Positions 1 through 64,000 are shown, counted from the first letter of the stretch. The stretch is 64,000 nt of DNA from Malonomonas rubra (GCF_003247215.1 NZ_QKAP01000063.1:1-64000), one strand, 5' to 3'. Translations and numbers: made by a program. Notes: a model not told the origin generated them from the sequence alone.

Positions 1-586
1 GATAATCATCCAAGGACTCGGCCTTGTCGTCCATCAGCTTGACCCCGTGCCCATAGATATCCAATTCAGGGAGATGCTGTTTCAACCCTTGAGTAAAGCG
101 GTAGCGATGATTGTGCAATGTATGACGTTGCCGCTTGCTCGAACAGACCGTGGAAATCACTTTACTTTTATCTGAAGGGTGCAAAAACTTAATCCGTTCG
201 TAAGAAAGCACCCTCTCCTTCCCCCAGCCATAGAACCAATGTAGAGCGGCCTGAGAATAAATTCTATCATTGTGTGGCAGTGCCCAGGCCGGTTGGCTGG
301 TCAGAACCGCGCCGAACTGTTTCGTGAAGTCGTTCCCATAAGATTTGATCGAAGGGGGCTCTGTTGTCACGAGAATCGTCTGATTTTGCGGACAGGGGAG
401 CTTTTCCTCCATATAGGTCTGGGGAAAATCATTATAGATGACGAGCCAATCATAATCCCTCTCATCTGGATTGAAAATGAACCGACAACCTCCCCATTCT
501 GGCTCACCATGGGGGAACTGACGTAACCAAAGTTCCGGAAAGAAGGTACTCAGTTTTACTTTGATTTTTTTGGTACCCACAGCCAT
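1..586 (-). CDS. Family 10 (fucosyltransferase-like) glycosyltransferase, 5' part only
   Basis: The frame is open from an ATG at 586 to the left edge of the window, giving the first 195 codons; the C-terminal half lies outside. Visible landmarks are a hydrophobic strand with DWLVIYNDFP (residues 46-55), ILVTTEPPSIKSYG (71-84), VLTSQPAWALPH (94-105) and STVCSSKRQRHTLHNHRY (145-162). I recognise this pattern from bacterial GT10-type proteins, whose donor-binding C-terminal domain would follow. It probably adds a sugar to a surface glycan in the cytoplasm. The ribosome site is weak (GGGA about 8 bases upstream). It is the last visible gene of the polysaccharide block and lies about 110 bases beyond the next transferase. 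The acceptor and whether the sugar is fucose cannot be told. Confidence 0.72.
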   Translation of the reverse strand, partial: MAVGTKKIKVKLSTFFPELWLRQFPHGEPEWGGCRFIFNPDERDYDWLVIYNDFPQTYMEEKLPCPQNQTILVTTEPPSIKSYGNDFTKQFGAVLTSQPAWALPHNDRIYSQAALHWFYGWGKERVLSYERIKFLHPSDKSKVISTVCSSKRQRHTLHNHRYRFTQGLKQHLPELDIYGHGVKLMDDKAESLDDY

Positions 587-697
587 ACTTTTATCCCGTC
601 AACAAAGCACATCACGATTAATCCCCGACGCCAAGCCATAAACCAACGGCGCACTACAAACTAACAAACCAACTTCTATACTGAGTCAGTAAACGCT

Positions 698-1495
698 TTA
701 TTTCCAAAAATCCTCAATCCAACGAGTCGGTTTGACAACCTTGTAAAGACGTTTCCATGCTGGGATTTTAACAACAGTTGACCACACCCCCTGAATTGCT
801 TCATGCGGGTTCGGTGAACCGTGGAAAACCAATACTTTCGCACCAACAGGAATTTTGGCTGTAAAAAAATGTCGCAAAACCCCTTTCGGAAGGCAGTGGA
901 AACGAAAGCTTCGGCACCAACTCTCGGGCCAAAAGTTCAACTTCCCGTAGTGCTCAACAACCTGGTCCGACAGAAATTCCTGGCTGGCAGTGAAATACTT
1001 TTCCACTACCTCGCGTGGATGTTCCTCAAAGTACTTTTTTACAAACCCAAGTTCGCCAACGACCCAAGAGTAGCAAGAGGCCTGCCCGACATGATCCCCC
1101 CTGGTATTCCAATCGTTTATAATCACGAATTCATTTCCGGAAGGAAATTCAAAAAAACAGTCTATATTGTCAACAATGACAACATCCAAATCGAAATAGA
1201 GAACCCGCTGACCATTCAGCCCACCCAAATTATTATCGCAGAGCCCCGCCTCTTTTCTGTAAGCGTACTTGTTCTCCTCAGGTTTCACATTCAGAGAGGT
1301 CATCGGCTGAGTAATAATCTCAGAACTCAAACCTTCTACGTCATCTGTAAAACAATAAAAATTAAATTGTTTGGTCGTGTTACGTTTGATCATTCGGTAT
1401 AAACGATTCACGTATTCTGCATTATAAGCAGTGCCCCATTTTATACAAATGACATTATAAGTCTGTTGTTGCGTCAAAATCTGATTCCTATTCAC
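698..1495 (-). CDS. GT-A type glycosyltransferase for surface polysaccharide
   Basis: A 265-residue soluble protein with no signal peptide or membrane segment. An N-terminal strand (YNVICIKWGTAYNAEYV, residues 13-29) precedes a region ending in LYFDLDVVIVDN (99-110), which contains the D102-x-D104 pair typical of metal-dependent GT-A sugar-nucleotide transferases. A VFHG motif near residue 224 resembles the C-terminal metal-binding His of GT8-like enzymes. It follows the O-antigen ligase gene by 21 bases and precedes the GT10 gene, so a role in building O-antigen or outer-core sugar is likely. Donor and linkage are unknown. Confidence 0.65.
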   Translation of the reverse strand: MNRNQILTQQQTYNVICIKWGTAYNAEYVNRLYRMIKRNTTKQFNFYCFTDDVEGLSSEIITQPMTSLNVKPEENKYAYRKEAGLCDNNLGGLNGQRVLYFDLDVVIVDNIDCFFEFPSGNEFVIINDWNTRGDHVGQASCYSWVVGELGFVKKYFEEHPREVVEKYFTASQEFLSDQVVEHYGKLNFWPESWCRSFRFHCLPKGVLRHFFTAKIPVGAKVLVFHGSPNPHEAIQGVWSTVVKIPAWKRLYKVVKPTRWIEDFWK

Positions 1496-1516
1496 CGAAA
1501 ATTTACTGGCCCAAAG

Positions 1517-2737
1517 TCATTCAGATGCCTTAACAGGGGCAGCTTCCTTAATCGAGGTTTTTGCAATAGCTATCGCTAGAGTGATGTAAAAGAAAATCAA
1601 CATCATATTGTGCTTTGACCAGATCGACATAAAAGCCTGCCCATCAACCCAACAAGCTATAGGAACGGTTACAACCAATGCACGAGCATATCGATCAACC
1701 CCCTTGGTTGCAGCAACGCAGTATACAATAAAGGATATCCCCCCGATAAAAGCTACAAAAATCGCCAACCCAACAAAACCCGTGACAACAAATGCATCAA
1801 GAAAAATATTGTGCGGACTGCCATAACGGAGAACCTTCTGTTCGCGTAAAAAATCAGGGCCATCAATTCCGAGCCCTATAACTGGACTGTGTTCAAGCAC
1901 ATAATTTACATATTTAAATCCGCCATCTATTCTTCTTGATGTGTTGATTTTTGAGAAAGCTAAAATATTTCCTGAACTGATATAGCTCACTGAAAAAAGA
2001 GCAGCCAAAAACAACAAGGCAACAACCAAAAGTACAAATTTCTTTTTTTTAACGCCAAAAACGAGACCAATGTAAACGGCAGCTGAAAATGCAGTAACAA
2101 TAATTGCGGTTCGGCCATGAGAAAAAAAAGCCGCTATAAAAAAGAGAAATAAAAGAAAAAAATTCAAATTATTTTTATTCTTCAAGGCAAAATAAAAAAC
2201 AAATCCAGAACCAATAGCCACAAAATTATGCAAAGAATGGTACATCCAATATTCATATTTAACATTTTTCAAGTGCTTAACTGACTGCACAATATTAAAA
2301 TCGAAAAAATAACCAATCACGACAACAAGTGAAATTAAAATTGACGAGATAAATATAATCCTAATTGCAATTTCTTGATTTTCTTTTCTCCTTAAAGAGT
2401 GTAAAAACAAATATTCAGAAACCAGACATATAAACAAAGTCATCAGAGCAACTGAAAAAGCTTTAACACTGTTATTCAATGAAGAAAAATCTGATGGTAA
2501 AGTATTAACAACAAGCATCAATATAAAATAAAAAACAACAAAAAACACAAACCTTGAATATTTTATTTTAAAGATTTCAGCTCTAAAAAATGCAACCATT
2601 AAAATTATCAAACAAAAAAAATGAATGTAAAAAAGAGCCCTTCCTAAATAAATAAAAAGTGGCATCATTGCAACAAATCCAGAAGCAAATCCATCCTTAG
2701 TAAATTTTCCAAACCTTTCACTACTAACTAATTCCAT
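1517..2737 (-). CDS. O-antigen ligase / Wzy-type polymerase, integral membrane
   Basis: A very hydrophobic protein with about ten to twelve predicted membrane segments and a large loop carrying SPHNIFLDAFVVTGFVG, the Wzy_C/WaaL signature in which the His is usually essential. Such proteins either join undecaprenyl-linked O-antigen to lipid A-core or polymerise repeats in the inner membrane. I chose the ATG at 2737 (406 residues) because it has a CGGAAAG ribosome site and overlaps the upstream transferase by 14 bases; an ATG at 2779 would overlap by 56 bases. The DNA is conspicuously AT-rich with many A and T runs compared with the lipid A genes to the right, which suggests acquisition by transfer. 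Ligase versus polymerase cannot be decided here. Confidence 0.75.
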   Translation of the reverse strand: MELVSSERFGKFTKDGFASGFVAMMPLFIYLGRALFYIHFFCLIILMVAFFRAEIFKIKYSRFVFFVVFYFILMLVVNTLPSDFSSLNNSVKAFSVALMTLFICLVSEYLFLHSLRRKENQEIAIRIIFISSILISLVVVIGYFFDFNIVQSVKHLKNVKYEYWMYHSLHNFVAIGSGFVFYFALKNKNNLNFFLLFLFFIAAFFSHGRTAIIVTAFSAAVYIGLVFGVKKKKFVLLVVALLFLAALFSVSYISSGNILAFSKINTSRRIDGGFKYVNYVLEHSPVIGLGIDGPDFLREQKVLRYGSPHNIFLDAFVVTGFVGLAIFVAFIGGISFIVYCVAATKGVDRYARALVVTVPIACWVDGQAFMSIWSKHNMMLIFFYITLAIAIAKTSIKEAAPVKASE

Positions 2738-3710
2738 ATATCTTTCCGTAATATTCAATATAGTTTCTCGAGCAAGCATCTATTGAAAGAACTCCTGCAT
2801 ATTTCTTTTTGACTAAATCAAATATGTTACAATAATTTACATAATTATTATAAACGGAACTGAGTTTTTCTGAGATATCGAAATCATCTATCAATAGTTC
2901 TTCAGGCAAGATTTCATTACTTCCCGCCACATTGGTACTGACAAAAACTTTTGAGTAAAAAGCAGCCTCTATCATCGCCAGGCTGAACCCCTCGGAATGA
3001 GAACTCATGACCTGCAAGTCCGCCTCCGACAACAGTTCCGGGATATCCTTGCGAAAACCAAGAAGCTTTACCTTGTCACCAAGCTGCAGAGAAACAACTA
3101 AGCTTTCAAGGCGTCCACGCTCCTCGCCGTCGCCAACGATATTCAGTTCAAAGTCGAAATCAAGTTTTGCGACCTCGTTAATAAGGATGTCAAAGCCCTT
3201 AATCTTATCCAGCCTGCCGACGGCAATCATTTTAAAGGTTGAGTTTTTTTCTTTGGCCTCTATTTCTTCGACAGCAATCCCATTATAAATGACCGTTGCC
3301 TTGCCGCTGAGAACACTCTTCCTGACCCCTTCCGAGACTGCAATCACATTCTCCAGACGGTTGAAGATCTTGCCTTTCCTCGGATTATGCTTTGTTGCGA
3401 CATGCCTCAGCTTAAGCATTTTATTTATACCGTGAAATATTTCCGTCGCTTTGGCAAAATGGGTATGCACGATATCCGGCTGCATCTTCTTCAGCAGCCA
3501 ATAGAGTTCTGCCAGCAGAAAAGGATTTCTTCTGCTATCACGGGACACATACTCAATGACCTCTATCCTGCTATCAACGCGAGGAAGAAACAGGGCCTCC
3601 TTCGGCACCAGCAACACAATATCAATCTGCGAGCACAAAGCATTGACCAGTTCTATGTATGCCTCTCCCCGGCCGAGCCCCTTGGAGGCTATGTAATGAC
3701 AAACCTTCAT
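2724..3710 (-). CDS. GT4-family glycosyltransferase
   Basis: A 328-residue GT-B fold transferase. The N-terminal acceptor domain begins MKVCHYIASKGLGRGEAYI and includes PDIVHTHFAKATEI near residue 80. The C-terminal donor domain has AVGRLDKIKGFDILI (about 166-180), LLGFRKDIPELLSEADLQV (about 217-235) and SHSEGFSLAMIEAAF (about 238-252), the E-x7-E region of GT4 enzymes. It would transfer a sugar from a nucleotide or lipid donor during LPS core or O-antigen assembly on the cytoplasmic face of the membrane. The codon makeup becomes AT-rich towards its 3' end, merging with the AT-rich ligase gene. The sugar is not predictable. Confidence 0.8.
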   Translation of the reverse strand: MKVCHYIASKGLGRGEAYIELVNALCSQIDIVLLVPKEALFLPRVDSRIEVIEYVSRDSRRNPFLLAELYWLLKKMQPDIVHTHFAKATEIFHGINKMLKLRHVATKHNPRKGKIFNRLENVIAVSEGVRKSVLSGKATVIYNGIAVEEIEAKEKNSTFKMIAVGRLDKIKGFDILINEVAKLDFDFELNIVGDGEERGRLESLVVSLQLGDKVKLLGFRKDIPELLSEADLQVMSSHSEGFSLAMIEAAFYSKVFVSTNVAGSNEILPEELLIDDFDISEKLSSVYNNYVNYCNIFDLVKKKYAGVLSIDACSRNYIEYYGKIYGIS

Positions 3711-3768
3711 GAAGAAACCTCAAAAATGTCAGTTGGTGCATTCACATCTACAGCCCGAAACATGCCAG

Positions 3769-4863
3769 TCAGTTTTCCCCGAAAGAACGATACAGTTGCA
3801 AATTCCTGGCAACCATAGACTCCAAGCTAAATTCCTGCTCAACCCAACCGCGCAGAACCTGCGAATCCCGATTGAGCAATTCCAGCATCCTGCCTGCAAG
3901 ACCACTTTCATCCCCCGGTTCAACCAGTTGCCCACACAGTGGAACCTTGACAATATCGACAACGCCACCATGATTGGTCGCTATGACCGGTATGTTCATT
4001 GCGAGCGCTTCAGCAGCTGTACGCCCGAAACTTTCCGGCTTTTTGGAGCAGGACACCAGCAAGCTGCTCAACGCATATATTTCAGCAATCTTACTTTGGC
4101 TTCCGACAAAACGGATACACTCTTCCAGCCCCAGTTCTTCGACCATCGACAGTAAAGTCTTGTAGTAATCCTGCTTGTCTGATCGCACGCCTCCAACAAT
4201 CAAGCCACAGATCGTTGGCAGGCTGTCTTTTGCCAAAGCAATTGACCGAATGAAAGTTTCATAATCTTTCAATTGGGTAATTCGCCCAACGGCACTCACC
4301 ACAATGCGACCGTTCAGACCATACTGTTCCCGAAATGTTTCGACAAATTGTTGATCGACATTCGCCGGGTCAAACAAGTCCAAGTCGACACCACGAGGGA
4401 TCACCACAATTTTTTCATCTGGAACCTGATAATGATGCTGAACATAATTCTTGATTGCGTGGCTGACACAGATCACTCTATCGCCATAGGTCATAACCCG
4501 ACTATAGGCATTAACACTGTTGAATCCGTGCACCGTCGTGACAAAAGGTAGATGCAGCTTTTTGTTCGCCAAATAGGCAAGCCAGGCAGGAACCCGACTG
4601 CGAGCGTGAATTATGTCGGGCTTGAGACGTCTCAGAATCGACCGCAAACGCAACACCCTGGCAGGAGCGGTGAAAGGGTTTTTACTGCAAACATCAAGCT
4701 GAATATGCCTGCCACCATCGACAATTATCTGGGCCGATTGCTTGCCACCAGCACTGATGACAACACTCTCAATTCCTCGCCTAACAAATTCGCGATTGAG
4801 CTCAACCACCCCCCGCTCAACCCCTCCCTCATTCAATTCTGGCAGCAATTGCACGACCCTCAA
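3769..4863 (-). CDS. GT4-family glycosyltransferase, LPS core type
   Basis: A 364-residue GT-B transferase. It opens MRVVQLLPELNEGGVERGVV, the glycine-rich N-terminus typical of GT4 enzymes, and has KPDIIHARSRVPAWLAY near residue 80 and VISAVGRITQLKDYETFI near 190. The donor site region reads KKPESFGRTAAEALAMNIPVIA (about 285-306, read in two parts: KKPESFGRTAAEALA then MNIPVIA). Its ATG overlaps the stop of the ELM1-like gene in an ATGA, so the two are translationally coupled. Neighbours lpxK and waaA suggest it adds an early core sugar to Kdo-lipid A, but that is inference from position. Confidence 0.82.
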   Translation of the reverse strand: MRVVQLLPELNEGGVERGVVELNREFVRRGIESVVISAGGKQSAQIIVDGGRHIQLDVCSKNPFTAPARVLRLRSILRRLKPDIIHARSRVPAWLAYLANKKLHLPFVTTVHGFNSVNAYSRVMTYGDRVICVSHAIKNYVQHHYQVPDEKIVVIPRGVDLDLFDPANVDQQFVETFREQYGLNGRIVVSAVGRITQLKDYETFIRSIALAKDSLPTICGLIVGGVRSDKQDYYKTLLSMVEELGLEECIRFVGSQSKIAEIYALSSLLVSCSKKPESFGRTAAEALAMNIPVIATNHGGVVDIVKVPLCGQLVEPGDESGLAGRMLELLNRDSQVLRGWVEQEFSLESMVARNLQLYRSFGEN

Positions 4864-5768
4864 AGCCTCCCCCCTCCTAGTTCAGCCGATTGATCGATCT
4901 TTTGCTTTTCACCCCCCACTTGCCCATCAAATAAGTGGACAGCATTTATTTTCTGCAATTCTGTCAACATTCTGCCAAACTTGCCCTTAGTTACCGTCAT
5001 ATTTTGAGGCAGCAACACTTCCACCCCCGCCGTTCCAAAACTGACCGCCTCACTGATCATGGAAGTTGAGTCGGCGGTCAAAAAGACATATTCGCTATGG
5101 GCCAAGAAATCGGGAATCGGATTAATCTGCTCCTGAGAATAAAAGATTGCCCGGTTCCATGTAAATTTCCGCAGAACCGTTTCGACCGACGCCGGTGTTC
5201 GGCGGGAGGTAGTCAGCCAGAAATCGTAGCCGGGAAGCAACGAGAAGATTTTCTCGAGTTGGGCCGCCAAAAAAGTCGGGTCCATCCGTCCCTGCTTACT
5301 GTCGCCGCCGATAATTACCGAAATATACTTGTGACCTTCTTCCGGACTCACTAATCCTTGCGGCTCGACATAGGCTAAATTAACGGGCAGGCTGATAATA
5401 TTTTCCTGCGTTGGCGGGTCATCATGCTGCTGCGCAACAATCAGGTCAAAATCATAGCGATAGCCCTTCGGCAACATGATCGCTATAGATTTTATCCTCC
5501 TCTGCGAGGCCAACACCCGGTTTGCATAGTAAGTTTCCGAGCCGGTCGAGACGACGGCCTGATAGTCCCCGGAAACTGTTTCTGCTTGAAACAGGCTGGG
5601 AATGCTCAGGTACAATCGATCTGCCAAATACGAGAGGGCTTTCGCCAATCGGCTACGAAACCGAATCTCTGTGATGTCGTAATCGAAACCCAAATGTTTG
5701 GCAAAAGCGATCGATTGATTCAAGTGCCCAGGCTTGCCGTCGCTGATGATCAATAAGCGACCTTGCAC
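4860..5768 (-). CDS. ELM1/GtrOC1-like protein
   Basis: A 302-residue protein starting at GTG (5768). It begins with LLIISDGKPGHLNQSIAFA (residues 5-23), the signature of the family named after plant mitochondrial fission protein ELM1, followed by a GT-B-like C-terminal half with YISVIIGGDSK (about 148-158), WLTTSRRTP (about 184-192) and FLTADSTSMISEAVSFGT (about 229-246). The last motif looks like a sugar-nucleotide binding site. Bacterial members commonly sit in LPS loci and may be glycosyltransferases, but their activity is not established. It lies 8 bases after the Trm112 gene and overlaps the next transferase by 4 bases, so it is part of the same operon. Confidence 0.75.
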   Translation of the reverse strand: MQGRLLIISDGKPGHLNQSIAFAKHLGFDYDITEIRFRSRLAKALSYLADRLYLSIPSLFQAETVSGDYQAVVSTGSETYYANRVLASQRRIKSIAIMLPKGYRYDFDLIVAQQHDDPPTQENIISLPVNLAYVEPQGLVSPEEGHKYISVIIGGDSKQGRMDPTFLAAQLEKIFSLLPGYDFWLTTSRRTPASVETVLRKFTWNRAIFYSQEQINPIPDFLAHSEYVFLTADSTSMISEAVSFGTAGVEVLLPQNMTVTKGKFGRMLTELQKINAVHLFDGQVGGEKQKIDQSAELGGGRL

Positions 5769-5776
5769 GTTATCCC

Positions 5777-5944
5777 CTAAAATTCTTCCGCTTCTTCAAT
5801 CAGCATCACCGGAATATCGTCCCGCACCGGAAAGCGCAATCGGCAGGCAGAGCATGTAATCGACTTTCCGTCTTCGGCCAGCTCGACATTCTGCTTGCAT
5901 TTCGGGCAGGCAAGTATGTCCATTAATTCTGCACGTACAGCCAT
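5777..5944 (-). CDS. Trm112-family small zinc protein (YcaR-like)
   Basis: A 55-residue protein. It reads MAVRAELMDILACPKCKQN, then a short loop and SITCSACRLRFPVRDDIPVM, ending EEAEEF. The four cysteines in CPKC and CSAC form a zinc ribbon, and IPVML is the conserved Trm112 C-terminal strand. In eukaryotes Trm112 activates methyltransferases; bacterial copies are often encoded beside lpxK and kdsB, but their partner is unclear. The ATG overlaps the lpxK stop by one base (TAATG), so translation is coupled to lpxK. No methyltransferase gene is next to it here. Confidence 0.85.
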   Translation of the reverse strand: MAVRAELMDILACPKCKQNVELAEDGKSITCSACRLRFPVRDDIPVMLIEEAEEF

Positions 5945-7008
5945 TATTTACTCCATAATCTCCGCTGAACTTCGGTTCTAAATGCGGACTCGTTCTCTAT
6001 CAGAATATCCATCGGCGCTTGATAGCATGGCAGGTCAAAAAAGTCACCCCTCAGTTTGACGGCATCTTTTTCCGTGGTGATTAAGGCATCGCAACCACTG
6101 CTGGCAGCTCTAATTTGCTGCAACATCTGGGAATCAAATTGGCAGTGATCACCAAGCGAAAGTTGCCTCTCCACTGTTAACCCACTTGCCCGCAACCCGG
6201 CAAAGAACCCTTCGGGATTGGCGATGCCAGCAAAAGCGCACAGTCGCATGTTTTTTAACTGTGTGAACTTAATTGTCTCACCGGTCAATGCAACAGCTGT
6301 ATCTGCCAATTGATGCCGGCTACAATAAACTGGGCGCCCAAAATCAAAATCACTCTGCCGCTCGGCGCGCGTCAACAGCAACAGGTCCGCCCGTTTCAGT
6401 GCGGCAGGGAACTCGCGTAACAACCCCGCAGGGAGTGGACAGCCATTCGCAACAGGTCGTTTCGCATCAAGTAGTACCAGATCGAGATCACGCCTAACTG
6501 CCCTGTGCTGAAACCCATCATCAAGGATAACAACATCTGCTGCATATTTTTCGATTGCGAAACGCACTCCATCAGCCCGTTTCCGCGCAATCAGAACAAC
6601 AGCACCAGGATTCCTTTGGGCTAACAGGCAGGGTTCATCGCCAGCCTCCGTGGCATCAAGCAGTAAACCATACCCTTCTGAAACAACACCGACCGAACCG
6701 ACAAAGCTTCCGCCGTAACCACGACTGACGACAGCTGGCTTTTTCCCCTGTTGGATAAATTCCTTGATCAACCAGTCGACAACCGGGGTCTTGCCAGTCC
6801 CTCCAGCAGCCAGGTTGCCGACCGAAACGACCGGTACCGGCGCACGATAGCTCGAAAAGACCCCGATATCGTAACACCAACCCCGAACCAAGCCGGCCAC
6901 TCCATAAAGGAGAGAAAAAGGCAGCAGCAACAAGAAAAGGCTGCTGTCGAGCAGATCATTCGGTCCGGCAACAGCTAAACGCCGGTGATATTGCAACAAG
7001 CGATTCAT
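5944..7008 (-). CDS. lpxK: Tetraacyldisaccharide 4'-kinase
   Basis: LpxK phosphorylates the 4' position of the lipid A disaccharide at the cytoplasmic face of the inner membrane. The 354-residue protein has an N-terminal hydrophobic anchor (residues 22-42), a P-loop in VGNLAAGGTGKTP (63-75) and VVILDDGFQHRAVRRDLDLV near 155, whose DDGFQH is the family hallmark containing the Walker B Asp and catalytic base. Length is in the usual range. It begins on the last base of the waaA stop codon and ends by overlapping the Trm112 start, so it belongs to the continuous lipid A operon. Confidence 0.95.
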   Translation of the reverse strand: MNRLLQYHRRLAVAGPNDLLDSSLFLLLLPFSLLYGVAGLVRGWCYDIGVFSSYRAPVPVVSVGNLAAGGTGKTPVVDWLIKEFIQQGKKPAVVSRGYGGSFVGSVGVVSEGYGLLLDATEAGDEPCLLAQRNPGAVVLIARKRADGVRFAIEKYAADVVILDDGFQHRAVRRDLDLVLLDAKRPVANGCPLPAGLLREFPAALKRADLLLLTRAERQSDFDFGRPVYCSRHQLADTAVALTGETIKFTQLKNMRLCAFAGIANPEGFFAGLRASGLTVERQLSLGDHCQFDSQMLQQIRAASSGCDALITTEKDAVKLRGDFFDLPCYQAPMDILIENESAFRTEVQRRLWSK

Positions 7009-8300
7009 CAGTCCTTCACGTAGCGCGCAATTCGTCGCATGGTCCGCTCAGTCGCCCCGGCATTTTCTGCGATCAATGAGCGACCCGCCTGCCCCATCGC
7101 CCGACGACGGATCGGATCATCCAGCAATTTACAGCATTGCTGCAGAAGTTCTCGTTGGTTATGAACTTTTATCCCTGCACCAGCACGGATCAGCTTGGCG
7201 GAAATTTCCCGGAAATTGTGTACGTGTGCACCGAACAGCACCGGCTTTTCTAGTAAAGCGGCCTCCAACAAGTTATGGCCACCAACTGGTACCAAACTGC
7301 CGCCGACAAATACCAGATCAGCGACAGCGTAAAAATCAAGAACTTCCCCCAATGTATCAACCAGCAGCACCTGCCCCGACTTTAAATCGGAAGCGCCAAC
7401 CTTTATTTGACTCCGCAAGCGACTTTCCAAACCGGCTTCCTGTAGTTGTCCCTGAACTTCTCGGCAACGTTCCGGATGTCTCGGTATCAATACCAGCAGC
7501 AGTTCCCGACCACTCTCCAACAGTTGCTTAAATACGGAAACTACCTGTTCCTCTTCCCCGGCATGGGTGCTGCCAGCCACCAGAACAGGCATATTCTCTG
7601 GCAGTGCGAATCGATGTTTTGCCTTTACCACATCCTCTTCAGACAAGTCTTTCAACTGGTGATCGAATTTCAGGTTACCAGTATTTTCAACGCGCGAACT
7701 TTCCGCACCCAATTGGTTGATCCGCTCGGCATCCAACTGAGATTGCATACAGAACGCAGAAAAACACTCCAGCACCGGACGCAGTAAAGGGCGAAAAAAA
7801 CGGTAACGTGGGTATGAACGATCAGAAATCCGCCCGTTGACCAGTACTAACGGGATAGACAGTCGCTTCGCCTGGCGAACGAAATTCGGCCAGATTTCGG
7901 TTTCGACAATGACCACCAGATCGGGATTGATTATTTGCAGCACCCGCCTCACCGCCCACGAAAAATCGAAAGGGAAAAACAGGCAGAAGTCGATATCGGA
8001 ATTTTCCAAAGCCATCGCATGTCCGGTTTCGGTAACATTGGTCAACAGAATCAGATGTTCGGGATTCTGTTTTTTCAGCTCCCGCAACAATGGGCCCGCC
8101 GCCCGCGTTTCACCAACCGACACCGCATGCACCCAGAGAATCCTTCGTCCCTGAAAGCGCTGCAACTGCTCCTCGGAAAAATATCCGAGCCGCTCCCGGA
8201 TGCCGCGTCGGCTCTTCCCATAACGGTAGCCCCGCAGCACATAATAGGGAATAAGCAGGACAGCAGCGATCAGCAGCAGCAAATCATACAGCAGATACAC
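7008..8300 (-). CDS. waaA: Kdo transferase
   Basis: WaaA (KdtA) transfers Kdo from CMP-Kdo to lipid IVA. I place the start at GTG 8300 (about 430 residues) because GGAGG lies just upstream and the hydrophobic anchor begins right there; a longer frame from ATG 8354 would overlap the acyltransferase gene by 70 bases. Landmarks: ILWVHAVSVGETRAAGPLL with the catalytic Glu, FPFDFSWAVRR, IVETEIWPNF and a GT-B donor site with FVGGSLVPVGGHNLLEAA. It overlaps the upstream acyltransferase gene by 17 bases. Whether it adds one or two Kdo residues is not visible. Confidence 0.93.
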   Translation of the reverse strand: MYLLYDLLLLIAAVLLIPYYVLRGYRYGKSRRGIRERLGYFSEEQLQRFQGRRILWVHAVSVGETRAAGPLLRELKKQNPEHLILLTNVTETGHAMALENSDIDFCLFFPFDFSWAVRRVLQIINPDLVVIVETEIWPNFVRQAKRLSIPLVLVNGRISDRSYPRYRFFRPLLRPVLECFSAFCMQSQLDAERINQLGAESSRVENTGNLKFDHQLKDLSEEDVVKAKHRFALPENMPVLVAGSTHAGEEEQVVSVFKQLLESGRELLLVLIPRHPERCREVQGQLQEAGLESRLRSQIKVGASDLKSGQVLLVDTLGEVLDFYAVADLVFVGGSLVPVGGHNLLEAALLEKPVLFGAHVHNFREISAKLIRAGAGIKVHNQRELLQQCCKLLDDPIRRRAMGQAGRSLIAENAGATERTMRRIARYVKD

Positions 8301-8952
8301 CGTATCCCTCCAAATGAGCCAGGGCTTGCTGCTGATTTTCAGCAATTGCCGCAATCAGTTTTTCGCGAAACAGTTCCACGCCTTCGTCCTTGTTGAAACA
8401 GACCGGTACTCCGAAGGAAAAAACCCCCCGACCGAATGGATAGGGCAAAAGAAATTTATCCCAGGAGGCAAAACGATGCCCTTTGCTGCAGGCAAACGCC
8501 ATCGGCACCACCGGTCGGTTCCCCATGCGAGCCAATTGCACAACACCATCTTTCAGCTCGTGGCGCGGCCCCTTGGGACCATCCGGGGTAATGACCAGAT
8601 CGACCTCTTCATTCGCCAGCGCAACCATCTCTTTAAAGGCAGCCCGACCACCTCGCGAGGAGGAACCGCGTACCGCCTGCTGACCGAAGTACTGCATCAC
8701 CCGGGCGATCAGTTCGCCATCTTTGGAGGCGCTGATAAGGATCTTGCTCCCCGGGCCACGATAACCTTTCACCATCAGCAAAAGCTGATCGTGCCAGAAA
8801 GCGAGGATCAGATGTTCTCCGCGCTGCCAGATCGCTTTTGGATGCTGCTCGCCGATGAAATCAATCCGGTTCAGTCGGTACAGCAGCCGAATGATTATGG
8901 AAGCCAGAAACGGGCCAATCGTTACCAGGAGCCGATCCCCCAAACGCATCAA
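8284..8952 (-). CDS. DUF374 lysophospholipid acyltransferase-family protein
   Basis: A 222-residue protein with an N-terminal hydrophobic helix (about residues 8-25). The acyltransferase-like motifs are ILAFWHDQLLLM (about 48-59; this family has H-D where LpxL has H-x4-D), ISASKDGELIARVM (about 73-86), RGGRAAFKEM and ITPDGPKGPRHELKDG (about 121-136). This pattern defines DUF374, a group encoded in lipid A operons of many Gram-negatives without classical LpxL. It is therefore a candidate late acyltransferase for Kdo-lipid A, which is inference from family and position between msbA and waaA. It overlaps msbA by 4 bases (ATGA). Confidence 0.83.
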   Translation of the reverse strand: MMRLGDRLLVTIGPFLASIIIRLLYRLNRIDFIGEQHPKAIWQRGEHLILAFWHDQLLLMVKGYRGPGSKILISASKDGELIARVMQYFGQQAVRGSSSRGGRAAFKEMVALANEEVDLVITPDGPKGPRHELKDGVVQLARMGNRPVVPMAFACSKGHRFASWDKFLLPYPFGRGVFSFGVPVCFNKDEGVELFREKLIAAIAENQQQALAHLEGYGVSAV

Positions 8953-10694
8953 TCCTGCTCCTGAAACTGGATATCGTAAAGGCGTTTATAGAGCCCGCCT
9001 TTTTCGAGCAGCTGCTGATGACTGCCCTGTTCCTTGATTTCGCCATCCTCCAACACCAGAATTCTGTCGGCATGCATCACCGTCGATAAGCGGTGAGCGA
9101 TAACAAAAGTCGTGCGATTACGCATCAGGTTGCCTAGCGCCTGCTGCACCATCGCTTCACTTTCGGTGTCAAGGGCACTGGTCGCCTCATCGAGCATTAA
9201 AATCGGCGCATCGCGCAGAATCGCCCGCGCGATGCAGATCCGCTGGCGCTGGCCACCGGATAATCGCACCCCGCGGTCACCGATCATTGTCTGATACCCT
9301 TCCGGCAACAAACGGATAAACTCATCTGCATAGGCCTTTCGCGCTGCAGCTTCAACCATTTGCGGATCGGCATCCTGACGACCGTACCTGATGTTGTTCA
9401 ATATCGTATCGTTAAACAGAAAGGTTTCCTGATCGACCAAAGCAAGGTTTTTGTGCAGGCTCTTCTGGGTCACATTGCAAATATCGTATCCATCGATCAG
9501 AATACGCCCGGTCTGCGGGTCGTAAAACCGGTTCAACAGACTGATAATCGTACTCTTACCGGCACCGCTCGGACCGACCAGCGCAACCACTTCTCCAGTT
9601 TCGGTCTGAACCGAAAAGTTCCGCAACACCGGTTCGTCATCGTAGGCAAAATCAACCTGCTCAAAACAGACCCGCCCGTGACTACGCGGCAGTTCCACCG
9701 CATCAACCTCATCGACAATCTCCGATCGCTGGTCGAGCACTTCAAAAACCCGTTCCCCAGCCCCAAGTGCCTGTTGAACGATGTTGTTCACCCGAGTCAG
9801 TCTCTTTAACGGGGTATACATCAACAAGATTGCCGCCAAAATCGAGAAGAGGTCCCCCTTGGTGATCTCTTCCGCCATCACCCGGTCAAGGCCATACCAG
9901 AGGACGGCCGCGACGCCAAATGAAGTCAACAGCTCAATCACCGGAGAGGAGACGGCATCATATTTGAAAGTTTTGCAGATAAATCGGAAAAAACAGGCAT
10001 TCTCAGCCTTGAATTTCCGATTTTCCAGTTCTTCGGTACCGAACGCTTTAATCACCTTGATGCCGGAGAAGGTCTGCTCCAGCGCTGCGGTGACAATCCC
10101 CATCGCCCCCTGCCCGCGGCGGGAAAACTTTTTGATTTTTTTGCCGATGGCAGCCGCAGGCCACACCGAAGCGGGGATGACCACGAACGCCATCAGGGCC
10201 ATCCTCCAGTCAGCATAAAAGGCATATCCGGTCAGGGCGATCATAGTGGTCGCTTCGCGCAGGATCGTTACCAGCACATCGGAGAGCGCGGCCTGCATCA
10301 CGTTGACATCGTTCAGGATGCGCGACATCAAGGTGCCGGAAGAATTGCTGACAAAAAAGCGCATCGATAACTTTATCGAATGGCTGTAAAGCTGATCACG
10401 AATATCCTGAATCGCCGCCTGCCCGGCGGTGCGGATATTGTATTGCTGGATATAGCGGGACGCTCCTTTGAAAGCGGCCAGACCGATCACCAGAAAAGGA
10501 ATCATCTTCGCCATGGTGACATTTCCGGCAATGATCAACTCATCGACAAACGGTTTGACCAGATAGGCAATAATGGCATCAGATCCGCCGACCCCTAGAG
10601 ATGCCAGCATCGACAGTGCAATCCGTCCTTTATAGGGGAGCGCATAGCGGACCAAGCGCAAATAGATGTTTTTTTGGTTTTCATCCAACAACAC
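8949..10694 (-). CDS. msbA: Lipid A flippase, ABC exporter
   Basis: MsbA is a homodimeric ABC transporter that flips lipid A-core across the inner membrane. An N-terminal six-helix domain (to about residue 310) is followed by the nucleotide-binding domain: Walker A GPSGAGKST (about 375), LSGGQRQR (about 480), Walker B ILMLDEATSALD (about 492-503) and the switch His in IAHRLS. I set the start at GTG 10694 (581 residues), 15 bases past the lpxB stop; an ATG at 10763 would overlap lpxB by 55 bases and adds a cysteine-rich stretch foreign to the family. No clear ribosome site separates GTG 10694 from the next two TTG codons. Confidence 0.9.
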   Translation of the reverse strand: MLLDENQKNIYLRLVRYALPYKGRIALSMLASLGVGGSDAIIAYLVKPFVDELIIAGNVTMAKMIPFLVIGLAAFKGASRYIQQYNIRTAGQAAIQDIRDQLYSHSIKLSMRFFVSNSSGTLMSRILNDVNVMQAALSDVLVTILREATTMIALTGYAFYADWRMALMAFVVIPASVWPAAAIGKKIKKFSRRGQGAMGIVTAALEQTFSGIKVIKAFGTEELENRKFKAENACFFRFICKTFKYDAVSSPVIELLTSFGVAAVLWYGLDRVMAEEITKGDLFSILAAILLMYTPLKRLTRVNNIVQQALGAGERVFEVLDQRSEIVDEVDAVELPRSHGRVCFEQVDFAYDDEPVLRNFSVQTETGEVVALVGPSGAGKSTIISLLNRFYDPQTGRILIDGYDICNVTQKSLHKNLALVDQETFLFNDTILNNIRYGRQDADPQMVEAAARKAYADEFIRLLPEGYQTMIGDRGVRLSGGQRQRICIARAILRDAPILMLDEATSALDTESEAMVQQALGNLMRNRTTFVIAHRLSTVMHADRILVLEDGEIKEQGSHQQLLEKGGLYKRLYDIQFQEQD

Positions 10695-10708
10695 GTAATA
10701 TGTCCGAT

Positions 10709-11875
10709 CTATGAGGTAGCGGCTGTCATTTCGGCAATGATCCGTGCAACTTTGACCGAACAACCAGGCGCACCCATCTGTTCCCCCACCGCCGTAAGCT
10801 CTTGCTGCATTTTTTGGCGATAATCTTGATCATCCAGCAAACGAATTATTTCATCAGACAGGGCTTCTGGGCTGGCGTCATCCTGGATAAATTCCCGCGC
10901 CACTTCTTTACCAGCGATAATATTGGTCAGGCCAGCATAGGCGACCTTGATCAAGCGCCGTCCGATGGCAAAGCTCAACGGCGCCATTTTATACACGATT
11001 GCCAACGGAGTCTTGACAAGCGTGATCTGCAAGGTCACCGTTCCGGAAACCGACAGAACAGCATCACAAGCCGCGGCGGTCTCATAAATATTCTCTTCAA
11101 CAATCTCGATCGGCAAATTTCTGTCTCGCAACTGCTCGACAAAATACTGTTTCGACAACGAAGGAGCGACTGGCAACAAAAATTTGATATCGGGTTTGCG
11201 CAGTTGCAGCTGCCGAGCAGTTTCCAGCAAGGTAGCAAAAATATATTTCAGTTCGCTATTCCGGCTGCCGGGAAATATCCCTACGACCTGCTCTTTTTCA
11301 CCGATGCAGAGTCGCGACCGCAAAGTTTTGCTCGGCTGATTCGCTGCGAATTCATCCAATAGTGGATTACCGACATATTCTGCCGAGACACCAAAGGAGT
11401 GGTAGATTTGTGGTTCAAAAGGGAAAATCAACGCCATTCGATCAACCCGCTCGGCAATGACTTTCGCCCGACCGCTGCGCCAAGCCCAGACCTTGGGACT
11501 GATATAGTAGAGAACTGGCACCCCAACCTGCTTGGCCACTTTAGCTAGCCGCAGGTTGAAGTCGGGGAAATCGATCAGCACCAGTAAATCTGGCCGTTCC
11601 GGCCCATGTAAAATTTTCTTCAATTGCCTGAAGCGAGCAATCAAGCTAGGTAGCTGAGCAAAAACCTCGACTAGACCCATTACCGACAATTCATCGGAGG
11701 GGAAAACAATCCGGCAACCGGCCGAGCGCATCCGCTCACCGCCGACTCCGAAAAATTTCAGGTGCGGGTATGCTTCTCCTGCTGCCCGGAGCAGATTGCT
11801 GCCGTGCAGGTCGCCGGAGGATTCTCCCACCACGATCATGATTTTTTTGTTCAATTCAGTACTAACCTGCGACAT
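10709..11875 (-). CDS. lpxB: Lipid A disaccharide synthase
   Basis: LpxB joins UDP-diacylglucosamine and lipid X in a beta-1,6 link. The 388-residue protein contains IMIVVGESSGDLHGSNLLRA near the N-terminus (GE/SGD family start), GVGGERM, IDFPDFNLRLAK, YYISPKVWAWR (about 142-152) and the donor-binding stretch GIFPGSRNSELK near 205, followed by SGTVTLQ. It is separated from lpxA by a hairpin and no lpxI gene lies between, although lpxI commonly sits here in alpha- and delta-proteobacteria. The UDP-2,3-diacylglucosamine hydrolase must be encoded elsewhere. Confidence 0.95.
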   Translation of the reverse strand: MSQVSTELNKKIMIVVGESSGDLHGSNLLRAAGEAYPHLKFFGVGGERMRSAGCRIVFPSDELSVMGLVEVFAQLPSLIARFRQLKKILHGPERPDLLVLIDFPDFNLRLAKVAKQVGVPVLYYISPKVWAWRSGRAKVIAERVDRMALIFPFEPQIYHSFGVSAEYVGNPLLDEFAANQPSKTLRSRLCIGEKEQVVGIFPGSRNSELKYIFATLLETARQLQLRKPDIKFLLPVAPSLSKQYFVEQLRDRNLPIEIVEENIYETAAACDAVLSVSGTVTLQITLVKTPLAIVYKMAPLSFAIGRRLIKVAYAGLTNIIAGKEVAREFIQDDASPEALSDEIIRLLDDQDYRQKMQQELTAVGEQMGAPGCSVKVARIIAEMTAATS

Positions 11876-11901
11876 TGAACGACCGACCTAAAAATGAAAA
11901 G

Positions 11902-11924
11902 GCGAGAGCCGATCGGTCTCTCGC
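11902..11924 (-). terminator. Hairpin between lpxA and lpxB, possible attenuator
   Basis: On the minus strand a GCGAGAG...CTCTCGC stem, extended by the self-complementary CCGATCGG, is followed by a T-rich stretch (CTTTTCATTTTTA). It has the form of a weak factor-independent terminator inside the lipid A operon. It could lower expression of lpxB and msbA relative to lpxA, or be an RNA-processing site. Confidence 0.5.
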
Positions 11925-11952
11925 TTCTCCATCGAATCTGAACAGGCATCCT

Positions 11953-12726
11953 TTACCGGGCCAATCCGCGAGTACTCTTCCTCAAAAAATCTAGATAGGT
12001 GGCAACTTCTTCAGCAGCCACATCCAGGTTCCTCTCGATTTTCACAATAGCTTCTTCCAGTTTCAGGTTGGAACGGAAAACCGTTTTATACATCTGCTTG
12101 ATATTACCCAGAGCTTCTTGCGAATAACCTCGTCGTTTCAAACCTGTCAGATTGATGCCTACCGTCGTAGCCCGATCCCCCTGCACGATCGAATAGGGAG
12201 CAACATCCTGGGCAATCATCGAGCCCCCGCTGGCCATCACGTGACAACCGATCCGGGTAAACTGGTGAACCGCTGATAAACCGCCCAAAATGGAGAAATC
12301 ATCAACTTCGACATGCCCCGCTAGAGTAGCCCCGTTGGCGAGAATGATGTGGTCTTTAACGATACAATCATGGGCCACATGCGAATAGGCCATAAACAGA
12401 TTATCGTTGCCAACAGTGGTTATACCGCCACCATCCTCGGTACCAAGATGTATGGTCACAAATTCACGAATCTTATTCCGATCGCCGATTTTCAGCGTCG
12501 ATTCTTCACCGTGGAATTTAAGATCCTGAGGGATTGCTCCGATCGAAGCAAACTGGAAGATCTGATTATCCGCACCTATTTCGGTACGTCCTTCGATGAC
12601 CGCGTGGGAACCAACTGTAGTACCGGCACCGATACTGACATCCTCACCAATCACAGCATAGGGACCGACCTTGACCGTCGGGTCCAGTTTGGCGCCCGGA
12701 GCGATAATCGCTGTCGGATGAATCAT
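11953..12726 (-). CDS. lpxA: UDP-N-acetylglucosamine acyltransferase
   Basis: LpxA adds the first 3-hydroxyacyl chain to UDP-GlcNAc. The protein is a left-handed beta-helix of hexapeptide repeats from the N-terminus to about residue 190, with the catalytic His in AYSHVAHDCIVKD (His about 125), and a helical C-terminal domain. I chose the ATG that gives MIHPTAIIAPGA (257 residues) because GGAG lies just upstream. It follows the fabZ stop by 16 bases. Confidence 0.95.
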   Translation of the reverse strand: MIHPTAIIAPGAKLDPTVKVGPYAVIGEDVSIGAGTTVGSHAVIEGRTEIGADNQIFQFASIGAIPQDLKFHGEESTLKIGDRNKIREFVTIHLGTEDGGGITTVGNDNLFMAYSHVAHDCIVKDHIILANGATLAGHVEVDDFSILGGLSAVHQFTRIGCHVMASGGSMIAQDVAPYSIVQGDRATTVGINLTGLKRRGYSQEALGNIKQMYKTVFRSNLKLEEAIVKIERNLDVAAEEVATYLDFLRKSTRGLAR

Positions 12727-12742
12727 CTGCATCTCCGATCTG

Positions 12743-13180
12743 TTACTTGTCGGCAAAAGTAGCTTTCAGTTCAGCTTGCGCGACCAAGGTTTCCCCGACA
12801 TAAGCCTTGCCCTCGAACTGATAGATGCCACGGCGCTTCGACATGATTTCCAACTCCATCCGCAGAACATCACCTGGCAAAACCGGCTTGCGGAAACGCG
12901 CTTTATCAATGCCTACAAAGTAGGTCACCTTACCTTCGCCGACTCCATCGACGACAGAGGTGTAGGCACCACCGACCTGGGCCATCGCTTCGATGATCAA
13001 TACCCCCGGCATAATCGGGTGGCCCGGAAAATGTCCTTGGAAAAAGGGCTCGTTGATGGTCACATTTTTATAACCGATAACCTTCTGCCCTTCCTCTACT
13101 TCTTCTAGACTGTCGACCAGTAAAAACGGATAACGATGTGGCAAAACCCCCATAATCTCCGTTGTATTCAACTTCAGCAT
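12743..13180 (-). CDS. fabZ: 3-hydroxyacyl-[ACP] dehydratase
   Basis: FabZ dehydrates 3-hydroxyacyl-ACP in type II fatty acid synthesis and competes with LpxA and LpxD for the same hydroxyacyl-ACP pool, which explains its place between those genes. The 145-residue hot-dog protein has [17 protein letters not shown] (residues 12-28), [20 protein letters not shown] (46-65) with the catalytic His and Glu, and a C-terminal FEGKAYV strand. Length is typical. Confidence 0.96.
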
Positions 13181-13184
13181 AGGT

Positions 13185-14219
13185 TCATTTCTCCTTCAAC
13201 AACGACTCCAACTCAGCGAGCCGTTTTTTCAATTGCTGCAATTCTTTGCGCATTTCAGGAACCTTCGGCAAAGACATGGTCATCTTCAGCCATTCCTTAT
13301 GGGGGATCAGCGGGACTCCGGAAAGGACCTGATTCGATTCAACATTTCCCGAGGCTCCGCCACGAGCACCGATGGTAACATTATCCCCAACGGTGACATG
13401 GCCGGCCACTGCAGCCTGTCCACCAAAAGTACAATGATTGCCGATCTTGCTGCTACCGGCCACCGCCACCTGCGAAACGATAATGGTATCTTCACCCACT
13501 TCTGCATTATGACCGATCTGCACCAAGTTATCGAGCTTGGTGCCACGCCGGATCCGGGTTTCACCGAGGGCGGCCCGGTCGATGCAACTGCAGGCACCGA
13601 TTTCGACATCATCCTCAAGAACGACAATACCGACCTGAGGTATCTTGTAATACCGACTGCCATCCGGAGCAAAACCGAAACCGTCGGCACCGATAATCGC
13701 CGAAGGTTGTAAAATGACTCGGTCGCCTAGCCGGCACCTTTCACGGACAATTACTCCCGCGTGCAGGATGCAGTCACAACCAACCTCGACATCTGCGTAG
13801 AGTACCACACCCGGATGAATGACACTGCCAGCCCCAATTTTGACATTCTCGCCGACAACAGCGCCTGGGTGAACGGTCACCAACTCATCCAGTTCAGCCG
13901 AATCGGCAACATGCGCTCCTGGCAACACTCCTTTAGCGGCGTCGGGTTCCCCTTGCAGGAAAGTCAGAATCTTCGCAAACGCCAGATAGGGGTTTGCCGT
14001 GATCAGCAGGTTGGCACCCGGCAGGTCGATCCCCGGAGCGACGATCACCGCTGAAGCCCGGCACTCTTCCAGCTTGGAAAGATATTTCGGGTTGGCGACA
14101 AAGGTGATGTCGCCTTCCTCAGCCAGATCGATTGGAAACACCCTATTAATCGTCTGTTCGGGGTTCCCTTTCAGTTGCGCGCCGACCACTTCGGCCAGTT
14201 GTTGGAGACTCGCTGACAT
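13185..14219 (-). CDS. lpxD: UDP-3-O-acylglucosamine N-acyltransferase
   Basis: LpxD adds the N-linked acyl chain in lipid A synthesis. The 344-residue protein has an N-terminal uridine-binding domain (to about 100), a hexapeptide-repeat beta-helix (about 105-310) with catalytic His in [13 protein letters not shown] (about 240), and a C-terminal coiled helix rich in Leu, Lys and Glu. It starts 3 bases after the skp stop and precedes fabZ by 4 bases. Confidence 0.96.
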
Positions 14220-14222
14220 AAT

Positions 14223-14729
14223 TTACTGGGCAGCGTCGAATGCCTTGATTAGATCGTCGGTCAGATCAACGCTCTCATCAGCATAAATTACAGCACCTTC
14301 GTTCTTCTCAATAATCATCTGGTAACCGCCATCTTTACCCAACTTCTGCAGGATATCAAACAGTTCATTCAAGATCCGCTTGGTCGCATCTGCATCACGC
14401 TGCTGCAGTTCTTCCTTAACATCCTTCTGGAAACGCTGCAGTTCTTTCACACTCTGCTGAAAGTCACGCTCTTTCTGCTCTTTGGCGCTGTCGGAAAGCA
14501 AAACAGCCTGCTTTTCCAGATCGGTTTTCAGCTTTTGCAGATCTTCCTGCTTGGTTTTGAATTCCTCTTCATACTTCTTAACCTGGGCTGAGATTTCGCC
14601 CTTCGCCTTGACACCCGCTTTCGACAGGTTCAGTGCCTTCTGCAGATCGACATAGCCAACTTTAACTTCAGCCAACGCCGGAGCTGCCAGCATCAGCAGC
14701 GCGATCAATACAACAACAATTTTTTTCAT
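14223..14729 (-). CDS. skp: Skp/OmpH periplasmic chaperone
   Basis: A 168-residue secreted protein with a signal peptide (MKKIVVVLIALLMLAAPALA, residues 1-20) and the start VKVGYVDLQKALN seen in OmpH proteins. A long charged coiled coil (about residues 40-120) forms the tentacles that hold unfolded outer-membrane proteins in the periplasm. It lies between bamA and lpxD, the position conserved in many Gram-negative bacteria, and acts with BamA. Confidence 0.93.
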   Translation of the reverse strand: MKKIVVVLIALLMLAAPALAEVKVGYVDLQKALNLSKAGVKAKGEISAQVKKYEEEFKTKQEDLQKLKTDLEKQAVLLSDSAKEQKERDFQQSVKELQRFQKDVKEELQQRDADATKRILNELFDILQKLGKDGGYQMIIEKNEGAVIYADESVDLTDDLIKAFDAAQ

Positions 14730-14754
14730 TCTTACTTCCTCCTGTTAAGCAGTC

Positions 14755-16995
14755 TTAGAAAGCCGTACCAATTGAGAATTCGAAAACCGATTGCTTTTCA
14801 TCTTCCTTAGGATCAAGGTTGTAACCCCACTCGAAACGTAAAGGACCAAGCGGACTACGCCAACGGATTCCGGCACCGACACTATGCCGCAGATCGGAAA
14901 AATAGTCGCCACTATCAAGCCAGGCATTACCGACATCGTAGAACAACAACCCTTTTAAACCAATGCTCTTGGAAATCGGGAACAGAAACTCAAAATTGAA
15001 ATAACCCATCACCTCACCACCGATGAAGGAACCATCATCATCCTGAGGACCGACCTCACGGGTTTTAAAACCACGCATGGTCCGGATGCCACCCAGGTAG
15101 AATTTTTCACCGATCGGCAGTCCATCATCGCCTGTTTCCAACACATACCCGGTTTCACCGTGAATGGAGAAAACCGTCCCCCAAAACAAAGACCAGAATT
15201 GGCGATGCTCAAGGATTGTTTTTAGGAATTTTTCTGTACCGCCCAATCCCGCATACTGCAAGGTGAATTTTGAAATCCCGCCCCGTGAAGGGTCCTGATG
15301 AAAATCGGTACTGTTGCGAACGATTTCCCCCATGATCGACGAATGAGTCGACTTGCCTTCTGCATCCCTGATAATTTGACTGGTAACCGTCGGATCGACA
15401 TTCAGGATCTCGCTCTGTTCATAACGATAGGTAGCAAAGCCCTTGGTGAACTCCCCTATCTGGTGGCCCGCCTTGATCGCGCCACCAGTTCGAGCTTCGT
15501 CGTAATCGTCGTATTCCCGCTCAGTTTTATAAACCTCGAAACCCATGGTCCAATCGGTATCGAGGAAGTAAGGGTCGGTCAGGCCAAGGGAAAAGGTCTG
15601 GCTGGAGCCGCTTAATGCGGCGGAAAGTTTGAGTTTCAGACCGAGCCCCAGGAAGTTGTCCTGAGATACGGATCCCTGGGTGATAAACTGATCGACCGAA
15701 GAATAACCGACGCCAACGGAAAAGGTGCCAGTCGGTTGTTCTTTGACATCTACATTGAGAACCAACTTACCCTTATCTGAACCGGGCTCAGTGGTTACAT
15801 TCACCTCTTCAAAAAAGCCAAGGTTACGAACCCGACGATTACTCTCCTTGATCTTGCTGGCACTGTACTGATCACCCTCGGCCAACGTCACCTCCCGACG
15901 CACAACCTTATCACGGGTCTGGGTGTTGCCACGAACCTGAATCCGCTCGATATAAACCTTGGTGCCCTGATCGATATCGAACATCAAATCGATCGCCAAA
16001 TCTTCTTCATTTTTACTGCTCAACGGCGCAACATTAACGTTCGCATATCCTTCATCAGCATAAAGATCGGTTAACCGCTCGATACTTTTGTGCAATTCCG
16101 AACGATTAAAGATGTCCCCCGTCTTCATGCTGACCAGCTTCAAAAGTTCATCGCTTTCCTTTAGCAAATCCCCTTTCACCCTGAGTGTACCGACAGTATA
16201 TTGCGAACCTTCATCAATTTCGATCAGGATATCGAGATATTTATTCTCCTTAATCAAGGTCAGTTCCGGCTGTTTCACCTTGACATCCATGTAGCCCTTA
16301 TCTTTGTAAGCAGCCTTGATCCGCTCGATATCTAGCTCCATGACCTCTTCCTGGTAAACACCACGGTCGGTCAACCAAGAAAGCCACCAGCGCTCCTGGG
16401 TCTCCATGACATCTTTCAGGTCATCCGCGTCGATCGCGGTGTTGCCAACAAAACGGATTTCGTCGATCAGAACCTTTTCCCCTTCTTTGATTTTGAAGGT
16501 CAGAACCGCCTCGTTCTTTTCATCCACATCCACATCCGGCTCCACAACCACCGCATTGTAGCCATCTTCAGCGTAGGCATTCTCGATTTCTAAAACACTC
16601 TGCTTGACCTTGGCGTGGTTATAAATCTCCGGAATTTTCACGCTGACCAGCGGCCGCAGCTTTTCATCCGAAAGCTCTTCATTCCCCTCGAACAAGACAT
16701 TTCGCACCAGCGGCAATTCAGCCACAACAAAAGTGATGACCTTGGCTCCTTGAACTTCCGTCAACTCCGCGGAGATATCTTCGAAGCGACCGAGGGAAAA
16801 AATATTATGTAACGCTGCATCGACATCCTCAAGTGTCACCTGATCGCCGGGCTTAATCGGTGTAACGGCCAGAATGGTAGAGGTTTCGATTCGGTCGTTC
16901 CCCTCAATCTGGACATCGGACACCTTGAACCCTTCGGCTCCTGCTACCGCCGCGATCAGCAACAGACAAAGTGTCAGCAACAATTTTTTCAGCAT
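14755..16995 (-). CDS. bamA: Outer-membrane beta-barrel assembly protein
   Basis: BamA inserts beta-barrel proteins into the outer membrane. The 746-residue precursor has a signal peptide ending AVAGAEG, five periplasmic POTRA domains (about residues 22-415) and a 16-strand barrel (about 420-746) with the loop motif RTMRGFKTREVGP (VRGF-type) near residue 640. The chain ends FEFSIGTAF, with the terminal Phe expected of outer-membrane barrels. It lies 64 bases after lolD and leads the skp-lpx genes. Confidence 0.96.
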   Translation of the reverse strand: MLKKLLLTLCLLLIAAVAGAEGFKVSDVQIEGNDRIETSTILAVTPIKPGDQVTLEDVDAALHNIFSLGRFEDISAELTEVQGAKVITFVVAELPLVRNVLFEGNEELSDEKLRPLVSVKIPEIYNHAKVKQSVLEIENAYAEDGYNAVVVEPDVDVDEKNEAVLTFKIKEGEKVLIDEIRFVGNTAIDADDLKDVMETQERWWLSWLTDRGVYQEEVMELDIERIKAAYKDKGYMDVKVKQPELTLIKENKYLDILIEIDEGSQYTVGTLRVKGDLLKESDELLKLVSMKTGDIFNRSELHKSIERLTDLYADEGYANVNVAPLSSKNEEDLAIDLMFDIDQGTKVYIERIQVRGNTQTRDKVVRREVTLAEGDQYSASKIKESNRRVRNLGFFEEVNVTTEPGSDKGKLVLNVDVKEQPTGTFSVGVGYSSVDQFITQGSVSQDNFLGLGLKLKLSAALSGSSQTFSLGLTDPYFLDTDWTMGFEVYKTEREYDDYDEARTGGAIKAGHQIGEFTKGFATYRYEQSEILNVDPTVTSQIIRDAEGKSTHSSIMGEIVRNSTDFHQDPSRGGISKFTLQYAGLGGTEKFLKTILEHRQFWSLFWGTVFSIHGETGYVLETGDDGLPIGEKFYLGGIRTMRGFKTREVGPQDDDGSFIGGEVMGYFNFEFLFPISKSIGLKGLLFYDVGNAWLDSGDYFSDLRHSVGAGIRWRSPLGPLRFEWGYNLDPKEDEKQSVFEFSIGTAF

Positions 16996-17059
16996 TCGCT
17001 TCCCTCAGCTTTGAATTAGAAAACCAAAAGGGGGATTATAGGAAATCACCCAAGGGAGT

Positions 17060-17752
17060 TCAATTTAAAATATCGTCGGCCAAATGTCCGTCTTCTATCT
17101 GCAAAACCCGGTCGAGACTGGACGCCAACTCACGATTATGGGTAACAATAATCATGGTCAAACCACGCGCTTCATGCATCTGATTGAGGAGGTGAATGAT
17201 TTCATCGGAAGTCTTGCTATCCAGGTTCCCAGTAGGCTCATCGGCGAGCAACAATCGCGGTTCCCGCACCAGCGCCCGGGCGATCGCGACCCGCTGCTGT
17301 TCACCGCCTGACAATGCTCCAGGCTTGTGGGTCAGGCGATGCGCCAAACCAACTTCCGCCAGCAGAGTCTCGGCCTTCTCGGCAGCCTCGGATTTGGATA
17401 AGCCACCAATCAGCAACGGCATCATGACATTTTCCAGAGCGGTGAATTCAGGTAACAGCTGATGAAACTGAAAAACAAAACCGACCGTACGATTGCGGAA
17501 TCGATCGAGTGCAGCGCCACGCAGAGCGAAAATGCTCTCCCCCTCAAACAGGACCTCTCCGAAAGTTGGATGGTCTAGGCCCCCAAGAATGTGCATAAGA
17601 GTTGTCTTCCCCGCCCCAGAGGTGCCAACCACAGCGATCCGCTCACCGGCGACGATTTTCAAGTTGACCTGCCGCAGCACGCTAACTTCCCCCCCGGGAG
17701 TCGCAAAGCTCTTGTCAAGGTCGCGGATTTCGATCATCGCCCGCTCACTCAT
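17060..17752 (-). CDS. lolD: Lipoprotein release ABC transporter, ATPase
   Basis: LolD powers extraction of outer-membrane lipoproteins from the inner membrane. Starting at ATG 17752 (230 residues), which overlaps the lolC stop by 8 bases, it has Walker [11 protein letters not shown] (42-51), the LolD-type stretch [20 protein letters not shown], signature [16 protein letters not shown] and Walker [13 protein letters not shown]. The upstream ATG at 17788 would give a proline- and arginine-rich extension read from lolC sequence and is rejected. Confidence 0.94.
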
Positions 17753-18995
17753 AACGCAGCGCCTCAGCGGGATCCATCTTGGAGGCACGCCATGCAGGGT
17801 AGATGGTCGCCAGCAACGAAATACTCATCGCCATGACCATCACTGTTATGACGTCGCTGACAATGATATCGGAGGGAAAATGCTCCATCCCATAAACCGC
17901 CTGATCGAAGATCCGGATATGGAAAGTACGCTCCAGGAACTTGATAACGGCATCAGCATAATGAGCAAGCGCCACCCCCAGCAATGCCCCGAGGCCCGTC
18001 CCTACTGAGCCGATGATGAAACCCTCAAGGACAAAAATTTTCATGATGCTGCTTGAATTCGCCCCCATAGCCCTCAGAATGGCAATATCCCGACTTTTCT
18101 CCATCACCACCATAATCAATGTCGTGGCAATATTGAAGGCTGCGACAAGGACGATAATCCCTAGCACAATAAATAAACCAAGTTTTTCCAGTTTGAGAGC
18201 GGACAGGAAGGAGCCATAGATCGTCTGCCAAGGTCTCACCACGTATGGGAAAGGCAGCTCGGCGCTTAGCTTTTCTGCGACTTGAGGAGCCAGATCGAAA
18301 CGTTCAACCTCTAGTTCTACCCCGCTAACAATCCCTACGGAGTCGAGAAATTTCTGTGCTACCGATAGCGGGATGTAGGCGAAGAAGCTATCGACTATGC
18401 TGCTCTGTTTCTCGAAAATACCAACCACCCGAAATGGTTTCATCTTAGGGACCATGCCGAACGGGGTGATATTAAACATCGGCGGGATAACATTGAGCGA
18501 ATCGCCGACCGTAACGCCGACGCTGGTCGCCGTATCAACACCGATAATGATCCCCGGCCGATCGGTATTTTCATCGAAAAAGCTGTCAGCAATCGGCTGA
18601 CCATCAATTGTCAACAACGGCTGGCCGAAAATTTTATGCCCTTTCCCGACGCCTTTCACCGTGACTGCGGCAACGTTACCGTGCGAAAGCAGCATTGCCT
18701 CTTTCGAGACAAAGGGTGTCGCGGAAACCACATGATCTATTTTTCCCGCTGCGGCGACAACCTTATCCGGGTCGTTGAGCCCTTCGCCAAATTTCTGCAC
18801 CAGCACATGTGGGACATTACCGAGGATCTGCTGCCGCACGCCATCGGTAAACCCAGTCATCACCGCCAACACCAGAATCAGTGCGGCAACGCCAAGAGTA
18901 ACCCCGGCGATGGAGATAAATGAAATGACAGAGATAAAGGTCTGCTTCCGCTTCGCCCTTAAGTAGCGGAGGCTGACAAACCACTCATAAGACAT
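17745..18995 (-). CDS. lolC: Lipoprotein release ABC transporter, permease (LolC/LolE type)
   Basis: A 416-residue inner-membrane protein with one helix near the N-terminus (about 22-45, [20 protein letters not shown]), a large periplasmic MacB-like domain (about 50-270) and three helices near the C-terminus. Only one permease gene is present, so it probably works as a homodimer with LolD, as in bacteria with a single LolCE-type (LolF) protein. It follows lysS by 22 bases. Release of lipoproteins would serve the several lipoproteins encoded in this window. Confidence 0.92.
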
Positions 18996-19017
18996 TTTCG
19001 TCCGTTCCGGCTTGATT

Positions 19018-20502
19018 TCAGCCGACTTCGGGGCGCAGTTGCGGGAAAAGAATCACGTCACGAATCGACGAAGAATTGGTCAATAACATCACCAGCCGGT
19101 CGATGCCGATCCCTTCACCGGCAGTCGGCGGCAAACCATATTCAAGAGCACGAATATAATCCTCGTCCATATCGTGCGCCTCTTCATCGCCGGCCGCCTT
19201 CTCTTCTAGTTGTTTAACGAAGCGTTCCTTCTGATCAATCGGGTCGTTCAACTCGGAGAAAGCATTGGCCAGTTCGCGACCGACGATAAACAACTCGAAG
19301 CGATCGACCACTTCAGGACGCTCGTCGTTCTTGCGCGACAGCGGTGAGACCTCAGTCGGGTACTCTGTGATAAAGGTCGGCTGCCACAGCTTCGGCTCGA
19401 CCACTTCATCGAAGATTTCGGTCAGCAGTTTGCCATGACCGATCTCGCCTTCAATCTCAATCCCGACCGACTTCGCGTAATTGAGCGCCTGCTGGTGATC
19501 ATCGAGCACTGCCATCTCGACCTCACCATACTTGACGATCGATTCCTTCAAGGTCAAGCGATCCCATGGCGGGGTCAGGTTAACCTCCTTATCGCCATAC
19601 GGGATCACCAGTCCGCCACAGATCTTATCAGCGACATGACAGACCAACTCTTCAGTAAAATCCATCAGGTCATGATAGGAGGCGTAAGCCCGGTAGAATT
19701 CCATCATGGTGAATTCCGGGTTGTGCTGAATCGAGATCCCCTCGTTGCGAAAGTTACGGTTGATCTCGAAAACCCGGTCAAAGCCGCCAACCACCAAGCG
19801 CTTCAGGTACAACTCTGGCGCGATGCGCAGGAAGAGGTCCATTTTCAGGGTGTTATGATGGGTGACAAACGGTTTAGCGGTGGCACCGCCGGCAACTGGA
19901 TGCATCATCGGAGTTTCGACTTCGAGATACTCGTTGTCGATCATAAACTCTCGAATCATGCTGACAATCTGGCTGCGTTTGCGGAAAGTATCGCGTACAT
20001 CGGGGTTGACGATTAGATCGAGGTAACGCTGACGATAGCGGGTTTCGACATCGGTCAGACCGTGCCATTTTTCCGGCAGCGGCAACAGCGACTTGGTCAG
20101 CAGGCGAATCTCGCCGGCGCGTAAGGAAAGCTCATCGGTCTTGGTGCGAAATGGTGCCCCTAAGACACCGACAATATCACCGATATCGTATTTTTTGAAC
20201 TGCTCGAACGCCTCGTCACCAACCTGATTTTTGGCAACATAAACCTGCAGCCGGCCGCCGCCATCCTGCAGCTGCAAAAAAGCTGCTTTACCGAAATCGC
20301 GTCGCGCCATAATCCGGCCACCGATACGGTATTCCAGCTCACAATCCTCCAGTTTATCCTTATCGTCCGCAGCGTGTGCCTCAACAACCTGAGCGGTGGT
20401 ATGGGTCACCTTGAAGTCGTTAGCGAACGGGTTTACTCCGACATCCCGGAAGTTATCTATTTTAGCACGGCGCTGCTGCAATAATTCGTTAAGTTCTTCC
20501 AT
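19018..20502 (-). CDS. lysS: Lysyl-tRNA synthetase, class II
   Basis: The enzyme charges tRNA-Lys. An N-terminal OB-fold anticodon domain (about residues 60-145) precedes the class II core: motif 2 is in [18 protein letters not shown] (about 252-269) and motif 3 in [15 protein letters not shown] near the C-terminus. At 494 residues it is full length. It begins the envelope operon lysS-lolC-lolD-bamA. About 170 bases separate it from mutM; no clear promoter was identified there. Confidence 0.96.
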
Positions 20503-20667
20503 ATTTAGCTTTCCTTAAACGGTCTATTTTTTTGCTGCGCACCATACCCCTTGCGGACTCGTTTCGTCAAGGAGAAAGCCCTGTTTTATCAGAAGTAAAG
20601 GCTGAGCGAGAAAAGATCTGACATTAGCGGAAATCCCACTCAAAAATCCAGAAATACGCTCCGACCG

Positions 20668-21498
20668 TCATGGGAAAATCAACACCGCTGGCAGTTTCGA
20701 CAAAAAAAAAGTGGAACGCTGCCCCAGGCGGACAATTTCAATCGGCTGGGCGCATACTGGGCAGGGTTCCCCTTCCCGCCCATAAACCTGCAACTCCTGT
20801 TTGAAATATCCCGGTTTGCCATCAGTTTGGCGAAAGTCTGCGATAGTGGTTCCGCCAGCGGCTATCGACTGCACAAGAATCTCCCTGATCGCCGCCGCCA
20901 ACTTTCGGTAACGCTCCCGACTGACTTTGCCCGCCTTCGCATCGGGACGGATCCCGGCACGGAACAGCGCCTCGCTGGCATAAATATTACCAACCCCGAC
21001 CACCAGTTTTTGGTCCATGATAAACGGTTTGACAGCAATCTTCCGCTTACGGGATAAAGTCCACAGGTAATCGCCGGAAAACCGTTCCGACAGCGGCTCT
21101 GGCCCCAAATCCACCAACAACGGATGCAGGTTCGGATCGCCTGCGCACCAGATGAATGTGCCGAACCTGCGGGGGTCGTTAAAGCGCAGGCAACTGCCAT
21201 TGGTGAACAGCAGATCAACATGATCGTGCTTGTTTTCGGTTGTTTCGGCGTCAACCACCCGCAGGTTGCCCGACATTCCCAAATGGATGATCAGCGTTCC
21301 CTGGCTGCATTTCAAAAGCAGGTACTTGGCACGTCGGTCAACGGACTGGATCGACTGTCCAGGAAGGGTATCACAGAGGCTCTGCTCAAGCGGCCAGCGC
21401 AGCTTGTCCGTCCGCAAGACCAGTTCTGCGATCTGACAACCCGTAATGAGCGAAGCAATTCCGCGACGAGTGGTTTCGACTTCGGGAAGTTCAGGCAA
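20668..21498 (-). CDS. mutM: Formamidopyrimidine-DNA glycosylase with frameshifted zinc finger
   Basis: MutM removes 8-oxoguanine and formamidopyrimidines from DNA. The N-terminus MPELPEVETTRRG supplies catalytic Pro2 and Glu3, and the middle (VVGVGNIYASEALFRAGI) is the helix-two-turn-helix. The zinc finger starts CPVC but the frame then reads RSTFFLSKLPAVLIFP and stops at 20668. A run of nine A (20702-20710, T on the coding strand) lies exactly at TFF. With eight bases the protein would end TFFCRNCQRC and stop at 20679-20681, restoring the second Cys pair. So this copy is either inactivated, rescued by slippage, or misread. It is the last gene of the transporter operon. Confidence 0.9.
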   Translation of the reverse strand: MPELPEVETTRRGIASLITGCQIAELVLRTDKLRWPLEQSLCDTLPGQSIQSVDRRAKYLLLKCSQGTLIIHLGMSGNLRVVDAETTENKHDHVDLLFTNGSCLRFNDPRRFGTFIWCAGDPNLHPLLVDLGPEPLSERFSGDYLWTLSRKRKIAVKPFIMDQKLVVGVGNIYASEALFRAGIRPDAKAGKVSRERYRKLAAAIREILVQSIAAGGTTIADFRQTDGKPGYFKQELQVYGREGEPCPVCAQPIEIVRLGQRSTFFLSKLPAVLIFP

Positions 21499-21517
21499 GG
21501 AAAGGGGCTCCAGAGCT

Positions 21518-21925
21518 TCAGTAGCGAATTTTCTGTTCGACCTGATCGAAATGGGAAAACTGAATCTGCTCGGGGGGACCGGGGTAATCCTCGACAGTCA
21601 GTTTCTGGGCCGAATGGTAGCGCCAGCCGTCTGAGGTATTAATCAGCAAGGCCAGTTCGTAAAAGTGTTTCGTCTCGCCGGCAACCTCCAATTCCATAAC
21701 CAACAGGTACTCCAGCTGTTTATCATCTAGTTGCCGTTGCCGCAACGGACACCAGTTTTTCACCCGGATCGCACTTAGGTTCTGTTCGGCATAGCGGACA
21801 TAGGTCCCACGACTGGAAAACTGCTGAGTAAAAGGGGAGTCCTTGTGATACGTGGCATATACTGTAGCGAAATCTCCAGCCTCTAAAGCAGCAAAACGCT
21901 TTGCCAATAATCTTTCTGCGGTCAT
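21518..21925 (-). CDS. YchJ-like (UPF0225) NTF2-fold protein
   Basis: A 135-residue protein with TAERLLAKRFAALEAGDFATVYATYHKDSPF (read as two parts: TAERLLAKRFAALEAGDF, ATVYATYHKDSPF) and GWRYHSAQK near residue 108. This matches the NTF2-like core of YchJ proteins but lacks the cysteine-rich SEC-C zinc motifs that usually flank it. Function unknown. Its ATG overlaps the permease stop by 4 bases and mutM follows 19 bases on, so it is co-transcribed with the transporter. Confidence 0.6.
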   Translation of the reverse strand: MTAERLLAKRFAALEAGDFATVYATYHKDSPFTQQFSSRGTYVRYAEQNLSAIRVKNWCPLRQRQLDDKQLEYLLVMELEVAGETKHFYELALLINTSDGWRYHSAQKLTVEDYPGPPEQIQFSHFDQVEQKIRY

Positions 21926-22782
21926 TCTTTCAACCTTGGATCGAGGGCATCACGAATCCCCTCACCGAGCAGGTTGTAGCCAAGCACAGTGATCAGAATA
22001 GCCAGACCGGGGAACACCGACAGCCACCAGGCGCTACCGAGGGTCTGCTTGCCGGCAATCAGCATATTCCCCCAGGAAGGCGTCGGAGGCTGAACCCCGA
22101 TGCCGAGAAAAGAAAGGGCGCTTTCAGTCAGAATTGCTCCGGCTACGCCGAGAGTGGCGGAAACCAGAACCGGCGACATGGCATTCGGTAGAATGTGACG
22201 GAAAATCAGACGGAAATCGGACGAACCGAGCGCCTGCGCCGCGAGCACGAAATCGCGCTGCCGTAGGGTGAGGAATTCTGCCCGGATCAATCGGGCCACC
22301 CCCATCCAGCTGGTCAGGCCGATGACGATCATTATGTTCCAGATGGAAGGATCGAGGAACGCGATCACCGCCAGAATCAGAAAAAAAGTCGGGAAGCAAA
22401 GCATAATGTCGACAAAGCGCATAATCAGAGCATCAACCCAGCCACCATAATAACCGGCCAATGCTCCGAAAAAAATGCCGATCAGGCAGGAGATCCCAAC
22501 GGCGACAAATCCGACCAGTAGGGAGATACGCGCCCCGTAAAGCATCCTCACCAGTACGTCACGGCCCAAGTCATCAGTCCCGAGAAGATGCGCCCAGCTT
22601 GGCGGCAATAAACTTTCACCGACATTAATCACCGAAGGATCGTCGCTGACAAAGGAGGCAATAGAAGCCATCAGGAACATACAGAGGACAATCACCCCAC
22701 CTGACAAAGCCATCCGATTGTGGCGTAACCGCTGCCAGACAACGTCTCGGATAAATGCACTTCGTGTCCTGAGCATGGTCAA
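21922..22782 (-). CDS. Peptide/nickel-type ABC transporter permease (DppC/OppC family)
   Basis: A 286-residue inner-membrane permease with about six helices. The N-terminal extension leads into MALSGGVIVLCMFLMASIAS, followed by the periplasmic piece LLGTDDLGRDVLVRMLYGAR typical of DppC proteins and the ATPase-docking EAA loop RDFVLAAQALGSSDFRLIF (about 190-208). It pairs with the DppB-type permease and binding protein encoded upstream. No ATPase gene is in this operon, so ATP hydrolysis must be supplied from elsewhere. Its ATG overlaps the MshEN gene by 4 bases. Confidence 0.9.
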   Translation of the reverse strand: MTMLRTRSAFIRDVVWQRLRHNRMALSGGVIVLCMFLMASIASFVSDDPSVINVGESLLPPSWAHLLGTDDLGRDVLVRMLYGARISLLVGFVAVGISCLIGIFFGALAGYYGGWVDALIMRFVDIMLCFPTFFLILAVIAFLDPSIWNIMIVIGLTSWMGVARLIRAEFLTLRQRDFVLAAQALGSSDFRLIFRHILPNAMSPVLVSATLGVAGAILTESALSFLGIGVQPPTPSWGNMLIAGKQTLGSAWWLSVFPGLAILITVLGYNLLGEGIRDALDPRLKE

Positions 22783-23450
22783 TCGAACTTTACCCTTTCA
22801 ACATCGAGAGCACTTAATATTCCCTTCTTTTGCAGGATATCAAGCAGCTTATCGAGGCGCGGATCTCTCCCCGACAAACCACCTAGCAGCGACTCATCAA
22901 ACGCAACCGGACCCGCGCCCTCAAAATCGACTTGCCCCGCATCACCGAAATCTACCATATGCGAATCGCCGTAGCCGGTCGGCCCATTGCTTTTAGGAAG
23001 TTGTGGCACTTCGGCGGGCAGGTTGTTCTCTAGCGCCTGGCGAATTTCATCCTCCGAGGCCAACACCGGCAACACCCGACAACCGGTTGCGAACTGCAAA
23101 TCAGATATCAGCTGCTGGTTGGTCGGATCGGTCATCGCTACCCGCAAGGTCTTCTCCGGCCCGCTTTGCCGCATTTCGATCGGAACCACAAGAAGATGTT
23201 TCAGCTTTTGCGCCGGCAGTATGCTCATCACCGCCAGGGGGATTTCCAGATCATGCAGCGAAACCCGCGAAAATTTGGACTGTGATTCGAGGAATTCCAT
23301 AATGGTTTCCTCCGGCAGATAGCCAAGCTTCACCAGCGCGCTTCCGAGCCGCCCCCCCAGATTGCGCTGCATCGAAAGCGCCGAATCGAGTTGAAACTGA
23401 TCGATCAACCCTGCCTCAAATAACATTTCCCCAAGACGATTCGCTTTCAA
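22779..23450 (-). CDS. Stand-alone MshEN (GspE N-terminal) domain protein
   Basis: About 223 residues from TTG 23450, chosen because GGGGGGAG lies 4 bases upstream; GTG 23471 is possible. It reads KANRLGEMLFEAGLIDQFQL, GGRLGSALVKLGYLPEETI and later LRVAMTDPTNQQLISDLQFA, the arrangement of the GspE/PilB N-terminal domain, parts of which bind cyclic di-GMP in MshE. There is no ATPase domain. The remainder (about residues 145-223) is acidic and Gly-rich with a short C-terminal helix. It sits between the two permease genes with overlapping ends, an unexpected place. A c-di-GMP-responsive adaptor is conceivable but untested. Confidence 0.72.
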   Translation of the reverse strand: MKANRLGEMLFEAGLIDQFQLDSALSMQRNLGGRLGSALVKLGYLPEETIMEFLESQSKFSRVSLHDLEIPLAVMSILPAQKLKHLLVVPIEMRQSGPEKTLRVAMTDPTNQQLISDLQFATGCRVLPVLASEDEIRQALENNLPAEVPQLPKSNGPTGYGDSHMVDFGDAGQVDFEGAGPVAFDESLLGGLSGRDPRLDKLLDILQKKGILSALDVERVKFD

Positions 23451-23491
23451 TTTTCTCCCCCCTCTATCCACATCAATCTTTGGTTCATTAT

Positions 23492-24481
23492 TTATCCCTC
23501 TCCCTGCTGACTGTGACGAATGCGCGGGTCGGCCAGAGCGTAAGAGATATCCGCCAGCAGGTTGCCCAGCAAGGTCAACACCGCCCCCATCACCAGTATC
23601 CCCATGATCAGTGGGTAATCGCGCATCATGACGCCATCGTAAAAAAGCTTCCCCATCCCCGGAATAGCGAAAATGGTCTCAAAGATAACACTGCCACCGA
23701 TCAGTCCGGGTACCGACAGGCCGAGAATGGTAATCACCGGCAGCAGGGCGTTACGCAAGGCATGTTTATAAATCACCACCCGCTCCGACAGCCCTTTTGC
23801 CCGTGCAGTCAAAATGTAATCCTGACGCACGACTTCGAGCATATTGGACCGCATATAGCGCGAAAATCCAGCCAATCCGCCGATAGCGGAGACGAATATC
23901 GGTAGAATCAGGTGCGACAGGCGATCGAGAAGTTGCCCGCCCCAACCCAGATATTCGTAGCCGAGCGACTTGAGCCCGGAAATCGGCAGCAACCCGAGGC
24001 GTACCCCGAACCAGTCCATCAGCAGCAGTGCCAGCCAGAAGGAGGGCATGGCAAAACCGGCAAAAACAAACACCGTAGTGGTGCGATCGAAGCCGGAATT
24101 TCTCTTTACCGCAGAAATGATCCCGAGAGGCACAGAGACAGCGAGGATCAGAACAATTGACAGGATATTCAACAGGATGGTCACCGGCAGACGCTCGGTA
24201 ACCTTGTCGAACACCGGGCGCCGATCGGTCGCGAACGATTCGCCGAAATCGAGTTGTAGCAACCGCGACAGCCACTTGCCGTATTGCACATAGAGCGGCT
24301 GATCCAGACCGTACTGTACCCGCAATCTTTCCTGCAATTCGGCGCTGGCCTGCGGATTCATCTGGGTCTGCAAATCGGTCGGCTCCCCCGGAGCCAAATG
24401 GATGACGACAAACGAAATCAGGGTAATCCCGATCAACAACGGAATCAACAGCAACAGGCGTTTAACAAGGTATTGCAACAT
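23492..24481 (-). CDS. Peptide/nickel-type ABC transporter permease (DppB/OppB family)
   Basis: A 329-residue membrane protein with six helices. It starts [19 protein letters not shown], the invariant DppB N-terminal helix, followed by HLAPGEP and a periplasmic loop; the EAA motif is in [20 protein letters not shown] (about 227-246) and the C-terminus has [14 protein letters not shown]. It forms the heterodimeric channel with the DppC-type protein encoded 700 bases downstream. It starts 16 bases after the binding-protein gene. Confidence 0.93.
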
Positions 24482-24496
24482 CGCTCTAGTCCGCTT

Positions 24497-26134
24497 TTAC
24501 CTGGAATATTTCTGTTCCGCCTTGGGAACGAACCACTCGGTGAAATTATAACGAATTCCTGCCGGTGCGGGGTCAACCCCTCGGAATCGTTTAGAGATCG
24601 CCGGCAAAGCTTCCCCGACATACAGAAACGTATAGGGTTGCTCCTCGGCAAGAACCTCCTGGAAGCGATCATAATAAGCTTTTCGCTGCTGCTGATCAAA
24701 TACCCTCCGTCCCTCCTCCAAAAGTTTATCGACCTCGGCATTTTCAAATTTGATGAAGTTCAGCTGGCGCGGCCCTGTTTTGCTTGAGTGCCAGATATTG
24801 TACTGGTCCGGTTCCGGTCCCCCTGACCAGCCAAGAATCGTCGCGTCGAAATTACCGGGGTTGATAAATTCCTTGAGGAACGTCGCCCATTCGATCACCC
24901 GCAGTTTGACCTCAACCCCGATATCCTTGAAACGACGCTGGATAATCTCACCGGTCTTAGAACGCAGATCATTGCCCTGGTTGGTGACGATGACAAATGA
25001 GAATTTCTGACCATCCTTATCCAGAATGCCATCATTGTCGCTATCAGACCAACCTGACTCGGCCAGTAATGCCCGGGCTTTCTCCGGATTGTAATCATAC
25101 CTGGGAACATTCGGGTTATAAACCCAGGTATCCGGTTTGTAGGGGCCGGTCGCCGCCACCCCATACCCGAGCAACACCCCATCGATGATTTCCTGTTTAT
25201 TGATGGCAAAAGAGAGCGCCTTCCGAACCCGCTTATCCTGAAATAGCGGGCGACGCAGATTGTAGCCAAGGTAAGTGTAGCCAAAATTCAGATAGCGGTA
25301 TTTGTTGTAGAGCCTCCGGAACGCCGCGGTATCTGTCTGGCGATCATATTGCAACGGAGACAGTCCCATAAAATCAAGACTGCCAGTCTGCAGCTCGAGA
25401 AACTGGGTGGCCGTATCGGGGATAATGCGGTAGACGACCCGCTTGATGTACGGTTGTCCCTCGAAATAATCTGGGTTCGACTCCAGAACGATCTTCTCCC
25501 CCGATTGCCACTCAACCAGTTTATAGGGTCCTGTGCCGACCGGTTTGCGGGCCAACGGGCTCTTCGTCACATCCTGTCCCTCTAAAAGGTGCTTCGGATG
25601 TACTGACATTCCCCAACTGATCAGTGCCGGGGCGTACGGCTTGTCGTAATGGACGATAAAGGTGTAGGGATCAGGCGCTTCAACACTAGTCACCTGCTTG
25701 AAAGACTCGGCATAAGCTGTTGGTGTATGGGGATCAATGTACAGCTCGTAGTTGAACTTCACGTCAGCCGAAGTAAAAGGAACCCCATCATGCCACTTAA
25801 CGTTTTTGCGCAGTTTGAAGGTGATCGTCAGGTTGTCTTCGGATATCTGCCACGATTCAGCCAGTTCTCCCTCGATGACCAGGTTCTTGTCATAGCGAAC
25901 TAGACCGTTATAGAGCAAACCATTAATATCACTCGAAGCGGAATCGGAGGCTAACACCGGCAACAAGGTGCTGGCGTCGCCGATTGATGCTTCAATAAAG
26001 GTATCTCCATACTCCGGGGTAAGCGCTTGCTCCACTCCGGGCAAACTGGTCGTTTCCGGGTTATCGCATGCAACCAAAAGAAGAAGAAGTAAAGCTCCGA
26101 GCAGTGGAAAACGCATGGCAGTCCTCTGGATCAT
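24497..26134 (-). CDS. Peptide-binding lipoprotein of ABC transporter (SBP family 5)
   Basis: A 545-residue DppA/OppA-type binding protein. The signal peptide ends LLLLLVAC, a lipobox, so the mature protein is a lipoprotein on the outer face of the inner membrane. Family landmarks are ITFKLRKNVKWHDGVPFTS (about 99-117), GTGPYKLVEWQSGEKIVLE (about 199-217) and VRKALSFAINKQEII (about 309-323). It overlaps the DUF4292 gene by 4 bases. The ligand, whether oligopeptide, murein peptide, nickel or other, cannot be told. Confidence 0.93.
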   Translation of the reverse strand: MIQRTAMRFPLLGALLLLLLVACDNPETTSLPGVEQALTPEYGDTFIEASIGDASTLLPVLASDSASSDINGLLYNGLVRYDKNLVIEGELAESWQISEDNLTITFKLRKNVKWHDGVPFTSADVKFNYELYIDPHTPTAYAESFKQVTSVEAPDPYTFIVHYDKPYAPALISWGMSVHPKHLLEGQDVTKSPLARKPVGTGPYKLVEWQSGEKIVLESNPDYFEGQPYIKRVVYRIIPDTATQFLELQTGSLDFMGLSPLQYDRQTDTAAFRRLYNKYRYLNFGYTYLGYNLRRPLFQDKRVRKALSFAINKQEIIDGVLLGYGVAATGPYKPDTWVYNPNVPRYDYNPEKARALLAESGWSDSDNDGILDKDGQKFSFVIVTNQGNDLRSKTGEIIQRRFKDIGVEVKLRVIEWATFLKEFINPGNFDATILGWSGGPEPDQYNIWHSSKTGPRQLNFIKFENAEVDKLLEEGRRVFDQQQRKAYYDRFQEVLAEEQPYTFLYVGEALPAISKRFRGVDPAPAGIRYNFTEWFVPKAEQKYSR

Positions 26135-26892
26135 CTGGGCAAGTTTTCAACCGGGATATGGGCCGGCTGCTTCAACTGAAAACGTTCGGGCGCAATCTCG
26201 ATATTGGTCCGTAACTCAGAAAATTTCAACGTCGCACGGGTCTTTTCGGTAAAAAGGTTCAGGCGCACCGTGCGCGGAAAGTGTTCTTCTTGATCAAATT
26301 TCTGATAGAGAACCTCGAGCATCAATTCGTTACCGGAGAAATAACGGCAACCGACTAACTGCAACTGATTGTCAAACAACAGTTCTTGTTGCAACTGTCG
26401 ATTTTCCAACCGCAGTAACAGCCCGTTTTCATCCGTACTCACTGTCGATTGCTGATAGTCGATCAACGGCGGATCGTAAAGCAACAGGTGAACCATACTC
26501 CTTGTCGCCAGCGGGATACGGGTAAAACGACTTATATTTTCCGCCGTCGCCGGGCCACGATAAAAATGACCAGGTACGGTAGTATTGGTGAACACCGAAA
26601 GCTCTTTGCCATTGCTGCTGAGCTGCAAAATCAACTGGCCGAAACCGGTCAGCACATCTGCCCGCAACCGATCCGGTTTTTGCACCAGCAGGAACTGCTG
26701 ACTGGAAAAATGTTTGCCATTGACCGTCAACCCCACAGTGGCGGCGCCGTCCAAGGAGAAAGCCTGCCCGGTAGTCGAGGTAAGTCGTTGCACTAATTCT
26801 TCACTGCTCGGCAGTTCGGTCCAAACCGGTTTCGGTGGTTTCGCGCAGGCAGTGAGCAACAGCAAAAAAAACAGGGGGAAAAAAAGCTTCAC
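26131..26892 (-). CDS. DUF4292 lipoprotein (LolB/LolA-like fold)
   Basis: A 253-residue lipoprotein with signal peptide and lipobox LLLTAC (Cys at 16). The mature part has short amphipathic beta-strands (FSLDGAATVGLTVNGKHFSS, FLLVQKPDRLRADVLTGFGQ) resembling the open beta-barrel of LolB/LolA-type carriers and DUF4292 proteins. It may help place lipoproteins or lipids in the outer membrane. It overlaps the TPR lipoprotein and the binding-protein gene by ATGA at each end. Confidence 0.7.
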   Translation of the reverse strand: MKLFFPLFFLLLLTACAKPPKPVWTELPSSEELVQRLTSTTGQAFSLDGAATVGLTVNGKHFSSQQFLLVQKPDRLRADVLTGFGQLILQLSSNGKELSVFTNTTVPGHFYRGPATAENISRFTRIPLATRSMVHLLLYDPPLIDYQQSTVSTDENGLLLRLENRQLQQELLFDNQLQLVGCRYFSGNELMLEVLYQKFDQEEHFPRTVRLNLFTEKTRATLKFSELRTNIEIAPERFQLKQPAHIPVENLPR

Positions 26893-28622
26893 TCTGTGTG
26901 CTCCAGCGGCAATTCATCCAGTTTTTGCTGCACGCCCACAGCCAACGAATCCAGTTCCAGCGCTTTACGGTAGGCCTCGGCCGCTCGTTCCCACAGGTTA
27001 AGTGCACGGTAAAGATCCCCCAGATGTTCCAAAATCACTGGATCCTCCGGCAACAAACTGGTCGCTTCTTCCAACTGCGAACGGCTCTCTGCATAACGGC
27101 CCATTTTAAAATAGATCCAACCAAGAGTATCGATAATATAGCCTGTCCGTTTTGTCGACAGAGCTTTTTGTACCTGATTCAAAGCGGAATCAAGCTCGGT
27201 TCCCTTCTCGGCATGATGGTAAGCGATAAAATTGAGGGCATCGGCATGCTCAGGATCAAGGCTTAAAATCTGCTCCATCAGCATGAGAGCTTCCTTGCGT
27301 CGGCCCTGCTGTTCTTCGAGAATCGCCGACTGGTAGAGAAGTTCGATATTCTCCGGGTAACGGGAAAGCCCTTCAGCAACCACCGCGGACGCTTGTTCAA
27401 GCTGCTTACCATCGCCATAAAATGAGGCCAGATAGTAATAAACCTCTGGCCGTTGAAAATTCAGCTCCCGCAGTTTTTCCAATGCGTCAATCGCCAGTTC
27501 CAATTGACCTGACTGACGGTAAATATAAGCCAATTGCAAGACCGCTTCTGCAAAGACCGGCGACGTTTTTTCGATCGGCGCCATGACCTTGATCGCATCT
27601 TGGTACTTCTGCTGTCCCAATAGAGCCAATCCGAGGTAATACCGATTGCGCCCATCATCTTCCCCAAATTGAAGTAATTGATGAAAATCGGCTTCCGCTT
27701 CCGCCCAGTCTTCCAAATCCAGATGCAACAGCCCTATCCGACTGAGCGCCTGCGTGTTTAACGGCGCAAGCTGCCTTACAGCCTGTAACTGCTCGAGCGC
27801 CTCCGCTTTGCGCCCCTGATGCAGATAAAGCAAGGCAAGCTGCTGGCGCACCGAAACTGTGCGGGGATTCTGCCGAATTCCTTCCCGGTAGAGAGCAAAT
27901 GCCTCGGGAAAAAGCTCCTGCTCCTCAAGAAGGCGTCCATACTCCAGAATCGCCTGCTGTTGGTCGGGGTGACGATCAAGTAACCTTTGGTAGGTCTGTT
28001 TCGCTTTTTCCGGTTGCCTGTTTTCCAGATAAAAGCGCGCTAGCGACAGATGCGCCAGCTTCGCCTCCGGCTGTTTCGCGACCATCGCCTCTAGCAAACT
28101 GATCGCTTCGTCATTCTCTCCCATTCGGCCAAGCGCCATTGCCAGCCGCATCCGCACCATTTCGTTTTCGGGATCAAGTGTCAACGCCTGTCGAAAATGC
28201 TCGACCGCTTCCTCATTTTGTCCCTGATAACCGAGCAGGTCACCCAACAGTTCGTGTGCCTCAAAATTATCCGGAGCCTGCTGTAATATCTCGCGCAAAA
28301 TCTCGCTCGACTCCTCGGGCAGATCCTTGTGCAACAGAGCCTTTGCCAAACTCATGTGTAAGTAAGTGCTGGCAGGATCGAAGGCTACTGCTCGGCGCAA
28401 GGCGTTGATTGCCTCATCCCAACGGTTATCGACCGCCAATAAACGGTATTGCGTATAAGCGTAAAGAGCTTTAGCTTCAGGATCGGCCAGTTCGGAGCGG
28501 TATGCTGGAGCAGATTCGACAGAAGCTTCCGGCAATTGTTTTACGGCACAACCGATCGGCAGTAGAAGAAAGACCGCGACAGGGATTAAACGAGTAAAAA
28601 ACGGAGAAATTTTCTTGATCAT
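26889..28622 (-). CDS. TPR-repeat lipoprotein
   Basis: A 577-residue protein with a signal peptide and lipobox LLLPIGC (Cys about 25). The rest is a run of about 14 tetratricopeptide repeats, recognisable by W/Y-x-G/A-x3-P spacing (for example LDPENEMVRMRLAMALGRMG and LDPEHADALNFIAYHHAEKG). It resembles periplasmic or outer-membrane TPR scaffolds related to PilW/BepA-type helpers. It heads the transporter operon and is followed by the DUF4292 lipoprotein, a pair often found together in this group, so the two may act together in envelope maintenance. Confidence 0.82.
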   Translation of the reverse strand: MIKKISPFFTRLIPVAVFLLLPIGCAVKQLPEASVESAPAYRSELADPEAKALYAYTQYRLLAVDNRWDEAINALRRAVAFDPASTYLHMSLAKALLHKDLPEESSEILREILQQAPDNFEAHELLGDLLGYQGQNEEAVEHFRQALTLDPENEMVRMRLAMALGRMGENDEAISLLEAMVAKQPEAKLAHLSLARFYLENRQPEKAKQTYQRLLDRHPDQQQAILEYGRLLEEQELFPEAFALYREGIRQNPRTVSVRQQLALLYLHQGRKAEALEQLQAVRQLAPLNTQALSRIGLLHLDLEDWAEAEADFHQLLQFGEDDGRNRYYLGLALLGQQKYQDAIKVMAPIEKTSPVFAEAVLQLAYIYRQSGQLELAIDALEKLRELNFQRPEVYYYLASFYGDGKQLEQASAVVAEGLSRYPENIELLYQSAILEEQQGRRKEALMLMEQILSLDPEHADALNFIAYHHAEKGTELDSALNQVQKALSTKRTGYIIDTLGWIYFKMGRYAESRSQLEEATSLLPEDPVILEHLGDLYRALNLWERAAEAYRKALELDSLAVGVQQKLDELPLEHTE

Positions 28623-28849
28623 TTGGTGCGAGAGTCCAATCTTTCATGACAGCCCGCAAGCTGGGCTAAATGGCTGGGTGGATTTTCCACCGCCTCTTCT
28701 GATAATTAACATACACGAACAAAATGCGTCAAACCCTTTCCCGCGCCCCCTTTCTGACTTTACAGGCGTGAAATCTCTGATAAATTTCAAAATAAGGCAA
28801 TTATAAAATCCCTGTCTTTCCGATCGGTTCTGTTAGCATTGCAAACATG

Positions 28850-28878
28850 TTGACAGAACGCAACAGACACGGGATAAC
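28850..28878 (+). promoter_or_regulatory. Sigma-70-type promoter for the SLC5/partner-switch operon
   Basis: TTGACA at 28850-28855 is a perfect -35 box and GATAAC at 28873-28878 is a fair -10 box, with a 17-base spacer. Transcription would start near 28885 and the small membrane-protein gene begins at 28917 after TGAGG. The rest of the 295-base divergent gap (28623-28849) shows no further gene or clear motif; the TPR operon promoter must also lie there. Confidence 0.6.
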
Positions 28879-28916
28879 GGTGCAGATTTTACCTGAACCA
28901 CCTGCTGAGGTTTACG

Positions 28917-29156
28917 ATGAAAGATCACCAAGGTGACTCGACCAAGGAAGCTTGGATCCTCTGCCTGATTCTCGGCGTCATATTTATCAACTTTCCATTT
29001 GTCCATATTTTCGACAATGATCGATTGATTTTTGGTATTCCGCCGCTGGTCCTGTATTTCTTTATCGGCTGGCCAGCGTCGATCGGCGTAACCTGGCTGT
29101 TCGTCAAACAGATAAACAAAGAAAGCGCTGCCAATGATGAAGAAAGGATGGAATAA
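28917..29156 (+). CDS. Small two-helix membrane protein preceding the SLC5 receptor
   Basis: A 79-residue protein with a charged start, then two hydrophobic helices, AWILCLILGVIFINFPFVHI (about 12-31) and LVLYFFIGWPASIGVTWLFV (about 43-62), and a charged tail ending in NDEERME. The ribosome site is TGAGG. It ends 8 bases before the SLC5 fusion gene, which has only a distant ribosome site, so translation is probably coupled. The arrangement recalls the small hydrophobic CbrX encoded directly before the SLC5-STAC kinase CbrA in Pseudomonas; homology is not shown. It may be an accessory subunit. Confidence 0.72.
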   Translation: MKDHQGDSTKEAWILCLILGVIFINFPFVHIFDNDRLIFGIPPLVLYFFIGWPASIGVTWLFVKQINKESAANDEERME

Positions 29157-29164
29157 CTCCTGAT

Positions 29165-32100
29165 ATGATTCCCGGTCACATTGTCCTGATCATATCCCTG
29201 CTATATTTTGCCCTGCTCTTTATAGTCGCCTTCTACGCTGACCGGCGCCGACGACAGGGCAGAAGCCTGCTGACCAATTCTTATATCTACTCTCTGGCGA
29301 TTGCCATTTACTGTACCAGCTGGACTTTTTACGGTAGCGTCGGCCGGGCAGCAACCAGCGGCCTGGAATTCTTGCCTATCTATATCGGTCCGACGTTAAT
29401 GGCTTTTACTTGGTGGTTCATCCTGCGCAAGATGGTCCGCGTCAGCAAAGAACAAAACATTGTAAGTATCGCGGACTTCATTTCCAGCCGCTATGATCGA
29501 TCCGCCCTGCTTGGTGCTATCGTCACCCTTTTTGCAGTGTTCGGCATCACACCCTACATCGCCCTGCAACTGAAAGCGGTCGCCAACACCATCGACATCC
29601 TCTCCAACCCCATGGCTTTAGCGCCTGACCAGCTAGGGGGACTGGCCGCAAAAATACCATCTTACATCGATACTGCCTTCCTTGTTGCTCTAGTGCTTGG
29701 CCTGTTCGGAATCCTGTTCGGAGCCCGTCACCTCGATTCATCCGAGCGACACGAAGGTTTGGTCGTAGCCGTTGCCTTAGAATCTCTGATCAAGGTGATC
29801 TCCTTTATTGCGGTCGGTATTTTTGTCACCTACGGATTGTTCGACGGTTTCCAAGACATCTTCCAAAGATTCTTCGAACAGTTTCCGGAACGTCAAAACA
29901 TGTTCCGACTGGGAACGGAGCAAACGCCTTACACGAAATGGTTTTCGCTGATTTTCCTGTCAATGATGGCGATCATGTTCCTGCCTCGCCAGTTTCATAT
30001 CATGGTCACGGAAAACGCGGATGAGCTACAGATAAAAAAAGCAATGTGGCGTTTCCCAGCCTACACCTTCCTGATCAACCTGTTCGTCATCCCGATCGCC
30101 CTCGGTGGATTAATCTTCACGGCCGGCGACATTTCCCAAGCAGACTTCTTTGTTTTGACCCTACCCCTTTCCGCCGGACACAAATGGCTGGCGCTACTGG
30201 TATTCCTAGGTGGGTTATCCGCTTCAGCAGGAATGGTGATGGTATCTTCGGTCACAATTTCGACAATGATCCATAATCACCTGGTGATGCCGATCCTCCT
30301 GCGGATAAAACTCAAGGGACAGGATTTTTCCGGCCTGCTAATCAACCTGAAACGACTCGGCATCCTCGGTGTAGTTTTTCTCGGTTACTTCTACTTCAAA
30401 ATCATTGGTGATTCCTATGCGCTGGTGAATATGGGCCTGATCTCCTTTATGGCCGCAACTCAGTTCGCCCCGGCGGTTATCGGAGGCCTCTATTGGAAAA
30501 GAGCAAACCGAAAAGCGGCAACAGTCGGACTCTGCCTCGGCTTCGCTTTATGGTTTTATACCCTCCTAATCCCATCTTTCGTTCTCTCCGGTTGGTTGGA
30601 CAAGGGCATTCTGGAACACGGCCCGTCCGGTATCGAACTCCTCAAGCCGCTAGAACTGTTCGGCCTGCACGGCTTCGACATGTACACCCACTGCCTGTTC
30701 TGGAGCCTGCTGTTTAATATCGCCGCCTACTTGACCTTCTCCTTTTTTGCCAAACAAAGCGCAACAGAAGAAATTCAGGCCGATAAGTTTGTCAATGCGC
30801 TACGTAGCGACAGACCCTCTCCGACGAAATTGAAACGACTCAGCAAAGCCCCAACGATTATGGAATTTGTTGAGCTGATGTCGAAATTTATCGGTGAAAA
30901 ACCGGCCAACGCTGCAATTTCAGAGTTTCTGGAAAACAGGGAGATCAGTTCCCGCGGCACCCTCTCCGATCATGAGATTCCAAAGTTGAAGACCTTTACT
31001 GAACGAACGTTGGCTGGTTATGTCGGTGCGGCACCGGCTCGTATTATCCTGGAAAACTACCTGTCGACCCGCGGCAGCAAAATGGAGGATGTCTTCGACA
31101 TTTTCGGTTCTATCACAATCAGCCATGCATCCAGCCGGGAACAGCTCAGCGTACTCTACGATACCTCGCAGTTGGTTGCCAGCGGAAATGAACTTAAGGA
31201 CATCCTCGATAACATCCTGCAACTGCTTTCCGCGCAGTTCAAATTCGATCTCTGTGTTATCCGTTTTCTGGAAAAAGAAACCATGACACTGACAGTTAAA
31301 AGTCAGCAGGGGATGTCTTCAGTTCACTTCGGACAATCTGAGCGCAACTTGAACATGGAGACATATATCGGCCAAGCGTTTCTATCCAATGTAACCGCCG
31401 TGGTCAACGATACTGAGTTTCTCGACAAACCAACCTCAGCAGAAATCATTTACCGCGAAGGAATCACCTGCTTTGCGCACACCCCAATTACGATGGAAGG
31501 GGAGCCGGTTGGAGTACTCTCGGCATTTTCGCGTACCGTCAAAGGAATTTTCACCAAAGAATTTATTGCCCTGTTCGAAAATATCGCCGGTCAGATAGCC
31601 ATCGCTTGGCGCAACGACAAACAGCTGCATAGCCTGCTTGAAGTACATGAGCAAGAACGGGAGATGCAAATCGCCAGAAATATTCAAATCAGCCTATTGC
31701 CAACCAACATACCGGCCATGGAGAAGGTATCGGTTTCCGGGCTCTGTGTTCCAGCACACCAGATCGGCGGGGATTATTTCGATTTCATTCCACGGGAAGA
31801 GTCCTGTTTCGACCTGATCGTCGCCGATGTTTCCGGGCACAATATCGGTTCGGCGTTAATCATGGCGGAAACCCGCACTTTTATTCATGCTCGTGCTGAC
31901 AACATAAAACAACCGGCGAAAATGATGCACTCCCTGAACAGATTCTTTTTCGACAATATGGATTGCTCAGATCTGTTCGTGACTATGTTCTACCTGCAAT
32001 ATTGCCCGAATGTACATTGTCTCACCTACAGTAGCGCTGGCCACAACACCCCGATCCTCTGGCGCAAGCATAAAAAAAGAATCGAACTGCTCGATGCCGA

Positions 32101-32383
32101 TGGTTTGATTTTCGGCATCCGCCCAGAAGTTGATTTTGAGCAAAAGGCCGAAACCCTTGAAGAGGGCGACACTCTACTCCTTTATACCGACGGCATCATA
32201 GAGGCTGAAGACACCCAAGGTGAATTTTTCGGCATCGATCGCCTTGGCAAGTTACTCCAAGAATGCGACGCGCTTTCACCGCAGGAAACAATCGACCGAA
32301 TAATGAATCAGGTGCGGATTTTTACCGGCCTGCGACATTTTAATGATGATATCACTCTAGTCGTGATGAAGGCCCTAAAATGA
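29165..32383 (+). CDS. SLC5 transporter-STAC-GAF-PP2C (SpoIIE) phosphatase fusion
   Basis: A 1072-residue polytopic signalling protein. Residues 1 to about 545 form an SLC5/sodium-solute-symporter domain of the type found in CbrA (YCTSWTFYGSVGRAATSG, VSIADFISSRYDRSALLGAI). Residues about 560-645 match a STAC-like helical domain (MEFVELMSKFIGEKPANAAI and ERTLAGYVGAAPARIILENY). A GAF domain follows (about 660-810), then a short coiled coil and a SpoIIE-type PP2C phosphatase (about 835-1072) with metal-binding motifs GGDYFDFI (about 866), VADVSGHNIGSAL, YSSAGHNTPILW, LLLYTDGIIEAED and FNDDITLVV. The usual histidine kinase output is replaced by a Ser/Thr phosphatase. STAS and RsbW-type genes follow, so it likely controls a partner switch. 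Confidence 0.9.
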   Translation: MIPGHIVLIISLLYFALLFIVAFYADRRRRQGRSLLTNSYIYSLAIAIYCTSWTFYGSVGRAATSGLEFLPIYIGPTLMAFTWWFILRKMVRVSKEQNIVSIADFISSRYDRSALLGAIVTLFAVFGITPYIALQLKAVANTIDILSNPMALAPDQLGGLAAKIPSYIDTAFLVALVLGLFGILFGARHLDSSERHEGLVVAVALESLIKVISFIAVGIFVTYGLFDGFQDIFQRFFEQFPERQNMFRLGTEQTPYTKWFSLIFLSMMAIMFLPRQFHIMVTENADELQIKKAMWRFPAYTFLINLFVIPIALGGLIFTAGDISQADFFVLTLPLSAGHKWLALLVFLGGLSASAGMVMVSSVTISTMIHNHLVMPILLRIKLKGQDFSGLLINLKRLGILGVVFLGYFYFKIIGDSYALVNMGLISFMAATQFAPAVIGGLYWKRANRKAATVGLCLGFALWFYTLLIPSFVLSGWLDKGILEHGPSGIELLKPLELFGLHGFDMYTHCLFWSLLFNIAAYLTFSFFAKQSATEEIQADKFVNALRSDRPSPTKLKRLSKAPTIMEFVELMSKFIGEKPANAAISEFLENREISSRGTLSDHEIPKLKTFTERTLAGYVGAAPARIILENYLSTRGSKMEDVFDIFGSITISHASSREQLSVLYDTSQLVASGNELKDILDNILQLLSAQFKFDLCVIRFLEKETMTLTVKSQQGMSSVHFGQSERNLNMETYIGQAFLSNVTAVVNDTEFLDKPTSAEIIYREGITCFAHTPITMEGEPVGVLSAFSRTVKGIFTKEFIALFENIAGQIAIAWRNDKQLHSLLEVHEQEREMQIARNIQISLLPTNIPAMEKVSVSGLCVPAHQIGGDYFDFIPREESCFDLIVADVSGHNIGSALIMAETRTFIHARADNIKQPAKMMHSLNRFFFDNMDCSDLFVTMFYLQYCPNVHCLTYSSAGHNTPILWRKHKKRIELLDADGLIFGIRPEVDFEQKAETLEEGDTLLLYTDGIIEAEDTQGEFFGIDRLGKLLQECDALSPQETIDRIMNQVRIFTGLRHFNDDITLVVMKALK

Positions 32384-32442
32384 GGTATAATGTTTATTAA
32401 TCTTGGCCACACCAGAAATGGTCTAAATATAAGGAGGATTCC

Positions 32443-32778
32443 ATGCAACTAAACATAACCGAACAGGGTGAAATCGTAAAAATAGAAGTTCAGGAAGAAC
32501 GAATGGACGCCCATAACAGTGGTGATCTCAAAGAGCAAATGCTGCAACTGTTTGATGATGGAAAATGTAACCTGATCATCGACCTGTCTGAGGTCAGATT
32601 TGTCGATTCTTCCGGCCTTGGTGCCCTGGTCTCCGGTTTCAAAAATGCCAGTGCGCGCAAGGGCAGCTTGAAACTCTGCTGCCTACAGCCACAGGTTCGT
32701 TCCATGTTCGAACTAACCAGGCTGCATAGGGTTTTCGAAATTTTCGCTTCGATTGAAGAGGCTTTGGAGAGTTACTGA
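32443..32778 (+). CDS. STAS-domain anti-sigma factor antagonist
   Basis: A 111-residue STAS protein with the phosphorylation loop VRFVDSSGLGALVSGFK (residues 51-67); Ser56 or Ser57 is the expected target of an RsbW-type kinase and of the PP2C domain encoded just upstream. In SpoIIAA/RsbV-like systems the dephosphorylated form binds the kinase and frees its partner. It has a strong ribosome site (AAGGAGG about 6 bases before the ATG) and lies 59 bases after the fusion gene, implying high output relative to the receptor. Confidence 0.9.
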   Translation: MQLNITEQGEIVKIEVQEERMDAHNSGDLKEQMLQLFDDGKCNLIIDLSEVRFVDSSGLGALVSGFKNASARKGSLKLCCLQPQVRSMFELTRLHRVFEIFASIEEALESY

Positions 32779-32812
32779 CCCCTAGGCTTTGCTGCTCGCA
32801 AAGGGACAATAA

Positions 32813-33235
32813 ATGTCGCAACAGGTTGACATAGACATCAGGGTACCCAACCAAACCAAGTACCTTGGGATGATCGGCAAAATTGGGGAGAGCCTTGCCC
32901 ACACGCTAGCGAATTATGAAGGGGATCGTGAGGAGCTAGCCTATCATCTCAACTTGGTACTGACTGAAGCTCTTGCAAATGCCATCTGTCACGCAAATGC
33001 CTGCGACCCGTGTAAAGAGGTGAAAGTATCAATCAGTGCCAGCAATAAAGAATTAACTATACGGGTTTTCGACCATGGACAGGGGTTCGACATCCAAAAG
33101 CTGGCACAAGCAAAAGTTCGAGCTACTGACGAAGGGGGCCGGGGTGTGCAGATCATCTTTAAACTGATGGATCAGGTCAAGTATCTGAAAAGTGGCGCCG
33201 GACACGTCTTGGAGATGACCAAACATCTTCATTGA
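32813..33235 (+). CDS. RsbW-type serine kinase / anti-sigma regulatory factor
   Basis: A 140-residue GHKL ATPase. The N-box is in NLVLTEALANAICHANACDP (about 45-64; Glu and Asn bind Mg-ATP), the G1 box is FDHGQGFDI (about 86-94) and the G2 region is TDEGGRGVQIIFKLMDQV (about 105-122). It should phosphorylate the upstream STAS protein. No sigma-factor gene is nearby, so its target may be a sigma factor or another regulator encoded elsewhere. A terminator follows directly. Confidence 0.88.
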   Translation: MSQQVDIDIRVPNQTKYLGMIGKIGESLAHTLANYEGDREELAYHLNLVLTEALANAICHANACDPCKEVKVSISASNKELTIRVFDHGQGFDIQKLAQAKVRATDEGGRGVQIIFKLMDQVKYLKSGAGHVLEMTKHLH

Positions 33236-33257
33236 CCGTCAGATCAGATCAACCGAC

Positions 33258-33287
33258 GGCAGGAGGCTTATACTTCCTGCCTTTTTT
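33258..33287 (+). terminator. Factor-independent terminator of the partner-switch operon
   Basis: GGCAGGA and TCCTGCC form a stem with a short loop, followed by six T. It ends the plus-strand operon and overlaps the last codons of the convergent HAD gene. Confidence 0.8.
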
Positions 33288-33915
33288 GTATCTGCATAAT
33301 CGGTAGATACTCAAGCAGTTGCAGGTGACTCTGTAGCGAAATTTCTCCGGAACCTATCCCGCCATAACCAACAAAACGCACTTTAGCCTCCTGTGCGGCT
33401 CGTTGATCAAGCTCCGAGTCCCCCACGAACAAACAATTTTCCGGAAGTAAACCGAGACGCTCGGAAGCCAACAATAGCATATCGGGAGCAGGTTTCGGTC
33501 GAGCGACATCTTTACTCGTAACAACCGTATGGAAATAACCGCAAAAACCGAAATGCTCTAAAATCGGTTCGACGCTGGTCCCGCGATTGGTCGCCACCGC
33601 CAGCGGATATTTACAGGAAAGCTGCTGCAACACATCAGCCAGATGCGGTTCCGGTTCCATATACGGAATAAACTCACGATAATCGAGAGTAGCCGCATAT
33701 TCGAGTGCTTGTTGCAGATCGGTCGATTTTACTAAAGCGGATAGCACATCCGGGGAACTGGCCGTGTGACAGAGGTGGGCAAGATCTTTATGCTCTGCGG
33801 TGACCAGCGGGTAGGAAAATTTTTCCATGATCCTATTATAATAGGCCAAATTTGCATTCTTACTCTCAAACAGCACCCCGTCACAATCGAAGATAATTCC
33901 TTCAATCCGATTCAT
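33268..33915 (-). CDS. HAD-superfamily phosphatase (Gph-like)
   Basis: A 215-residue HAD hydrolase from ATG 33915, which overlaps the lgt stop by 14 bases and has AGG upstream; ATG 33957 would extend deeper into lgt. Catalytic motif I is IIFDCDGVLFES (Asp10 nucleophile, Asp12 acid), motif II is VATNRGTS, motif III has the Lys in KPAPDMLLLA and motif IV is LFVGDSELDQRAA. This is the phosphoglycolate phosphatase/beta-phosphoglucomutase group; the true substrate is unknown. Confidence 0.85.
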   Translation of the reverse strand: MNRIEGIIFDCDGVLFESKNANLAYYNRIMEKFSYPLVTAEHKDLAHLCHTASSPDVLSALVKSTDLQQALEYAATLDYREFIPYMEPEPHLADVLQQLSCKYPLAVATNRGTSVEPILEHFGFCGYFHTVVTSKDVARPKPAPDMLLLASERLGLLPENCLFVGDSELDQRAAQEAKVRFVGYGGIGSGEISLQSHLQLLEYLPIMQIQKRQEV

Positions 33916-34690
33916 CCTGCGACCTTTTCCAAAGATAAAAAACCCCTCCACAACCAAGCAAAATCATCGGCAGAGATAACAGCTGCCCCATGGTTGCCCC
34001 TCCCCAAAGAAAACCTAGATGCGCATCCGGTTGACGAACAAATTCGACCATAAATCGGAACAAGCCATAGAAAAACAGAAAACTGAAACAGGCAATACCG
34101 GAACGAACTTTCAATCGATGCAGGCTATAGATGATAACGAACAGTAGCACTCCTTCCAACCCAGCCTCATATAGCTGGCTCGGATGCCGCGGCTCGGAGC
34201 CGGCACCGGGAAAAACCATCCCCCACGGCAAATCGGTCGAGCGACCCCAGAGTTCTCCATTTATAAAATTGCCGAGCCGTCCGAAACAAAGGCCGATCGG
34301 TGCGGCAGCGACCACCAAATCTCCCATCATTAATAAAGAGAATTTATACTTTCTGCAAAAATACAATAAAACTGCAAAAACCCCTAGCAATCCGCCATGG
34401 AAACTCATCCCACCTTCCCAAACGTAGAAAATCTCCCACGGCCGGGAAATATAGTATTCGGGATTATAAAATAGGGTGTAGCCAATCCGGCCACCTGCAA
34501 CCACACCGATAACGCCATAAAACAACAAGTCCGAGATCTGTTCTTTCGTTATCGGGAACTTCCGCATGCGAGCAATATGGCTCATAACAAAATATCCGCC
34601 GATAAAACCGAGGAGATACATCATGCCGTACCAACGAATAGCCAGGGGTCCAATCCTGAAAATAACTGGGTCGATCTGAGGATATGTCAT
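33902..34690 (-). CDS. lgt: Prolipoprotein diacylglyceryl transferase
   Basis: Lgt attaches diacylglycerol to the lipobox Cys of prolipoproteins in the inner membrane. The 262-residue protein has about seven helices and the motifs AIRWYGMMYLLGF (near 18), YVWEGGMSFHGGLLG (about 88-102, with the essential His) and GLCFGRLGNFINGELWGR (about 132-149), the family signature. The RluA-family gene ends upstream with a 2-base gap, so both are co-transcribed. Several of its likely substrates are encoded in this window. Confidence 0.96.
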   Translation of the reverse strand: MTYPQIDPVIFRIGPLAIRWYGMMYLLGFIGGYFVMSHIARMRKFPITKEQISDLLFYGVIGVVAGGRIGYTLFYNPEYYISRPWEIFYVWEGGMSFHGGLLGVFAVLLYFCRKYKFSLLMMGDLVVAAAPIGLCFGRLGNFINGELWGRSTDLPWGMVFPGAGSEPRHPSQLYEAGLEGVLLFVIIYSLHRLKVRSGIACFSFLFFYGLFRFMVEFVRQPDAHLGFLWGGATMGQLLSLPMILLGCGGVFYLWKRSQDESD

Positions 34691-34692
34691 TG

Positions 34693-35610
34693 TTATTTCT
34701 TCAATCTATTAAGCAACAGATTCATGTCTTCCGGCAACGGCGCTGTAAAATCGAGGGGTTCACCGGTCACCGGATGGTTAAAGGCAAGCCTTGCAGCATG
34801 TAGCATCGGTCTGTTGACAGCAACTCCAGTGATCTCCAAGGGCCCACCGTAACGTTCATCTCCAAGCAACGGGTATCCGTGCTCGGAAAGATGGGCACGG
34901 ATTTGATGCGAGCGACCAGTCAACAGCTCAATATCAAGCAATGCAGCCCCCTGCAGCGATTCGTACAGCTGATACCTGGTGACTGCTTCCTTACCCCCTT
35001 TAGTTACTGACATTACTTTGTTGGCTTTACGTGTCCGCGCCAAAAATGAACGTATTTCAGTTTCAGATTTTGTGGGAATGCCCGCAACCAAGGCAAGATA
35101 ACGTTTCTCCGCCTGGTGTCCCACAATAATCTCTGTCATTCGCTTGTGAGCACGAGGGTGAATCGAAAAAGCGATTAGGCCACTAGTACCACGATCCAAA
35201 CGCTGTATCATACCGAGATCCGGTTTACGTTGTGGCCGAAAAGGATCTTTCAGATACCAGAGCAAAGCCTCATAAAGTGTTCCCTTATACCGTGCATGGG
35301 TTGGCTGAGTATCAATAAAGGGAGGCTTATTCAGCACGATCAGATACTGATCATGAAAAACTATATCGTCCTTGGTGATCCGGTATGGGTCGGTGGGCAA
35401 ATGGTCGATATATATTTCCAATTGATCGTTATTTTTAACCTGCAGAGAACAACTACGAACCCGCCGCCCATTTACATGAACCCCACCGAGATCGATGATT
35501 TTTTTTGCCAATGTGCGCGACATCTCCGCACAATTTTCAGCCAGAAAAATATCTAGCCTCTGCTGGCTATTCTCCACACTAACGTTAGGGCGATAAATTG
35601 TCCATTTCAT
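34693..35610 (-). CDS. RluA/RluD-family RNA pseudouridine synthase
   Basis: A 305-residue enzyme with an N-terminal S4 RNA-binding domain (about 15-75: RLDIFLAENCAEMSRTLAKK, GVHVNGRRVR) and a pseudouridine synthase core. The catalytic Asp is in QRLDRGTSGLIAF (Asp139), and the later motif LLTGRSHQIRAHLSEHGYPL is conserved in RluA-type enzymes. It modifies rRNA or tRNA uridines; the presence of S4 favours an RluC/RluD-like rRNA target. It is the first gene of an operon with lgt and the HAD phosphatase. Confidence 0.88.
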   Translation of the reverse strand: MKWTIYRPNVSVENSQQRLDIFLAENCAEMSRTLAKKIIDLGGVHVNGRRVRSCSLQVKNNDQLEIYIDHLPTDPYRITKDDIVFHDQYLIVLNKPPFIDTQPTHARYKGTLYEALLWYLKDPFRPQRKPDLGMIQRLDRGTSGLIAFSIHPRAHKRMTEIIVGHQAEKRYLALVAGIPTKSETEIRSFLARTRKANKVMSVTKGGKEAVTRYQLYESLQGAALLDIELLTGRSHQIRAHLSEHGYPLLGDERYGGPLEITGVAVNRPMLHAARLAFNHPVTGEPLDFTAPLPEDMNLLLNRLKK

Positions 35611-35676
35611 TACTGATAAGCCACTCTAAGGGTTTGTTTTTTAAGATATATTACTTATAGCATCTAATATTTTTTC

Positions 35677-35704
35677 TTGACAAGAAAAACAAAATTGCTA
35701 TGCT
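35677..35704 (+). promoter_or_regulatory. Strong sigma-70 promoter for the 6S-like RNA
   Basis: TTGACA (35677-35682) and TATGCT (35699-35704) are separated by 16 bases, in an AT-rich upstream setting with A/T tracts. It points away from the RluA gene into a stretch without a protein gene, predicting a start near 35711, at the foot of a long RNA rod. Confidence 0.75.
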
Positions 35705-35710
35705 CAAAGT

Positions 35711-35915
35711 AACTTAAAAAGATCTTTGATTTCTGGGATGCACGGGTCGGTTGCGGTACCTTGACCAACGTTCAGTTTGACCTGTCAAATCGTGGAATGA
35801 CGGTGAGCAAGCCAGCCCTTGAGCAGGAAGCCTGAAGTCATTTCCGAAGACAAGAGTAGTTTTCAGGTCATTTGTCCCGCACCATACCGGCATCCCGGAT
35901 CGTCTTTGACAATTG
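35711..35915 (+). ncRNA. ssrS: Probable 6S RNA
   Basis: A stretch of about 200 bases without a convincing protein frame folds as a long rod. Closing stem: GGGATGC (35735-35741) with GCATCCC (35890-35896); next GGTTGCGG (35749-35756) with CCGCACC (35877-35883); then TGACCTG (35778-35784) with CAGGTCA (35864-35870). A large internal bubble (35785-35793 and 35846-35863) is followed by GGAATGAC (35794-35801) with GTCATTTCC (35837-35845) and a terminal arm containing GGTGAGCA and GAAGCCT, strings also present in enterobacterial 6S RNA. 6S mimics an open promoter and sequesters sigma-70 RNA polymerase. The strong promoter directly upstream fits. Exact 3' end is uncertain. Confidence 0.62.
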
Positions 35916-36047
35916 GCATCGGCCTTGTTCGGCACAGTAGAGCGAGTCGGCTACCGAAACATTGATCGCGCAACAGCCAGCACTGGCTGTTCCGGATCTT
36001 CTGAGTAGGACGTCGGCAAGGACAAGAGTCGAAGCCAATTGTCGAAA
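35905..36047. repeat. Imperfect inverted-repeat element with central hairpin
   Basis: GACAATTGGC (35908-35917) is mirrored by GCCAATTGTC (36034-36043), and the inner flanks CTTGTTC and GGACAAG also pair. A perfect 9-base palindromic stem AACAGCCAG/CTGGCTGTT (35972-35991) lies in the middle. The unit is about 140 bases, between the 6S-like RNA and the ihfB terminator. It could be a second structured RNA, part of the 6S precursor, or a small non-autonomous repeat. No protein frame there is convincing. Confidence 0.5.
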
Positions 36048-36051
36048 CCAT

Positions 36052-36082
36052 AAAAAAAGCCCTGGAGAACTCCAGGGCTTTT
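36052..36082 (-). terminator. Terminator after ihfB, usable from both sides
   Basis: AGCCCTGGAG and CTCCAGGGCT form a near-perfect stem with a tiny loop; on the minus strand it is followed by seven T, on the plus strand by four T. It ends ihfB and could also stop transcripts from the 6S-like promoter. Confidence 0.85.
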
Positions 36083-36099
36083 CTGGTTTGCATCGAACC

Positions 36100-36378
36100 T
36101 CATTCGTCAACCCGCTCCCGCAGTTCTTTTCCCGTTTTGAAAAACGGTGTCTTACGTGATGGGATCTTTACCAGTTCGCCACTCTTTGGATTCCGAGCCT
36201 CACGTGCTTCCCTCTCTCGAACAGAAAAAGAACCAAAACCACGGATTTCAACCCGATCACCATCAGCAAGGGCATTGCCGATACCGCCAAAGATCAGATT
36301 GATAATTGCCTCTGCGTCCTTTTTATTGAGCATTTCATGCTCATCGGAAAGCCGTTCAATCAATTCACTTTTGGTCAT
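36100..36378 (-). CDS. ihfB: Integration host factor beta subunit / HU-family protein
   Basis: A 92-residue DNA-bending protein from MTKSELIERL. The beta-arm region reads GDRVEIRGFGSFSVREREAR and ARNPKSGELVKIPSRKTPFFK, with the DNA-intercalating Pro in RNPKSG and the IHF-type tail KTGKELRERV. An ATG five codons earlier (36393) is possible. IHF bends DNA at sigma-54 promoters, recombination sites and replication origins. Its place behind rpsA and sppA is as in many proteobacteria, where ihfB follows rpsA. Confidence 0.9.
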   Translation of the reverse strand: MTKSELIERLSDEHEMLNKKDAEAIINLIFGGIGNALADGDRVEIRGFGSFSVREREAREARNPKSGELVKIPSRKTPFFKTGKELRERVDE

Positions 36379-36414
36379 CTTCACCTTCCACATATCGAAA
36401 ATCGGCTAATCATC

Positions 36415-37305
36415 TCAATAGCCTTGCCACAAATATTGCGGGCCAATCATTGGTTTTCGACTAACATCCACACCCAAATAGCGATTAGCCGCCCCCTGAA
36501 TCAATTTTTCAATAAAATTTTCTCGCCCCGGATCCGGATAAACCAAATCAGGCTTCTCTCCCACTCCGGACACCTTAGCTGCATAATCTATCGCATCGTT
36601 AAATGTGCCAAGTTCGTCAACTAGGCCGATTTCCAAAGCTTGCCGACCGGTAAATATCCGACCATCAACAAAAGGCCGCAAGCGATCAACCGGCAGGTTA
36701 CGTCCTTCGCTGATCGCCTGAACAAACTGCGCATGCACATCGTCAATCATGCCTTGCAATAGTTCCCGATCCAAGTCGGTAAATTCACGCGATGGTGACC
36801 CAATATCTTTAAACTGCCCACTTTTCACGACCTCGGTCTTCACCCCGATCTTACCCATCAACTCCCGAAAATCAGGAAACGACATGATGACACCGATGCT
36901 CCCGGTAATACTTCCAGGGTTAGCAAACAGCCTCTCACCAGCAACAGCCAGATAGTAACCACCGGAAGCTGCAATCGCTCCCATCGAAACGACCAGCGGC
37001 TTTTCCTTGGCAAGTTTTAGCAACTCCGCATGAATTTCCTGCGAAGGAGCAACGCCCCCACCAGGCGAATCAATTCGCAACACAACTGCCTTGATTACAG
37101 CACTATCGCGAAACTCACCAATCTGCTCAATCAACTTTTGAGCATCAATGATGGTTCCGTAAACTTCCAATATCCCGATTTTTTTTCCTACCGGCACAAC
37201 TACAGTACGGCCACTGAAAATGCCTGCAGTAAATACCACAAGAAGAAAGAACAGGAAGATGGCTCCAATGGTCATTGAAGCCATCAAAAAAGGGCGTTTT
37301 TTCAT
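36415..37305 (-). CDS. sppA: Signal peptide peptidase SppA, short form
   Basis: A 296-residue inner-membrane protease that degrades cleaved signal peptides. An N-terminal helix (about residues 12-31) anchors it. The ClpP-like core has VVLRIDSPGGGVAPSQEI (about 74-91), the catalytic Ser in MGAIAASGGYYLA (about 108-120), FANPGSITGSIGVIMSF and the general-base Lys in VKSGQFKDIGSPSREF (about 161-176). The length suits the bacterial half-size, octamer-forming type. It follows rpsA after a terminator, so it may have separate expression. Confidence 0.92.
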   Translation of the reverse strand: MKKRPFLMASMTIGAIFLFFLLVVFTAGIFSGRTVVVPVGKKIGILEVYGTIIDAQKLIEQIGEFRDSAVIKAVVLRIDSPGGGVAPSQEIHAELLKLAKEKPLVVSMGAIAASGGYYLAVAGERLFANPGSITGSIGVIMSFPDFRELMGKIGVKTEVVKSGQFKDIGSPSREFTDLDRELLQGMIDDVHAQFVQAISEGRNLPVDRLRPFVDGRIFTGRQALEIGLVDELGTFNDAIDYAAKVSGVGEKPDLVYPDPGRENFIEKLIQGAANRYLGVDVSRKPMIGPQYLWQGY

Positions 37306-37317
37306 CGAACTTCACGC

Positions 37318-37349
37318 AAAAAAAAGGACTCCGACATACGCCGGAGTCC
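37318..37349 (-). terminator. Terminator between rpsA and sppA
   Basis: On the minus strand an eight-base-pair stem GGACTCCG/CGGAGTCC is followed by eight T. It would end most rpsA transcripts and separate abundant rpsA mRNA from sppA and ihfB. Confidence 0.88.
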
Positions 37350-37368
37350 CTTGATATAAGTGTACGGA

Positions 37369-39087
37369 TTAGTCTTCAGACTTACGGTCCAGGGCGCCTT
37401 GGAGAAGGGCCCCGAGATTCGAGGTCGCACTCTTCTGTGCCCCCATGAATTCGTTGACTTCAGCCTTCTCCTTCTGCTCGTCGATGTTCTTGATCGACAG
37501 TGCAATCTTGCGATCAACAGTATCAACCTGCAGCACCGCAGCTTCCAGAGTATCACCGACAGTTGCAAATTCCTTCGGAGCGTCGATCTTTTCTTTGCTC
37601 AACTCGGAAACATGCACCAGACCTTCGATCCCTTCTTCCAATTCAAGGAAAATACCAAAGTCGGTCACCGAAGTGACAATCCCTTTGACGATGGTCCCCG
37701 GAGCATAACGGGTCGGGACGGTCTCCCAAGGATCGGAAGCAAGTTGTTTCAGGCCGAGAGAGAAACGCTCATTCTCGCGATCGATGTTCAGCACAACCGC
37801 TTTGACCAGATCACCTTTCTTGTAAGCTTCTGAAGGATGCTTGATTCGCTTGGTCCAAGACAGGTCGGAAATGTGCACCAGACCGTCGATTCCTTCATCG
37901 ACACCGACAAAAATACCGAAATCGGTAATATTTTTGACCTGACCTTCAATGATGGTACCGATCGGGAACTTCTCGCCTATAATATCCCAAGGATTCGGCT
38001 CAACCTGCTTGAGGCCGAGGGAGATGCGCCGGTTCTCGGTATCGAGTGCCAGAACTACAGATTCAACCTCGTCACCGATGTTCAAGACCTTGTTCGGATG
38101 CTTAACCCGCTTGGTCCAACTCATTTCCGAAACGTGGATCAGGCCCTCAACACCCTCTTCCAGCTCGATGAATGCACCGTAATCGGTCAGACTGACAACC
38201 TTGCCAGTGACCTTGGCTTCAACCGGGTACTTCTCCTCAACATTGAGCCACGGATCGGGAGCGATCTGCTTGAGTCCCAGAGAAACGCGCTCCTTGTCCT
38301 TGTCGAACTTAAGGACCTTGACGTTGATCTTGTCGCCGACAGCCAGGATATCGGAAGGATGCTTGACCCGGCCCCAGGACATATCGGTTATATGCAGCAG
38401 ACCGTCGATACCGCCAAGGTCGATAAACGCACCATAATCGGTGAGATTCTTGACCACACCCTCGACAATCTGATTTTCTTCCAGAGTTTTGAGGGTTTCA
38501 CCACGCTGCGATTCACGCTCTGTTTCGAGCAGAACTCGGCGGGAGAGAACAATATTTCCACGACGCTTGTTCAGCTTGATGATCTTGAACTCGAAGGACT
38601 CACCGATCACCTTGTCCAGGTTACGAACCGGACGCAGGTCAACCTGAGAGCCTGGCAAGAAGGCATTAACGCCGATATCGACAGACAGACCGCCCTTGAT
38701 ACGGCTAACGATCTTACCTTCGACAACAGCACCTTCTTCCAGCGAATTCCAGATCTTCTGCCGGTCGGCTTTCTCTTTCGAGAGAACGATCAGACCACTG
38801 TCGCTCTCCCCGCCACCGAACAGGACATCGTAAACGTCACCAACTTTGACATTGATTTCGCCTTTTTCGTCAGCAAACTCGCGGATCGGGATAACCCCTT
38901 CCGATTTATAGCCGACATCGACAACCACTGAGTCAGGATTGACCTGAACAATAGTCCCCTCGACAACATCATTGCGCTTGAGTTCAAAACCGCCCTGCTC
39001 ATAATCCTTGAGCAGCTCCTCGAAGCTTTCCTCTTCGCCTTCAAACTCGTTCATTTCATCATCTTGCAGTTCTTTTTCTTCTACCAT
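37369..39087 (-). CDS. rpsA: 30S ribosomal protein S1
   Basis: S1 helps the 30S subunit bind mRNA. From ATG 39087 (572 residues; AAGGGGG upstream) six S1 OB-fold repeats follow an acidic N-terminus, recognisable by recurring motifs such as GAFIDLGGIDGLLHITDMSW, GAFIELEEGVEGLIHVSEMS, GIFVGVDEGIDGLVHISDLS and GIFLELEEGIEGLVHVSELS. A GTG at 39120 would add 11 residues but lacks a ribosome site. The last residues (LLQGALDRKSED) are a short charged tail. The gene follows ispH, an order shared with Geobacter-type genomes, and is closed by a strong terminator. Confidence 0.97.
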   Translation of the reverse strand: MVEEKELQDDEMNEFEGEEESFEELLKDYEQGGFELKRNDVVEGTIVQVNPDSVVVDVGYKSEGVIPIREFADEKGEINVKVGDVYDVLFGGGESDSGLIVLSKEKADRQKIWNSLEEGAVVEGKIVSRIKGGLSVDIGVNAFLPGSQVDLRPVRNLDKVIGESFEFKIIKLNKRRGNIVLSRRVLLETERESQRGETLKTLEENQIVEGVVKNLTDYGAFIDLGGIDGLLHITDMSWGRVKHPSDILAVGDKINVKVLKFDKDKERVSLGLKQIAPDPWLNVEEKYPVEAKVTGKVVSLTDYGAFIELEEGVEGLIHVSEMSWTKRVKHPNKVLNIGDEVESVVLALDTENRRISLGLKQVEPNPWDIIGEKFPIGTIIEGQVKNITDFGIFVGVDEGIDGLVHISDLSWTKRIKHPSEAYKKGDLVKAVVLNIDRENERFSLGLKQLASDPWETVPTRYAPGTIVKGIVTSVTDFGIFLELEEGIEGLVHVSELSKEKIDAPKEFATVGDTLEAAVLQVDTVDRKIALSIKNIDEQKEKAEVNEFMGAQKSATSNLGALLQGALDRKSED

Positions 39088-39218
39088 TGGGTTGAAACCC
39101 CCTTGCGTATTTCCCGACACCTTGCGGCGGCGGACTCTCTCGAGACTGCGGACGATAACACAGCCTCAGACAAAAAACAAACCAATATTTTTCAGGCAGT
39201 TATTCTTTTTAATCCCTA

Positions 39219-40067
39219 TTAAAAGGCTAACCTTTTAGAAATTTTCTTAAGTCGCTGCAAAACTTCATCGATAATCCAGGCAGGCGTGGAAGCACCAGCA
39301 GTAATCCCAACCCGCTCCTTGCTGACAAACCACTCCTCCTGAAGCTGCGCTGCGGTTTCAATATGGTGGGTACAAGGTTGTTGTTCCTCACAAAGCCGAG
39401 CCAAACGCGAGGTATTAGCACTGTTGAAACCACCGATTACCAGCATCAGATCGACCTTAGCAGCAATCTGCCGAGCCTCCCGCTGACGCAAGGTCGTGGC
39501 GTCACAAATCGTGTTGTAGACCCGTAGTTCCTTCGCCTTGGACAGGCAGGCCGAAACAATCACCTGTAGATTCTCCAGCGGCTGGGTCGTCTGGGCAACG
39601 ATGCCTATCTTGCTATAGTTCGGCAAAGCCTGCACCTCTTCGGCCCTAGTCACCACCACCGCCTCCCCTTTTGCATAAGAAAAAATTCCCTGCACCTCAG
39701 GGTGATCCGCCTCGCCAACCAGCACAACCAGATAACCATCCTCGCTCAACTTGGCGGCAAAATCCTGGGCTTTTTTCACAAACGGACAGGTCGCATCGAT
39801 AACATCCAGATGCTGGGCTTCAATTTCGTGCATCTCTTCCGCTGTGATGCCATGTGAGCGCACGACAACGGCACCGCCTGGGATCTCCGAGACCTGTTTG
39901 CAGACCCGCACCCCCTGCCTTTCAAGCTGCTCGACTACCTGCGGCGAATGAATCAGCGGCCCTAACGAATGAATCTTCTCATGTTTTGACGACGCGTCAA
40001 AAGCCATCTGCGTTGCCCGCTTGACTCCGAAACAGAAACCGGCACTTTTCGCCAGAAAAATTTCCAT
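39219..40067 (-). CDS. ispH: 4-hydroxy-3-methylbut-2-enyl diphosphate reductase
   Basis: IspH makes IPP and DMAPP in the last step of the MEP isoprenoid pathway using a [4Fe-4S] cluster. From ATG 40067 (282 residues, AGAGGGCGG upstream) the three cluster cysteines are Cys12 (AKSAGFCFGVKRA), Cys94 (IDATCPFVKKA) and Cys188 (YNTICDATTLRQ); the active-site stretch PLIHSPQVV is present too. A longer frame from 40163 would run through the end of cmk and is rejected. It starts 10 bases after the cmk stop. Confidence 0.96.
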   Translation of the reverse strand: MEIFLAKSAGFCFGVKRATQMAFDASSKHEKIHSLGPLIHSPQVVEQLERQGVRVCKQVSEIPGGAVVVRSHGITAEEMHEIEAQHLDVIDATCPFVKKAQDFAAKLSEDGYLVVLVGEADHPEVQGIFSYAKGEAVVVTRAEEVQALPNYSKIGIVAQTTQPLENLQVIVSACLSKAKELRVYNTICDATTLRQREARQIAAKVDLMLVIGGFNSANTSRLARLCEEQQPCTHHIETAAQLQEEWFVSKERVGITAGASTPAWIIDEVLQRLKKISKRLAF

Positions 40068-40077
40068 GAGCCGCCCT

Positions 40078-40752
40078 CTAATCCTGTCTTTTGGTAATAA
40101 CCTGCAGCATGAAATCAAGGACTTCTTCGATCGACATGCTGGTCGAATCGATATCGATCGCATCCGCGGCCCGTTTCAGCGGAGCGTGCTCCCGGGCACA
40201 GTCTGCAGCGTCTCGCTCCTCAACTTCGGAGATAGTCTGCAGAAGGTCAACCTCGCCCCCTTTAGCGCGCAATTCCTCGTAACGGCGACGTCCCCTCTCC
40301 TCGGCGGTCGCGGACAGGAAAAATTTCACTTGCGCGTTCGGGAAGACTACCGTCCCGATATCCCTACCCTCAAGGACAACACCACCTGCCTCTCCCATCT
40401 GTCTCTGCATACGCACCATCGCCTCGCGGACAACCGGTTGCGCAGCGATCTTGGCGGTCAACAAGCTCACCTCAGGGGTACGAATCTGTCGAGAGACATC
40501 CTCACCATTGACCAACACCTTTTCCACTTCCCCATCACGAACAAATTCGATCTGAAGTTCGGCACACAGTGCCGACAAAGCTTTCCCATCTTCGATATCT
40601 ATCTTCTGCCTCTTGGCCAGCAGCGCGACAGAACGATACATGGCCCCGGTGTCGATATTGGTATAGCCGGTTTGCTTGGCCAAAGCTTTGCTGAGGGTAC
40701 TCTTACCGGCCCCAGACGGCCCATCAATGGCAACGATCAATTGGTTACTCAA
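40078..40752 (-). CDS. cmk: Cytidylate kinase
   Basis: Cmk phosphorylates CMP and dCMP. The 224-residue protein has the P-loop in IDGPSGAGKSTLSKALA (residues 8-24), GAMYRSVAL (about 37-45) with the CMP-binding Arg, and the family stretch VVLEGRDIGTVVFPNAQVKF (about 125-144) followed by SATAEERGRRRYEEL. It lies about 100 bases after aroA and just before ispH and rpsA, a common order in this lineage. Confidence 0.96.
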   Translation of the reverse strand: MSNQLIVAIDGPSGAGKSTLSKALAKQTGYTNIDTGAMYRSVALLAKRQKIDIEDGKALSALCAELQIEFVRDGEVEKVLVNGEDVSRQIRTPEVSLLTAKIAAQPVVREAMVRMQRQMGEAGGVVLEGRDIGTVVFPNAQVKFFLSATAEERGRRRYEELRAKGGEVDLLQTISEVEERDAADCAREHAPLKRAADAIDIDSTSMSIEEVLDFMLQVITKRQD

Positions 40753-40853
40753 TTATTTCTTCCTTCAGGCAAGTGAAAACCGGCAAAAGCTGTAAAGCTG
40801 ATGCCGGTTGAAATTATCTGAAAGCCACTATAGCAGAGGACGGGGTTGAAAAA

Positions 40854-42152
40854 TCAACCCCGAATCGCATTCAGCAGTTCCCAAAAGTTCGGAAACGAAG
40901 TCGCGGTGCAGCCGGTATCTTCGATCAGCACCTCTCCGCTCGCACACAAAGCGGCAACCGCGATACTCATGGCAATACGGTGATCACCAAACGAATTGAC
41001 AATGCCACCAGTTAGCGGTTTGCCGCCAATGACGCGCATGCCATCCTCCAGCGGTTCGATTTGCGCCCCAAGTTTACCGAGCGTGTCGCACATCGCCGCA
41101 ATCCGGTCGGTTTCTTTAACCCGCAACTCTTTCGCATCCCGGATGATAGTCTCCCCTTCGGCAAAGGCGGCAGCTACACTGACAACCGGGAACTCGTCGA
41201 TCGCCCGCGGCACCAACTCACCACTGATCTCGATCCCTTTAAGTGGACTAGATTTGACCAGCAAGTCTGCAACCGGCTCTCCCGAAACCTCCCGCTGATT
41301 GAGCGGCTTAATGGAACCGCCCATTTGCTGAAGAATATCGATGATACCACTGCGAGTTGGATTGATACCGACATTCTTCAATAGCAGCTCGGAGCCGGGG
41401 ACGATTAAGCCGGCAACCAGAAAGAAAGCCGCCGAAGAGATATCGCCTGGCACAATCACCTCACGCCCGTGCAGCGCAACCGGACCGGTCACCCGTGCGC
41501 CACCATCGAATGATTTAACCTTTGCGCCAAAGTAACGTAGCATCCGTTCACTGTGATCACGCGACAGATGTGGTTCATAAACAGTTGTGGTGCCCTCAAC
41601 CTGCATTCCGGCAAGCAAAATTGCCGATTTCACCTGGGCACTAGCAACAGGCGACCTGTACTCTATCGGCTGCAAACCACCGCCTTCGATGGTTAAGGGT
41701 GCCTTTTTATTACCGTCGCGCCCGAGGATTTTCGCTCCCATTTCCGTCAATGGACCAATAACCCTTCCCATCGGGCGCTTGCGCAAGTACTGATCTCCGG
41801 TCAGCACCGAGTAAAATGGCTGAGCGGCAAGAATCCCGCTCATCAGACGCATGGTGGTTCCGGAGTTGCCGCAATCAAGCACGTCTTCCGGCTCCAGCAA
41901 GCCACCGATACCGCGCCCCTGGATGATCAGTTCGTCATCCCCTTTCTCCTCGACCGCAACGCCCATCGCTTGAAATGCCTTGAGTGTCGATAAACAATCT
42001 TCGCCCCGTAGCAGCCCACGGACACGGCTTTCACCTTCGGCTAGCGAAGCAAACATGATCGCCCGGTGGGAGATCGATTTATCGCCAGGAACAACTATTT
42101 CGCCACGCAGCGAGTTCGTCTGAATGATTGTTCTGGTTTCGTATTTGTGCAT
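40854..42152 (-). CDS. aroA: 3-phosphoshikimate 1-carboxyvinyltransferase (EPSP synthase)
   Basis: AroA joins PEP to shikimate-3-phosphate in the shikimate pathway. From ATG 42152 (432 residues; AGG upstream) it has VVPGDKSISHRAIMFASLAE (read near residues 20-39), LDCGNSGTTMRLMSGILA, VASAQVKSAILLAG, LRVKETDRIAAM and FGDHRIAMSIAVAAL, all family motifs. A longer frame from 42248 would overlap tyrA and is unlike the family. It sits in the aromatic amino acid cluster after pheA and tyrA. Confidence 0.95.
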   Translation of the reverse strand: MHKYETRTIIQTNSLRGEIVVPGDKSISHRAIMFASLAEGESRVRGLLRGEDCLSTLKAFQAMGVAVEEKGDDELIIQGRGIGGLLEPEDVLDCGNSGTTMRLMSGILAAQPFYSVLTGDQYLRKRPMGRVIGPLTEMGAKILGRDGNKKAPLTIEGGGLQPIEYRSPVASAQVKSAILLAGMQVEGTTTVYEPHLSRDHSERMLRYFGAKVKSFDGGARVTGPVALHGREVIVPGDISSAAFFLVAGLIVPGSELLLKNVGINPTRSGIIDILQQMGGSIKPLNQREVSGEPVADLLVKSSPLKGIEISGELVPRAIDEFPVVSVAAAFAEGETIIRDAKELRVKETDRIAAMCDTLGKLGAQIEPLEDGMRVIGGKPLTGGIVNSFGDHRIAMSIAVAALCASGEVLIEDTGCTATSFPNFWELLNAIRG

Positions 42153-42201
42153 TTTCAACCTTTTTTCTGCTAGCAGGCAACTCTTCGAATCGGCCGCTGA
42201 A

Positions 42202-43068
42202 TTATAAAATCGCGTCGCGCAGCTGTTTGGAACGATTAAAAAACTCAAACAGTTTCTCGCTGTTGCCTTCGGCGATATCCGCCTTCAGTTCGGCAAAATA
42301 GGTCTCGAACTGCTCCATCATTTCCAGCAACCCATCCCGGTTGGTCTCAGCGATATCCCGCCACATAGTCGGATCAGAGGATGCGATACGGGTAAAATCT
42401 CTGAAACCGCCAGCCGAATATTCGAGAATATTCTCTTCGTAGTGATCGTAAGAACCGACGGCATTGACCAGTGAATATGCAACCATATGCGGCAGGTGGC
42501 TGATCGACGCCAGCACTCGGTCATGCTTTTCCAGCGACATCTTTACCACTTCGCTGCCAGCCAGCTCCCACATTTTTTCCACCAGCGCCAGCGCCTCCGG
42601 GTCTGTATTTTCCGTCGGCGTCAAGATGCAGCGTTTCCCCCGATACAAAGTGGGAAAGGCCGCTTCAGCACCACTCTTTTCAGTCCCGGCAATCGGGTGA
42701 CCGGGAACAAAATGGATCCCTTCCGGTATCAGCGGTTCAATCATCTCGGCAACAGCCCCCTTGACACTACCACCATCTGTGATGATAGCCCCTGACTTGC
42801 AGCCGGGCAGCAGCTCTTTGGTGACAGTCGCGAGCGTTTTCACCGGCGTCGCCAGAAAAACAACATCTGCATCCCTGACCGCGTTGAGCGGATCGCGCGA
42901 ATACCAATCGATCACGCCCAGTTCGAGCGCTTTTTCCAGGTTCGGCTTACCACGACCGCAGCCGACTACTTCGCCAACAGCGCCAGCTTCTTTCAGTGCC
43001 AGCGACAAAGAGCCACCGATCAGACCGACGCCGATGATTGCCAACCGCGGAATCAGAACATCAGCCAT
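42202..43068 (-). CDS. tyrA: Prephenate dehydrogenase
   Basis: TyrA makes 4-hydroxyphenylpyruvate (or acts on arogenate) for tyrosine synthesis. From ATG 43068 (288 residues), one base past the pheA stop with GGGGAAGGG upstream, it begins LIPRLAIIGVGLIGGSLSLA with a dinucleotide-binding GxGxxG, followed by ATPVKTLATV, FVPGHPIAGTEKSGAEAAFP (catalytic His region) and ISHLPHMVAYSL. No ACT domain is present, so feedback control would differ from TyrA-ACT types. Confidence 0.94.
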   Translation of the reverse strand: MADVLIPRLAIIGVGLIGGSLSLALKEAGAVGEVVGCGRGKPNLEKALELGVIDWYSRDPLNAVRDADVVFLATPVKTLATVTKELLPGCKSGAIITDGGSVKGAVAEMIEPLIPEGIHFVPGHPIAGTEKSGAEAAFPTLYRGKRCILTPTENTDPEALALVEKMWELAGSEVVKMSLEKHDRVLASISHLPHMVAYSLVNAVGSYDHYEENILEYSAGGFRDFTRIASSDPTMWRDIAETNRDGLLEMMEQFETYFAELKADIAEGNSEKLFEFFNRSKQLRDAIL

Positions 43069-43069
43069 C

Positions 43070-44176
43070 TTACCCTTCCCCTTTCGCACCATTTAGCTTT
43101 TCCTGACGGGCGATCGGGTAGGAACCGAGCACTTTTAAAAAATGGCAGTGGACTCGTAACTCTTCGATTGCATCTGAAATCGGCTGGTCGTCAATGTGCC
43201 CGATCAGATCAAGGAAAAAGATATATTCCCAGGCCTTCTGCTTCATCGGCCGGCTTTCGATCTTCGACAGGTTGATCTGCCGTTTGCTGAACGGTTCGAG
43301 CATCCGGTAGAGAATTCCCGGTTGATCTTTGACGCTGAACATGATCGAGGTCTTGTCCTGACCACTCTTTTCCGGCGTTTTCTTGCCGATCACCAAAAAA
43401 CGGGTGAAATTATTCGGATTGTCCTCAATCTTCGCCTTGACAATCTTCAGACCGTACTGAATCACGGCCGCCTCGCTGGCGATCGCCGCAGCGGTTTCAT
43501 CCTCTGCGGCCAACTGTGCCGCAGCAGCAGTGCTGCCGACATCGACCAGCGGCACATCCGGCAGGTTTGCTTCAAACCAATGCCGACACTGGGCCAACGC
43601 CTGAGGATGGGAAACAATTTTACTGATCTGATCGATATTGCCGGTTTTCGACAACAGGTTATGTGAAATTTCCAGCATAACCTCGGCAATCACCTGCAGA
43701 TCGGAACCGATGAACATATCGAGAGTGTGGTTGACCACGCCTTCTGTGGAGTTTTCCACCGGAACCACCCCGTAATGGGCACGGCCACGCTCGACTTCTT
43801 CAAACACCGACGGAATGCTTTTGAGCGGCACCAGCAGTGCTGAAAGTCCAAACTGTTGCATCGCCGCCATGTGGGTAAAGGTCGATTGCGGCCCGAGAAA
43901 GGCAACCTGCATCGGCAGTTCCATGTTCAGTGAAGCAGAGATGATCTCGCGGAACACCTTGACTACCGCCTCGTTCGAGAAGGGTCCCTGATTCTGCCCG
44001 GTCAGACGTTCGTAAATCGCTTTTTCCCGACTCGGCACATAAAAGGTTCCGTCGCCGACCTCTTTCGCCTTGCCGACCCCGATAACCACTTCGGCGCGCT
44101 GATTGAGTAGCTCAAGAATCTGATCGTCAATCGCATCGATCTGCTCGCGCAATTTTTTCAAATTGTCATTTGCCAT
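43070..44176 (-). CDS. pheA: Bifunctional chorismate mutase / prephenate dehydratase
   Basis: The 368-residue P-protein makes phenylpyruvate from chorismate. Residues 1 to about 85 are an AroQ chorismate mutase (LKKLREQIDAIDDQILELLN), followed by the dehydratase (about 92-270: VAFLGPQSTFTHMAA, VVPVENSTEGVVNHTLDMF, with the TRF motif in NNFTRFLVIG). A C-terminal ACT domain (about 278-355) carries GILYRMLEPFSKRQINLSKI and ESRP, the phenylalanine feedback site. It is the first gene of the aromatic cluster and touches tyrA. Confidence 0.96.
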   Translation of the reverse strand: MANDNLKKLREQIDAIDDQILELLNQRAEVVIGVGKAKEVGDGTFYVPSREKAIYERLTGQNQGPFSNEAVVKVFREIISASLNMELPMQVAFLGPQSTFTHMAAMQQFGLSALLVPLKSIPSVFEEVERGRAHYGVVPVENSTEGVVNHTLDMFIGSDLQVIAEVMLEISHNLLSKTGNIDQISKIVSHPQALAQCRHWFEANLPDVPLVDVGSTAAAAQLAAEDETAAAIASEAAVIQYGLKIVKAKIEDNPNNFTRFLVIGKKTPEKSGQDKTSIMFSVKDQPGILYRMLEPFSKRQINLSKIESRPMKQKAWEYIFFLDLIGHIDDQPISDAIEELRVHCHFLKVLGSYPIARQEKLNGAKGEG

Positions 44177-44215
44177 AATTTTCTGCTCTGTCTAAAAGGA
44201 ATGATGGAATGCAGG

Positions 44216-44244
44216 AATTTAGCCTAAATAGCATTGAAAATCAA
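44216..44244 (-). promoter_or_regulatory. Possible promoter of pheA
   Basis: On the minus strand TTGATT (44239-44244) and TAAATT (44216-44221) are 17 bases apart, about 40 bases before the pheA ATG. Each box matches the sigma-70 consensus at four of six positions, so this is tentative. Confidence 0.35.
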
Positions 44245-44280
44245 CGAATCCAGTAGTTTTCACAACAATAAACCTTTGGT

Positions 44281-45240
44281 TCAGCACGCTGAAAATTCCG
44301 CCAGTCTTTCAGCGACTTCGATCAACTCGTCACGCCCGGCCGTTCCGTTCTCCAGTTGCTCGTACCACCGCGTCGGGAACCACTGGTCGCCATGCAGGGC
44401 TCCAACCAGAGCACCGGTCATCGCCCCAATTGTATCAGTGTCTCCACCTAGGTTAACAGCCTGAACGATCGCTTCCTCCGGATCATCGATAAACCGTAGC
44501 GCGGCCCAAAGTGCCGGCGGCCAGGAATCGGCGCTACGCACTCCACAACCAAACTCGGCAACCACTTCATCCGCCGTAGCGAACCGGTTCAGCAGCAGGG
44601 CCAAACCCTGTAACTTCACATTCAGAGTCGATTCAGGCACAAAACAAAACAATTTTTCGAGGAAACCCTGCGCGTCGGGCAATTCATCAGCCGCCAGCAT
44701 CAGGCCGATCGCTCTAGCCTGCAGTAAAGCAGCATCAATTGCTTCAGGATGGGTATGGGTCATCCAGACGGCTAGCTTCACCTTTTGGTAAAGCTGCTGG
44801 TGGTCAAGCAGACCATACAGCAAACCGATCGGCGCGATCCTCATTACTGCGCCGTTACCGAAAGAGCCATCGGCAAATAACATGTTCCCACTGCTCAACC
44901 AGTCTGCACCTTGCTGCAACGCAGTCAGTACCTGCACCGCGCTGCGCCCATATCCCCGTTCCGGGGTAAACGTCTCGGCGTAGGCAGCTGCACAATCAGC
45001 CCCGTCAACTTCCTTTTTGCGCAAAATCGAACGTGCCAGCGCCAGGGTCATCTCAGTATCATCAGTATAGCAGCCGAACCCGAGGCCCTGCTGCGAGGGA
45101 AGAAAATCACGAACAAGTTGCGGGTGCTGCAGCAGGATTTCCTGCCGTGACTGCATCTCAACCGCAGCACCAAGCACATCACCGAAAGCGCACCCCAGAA
45201 TTGCACCAACGAATCTTTCTTTTCGCTGAACCAGCATCAA
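44281..45240 (-). CDS. ADP-ribosylglycohydrolase-family protein
   Basis: A 319-residue all-helical hydrolase related to DraG and ARH3. Metal-binding motifs are GCAFGDVLGAAVEMQSR (about 16-32), YTDDTEMTLALARSIL (about 58-73) and LGGDTDTIGAMTGALVGALH (about 273-292), which supply the Asp/Thr ligands of the dinuclear magnesium site. It would remove ADP-ribose from a protein, nucleic acid or small molecule. No DraT-like transferase or nitrogenase gene is nearby, so the target is unknown. Transcribed divergently from the aminotransferase. Confidence 0.85.
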   Translation of the reverse strand: MMLVQRKERFVGAILGCAFGDVLGAAVEMQSRQEILLQHPQLVRDFLPSQQGLGFGCYTDDTEMTLALARSILRKKEVDGADCAAAYAETFTPERGYGRSAVQVLTALQQGADWLSSGNMLFADGSFGNGAVMRIAPIGLLYGLLDHQQLYQKVKLAVWMTHTHPEAIDAALLQARAIGLMLAADELPDAQGFLEKLFCFVPESTLNVKLQGLALLLNRFATADEVVAEFGCGVRSADSWPPALWAALRFIDDPEEAIVQAVNLGGDTDTIGAMTGALVGALHGDQWFPTRWYEQLENGTAGRDELIEVAERLAEFSAC

Positions 45241-45338
45241 TGAAATGAACCTCCTTGACCCACTGTAAACACGCAGTTAAACTGCTGCAGATTCAACATC
45301 GGGGTATCCCCGGCAGGACATCTGAAAGGACAGAATTA

Positions 45339-46520
45339 ATGGCCATCTCGACAAAAGTCAATGAATGTGTCAAAGGCGCATCCTGGATTCGCAAAATGTT
45401 CGAGGAAGGGGCTGCTCTGCGCGAGCAGTACGGGGCCGACCAGGTCTTCGACTTCACCCTCGGCAACCCGACCATTGAACCACCCGCGGAACTCCACGAA
45501 GAGCTGAAACAAATCGCCAACAACCCAGTTCCGGGCATGCATCGTTACATGAACAACGCCGGTTTCGACGAGACCCGCGCCGCAGTCGCCGAGGTAATCG
45601 CCGAGAACTGCACGCAGCCGGTAACCGGCAACCATGTGGTCATGACCTGCGGTGCCGGCGCGGCACTGAACGTGGTTTTGAAAACCCTGCTCAATCCGGG
45701 TGACGAGGTCATCATCCTGACTCCCTTCTTTGTCGAGTACAAGTTCTACATCGACAACCACCAGGGGATTCCTGTCACCGTTGCCACTGATGACAACTTT
45801 CAGCCCGACCTGAAGGCAATCGGTTGCGCCATCAGCGAACGGACCAAGGCGATCATCATCAACTCGCCGAACAACCCGACTGGGGTGATCTATCCGGAGG
45901 AAACCCTCAAAGCCCTCGGGGTGCTGTTAAAAGAAAAAGAACAGCACTTCGGCACTAGCATCACAGCGATTTCCGATGAACCGTACGCTAAGATCAGTTA
46001 CGGCGAAGAGGTTCCCTGTATCTTCAACTGTGTTGAAAACGCCGTGATCGTCACCTCGCACTCCAAAGACCTAGCTCTACCGGGCGAGAGGATTGGTTAT
46101 CTGGCCGCCAACCCGGCGATGACCGATGTCGCTCTGTTCATGCAAGGCGCCATCTTCTGTAACCGGGTGCTCGGCTTCGTCAACGCTCCAGCACTGATGC
46201 AACGCCTGGTCACCAAGCTGCAGCACAGCAGCGTTGACAGCGAAATTTACCGCCGAAAACGCGACCTACTCTACGATAAGTTGACCGCCCTTGGTTTTGA
46301 GATGATCAAGCCGGGTGGCGGCTTCTACCTGTTTCCGAAATCACCGCTGACTGACGAAATGGAGTTTATAAGACTTGCTCAGAAGTACTGTATCCTGCTG
46401 GTTCCTGGCTCCGGTTTCGGCGTCCCAGGCTACTTCCGCATCGCTTACTGTGTTGATGATGAGATGATTGAGCGCAGTCTGCCCCGCTGGGAAGAGTTGG
46501 CAAAAGAGGTCGGGCTCTAA
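45339..46520 (+). CDS. Class I/II PLP-dependent aminotransferase
   Basis: A 393-residue fold-type I enzyme from ATG 45339 (AAGGA upstream); an ATG at 45255 would add 28 residues read through the leader and is unlikely. Motifs: HRYMNNAGFDETRAAVAE, VMTCGAGAALNVVL, IIINSPNNPTGVIYPEETL (Asn-Pro pair binding PLP), ISDEPYAKISYGE and the PLP Lys in TSHSKDLALPGERIGYLAA. The C-terminus has PGGGFYLFPKSPL. It belongs to the aspartate/alanine/aromatic aminotransferase group; the presence of pheA and tyrA nearby allows an aromatic role but does not prove it. It converges with the kinase gene, overlapping by 4 bases. Confidence 0.88.
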   Translation: MAISTKVNECVKGASWIRKMFEEGAALREQYGADQVFDFTLGNPTIEPPAELHEELKQIANNPVPGMHRYMNNAGFDETRAAVAEVIAENCTQPVTGNHVVMTCGAGAALNVVLKTLLNPGDEVIILTPFFVEYKFYIDNHQGIPVTVATDDNFQPDLKAIGCAISERTKAIIINSPNNPTGVIYPEETLKALGVLLKEKEQHFGTSITAISDEPYAKISYGEEVPCIFNCVENAVIVTSHSKDLALPGERIGYLAANPAMTDVALFMQGAIFCNRVLGFVNAPALMQRLVTKLQHSSVDSEIYRRKRDLLYDKLTALGFEMIKPGGGFYLFPKSPLTDEMEFIRLAQKYCILLVPGSGFGVPGYFRIAYCVDDEMIERSLPRWEELAKEVGL

Positions 46521-48874
46521 GCACCTGCTATTGCGCCCGGGGCAGAAAATGCCCTGCTCTGGGCGTCCCGTGACGACTGGTCAAGTAACTGTCGTATATT
46601 GCGTGCCATGTCCTCAAAGCTCACCGGCTTTAACAGAAATCCCCCGATCCCAAGCTGACGGGATCTGCGTTCGTCTATCGAATCACTAAAACCAGTAAAC
46701 ATCAAAATCGGCAGATCCGGCCGAATCTCCAATAGCTTGACCGCTAATTCAGCTCCCGTCATTCGCGGCATGGTCATATCGGTTAACACCAGATCGAATT
46801 GGTCAGGCTGTACTTCAAAGCAGGTCAAAGCCTCAAGACCGTTAACGGCAACCGAGACGCGATAGCCGATCTCACAGAGCATTTGCCGATGCGCTTCAAT
46901 CACTTCGACCTCGTCATCAACCAGCAAAATGTGCTCATGCCCTCCGATAGGCTCTTCTTCTCGGTAGGTGCCTTTTATTATTTGATCAGCACAGACCAGC
47001 GGTAACAACACCTCAAAACTGGTTCCTACCCCAAGGGTGCTCTGACAATTGATCCGGCCGTTATGAGCTTGGACAATGCCATGTACCATCGCCAGCCCCA
47101 TGCCGGTTCCCTCACCGCGCACTTTGGTCGTGAAATAAGGCTCGAAAATCCTTTCCACCAGATGTGTATCGATCCCTTCCCCGGTATCCTTGACCAGAAT
47201 CCTGCAGTAACTTCCCACAGGCAAACTGTCCCCTTCCGAAACCACGCATGAGCTGGTGATATCCACTTTTTTCAAGTCAACATCAAGCCGCCCACCGCAT
47301 TGCCGCATGGCATGAAAGGCGTTGGTACAGAGGTTCATGACAATCTGATGGATCTGAGTCTGATCGGCCAGCACAACTAGCCCATCCGCCGACTCATCAA
47401 GGGTCAGCTTAAGTTCGATAGTCGTTGGCAGGGTCGAACGCAGCAGCATAACCGCTTCGGAAATCACCGGCCCCAATGATACAGGCGAAAAGTTCTGCTC
47501 ACTGCGCCGGCTAAAAGCCAGGATCTGCCCGATCAGATTCTTGGCGCGGATACTGGCTTTCTTGATTTCGGCAAGTGCCGCGCCGTTGTCCCGCCCTTGA
47601 CCGGCGCGCATAATCGCCAGCTCTGTATAGCCAAGAACGGCAGCCAGGATATTGTTAAAATCATGGGCGACACCGCCAGCCAGTGTGCCAATGGCTTCCA
47701 TCTTGTGAGAATGTCGAAGCTGCGCCTCCAATTCTTTGCGGGACTCTTCATCGCGTTCCCGAGCGGCCATCTCCTGCAGTAGCGCCTGGTTTTTCTCCTG
47801 CAACTCTTGCTTGAGGTCAATCGCAGCGTGCATCGATCGCTCCATCCGCCTACTAACGCGCCTCATCACCAGCCAGGCCAGCATGAAGATGCTCAAAACA
47901 ACCGCGCTGACGCCATAAGAAACCAACAGCGCCCGCCGGGAAAACGACTCGGTCGCCGTGGGGAAATGATCCATATTCTTCAGCATTTTGTCACGTGACT
48001 GCTGCAGAACGGCTATCAATTCTGCCCGCGAAGAATTCAGTTTGCTGCGCAGACTCCGTTGCTGTACAAGAGCACTTTGCAACTGCGCCACATCAGTTGC
48101 GTAGGCTGGAATACGCGCCAACAGTACATCTGCATGTCTAGAGATTTCGTCAAATCCATCGGTCAAGGTATCGAGTGCCTGCCTCAGTATCTCCAAGGCT
48201 CCAGCCGACAACGTCTCTTCTGCAGACGCGTTTTCCGGTTCATTCATGCCACCCCGGCCAGAGATTTCGACTTCGATCAGATAGCGGGCTTTGAGCACAT
48301 GTTCCCGACAAAGCGGAATGATGGCGAACATCTGCCGCAACACCAACGGATCTTTACCGGACAATGTATACTCGATCATCTTCTGCCCAGTTTTCTCTTC
48401 CATCGCATCAAGGTGGTCTAAAAAAAACTGATGCGTTTCGTGCAAGCGAGAGAACAGCTGGCTGATGCCGATATTGTTCATGGCGTAGCGCGTGAAATCA
48501 TCTCCGTAATCGCTGAGTAATTCAAGTCTCAGTTGCCGTTGCTCAGTTGATTCAATCAGATCAAAATCCCCTCTGAGATCGGCAATTTCCTGCAGGAAAT
48601 GTTGACTGGAACGCTCTGAGGCGGAGAGATCTTCGTTACTATGCACAGCAACGTTCTGCACATCCTGTTCAAGATCGAAGATGACTTTTTCCAGAGGTGA
48701 ATTCAGTGCCATGATCTGGTACTGATTTCCCATCTCACGGACAATGAGCTGTTGAATACTGTCGATATTGTAGACGAGATAGGCCAAGGAAAGGCCGACT
48801 GCGGTCAGCGAAGCAATTCCGACCAGCAAAAAGATGATCGCAGGTTTCGTTTTAAAAAATGGCGCGTTTGCCAT
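46517..48874 (-). CDS. Hybrid sensor histidine kinase with C-terminal receiver
   Basis: A 785-residue membrane kinase. Helix 1 (about 14-36) and helix 2 (about 316-338) flank a large periplasmic helical sensor domain. A cytoplasmic coiled coil leads to the kinase core: HisKA with IGTLAGGVAHDFNNILAAV (phospho-acceptor His near 404), N-box NLCTNAFHAM, G1 VKDTGEGID and G2 GEGTGMGLAMVHGIV. A receiver follows (about 648-765) with HILLVDDEVEV, the acceptor Asp in LVLTDMTMPRMTG, and KPVS. No separate response regulator or output gene is adjacent. It lies 51 bases after a periplasmic binding-protein gene that may feed it a ligand signal. Confidence 0.9.
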   Translation of the reverse strand: MANAPFFKTKPAIIFLLVGIASLTAVGLSLAYLVYNIDSIQQLIVREMGNQYQIMALNSPLEKVIFDLEQDVQNVAVHSNEDLSASERSSQHFLQEIADLRGDFDLIESTEQRQLRLELLSDYGDDFTRYAMNNIGISQLFSRLHETHQFFLDHLDAMEEKTGQKMIEYTLSGKDPLVLRQMFAIIPLCREHVLKARYLIEVEISGRGGMNEPENASAEETLSAGALEILRQALDTLTDGFDEISRHADVLLARIPAYATDVAQLQSALVQQRSLRSKLNSSRAELIAVLQQSRDKMLKNMDHFPTATESFSRRALLVSYGVSAVVLSIFMLAWLVMRRVSRRMERSMHAAIDLKQELQEKNQALLQEMAARERDEESRKELEAQLRHSHKMEAIGTLAGGVAHDFNNILAAVLGYTELAIMRAGQGRDNGAALAEIKKASIRAKNLIGQILAFSRRSEQNFSPVSLGPVISEAVMLLRSTLPTTIELKLTLDESADGLVVLADQTQIHQIVMNLCTNAFHAMRQCGGRLDVDLKKVDITSSCVVSEGDSLPVGSYCRILVKDTGEGIDTHLVERIFEPYFTTKVRGEGTGMGLAMVHGIVQAHNGRINCQSTLGVGTSFEVLLPLVCADQIIKGTYREEEPIGGHEHILLVDDEVEVIEAHRQMLCEIGYRVSVAVNGLEALTCFEVQPDQFDLVLTDMTMPRMTGAELAVKLLEIRPDLPILMFTGFSDSIDERRSRQLGIGGFLLKPVSFEDMARNIRQLLDQSSRDAQSRAFSAPGAIAGA

Positions 48875-48925
48875 TCGGCGCTTCCTCGCTCGTCATCAAC
48901 GTCGATTGCCCGCAGCTCAAGATGT

Positions 48926-49936
48926 TTATTTCACCAGTTCGGCACCGATTAATGCGATCGGTTTCAGCTTGAGTCCAAGCTGCTCGGCAATTCCAACATT
49001 GATCACGCGATGACCATTGCGATTTTGGGTGATGGGCAACAACTCTATATCGGTCCCGGACATTAGCTCGACAGCCATTCTTGCTGCAACAGCCCCCTGC
49101 TCTTGCCCCAGCTTTGCCACAGCGCAGAGAAGCCCGGCTTCCACCTCCCAGGCGGAAACCCCGAGCGTCGGTTTTCCCCAGTACCGATTCACCAGGTTGA
49201 TCACCTCTTCCGAAGACAAAGGGCTACCACTTTTTGCCGGTGTTCCGGAGAGATTCAGAACCAGCAAGGCGTCTGCACGGAGTTGAAGATCAGCCAGTGC
49301 TGTCACCAGCTGGTGCTCGTTTTCAATCCTCACAAATTCTGAGATTTCCGCTTTATACAGTTTTGCTTCTTTTTCAAGTTGAGCGATGTTGGTCCTGTTT
49401 GAAGGTGTTTCACGATAAAGTACCGCGATTTTTTTGACCATGGGTGAAATCAACTGCAGAAGACTGATACTTTCGCGATAATGCTTTTTTTCCAAGATGC
49501 CGGTTACATTTTTAGCAGGATACCCATATTTTGTTGCATCATCGTTGACCCCGCAAAAAATCACGGGTGTTTTAACCTTGTTCATCAGATAAGGAACAAC
49601 GAACATTGACTGGACGTTATCTTCCGCAGCGATTACCGCATCAGGTTTCAGGGCCTGATAAAGCTCAAAGGCCTCCTTGGCCTTGGCTTCCCCATCCGCC
49701 AGATTTCTTTTCGTATCCATGTAAAAATAATTGAGCTGCGCTGTGCTGAGTACCGACTCGATCCCGACTCTGGTTTCCTCATGCCAAGGATAATCCTCAT
49801 GATACCCCATGACGACCAGAATCTTTTTGTTCTTCAGATCAATCTCGTCACAGCATGCAGAAGAGACCAGTATCGACAGGACGCAAAATACCAGCAAAGC
49901 GTTCAGTGGATAGCGGAAGCGAGGAAACGGCATCAT
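48926..49936 (-). CDS. Periplasmic substrate-binding protein (ABC_sub_bind family)
   Basis: A 336-residue secreted protein with a signal peptide ending near SSACCDE; the double Cys could be a lipobox. It reads KKILVVMGYHEDYPWHEETR, KPDAVIAAEDNVQSMFVVPY, TPVIFCGVNDD and IAVLYRETPSNRTN, the two-lobe Rossmann pattern of the PF04392 group. No permease or ATPase genes accompany it; a sensor kinase follows instead, so it probably acts as a ligand sensor for that kinase. A second ATG three bases downstream has better ribosome-site spacing. Confidence 0.82.
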   Translation of the reverse strand: MMPFPRFRYPLNALLVFCVLSILVSSACCDEIDLKNKKILVVMGYHEDYPWHEETRVGIESVLSTAQLNYFYMDTKRNLADGEAKAKEAFELYQALKPDAVIAAEDNVQSMFVVPYLMNKVKTPVIFCGVNDDATKYGYPAKNVTGILEKKHYRESISLLQLISPMVKKIAVLYRETPSNRTNIAQLEKEAKLYKAEISEFVRIENEHQLVTALADLQLRADALLVLNLSGTPAKSGSPLSSEEVINLVNRYWGKPTLGVSAWEVEAGLLCAVAKLGQEQGAVAARMAVELMSGTDIELLPITQNRNGHRVINVGIAEQLGLKLKPIALIGAELVK

Positions 49937-49960
49937 CTGCTCCTTTTCCGTAGCAGTTAA

Positions 49961-49989
49961 ATTAGATTATTTACATGATTATTCGCCAA
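49961..49989 (-). promoter_or_regulatory. Possible promoter of the binding-protein/kinase operon
   Basis: Minus-strand TTGGCG (49984-49989) and TCTAAT (49961-49966) with a 17-base spacer, ending 25 bases before the gene start. The -10 matches five of six positions. The surrounding gap is AT-rich. Confidence 0.42.
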
Positions 49990-50033
49990 CGTGCAAGAAA
50001 AATAAAAGTGTTCCCAAGCAGACCGCTCAGAGA

Positions 50034-51017
50034 TTAACAAGGATACAATGACTTCTGAAAACCGATTTCAGCTTGCAGATGGGCGGGTTTAAGCACGGCT
50101 TCAGGACTGACATAGCGTACTTCACATTCAAGTTCGAATCCGATCTGCTGATGCACGGTTTTTCTAATCAGTTCGATTAACGCCAAAACGTCAGCGGAAC
50201 TGGCACCGCCTTGATTAACGATAAAGTTGGCATGTTGGCGAGAAACCTCCGCCTGCCCGACGCGGGTTCCTTTCAGGCCGGCATCCTCGATGATTTTCCC
50301 TGGCGGACCAACGCTGGCATGCATTTCAGCGGTACTGAGAAACACTGAACCACAGTTCGGAAGTTTACGCGGAAACTTCTGCCGACGCATACGCAAATCA
50401 TCGATCATTTCACGCCGCACTTCATCCAAATCTCCCTGAGGGCACTCAAGCTCAGCCTCGACCACAACGCAGCCGGTCCCCTGCAGATCACTGTGCCGGT
50501 AGGAAAAGGCGCAGTCCTCTCGGTTCAAGTGCCGCACTTCTCCTTGCGCATCGACAATCGTCACCCGCACAATGTTCTCTCCAATCCCTTTGCGCTGGCT
50601 GCCGCCGTTCATCATCACCAGTCCGCCGAGGGTTCCGGGAATACCGACCGTGTGTTCCAGCCCGGTCAACCCGGCACGCATCGACAAACGCGCCAATTGC
50701 GGAACCCAAGTTCCGCCACCGGCGATAATCTTCTGCCCCTCGATACGGATCGAACCGAGCGCTGCACCGATCTTCATTACAACGCCACGTACCCCGGCAT
50801 CGTCGAACAACAGGTTGGTCCCCTGCCCGATCACCACCAGTGGAACTTGGTATTCCTTCACCAACTTCACTACGGTTGCAACCTGCGCAACCGATTCCGG
50901 TTCAACAAACAGGTCAGCAGAACCGCCGATCTTCCAGCTGTTGTGTTTTGCCAGTGGAGCGTTCTCAGTGATCTTGCCGACCCCGGCGGCAGCTATTTTC
51001 TGTAGTCCTTCCGTCAT
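50034..51017 (-). CDS. murB: UDP-N-acetylenolpyruvoylglucosamine reductase
   Basis: MurB reduces the enolpyruvyl group to make UDP-MurNAc for peptidoglycan. The 327-residue FAD enzyme has NTxT-like start KHNSWKIGGSADLFVEPES, VVIGQGTNLLFDDAGVRGVV, the FAD-binding GIPGTLGGLVMMNGGS, FSYRHSDL, and the catalytic Ser in KLPNCGSVFLS followed by GPPGKIIEDAGLKG. It is the short type II form. Its ATG overlaps the recJ stop; it lies outside the usual mur/fts cluster. Confidence 0.94.
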   Translation of the reverse strand: MTEGLQKIAAAGVGKITENAPLAKHNSWKIGGSADLFVEPESVAQVATVVKLVKEYQVPLVVIGQGTNLLFDDAGVRGVVMKIGAALGSIRIEGQKIIAGGGTWVPQLARLSMRAGLTGLEHTVGIPGTLGGLVMMNGGSQRKGIGENIVRVTIVDAQGEVRHLNREDCAFSYRHSDLQGTGCVVVEAELECPQGDLDEVRREMIDDLRMRRQKFPRKLPNCGSVFLSTAEMHASVGPPGKIIEDAGLKGTRVGQAEVSRQHANFIVNQGGASSADVLALIELIRKTVHQQIGFELECEVRYVSPEAVLKPAHLQAEIGFQKSLYPC

Positions 51018-52738
51018 CTGTTGGCCCTACGAAAATCGACCACCTGCAGTTGAACTGAACTTTGCCCGCGCCAGCGGTTGATGCCAGGCCGAAACAACAG
51101 ATCGACTTCATCCGACAGTTCTTCGAATCGTTCGGCCATACCGAAGGCGATACAACCAAGTTGCAGATTATCCCGCTCGACGTCAAACTTGAGATGCTTC
51201 TCGCCTAAAATCCTCGGTGCAATCACGCTGCAGTTTTCGGCATAAAAAGCAGGCTGCGGATTTCCTGCCCCGAAGGGTTGCAAAGTTTCCAGCTCCGCAA
51301 CCTGTCTCATGCTCAAATCGGACAATCGGCATTGCCCGTCATGGGAAATTTTCGGCACCAGATCTTCAGCAGTCAATTCCCGGCGAGCGACCTGCTCGAA
51401 AAGCTCGGTAAAAACTTCCAGCTTTTCCACGGATAAAGAAAGACCGGCCGCCATTGCATGGCCGCCGAAACCGAACAGTGGCTCGGCACATTGCTGCAAA
51501 GCGCGATAGAGATTAAAGTTACTGATGGAACGGCAGGAACCTTTGCCTTGCTCCTTTTCCAAAGAGATCATCACGGTCGGCCGATGATAACGCTCTACCA
51601 AGCGGCTGGCAACGATGCCGATCACGCCGGAATGCCAACGCGGATCGGCCAAAACAATGCTGTAGCGCTCTTTTTTCTCCAGTTCTGAGAGACGGCTGAT
51701 TGCCTGCTCCAGGGTCTGCTGCTCTATCTGCTGGCGGTCACGATTGAAACTATCGAGAAGTTCAGCCAGTTCCTGCACCTCCTGCAGATCGTCGCCGAGC
51801 AAAAGTTTGACGCCGAGAGCAGCATCTTCCAAACGGCCGGCGGCATTTAACCGCGGTGCCAGCCGGAAGCCGACCGCTCCACAGGTGACCTGATTGACAT
51901 CAGCCACCTTTTTCAGGGCCGCCATCCCCGGTCGTGTCCCCTGCTGAAGAAGTTGCAACCCAGCACGCACTAGGATTCGATTGACGCCACTGAGCGGGAC
52001 AATATCAGCAATCGTGCCTAATGCGACCAGATCCAGACCTTGCCGCAAATCTGGTTCGGGATGATGATTGAAGTAACCGTTTTCACGTAAACGTCGCCGC
52101 AGTCCGACCAGCAGAAAAAAGGCTACTCCAACGCCGGACAACTCTGTCCAGGGGAAACGACTACCCGGCAGATGTGGATTGACCAGCGCCAAACAGATTG
52201 GCAGTTCATCGGGAGGCTGATGGTGGTCGGTGATGATCAGATCGAGCCCCAGCTCGGAAACAAGATCGGCTTCGGCGTGAGCGGTAACTCCGCAGTCGAC
52301 CGAGACGATCAATTGGCAACCGTTATCCTTAGCCTGACGGATCGCATCAGCTGAAAGTCCGTAACCATCTTTCATCCGAAGCGGGATATGGTATTCGACC
52401 TGCCCGCCCAACTGGCGCAGGGTTTCGACCAGCAGCGTGCAGCCGGTAATACCATCGACGTCATAATCGCCATGCACAGCGATTTTCTCCCGGCGCACCA
52501 AGGCCTGTTCCAGGCGGCTGCAAGCAATTGCCATGTCGGGCAACAGACTCGGATCTGGCAAGGTTCCAAGACGGGCATGGATGAATTCCTGACCTTGCTC
52601 AGCGGTACAAATCCCGCGCAACAACAAAGCTCGTGCCGTCAGAGGTTGGATAGCGAGCTTTTCAGACAGAAAGTTTACTTCCGCCAGGCTCGGTTCGCTG
52701 TCCCGCAGCTGCCAGCGCCGTCCCTTCACCGGTTCCAT
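51014..52738 (-). CDS. recJ: Single-strand DNA 5'-3' exonuclease
   Basis: RecJ degrades single-stranded DNA in recombination and mismatch repair. The 574-residue protein has the DHH phosphoesterase motifs IAVHGDYDVDGITG (87-100), IVSVDCGVTAH (144-154) and IITDHHQPPDELP (168-180), the DHHA1 region with GHAMAAGLSL, and the C-terminal OB fold (about 460-570). It overlaps the beta-helix lipoprotein gene by 13 bases and murB by 4 bases, and lies near secDF as in some other deltaproteobacteria. Confidence 0.96.
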   Translation of the reverse strand: MEPVKGRRWQLRDSEPSLAEVNFLSEKLAIQPLTARALLLRGICTAEQGQEFIHARLGTLPDPSLLPDMAIACSRLEQALVRREKIAVHGDYDVDGITGCTLLVETLRQLGGQVEYHIPLRMKDGYGLSADAIRQAKDNGCQLIVSVDCGVTAHAEADLVSELGLDLIITDHHQPPDELPICLALVNPHLPGSRFPWTELSGVGVAFFLLVGLRRRLRENGYFNHHPEPDLRQGLDLVALGTIADIVPLSGVNRILVRAGLQLLQQGTRPGMAALKKVADVNQVTCGAVGFRLAPRLNAAGRLEDAALGVKLLLGDDLQEVQELAELLDSFNRDRQQIEQQTLEQAISRLSELEKKERYSIVLADPRWHSGVIGIVASRLVERYHRPTVMISLEKEQGKGSCRSISNFNLYRALQQCAEPLFGFGGHAMAAGLSLSVEKLEVFTELFEQVARRELTAEDLVPKISHDGQCRLSDLSMRQVAELETLQPFGAGNPQPAFYAENCSVIAPRILGEKHLKFDVERDNLQLGCIAFGMAERFEELSDEVDLLFRPGINRWRGQSSVQLQVVDFRRANR

Positions 52739-53601
52739 CGATCCCTCGCATCCGGGTCTGGATTTGAGCGCATCGGCAGATAATCGATGATGCCCAGCCA
52801 GTCATCGATCCGGCCGTCATAAAAGCGGGTCGGAAGACTTTTTGCTGTGTGCCCTCCCCAGAAGTTTTTCTTCAGCACCACCTGCTTACGCACCCCTTCA
52901 CCCAAACTGACTTCGTAGATACGGTTGTCGATAAAACTGTTGTTTTCAATCTTGTAGTCTTGTGGCGCCGAAGAGATGAACAGGCCTTTATCGTTATTGC
53001 GGATCAGGTTTTTACAGATGACCGGAGCACCGAAATGGAAACGGATGGCTGCGCCGTTGTTCTCAAACAGATTCTTCTCGATCAACATTTTCGTGTCATG
53101 AAAACGGACACCGACCAAGTTGTTAGCAAAGCGAGAATTTTCCACCACCACCCAAGACTCGCGTGCATGCACGGCACTGTCGGCCTGGCGAAAAACGGAA
53201 TACTCAAACCGGGCTTGGGGCGAACCTTCAATATTGATCCCTCCCCAGCTCCCTGGCGGAGCACTGGCTTCAATATACTGGAAAGAGATCGGCGCATCCG
53301 CGGTGCCTTCCGCTAGCAGCTTCCCGCGTACTATCAGTTCACTTCCTGGGAAATAGGGATGCTCGCTCAGCTCATCTTCGCTTGGCGCAAGCGGCAGAAA
53401 AAAAACTTTGGTGCCAGGGGCAATAGTGAGGACGGCATCTTCAACCAAAATAACATTCCCCCGCAGATAAACCTCCCCCCGCCATTCGATCTGTCCCTGC
53501 AAATCGCCTTGAACGATCGGCTTCATCGCACAAGAGGGGAGCAAACCTAATGGAACCAGCAGCAAAATATAAAACAGCAGACGCAGCAAGAGTCTCGTCA
53601 T
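52726..53601 (-). CDS. Beta-helix repeat lipoprotein (NosD-like)
   Basis: A 291-residue precursor whose signal peptide ends LLPSC, a lipobox (Cys24). The mature part is a right-handed parallel beta-helix: turns such as VVVENSRFANNLVGVRFHDT, MLIEKNLFENNGAAIRFHFG and YKIENNSFIDNRIYEVSLGE repeat the N-x-F-x-N-N pattern of NosD/CASH-domain proteins. A C-terminal segment has KKNFWGGHTAKSLPTRFYDG. Surface or periplasmic binding of a polymer is plausible; function is unknown. It is coupled to recJ by overlap. Confidence 0.75.
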   Translation of the reverse strand: MTRLLLRLLFYILLLVPLGLLPSCAMKPIVQGDLQGQIEWRGEVYLRGNVILVEDAVLTIAPGTKVFFLPLAPSEDELSEHPYFPGSELIVRGKLLAEGTADAPISFQYIEASAPPGSWGGINIEGSPQARFEYSVFRQADSAVHARESWVVVENSRFANNLVGVRFHDTKMLIEKNLFENNGAAIRFHFGAPVICKNLIRNNDKGLFISSAPQDYKIENNSFIDNRIYEVSLGEGVRKQVVLKKNFWGGHTAKSLPTRFYDGRIDDWLGIIDYLPMRSNPDPDARDRWNR

Positions 53602-53610
53602 AGAAAGAAG

Positions 53611-53636
53611 TCAGGCCGGGGCGAACCCCGGCCTGA
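53611..53636 (-). terminator. GC-rich hairpin between TPR gene and lipoprotein gene
   Basis: TCAGGCCGGGG and CCCCGGCCTGA form an 11-base-pair stem closed by a four-base loop (TTCG on the minus strand). The following ACTTCTTTCT is only mildly T-rich, so it is a weak terminator, pause or mRNA-stabilising structure within the operon. Confidence 0.55.
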
Positions 53637-53646
53637 GTCGATCAAT

Positions 53647-54219
53647 TTATTGTGGTTGTTGAGTCGTTGGTTGATTCTTCAGCGCTTCCAGATCCGCCCG
53701 GACCTGCGCTGCACCCGGGCCGCTTGGGTTGATCGCCAGGAATTTTTCCCACGTTTCGATCGTTTTGGAGATATCCTGCAGATCATAACGATAAACGATG
53801 CCGAGATTGTAAAGGCTCTGCTGATGGTTCGGATTCAGCTTATTCGCCTCTTCGAAATTCTTGATCGCTTTATCGAACCAACCGAGCCGCCGATACATAA
53901 CCCCTTGATCAGTCAATATGTTGGGATCGTTCCGGTCCAGTTCCAATGCTTTTTCATAGGCCTCGACTGCCTTCATCGCTTGGTCCGAGTCAAAATAGTT
54001 GTGCCCCAACTGAACCCAGGCATTACGATTGGACGGCTCTTTAGCCACGATCCCTTCCAGCATCGAAATCTGTTGCTGATAGTTGACCGCAGGGGCCGCA
54101 GGCGGAGCGCCGTTTCCTGCAACCTGGGGGTTTTTATCCTGCATATTGGTGAATATGACTGCGATCAAGCCACCAACAATCAAGGAAACGACGACCAGTA
54201 AAATCGTCTCTTTCTTCAT
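53647..54219 (-). CDS. Membrane-anchored TPR protein
   Basis: A 190-residue protein with an N-terminal membrane helix (TILLVVVSLIVGGLIAVIF, residues 4-22), a short Pro/Ala linker and about three tetratricopeptide repeats (NAWVQLGHNYFDSDQAMKAV, NILTDQGVMYRRLGWFDKAI, QQSLYNLGIVYRYDLQDISK), ending in a Gln-rich tail. It resembles the CcmH/NrfG-like anchored TPR proteins that follow secDF in related genomes. It likely serves protein assembly at the periplasmic face. It starts 24 bases after secF. Confidence 0.78.
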   Translation of the reverse strand: MKKETILLVVVSLIVGGLIAVIFTNMQDKNPQVAGNGAPPAAPAVNYQQQISMLEGIVAKEPSNRNAWVQLGHNYFDSDQAMKAVEAYEKALELDRNDPNILTDQGVMYRRLGWFDKAIKNFEEANKLNPNHQQSLYNLGIVYRYDLQDISKTIETWEKFLAINPSGPGAAQVRADLEALKNQPTTQQPQ

Positions 54220-54243
54220 CCTCTAACCTCCGCTGATGATCGG

Positions 54244-55155
54244 TTAAGAACTGGCAGATGCCTTTTTACGCTGCTCCCAGAAGATCAGTACCGGGCTGGC
54301 GACAAAAATCGACGAGTAGGTACCAACCAACACACCAACCAGCATAGCAAATGCGAAATTGTGAATCACACCACCACCGAGAACAAACAGAGCCAGTACA
54401 ACCAACAGGGTTGTCCCCGAGGTCAGCAAGGTTCTCGACAGGGTCTCGTTAACACTGCGGTTGACAATAAACGAAAAATTTTCTTTATGGTGTCTGCCGA
54501 GATTTTCGCGGATTCGGTCGTAGACGATGATGGTGTCGTTGAGCGAATAACCGATGATCGCCAGAAAAGCCGCGATGATCGGTAGGTCGATCTCCTTACC
54601 GAAGACACTGAAAGCCCCCAGAGTGATCAGCACGTCATGCGCCAAGGCAAGGATCGCACCGACGGCGAAGCGGAATTCGAAACGCCAGGAAATATAAACC
54701 AGAATCCCGAGCATGGCATAGAGAATTGCCTGCAGACCTTTGGAACGCAGGTCCTTACCAACCTGCGGCCCAACCATCTCGACCCGGCGGATATCTACGG
54801 AGCCATCTTTATAGGTTGATTCCAAGGCCTTTTCAATCTGGTCCGAAAGTCCTTGCAACTCAGCGGAGCTGTTCTCAACCCGGATCAGAAACTCGTTCTG
54901 GTTATCACCGAACGACTGCACGACCAGGCTGCCGAGTTCGATCCCGGAGAGCGCCTTTTTAATCGCGGCAGGATCGGTATCCTCAGAAAACTGAACCTGC
55001 ACCAACGTACCACCAGCGAAGTCGATACCGTAATCGGGACCACCTTTGACCACCAACGAGACAAGTCCGACCAGTATCAAAACCGCGGAAACAATCAGCG
55101 CCAGTTTGCGTTTGCCAACAAAATCGAAATTTGTATCAGGCTTGATCAGCTGCAT
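54244..55155 (-). CDS. secF: Protein translocase subunit SecF
   Basis: SecF works with SecD to pull exported proteins through SecYEG using the proton gradient. The 303-residue protein has six helices. The N-terminal helix leads to GPDYGIDFAGGTLVQVQFSE, a conserved start of the periplasmic P4 domain; later VGAILALAHDVLITLGAFSV, IIGYSLNDTIIVYDRIRENL and the C-terminal helices are typical SecF motifs. It follows secD by 15 bases. Confidence 0.97.
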   Translation of the reverse strand: MQLIKPDTNFDFVGKRKLALIVSAVLILVGLVSLVVKGGPDYGIDFAGGTLVQVQFSEDTDPAAIKKALSGIELGSLVVQSFGDNQNEFLIRVENSSAELQGLSDQIEKALESTYKDGSVDIRRVEMVGPQVGKDLRSKGLQAILYAMLGILVYISWRFEFRFAVGAILALAHDVLITLGAFSVFGKEIDLPIIAAFLAIIGYSLNDTIIVYDRIRENLGRHHKENFSFIVNRSVNETLSRTLLTSGTTLLVVLALFVLGGGVIHNFAFAMLVGVLVGTYSSIFVASPVLIFWEQRKKASASS

Positions 55156-55170
55156 GCCGCAAAAGCCTCC

Positions 55171-56769
55171 TTATATACTTAGCCGCTTGACTTCGCGGCC
55201 CTGCAGGAAAAAGTCGAAAATAACCCGCGACACGAAGATCGCAGTAAACAGCGAGGCAATAATACCGATCGACAGGGTCACGGCAAAACCTTTAACCGGC
55301 CCAGTACCAAACTGGAACAGGACCAGGGCCGCCAACAGGGTTGTCAGGTTGGCATCGATAATGGTCAGGAACGCCTTGCCATAGCCGACCTCGAGAGCAA
55401 TCTTAGGCGCCTTGCCGAGCCGCAGCTCCTCGCGAATCCGTTCAAAAATCAAGACGTTGGCGTCAACTGCCATACCGACAGTCAGCACGATACCTGCCAA
55501 ACCCGGCAGGGTAAGAGTTGCACCGAACATCGACAGCATCGCCGAGATGAACAGCAGATTAAGAACCAAGGCCACGACAGCTACGACACCAGAAAACTGG
55601 TAGTAGATGATCATGGCGACAACCACCAGCAGGCCACCGATCAGGATCGACTTGATCCCCTTGTCGATCGAATCCTGACCAAGGGACGGACCAACGGTAC
55701 GATTTTCGAGGATTTTCACCGGTGCAGGCAAAGAACCTGCCCGCAGCACAATCGCCAGGTCAGTCGCTTCCTGGGAGGTAAAAGAGCCTGAGATCTGCGC
55801 GCTGCCACCAGCAATCCGCTCACGGATCACCGGAGCCGAGTAGACCGAGTCATCCAGCACAATCGCCATCCGCTTCCCAACATTGGCGGCTGTGATCTGA
55901 TCGAAGCGCTTGGCACCGACGGAGTTAAAATCGATGGCGACATATGGCTCGTTGAAACGGGTATTAATTCGCACGTTGGCATCGGAAAGCAGGTCACCAG
56001 TCAACACGGTTTTATCGTATACCACCAGTGGAGTCTCGGTCACCGCACCGGTCGAACGATTAGTGCTCCTCTCGTAAAGCAGCTGAGTTCCTTCCGGAAG
56101 CTTTCCGGCAATGGCATCCTGCACATTGGCATCTTCGGCCACCATTTTGAATTCGAGGCGCGCGGTTTTACCGAGCAGCGAGATCGCCCGCTCAGGGTCC
56201 TTGACACCGGGCAGCTGAATCAGAATTCGGTTACCACTTTGACGCTGCAGGGTCGGCTCACTGACGCCGAACTGGTCAACCCGGTTGCGCATGGTTTCCA
56301 GCGCCTGGCGCACCGCATAGTCCTTGACGTTGGCGATCTCACTGTCGCTCAAGCGATAATGCTTTTCAATATAACCGCCAACTCCACTGAAGGTTTCCGC
56401 TTCCAAAGACGGGTAATTTTCGGTCATCAGGGTATCGACCTTGGCCCCCTCTTCTTGATCATAGACGATTATCACCAGGCGGTCGCCCTGACGGCGCTCA
56501 ATCCGCTTGAAGACAATATCCTTCTCACGCAACTGTGTTTCAACCTGATCAATAATGGTATCGATCCGGCTTTCCACCGCCTTATCGACATCGACACCCA
56601 GCACCAAGTGCATCCCGCCCTGCAGGTCGAGACCAAGATGAATCGGGTCGAAAGTATTAAGCCACCACTGCGGCAGGCTGTCCCGCATCAATGTCGGGGC
56701 CATGGCGAAAAGTGACAGGAGCAGGCAGAAGATTATTAGGCCACCCCTGAGTTTTAGACTATTGGACAT
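55171..56769 (-). CDS. secD: Protein translocase subunit SecD
   Basis: A 532-residue membrane protein with an N-terminal helix (about 8-28), the LGLDLQGGMHLVLGVD motif (45-60), a large periplasmic P1 domain (to about 345) and five C-terminal helices. The functional motifs VGMAVDANVLIFERIREEL (about 434-452) with the proton-relay Asp and NLTTLLAALVLFQFGTGPVK are present. It acts with SecF and YajC, both encoded next to it. Confidence 0.97.
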   Translation of the reverse strand: MSNSLKLRGGLIIFCLLLSLFAMAPTLMRDSLPQWWLNTFDPIHLGLDLQGGMHLVLGVDVDKAVESRIDTIIDQVETQLREKDIVFKRIERRQGDRLVIIVYDQEEGAKVDTLMTENYPSLEAETFSGVGGYIEKHYRLSDSEIANVKDYAVRQALETMRNRVDQFGVSEPTLQRQSGNRILIQLPGVKDPERAISLLGKTARLEFKMVAEDANVQDAIAGKLPEGTQLLYERSTNRSTGAVTETPLVVYDKTVLTGDLLSDANVRINTRFNEPYVAIDFNSVGAKRFDQITAANVGKRMAIVLDDSVYSAPVIRERIAGGSAQISGSFTSQEATDLAIVLRAGSLPAPVKILENRTVGPSLGQDSIDKGIKSILIGGLLVVVAMIIYYQFSGVVAVVALVLNLLFISAMLSMFGATLTLPGLAGIVLTVGMAVDANVLIFERIREELRLGKAPKIALEVGYGKAFLTIIDANLTTLLAALVLFQFGTGPVKGFAVTLSIGIIASLFTAIFVSRVIFDFFLQGREVKRLSI

Positions 56770-56845
56770 CTGCGTCGTATCTCCCTTTAGATATCAACAT
56801 GTCTGGTCAAAAGACCATCTGTTTTCCGTCCGGTCGGGCAAAAGA

Positions 56846-57151
56846 CTATTGCTTGACCTCGGTGATGGCCGAACGGTTCATTTTCATCTTCACCCCGGTG
56901 GCAACCTCGAGGACGATGGTGGCCTCTTCAACGGAAGAGATTTTGCCGTGGATGCCGCCTGCAGTGACAATCTGATCACCCGGCTTGAGGTTACTAACCA
57001 ATTCCTTATGTTGCTTGGCCCTTTTCTGCTGTGGACGAATCAGCAGAAAGTAAAAAATCGCGAACATCGCGACCAGCATGATCAGCCCTTCATACCCCTG
57101 CTGACCTTGCGCTGCACCGTTCCCTGCCATTGCGAATGCTTCTGTTGCCAT
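56846..57151 (-). CDS. yajC: Sec translocon accessory protein YajC
   Basis: A 101-residue protein from ATG 57151 (GGGAGGA 9 bases upstream); an ATG at 57202 adds 17 residues without a better ribosome site. It has a single helix (LIMLVAMFAIFYFLLIRPQQ, about 21-40) followed by RAKQHKELVSNLKPGDQIVT and AGGIHGKI, the YajC signature. It associates with SecDF and lies in the conserved tgt-yajC-secD-secF order. Confidence 0.95.
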   Translation of the reverse strand: MATEAFAMAGNGAAQGQQGYEGLIMLVAMFAIFYFLLIRPQQKRAKQHKELVSNLKPGDQIVTAGGIHGKISSVEEATIVLEVATGVKMKMNRSAITEVKQ

Positions 57152-57213
57152 AAGTAGAGTTCCTCCCGTTGCGTGTTCAGTGCCAAAAACAGAGACTGGC
57201 AAAAATAAAAAAA

Positions 57214-59387
<2,174 letters not shown>

Positions 59388-59555
59388 CAGTACTTTCCAA
59401 ACGGTAAAACCAGCGACCTAGAGAATCATAATCAAAAATCAAAGTCAATTGCTTTCCACGGTGCTCTTGTAGGACCTTTTCCCCAGATTAGAATTGCTGC
59501 TTTTTTTCTAAAATACCGTATTATACACATGAATACCATTTATCGATGATCGCGT

Positions 59556-60025
59556 TTAACACACAGAAAAGTGTATATCGACAAATATCGTTGCCGGAGA
59601 AAGATTCCCGTGCCAGAGGCCTGCAGCGTGCGCCATCTCCAGCAATCCGGCAACCTGCTCGATAAGTTCCAGGCTTCGGCGAACCGGGAAAGGGCTTGCG
59701 AGACAATCCTTCAGAGAGATGCCGACTGGAAATGGATAAACACAATAACTGTGACTAACCGTTGCTTCAGCAGCCAACAGGCCAATCTGCCCGGAGAAAG
59801 ACTGACCGATCAACAGGTTCGCCTGATCAATAGATACCTTGCGGGCTTTTTTCCCGCAGTCAGTTCAGCGGGAAACAGCAGCATGCGGGCAGCGTCCCCC
59901 ACGGGTCCTGCGACCTGATATATCACAAATAATGGGTTTTCGTTGAGCGGCGTGACAACCTGATAGTCAGCTATGGAGTGACCGCATGCCAACATAAAAA
60001 TGCTCCCACAGCAAAGACAAATCAA
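59556..60025 (-). pseudogene. Broken protein-kinase-like gene
   Basis: Two overlapping minus-strand frames (60025-59810 and 59813-59556) look like one interrupted gene. The first gives IADYQVVTPLNENPLFVIYQ then AARMLLFPAELTAGKKPA; the second continues QANLLIGQSFSGQIGLL and PVGISLKDCLA and RSLELIEQVAGLLEMAHAAG, LWHGNLSPATIFVD. HGNLSP resembles the HRDLKP catalytic-loop region of Ser/Thr kinases with key residues lost, and the DFG half is missing. The junction holds A AAA AAG in the zero frame, a classic -1 slippery heptamer, within a small GCGGG/CCCGC stem. Decay is the likelier explanation than a functional short pseudokinase. Confidence 0.5.
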
Positions 60026-60057
60026 CTGATAGTTTCACGATTATCCAGTCTGAAAAA

Positions 60058-61095
60058 CTAGGGGAAAAGTGGTACGATTCCGAGTCCTAGCTGCTCCTTA
60101 ACGCCGCAGATCAAATTCATATTCTGTACCGCTTGACCAGCAGCGCCCTTGACCAGGTTATCGATCACTGACACGACTATCACACGCCCAGTCCTCTCAT
60201 CACTGACCACGCCGATATCACAGAAGTTTGTGCCACGGACATAGGCAACATTCGGCAACTCCCCACTAGGCATTACCCGCACGAACTTTTCCTTGCCATA
60301 AAAAGATTGATACAGCCCGATAAGTTCAGCGGTGTTCTCCTCCCCGCGCAGGGTCGCATACATTGTTGACAGGATTCCCCGGTTGATCGGCAATAAATGC
60401 GGAGTAAAATTGACCAGAACCGGACTTCCGGACAAAACCGTCAAGGTTTGTTCGATTTCAGGAGTGTGCCTGTGACTAGCCACTCCATAGGCCTTAAAAC
60501 CCTCATTAACTTCGCAATAGAGGCTTCCTTGCTTGGCTCCCCTCCCGGCCCCGCTAGTTCCCGACTTGCTGTCGATCACCAGGGTCGAAGGATCGACCAG
60601 ATCGTACTTTAGCAAGGGTGCCAAGCCGAGGGCAACGCTGGTTGGATAGCAACCGGGATTGGCAATCAATCTCGCTCCCGCAATTTCCGACCGAAACAGC
60701 TCCGGAAGACCGTAGATCGCCTCGGCCAAAAGCTCCGGGCTGCTATGTTCCTGATACCAGTGCTCATAAACCGCCTGATCCTTCAAGCGGTAATCTGCCG
60801 ACAAATCGACAACCTTGCAACCGGCGGCAAGAAAACCCGGAATAACATCCATCGCCGACTTGTGCGGCAGGGCAGTAAATACCAACTCCGACTTTGCGGC
60901 AATCGCGTCAACATCGAGCGACTCGCAGACCAGTTCACAAAAACCGGTCAGCGAAGGAAAAGCCCGGCTGATCGGCAAACCTTCATGCTGCCGAGATGTA
61001 ACACAGGTTATCTCTACCTCGGGATGGCCGATCAAAAGCCGAATCAATTCAACGCCGGTATACCCACTAGCTCCGACTACAGCGACTTTCAACAT
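60058..61095 (-). CDS. argC: N-acetyl-gamma-glutamyl-phosphate reductase
   Basis: ArgC catalyses the third step of arginine synthesis. From ATG 61095 (345 residues; GGGAGATAGGG upstream) the NADP-binding start is [19 protein letters not shown], and the catalytic Cys149 lies in [32 protein letters not shown] carries the second active-site His. An ATG at 61116 has no ribosome site. It stands alone, downstream of the rpsI terminator. Confidence 0.95.
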
Positions 61096-61193
61096 AGTTA
61101 TTTCCCTATCTCCCATTCACAAAGGAATGGAATCTAAACCGTAATAATTGTTATGCATAATAGCTATTGAACCGGCCCTTGTCGACCCCGGAT

Positions 61194-61229
61194 AAAAAAA
61201 GAGGGAAACCCGTCAGGCTTCCCTCTTTT
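61194..61229 (-). terminator. Terminator after rpsI
   Basis: On the minus strand AAAAGAGGGAA pairs with TTCCCTCTTTT around a small GC-closed loop, ending in a run of seven T. It ends the rplM-rpsI transcript, 38 bases after the rpsI stop. Confidence 0.88.
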
Positions 61230-61266
61230 GATCGAACAATCTGCTGTACGAAACAGCCTGTAGCGC

Positions 61267-61659
61267 TTAACGCTTGGAGAACTGGAAGCTCCGGCGCGCT
61301 GCACGGCGGCCATACTTTTTCCGTTCTTTGACGCGGCTGTCACGAGTAATGAAGCCTGCCTTCTTCAGAACGGCACGCAGTTCAGGATCAATCTCCAGCA
61401 GAGCACGGGTGATGCCATGCTTAATGGCTCCTGCCTGGCCAGAAGCACCGCCACCGCAGACGTTGACGTAGATGTCATACTTGCCTGCATTGTCGGTCAG
61501 TTCAAGCGGCTGACGAACCACCATCTTGGAGGTTTCGCGACCGAAGAACTCATCTATAGTGCGCTTGTTAATGGTGATCTCGCCGCTACCCGGCTTCAAC
61601 CAGACACGGGCGATTGAGGTTTTTCTTTTACCAGTTGCGTAAAACTTCTGCTCAGCCAT
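61267..61659 (-). CDS. rpsI: 30S ribosomal protein S9
   Basis: A 130-residue S9 with the conserved start [39 protein letters not shown] and the basic C-terminus [18 protein letters not shown] whose last Lys-Arg contact the P-site tRNA. It follows rplM by 11 bases, as in nearly all bacteria. Confidence 0.98.
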
Positions 61660-61670
61660 CTAGCTATCTC

Positions 61671-62099
61671 CTAAATCTTCAGTTCTTTAGGCTGCTGGGC
61701 GGCATGAGGATGTTCGCCACCGGCGTAGACCTTGAGTTTTTTGAACATCTTGCGACCCAGCTTGCTCTTGGGCAGCATACCCTTAACAGCCGACTGCAGA
61801 ACCATCTCCGGTTTTTTAGCAAGCAGCTTCTCTGCGTTGATCTCACGGATACCACCAGGGTAACCAGTATGGTGGTAATATTTCTTGTCGGCCAGTTTGT
61901 TACCGGTCAATTTGACCTTATCGGCATTCAGCACAACAACGAAATCGCCAGTGTCAACGCTCGGGGTGTAGATTGGCTTATGCTTGCCACGCAAAACGCG
62001 GGCAATTTCAGTCGCGGCGCGACCGAGGACGACGTCCTCAAGATCGACCACGTACCAAGCTCTCTTGATATCTTGCTCTTTAGCGATTTGAGTACTCAT
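61671..62099 (-). CDS. rplM: 50S ribosomal protein L13
   Basis: A 142-residue L13: [60 protein letters not shown] and [20 protein letters not shown] are diagnostic. It has a good ribosome site (GGAGAGGAA) and forms an operon with rpsI. Confidence 0.98.
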
Positions 62100-62155
62100 C
62101 GCGTTCCTCTCCAGATTTACATATCTTTAGGGGTTGTGGGGCTCACAAAGCGGAA

Positions 62156-62184
62156 AAGGTATCCGACTTGCCCCTCACTGTCAA
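62156..62184 (-). promoter_or_regulatory. Possible promoter of rplM-rpsI
   Basis: Minus-strand TTGACA (62179-62184) is a perfect -35; the -10 at 62156-62161 (TACCTT) is weak, 17 bases away. The leader before rplM is about 50 bases, long enough for translational control, though I see no clear structure. Confidence 0.45.
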
Positions 62185-62244
62185 GGGAATTCGACAGCAA
62201 ATCCTAGAATATTTCGGCAATATTTCAGCGGCTTAATCGATCCG

Positions 62245-62979
62245 TCAATACTCGACTTCCATCAGGCACAAACCCTGGGCTGGAGCGGTCAGCGCCGGGC
62301 CGATTTCCATGCTACCGCACAGCAGCTTTTCGACATCGATGACTGGGCGCTTTCCACGGCCGATTTCCACCAGAGTGCCGATCATCATCCGCACCATGTT
62401 TTTCAGAAAACCGGATCCGCAGACATCGATATACAACATTTCTCCCTCTTCGATCAGATCTACTGAAAATATCCTCCGCCAGGTTGTTTCCGCTGCACAG
62501 CCGCTGGTACGGAAGGCGGCAAAATCATGCTCGCCGACGAACTGTTGGGCCGCCCTGCGCATACTTACCATATCGAGAGGCTGCCGAATCTGCCAACTGG
62601 TACGTCGCTGCAGCGGCGAGCGCACCTCAGTACGCATCAAGCTGTAACGATAGCGTTTCCTCTTTGCCGAAAAACGGGCATGAAAATCATCATCGACAAT
62701 CTCGGCCTTGCGAACGGCGATGGTGACCGGCAAAAATCGATTCACCCCTTCTCGCCAGGCGCTTAACGGCAGTCCCCGATCCGAATCGAAGTGGCAAACC
62801 ATGCCGAGTGCGTGCACACCAGCGTCAGTTCGTCCAGAGGAATACACCCGCACCTTTTCTCCCAGCAATTGCTCCAGAGCGAGTTCAACCCGCTGCTGGA
62901 TTGAAACCCCATTCGGCTGCACCTGCCAGCCAACGAAATCGGTGCCATCATATTCTATCGTTAACTTGATTCTAGCCAT
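62245..62979 (-). CDS. truA: tRNA pseudouridine(38-40) synthase
   Basis: TruA modifies uridines 38-40 of the tRNA anticodon arm. The 244-residue protein starts ARIKLTIEYDGTDFVGWQVQ; the catalytic Asp52 is in SSGRTDAGVHALGMV, and FHARFSAKRKRYRYSL and GSGFLKNMVRMMIGTLVEIG are conserved. Adjacent placement of truA to rplM-rpsI is widespread; in Firmicutes an ecfT gene precedes it, as the remnant to the right suggests here too. Confidence 0.97.
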   Translation of the reverse strand: MARIKLTIEYDGTDFVGWQVQPNGVSIQQRVELALEQLLGEKVRVYSSGRTDAGVHALGMVCHFDSDRGLPLSAWREGVNRFLPVTIAVRKAEIVDDDFHARFSAKRKRYRYSLMRTEVRSPLQRRTSWQIRQPLDMVSMRRAAQQFVGEHDFAAFRTSGCAAETTWRRIFSVDLIEEGEMLYIDVCGSGFLKNMVRMMIGTLVEIGRGKRPVIDVEKLLCGSMEIGPALTAPAQGLCLMEVEY

Positions 62980-63030
62980 CTAAACCATCCAGATTAGAGC
63001 CAGCAAAAAGATTCCAACAGCAAAAACAAC

Positions 63031-63549
63031 TCAATCATAGCGCGTCAAACGACGATCACAGTCCTCATGAGTCGCGATTTTTGCCTGAACTCCGAAAGGG
63101 ATCTCCTCCGCCAATCGATCAGCCAGATCAATCAGGTGCATCAGCAGAGGAGCAACCAATACAGCCCTGCCCTTGAGCCCCGCGAACCCTTTGGAAACCT
63201 CAGACTCATCCTGAAGCTGGGCCACCTCTTCACAAATGATCGAAAAAAAAACTGTATTCCAAGGATCCGCCCCACTGCAGCTTTTCGAACCGACAATCCA
63301 AAGCGTTGCAACAGTTGGTTATCGACCAGCAAACCACTCAACAGGCCATCATACGAAAGCCACTTGGTACCAAGCAGGGTGCGACTGGGAGTAAAATACA
63401 GATGCAACAGCCCGGCAACCATTCATTGTCGAGAAAAGATTGCCCAGCAAAAGGCAGGGCAACAGCAAATTCAGGCGAGGGTCAAGCTGATGCAGGTTGC
63501 TGCCGCCTGCCCGGCAAACTCCCGGATATGCTTGTCCAAAACTCGGCAT
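63031..63549 (-). pseudogene. Decayed EcfT/CbiQ-like transporter gene
   Basis: Three minus-strand frames line up as remains of one ECF-transporter T component. The first (from 63549) reads MPSFGQAYPGVCRAGGSNLH then QLDPRLNLLLPCLLLGNLFS, the classic G-x-Y-x-PG...LH-x-LDPR-x-KLL start of EcfT proteins. The second (from 63422) has LHLYFTPSRTLLGTK and LSVRKAAVGRILGIQFFF. The third (to 63031) has SIICEEVAQLQDESEV, LVAPLLMHLIDLADRLAEEI, like the conserved C-terminal cytoplasmic helices. At least two frameshifts, one at nine A (63243-63251), and a total length near 170 instead of about 250 residues show inactivation. Location next to truA matches the ecfT-truA-rplM-rpsI order known from Firmicutes. 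Confidence 0.6.
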
Positions 63550-63619
63550 AAAACTGCATCAGGGGACGCAATCGCCCCCTGATCGAGATAGACCTCAAAC
63601 GACCGAGGCCGCCATAAAC

Positions 63620-64000
<381 letters not shown>

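Follow-up and report, generated by a model that had tools for sequence, protein, structure and literature searches.

Positions 28917-33235 of the window (i.e., the whole stretch of 64,000 nucleotides of Malonomonas rubra DNA that was analysed) carry four co-directional genes on the + strand, which encode, in this order, a small membrane protein, an SLC5-STAC-GAF-SpoIIE(PP2C) receptor-phosphatase (hereafter referred to as the "fusion"), a STAS protein and a kinase. ORF calling confirmed both the coordinates and the strand of the four reading frames that had been predicted here from the sequence. The features of the locus, along with the evidence for each, are as follows:

28917-29156, + strand: small membrane protein gene, 79 aa, predicted helical hairpin, positional counterpart of CbrX (ORF call)
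29165-32383, + strand: fusion gene, 1072 aa (ORF call, Pfam, phmmer to 10ed, AlphaFold model)
29165-30754, + strand: SLC5 (SSS-family, LeuT-fold) transporter-like domain, aa ~1-530, with K210 (phmmer to CbrA 10ed, fold matches)
30857-31072, + strand: STAC domain, aa 565-636, four-helix bundle (10ed alignment, model helices)
31178-31618, + strand: GAF domain, aa 672-818 (Pfam, 42% identity to 2QYB)
31556-31696, + strand: long helix, aa 798-844, between GAF and the phosphatase, candidate signalling/switch helix (AlphaFold model)
31712-32374, + strand: SpoIIE-type PP2C domain (Pfam, E = 1.4e-48; PDB matches RssB, Rv1364c and SpoIIE)
32443-32778, + strand: STAS gene of the anti-sigma-factor-antagonist type (RsbV/SpoIIAA-type), 111 aa (Pfam, NCBIfam)
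32813-33235, + strand: RsbW-type GHKL serine kinase gene (HATPase_c_2), 140 aa (Pfam; best PDB match RsbW 6m36)
33258-33281, + strand: terminator-like hairpin and T-run, operon boundary (9 pairs, TTTTTT tail)

The small gene and the fusion gene are separated here by a gap of 8 nt. Flanked on both sides by gene blocks on the other strand and followed by a terminator-like hairpin, the four genes have the appearance of a unit of their own; a Rfam scan of the whole window gave no match. Pfam confirmed the predicted presence of STAS and RsbW-type genes 3' of the fusion (STAS, 5e-23; HATPase_c_2, 7e-22), and NCBIfam agreed with Pfam in assigning GAF and SpoIIE to the fusion, an anti-sigma-antagonist to the third gene and RsbW to the fourth. 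Also as predicted, no gene recognisable as that of a sigma factor adjoins the operon in the window.

Within the fusion, Pfam placed GAF_2 at aa 676-815 (E = 1e-11) and SpoIIE at aa 882-1069 (E = 1.4e-48); the C-terminus is thus formed by SpoIIE, and no HisKA was found by Pfam in the protein. Pfam SSF gave no match at E <= 0.1, and SLC5 identity was therefore judged by homology to CbrA and by fold instead. The structure 10ed, i.e., the solved SLC5-STAC part of Pseudomonas CbrA, matched aa 8-636 of the fusion in phmmer (230 bits, E = 4.7e-67), with 31% identity over 583 aligned positions, and fold comparison of the AlphaFold model (mean pLDDT 85) found aa 1-550 to resemble SLC5-fold structures (Z up to 29). 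Further along the model, four helices (565-576, 578-590, 605-620 and 622-636) are arranged as two hairpins, which is the described STAC layout; aa 672-818 match GAF domains and aa 822-1071 match SiaA/RssB/SpoIIE phosphatases (SiaA PP2C, Z 26.9), and the NCBIfam model for SiaA also matches the fusion. The original prediction that SLC5, STAC, GAF and SpoIIE are joined in one chain of 1072 residues is thus borne out by phmmer, Pfam and the model, although by different routes, as Pfam recovered SpoIIE and GAF but not SSF, and SLC5 and STAC were recovered through 10ed, to which the homology is strong, and through the fold.

The model of the 79-aa protein (pLDDT 76.5) has helices at residues 6-30 and 43-78 that form a helical hairpin, which agrees with the tiny two-helix membrane protein proposed to lie 5' of the fusion. 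This protein belongs to no family in Pfam or NCBIfam, and a profile of 39 homologues, compared with PDB chains only, found none below E = 0.2; sequence homology to CbrX did not emerge from this comparison. Comparison with YhdT and YjcH, two small proteins whose genes adjoin those of SSS symporters in E. coli, gave no support for homology either. In 49 of 80 loci, representing Pseudomonadota, Bacteroidota, Nitrospirota and other phyla, a homologue of the 79-aa protein precedes the SLC5-STAC receptor. In 29 of 53 operons, the small gene and the fusion gene share 4 nt, suggesting translational coupling as described for cbrX-cbrA (PMC7096432). CbrX has been observed bound at TM3/TM8 of CbrA (PMC13022988), and CbrA works without CbrX.

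Relatives of the fusion (counted at E <= 1e-90) were present in 239 of the 277 genomes searched from the class (i.e., the Geobacter/Desulfuromonas group) and in 76 of its 82 genera, and were full-length in most of the matches listed; a chance origin of the 1072-aa frame is excluded by this distribution. Among 63 loci taken from the class (53 complete operons and 10 extra fusion copies), small gene, fusion, STAS and kinase were adjacent and in the same order in all 53 complete operons, and the 10 copies without partners were all from genomes with the kinase elsewhere. Fusion and kinase were found together in 231 genomes, the fusion only in 8, the kinase only in 24 and neither in 14 (P = 1e-8, Fisher test, relatedness not corrected), where the fusion was counted by score and a few of those counted may be kinase-fused receptors. 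STAS and kinase thus accompany the fusion class-wide, as the original prediction required, and the possibility that it had raised against itself, that these genes never co-occur with the fusion, does not apply. Three Geobacter-like genomes (G540, G324 and G103) yielded no SpoIIE protein besides the fusion, and two of them (G540 and G103) no HATPase_c_2 match at E <= 1e-6 besides the operon kinase. The M. rubra genome itself has five SpoIIE proteins, and its operon kinase is the only HATPase_c_2 protein over the Pfam cut-off.

Synteny in the class extends to the flanks of the operon (e.g., genes for a TPR protein, Lgt and RluD), and the STAS-kinase pair and the fusion could thus be mere neighbours that have been kept together through the general gene-order conservation of the region; the persistence of STAS-kinase without the fusion in family f4 (see below) would also fit. 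We consider this very improbable, as PP2C, STAS and kinase represent biochemically matched families, some genomes contain no further PP2C or kinase of this kind, fusion and kinase are jointly absent from 14 genomes, and a lineage that has lost the sensor retains exactly the PP2C part.

Lineages without the sensor show how far the association goes. In family f4, the small gene and the fusion are missing from the syntenic place and STAS-kinase is still there; no close PP2C relative turned up at other places in those f4 genomes that were searched (best E 4e-29), which indicates that a phosphatase other than the fusion is possible. Genus g310 lacks the fusion and has kept the kinase; two of its genomes carry short PP2C open frames (269-307 aa, approx. 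40% identical), and in the g310 genome G582 a stand-alone PP2C (41% identical) immediately precedes STAS-kinase. The predicted tie between STAS-kinase and fusion therefore holds as co-occurrence but is not obligatory. Taken together, f4 and the lineage with the stand-alone PP2C indicate that the transporter is an input plugged onto a PP2C-STAS-kinase core.

Receptors elsewhere in the phylum, which are about 40-50% identical to the one in the window, stop matching before the PP2C domain. Pfam identified GAF with HisKA/HATPase_c in one receptor (L101) and GAF with HisKA in another (L172), and kinase sequences were seen in other related receptors outside the class. A tree of the SLC5-STAC part (quick LG+G4, midpoint-rooted, with some long branches) grouped the PP2C fusions of the class in one clade (SH-aLRT 99) beside kinase-fused receptors and placed a Streptomyces PP2C fusion in a separate kinase clade, the output label changing twice on the tree. 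The simplest reading would be two swaps from histidine kinase to PP2C output, one at the base of the class and the other in Actinobacteria.

PP2C, STAS and kinase have kept their catalytic residues across the 53 loci. The metal-site aspartates of the PP2C domain (D870, D888, D1009, D1061 and D1062) are kept in at least 97% of the operon fusions as well as in all 10 paralogues. The STAS motif D55-S56-S57-G58 is conserved and was aligned to the SpoIIAA-type 1th8 and to TM1442; this alignment, along with prior knowledge of SpoIIAA and RsbV, makes S56 the predicted phosphosite. Conserved in the kinase, for which RsbW 6m36 is the best PDB match, are the N-box (E52/N56) and the G-box motifs D87-G89-G91 and G109-R110-G111.

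The domain make-up, the intact catalytic residues, the conserved operon, the companion protein and the single nested PP2C clade, all read from sequence and comparison, point to an SLC5-STAC transceptor with its output swapped to PP2C, which probably drives an RsbU/RsbV/RsbW-like partner switch and whose phosphatase activity would be set by the transporter domain. A small solute would be bound or moved in the SLC5 pocket and STAC would pass the signal on; a cytosolic signal at GAF would join the STAC signal and reach the SpoIIE domain through the 47-residue helix, and SpoIIE activity towards phosphorylated STAS (S56-P) would thereby be set. In the opposite direction, the RsbW-type kinase would phosphorylate STAS at S56, and unphosphorylated STAS would bind the kinase and free the partner that is otherwise bound to it. 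The 79-aa protein may pack against SLC5 in the manner of CbrX on CbrA. The g310 stand-alone PP2C directly before STAS-kinase counts in favour of this circuit, as do the genomes with the fusion as only SpoIIE protein and the operon kinase as only HATPase_c_2 protein. Observations that run against the circuit are that fusion paralogues without adjacent partners exist and that the operon holds no target gene.

The Na2-site lysine of the transporter domain, K210 (K196 in CbrA), is kept in 53 of 54 sequences and is invariant in all 40 receptors of alignment A2, and the aromatic cage (Y49, W53, F69, Y73 and F428) is kept relative to CbrA. The CbrA pocket positions F248, S251 and H257, on the other hand, are S266, A269 and R275 in the fusion; R275 is invariant in alignment A2, kinase-fused relatives included. 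The SLC5 domain of CbrA transports histidine and accommodates STAC in a pocket at its cytoplasmic base (PMC13022988, PMC7096432), and with the pocket aromatics and K210 kept, the SLC5 part of the fusion might also be a working transporter, with the state of STAS and kinase gating uptake and the signal running from cytosol to transporter. This reading seems improbable to us, as the C-terminal part of kinase-fused relatives is a signalling output and a stand-alone PP2C, which can replace the whole receptor beside STAS-kinase, fits an output role as well. For the preferred reading, in which the receptor acts on the phosphatase, it is relevant that L-histidine had no significant effect on any CbrA activity and that the SLC5 domain was not essential for these activities (PMC7096432); the SLC5 part may thus modulate rather than sense.

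The Na2-site lysine hints at a pocket that may be proton-coupled, and the ligand could be one other than histidine, possibly an anion; we have a weak preference for a carboxylate or a respiration-linked signal. Operon context was considered as a clue to the ligand and discarded, as the gene that lies upstream in the same orientation in much of the class contains AAA_33 and is not an acetate enzyme; many members carry this gene upstream, and it is absent at the locus in the window. Among the kinase-fused relatives, two adjoin DUF294 genes and two adjoin an exonuclease gene. The CrbS/R acetate regulon includes a CBS/nucleotidyltransferase protein (PMC5715377), and this regulon member and the DUF294 neighbours are only suggestive as clues to the ligand.

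Two types of released target would be compatible with a partner switch driven by the fusion. An unlinked alternative sigma factor (RpoS-like, FliA or RpoH) would complete a conventional anti-sigma circuit, and the match of the kinase to the RsbW/SpoIIAB families and the five sigma70-type factors in the genome agree with this; as no sigma gene was recognised beside the operon in the window and an RpoS-like factor is missing in the operon-bearing genomes G565 and G283, we give a sigma target rather less than an even chance. RpoS is unlikely as obligate target, since G565 (complete, single contig) and G283 carry the operon without an RpoS-like factor. Partner-switch targets other than sigma factors occur in the SiaABCD and HsbRA systems. 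A non-sigma target here (e.g., a diguanylate cyclase, a FlgM-type protein or an enzyme), to which the SiaA PP2C among the structural matches (Z 26.9), the match to the SiaA NCBIfam model and the lack of a linked sigma factor point, is a serious possibility that falls a little short of even, as no candidate is consistently linked and the AAA_33-containing upstream gene is missing here. More tentatively, and in our judgement unlikely, the system might represent a class-wide nutrient/respiration checkpoint, in which solute occupancy would act through the phosphatase on a target that is new to partner-switching systems.

Compared to known systems, the operon resembles CbrA/CbrX in its SLC5 and STAC homology, Na2-site lysine and pocket aromatics as well as in the small helical-hairpin protein encoded just upstream, often in overlap, but the output of CbrA is PAS-HisKA-HATPase with a response regulator, whereas it is PP2C here. 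Kinase-fused SLC5-STAC receptors of the CrbS/MxtR type from many phyla, an aligned set that is not sorted into true CrbS orthologues, are 37-48% identical over SLC5-STAC, share the LPRQ motif and are often preceded by a gene for a homologous small protein; they differ in their histidine-kinase output, and CrbS controls acetate genes. Single-chain Streptomyces proteins (L226; SLC5-STAC-GAF-PP2C-HATPase_c_2) combine the same receptor with PP2C output and an RsbW-type kinase, but this kinase is part of the same chain, no match to a STAS gene was seen in the vicinity and the PP2C gain is a separate one; in the Streptomyces phylum, a receptor match (E <= 1e-60) was found in 2 of 296 sampled genomes, at least one with the L226 architecture. 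RsbU-RsbV-RsbW, SpoIIE-SpoIIAA-SpoIIAB, Rv1364c (3ke6), P. aeruginosa RssB and SiaABCD share the set of PP2C, STAS and GHKL serine kinase; unlike in these switches, the input here is a transporter-type receptor, and no sigma factor or target is linked.

PDB entry 2QYB, which states no function, is the GAF domain of a "putative membrane protein" of Geobacter sulfurreducens PCA; it matches the G324 copy with 216 bits and the fusion in the window with 118 bits, and the former similarity suggests that it belongs to the G. sulfurreducens orthologue of the fusion. SLC5-STAC receptors have been described with histidine-kinase or GGDEF outputs (PMC5715377), and Actinobacterial SSS proteins with GAF, PP2C_SIG and HATPase_c were briefly mentioned in 2021 (PMC7918813), L226 being a protein of this sort. 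No literature on this operon was found in the open-access papers searched. The system thus appears to be undescribed, as had been proposed, in so far as the operon is concerned, whereas 2QYB and the Actinobacterial combination of SSS and PP2C were already known; overall, a known receptor class appears here in a new variation, with PP2C output and a partner-switch operon.

To our knowledge, nearly all SLC5-STAC receptors described are histidine kinases. For the question of how their transporter domain communicates with the output, the same receptor on another enzyme offers a clean comparison, in which STAC-GAF must transmit a movement that is independent of the output. In Geobacter-like genomes with a sole SpoIIE protein and a sole RsbW-type kinase, a few deletion strains could expose the complete pathway, which is nearly class-wide and apparently unstudied in these metal-respiring bacteria.

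A gene of approx. 520 aa that contains an AAA_33 domain is co-oriented with, and immediately 5' of, the operon in many members of the class Desulfuromonadia (at loci L058 and L081, it sits upstream of the small gene), and it also immediately precedes the STAS and kinase genes in f4, a family that keeps this pair without the fusion. This gene is absent upstream of the operon in the window, where 28623-28916 is empty. A short SpoIIE phosphatase was found where the genome lacks the receptor fusion, i.e., at G576:C15:24493-25212 and at L151 in genome G582, where it immediately precedes the STAS and kinase genes.

One Streptomyces strain carries two SLC5-STAC receptors, i.e., L226, a single SLC5-STAC-GAF-PP2C-HATPase_c_2 chain, and a second receptor (G655:C22:640313-642295) with a frame of 1243 aa. 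DUF294 nucleotidyltransferase genes adjoin kinase-fused SLC5-STAC receptors at two loci (L187 8968-10656; L243 8748-9902); a gene of this type has been reported in the CrbS/R acetate regulon (PMC5715377).

PP2C domains approx. 43% identical to that of the fusion were observed in three other open frames, which represent possible additional inputs with other sensors:

G656:C80, open frame of 836 aa
G656:C115, open frame of 413 aa
G657:C64, open frame of 448 aa

Additional full-length fusion copies without neighbouring STAS or kinase genes were also found (L061, L074, L075, L088-L093 and L135), all with intact PP2C aspartates; these copies may feed the same PP2C-STAS-kinase switch from other inputs.
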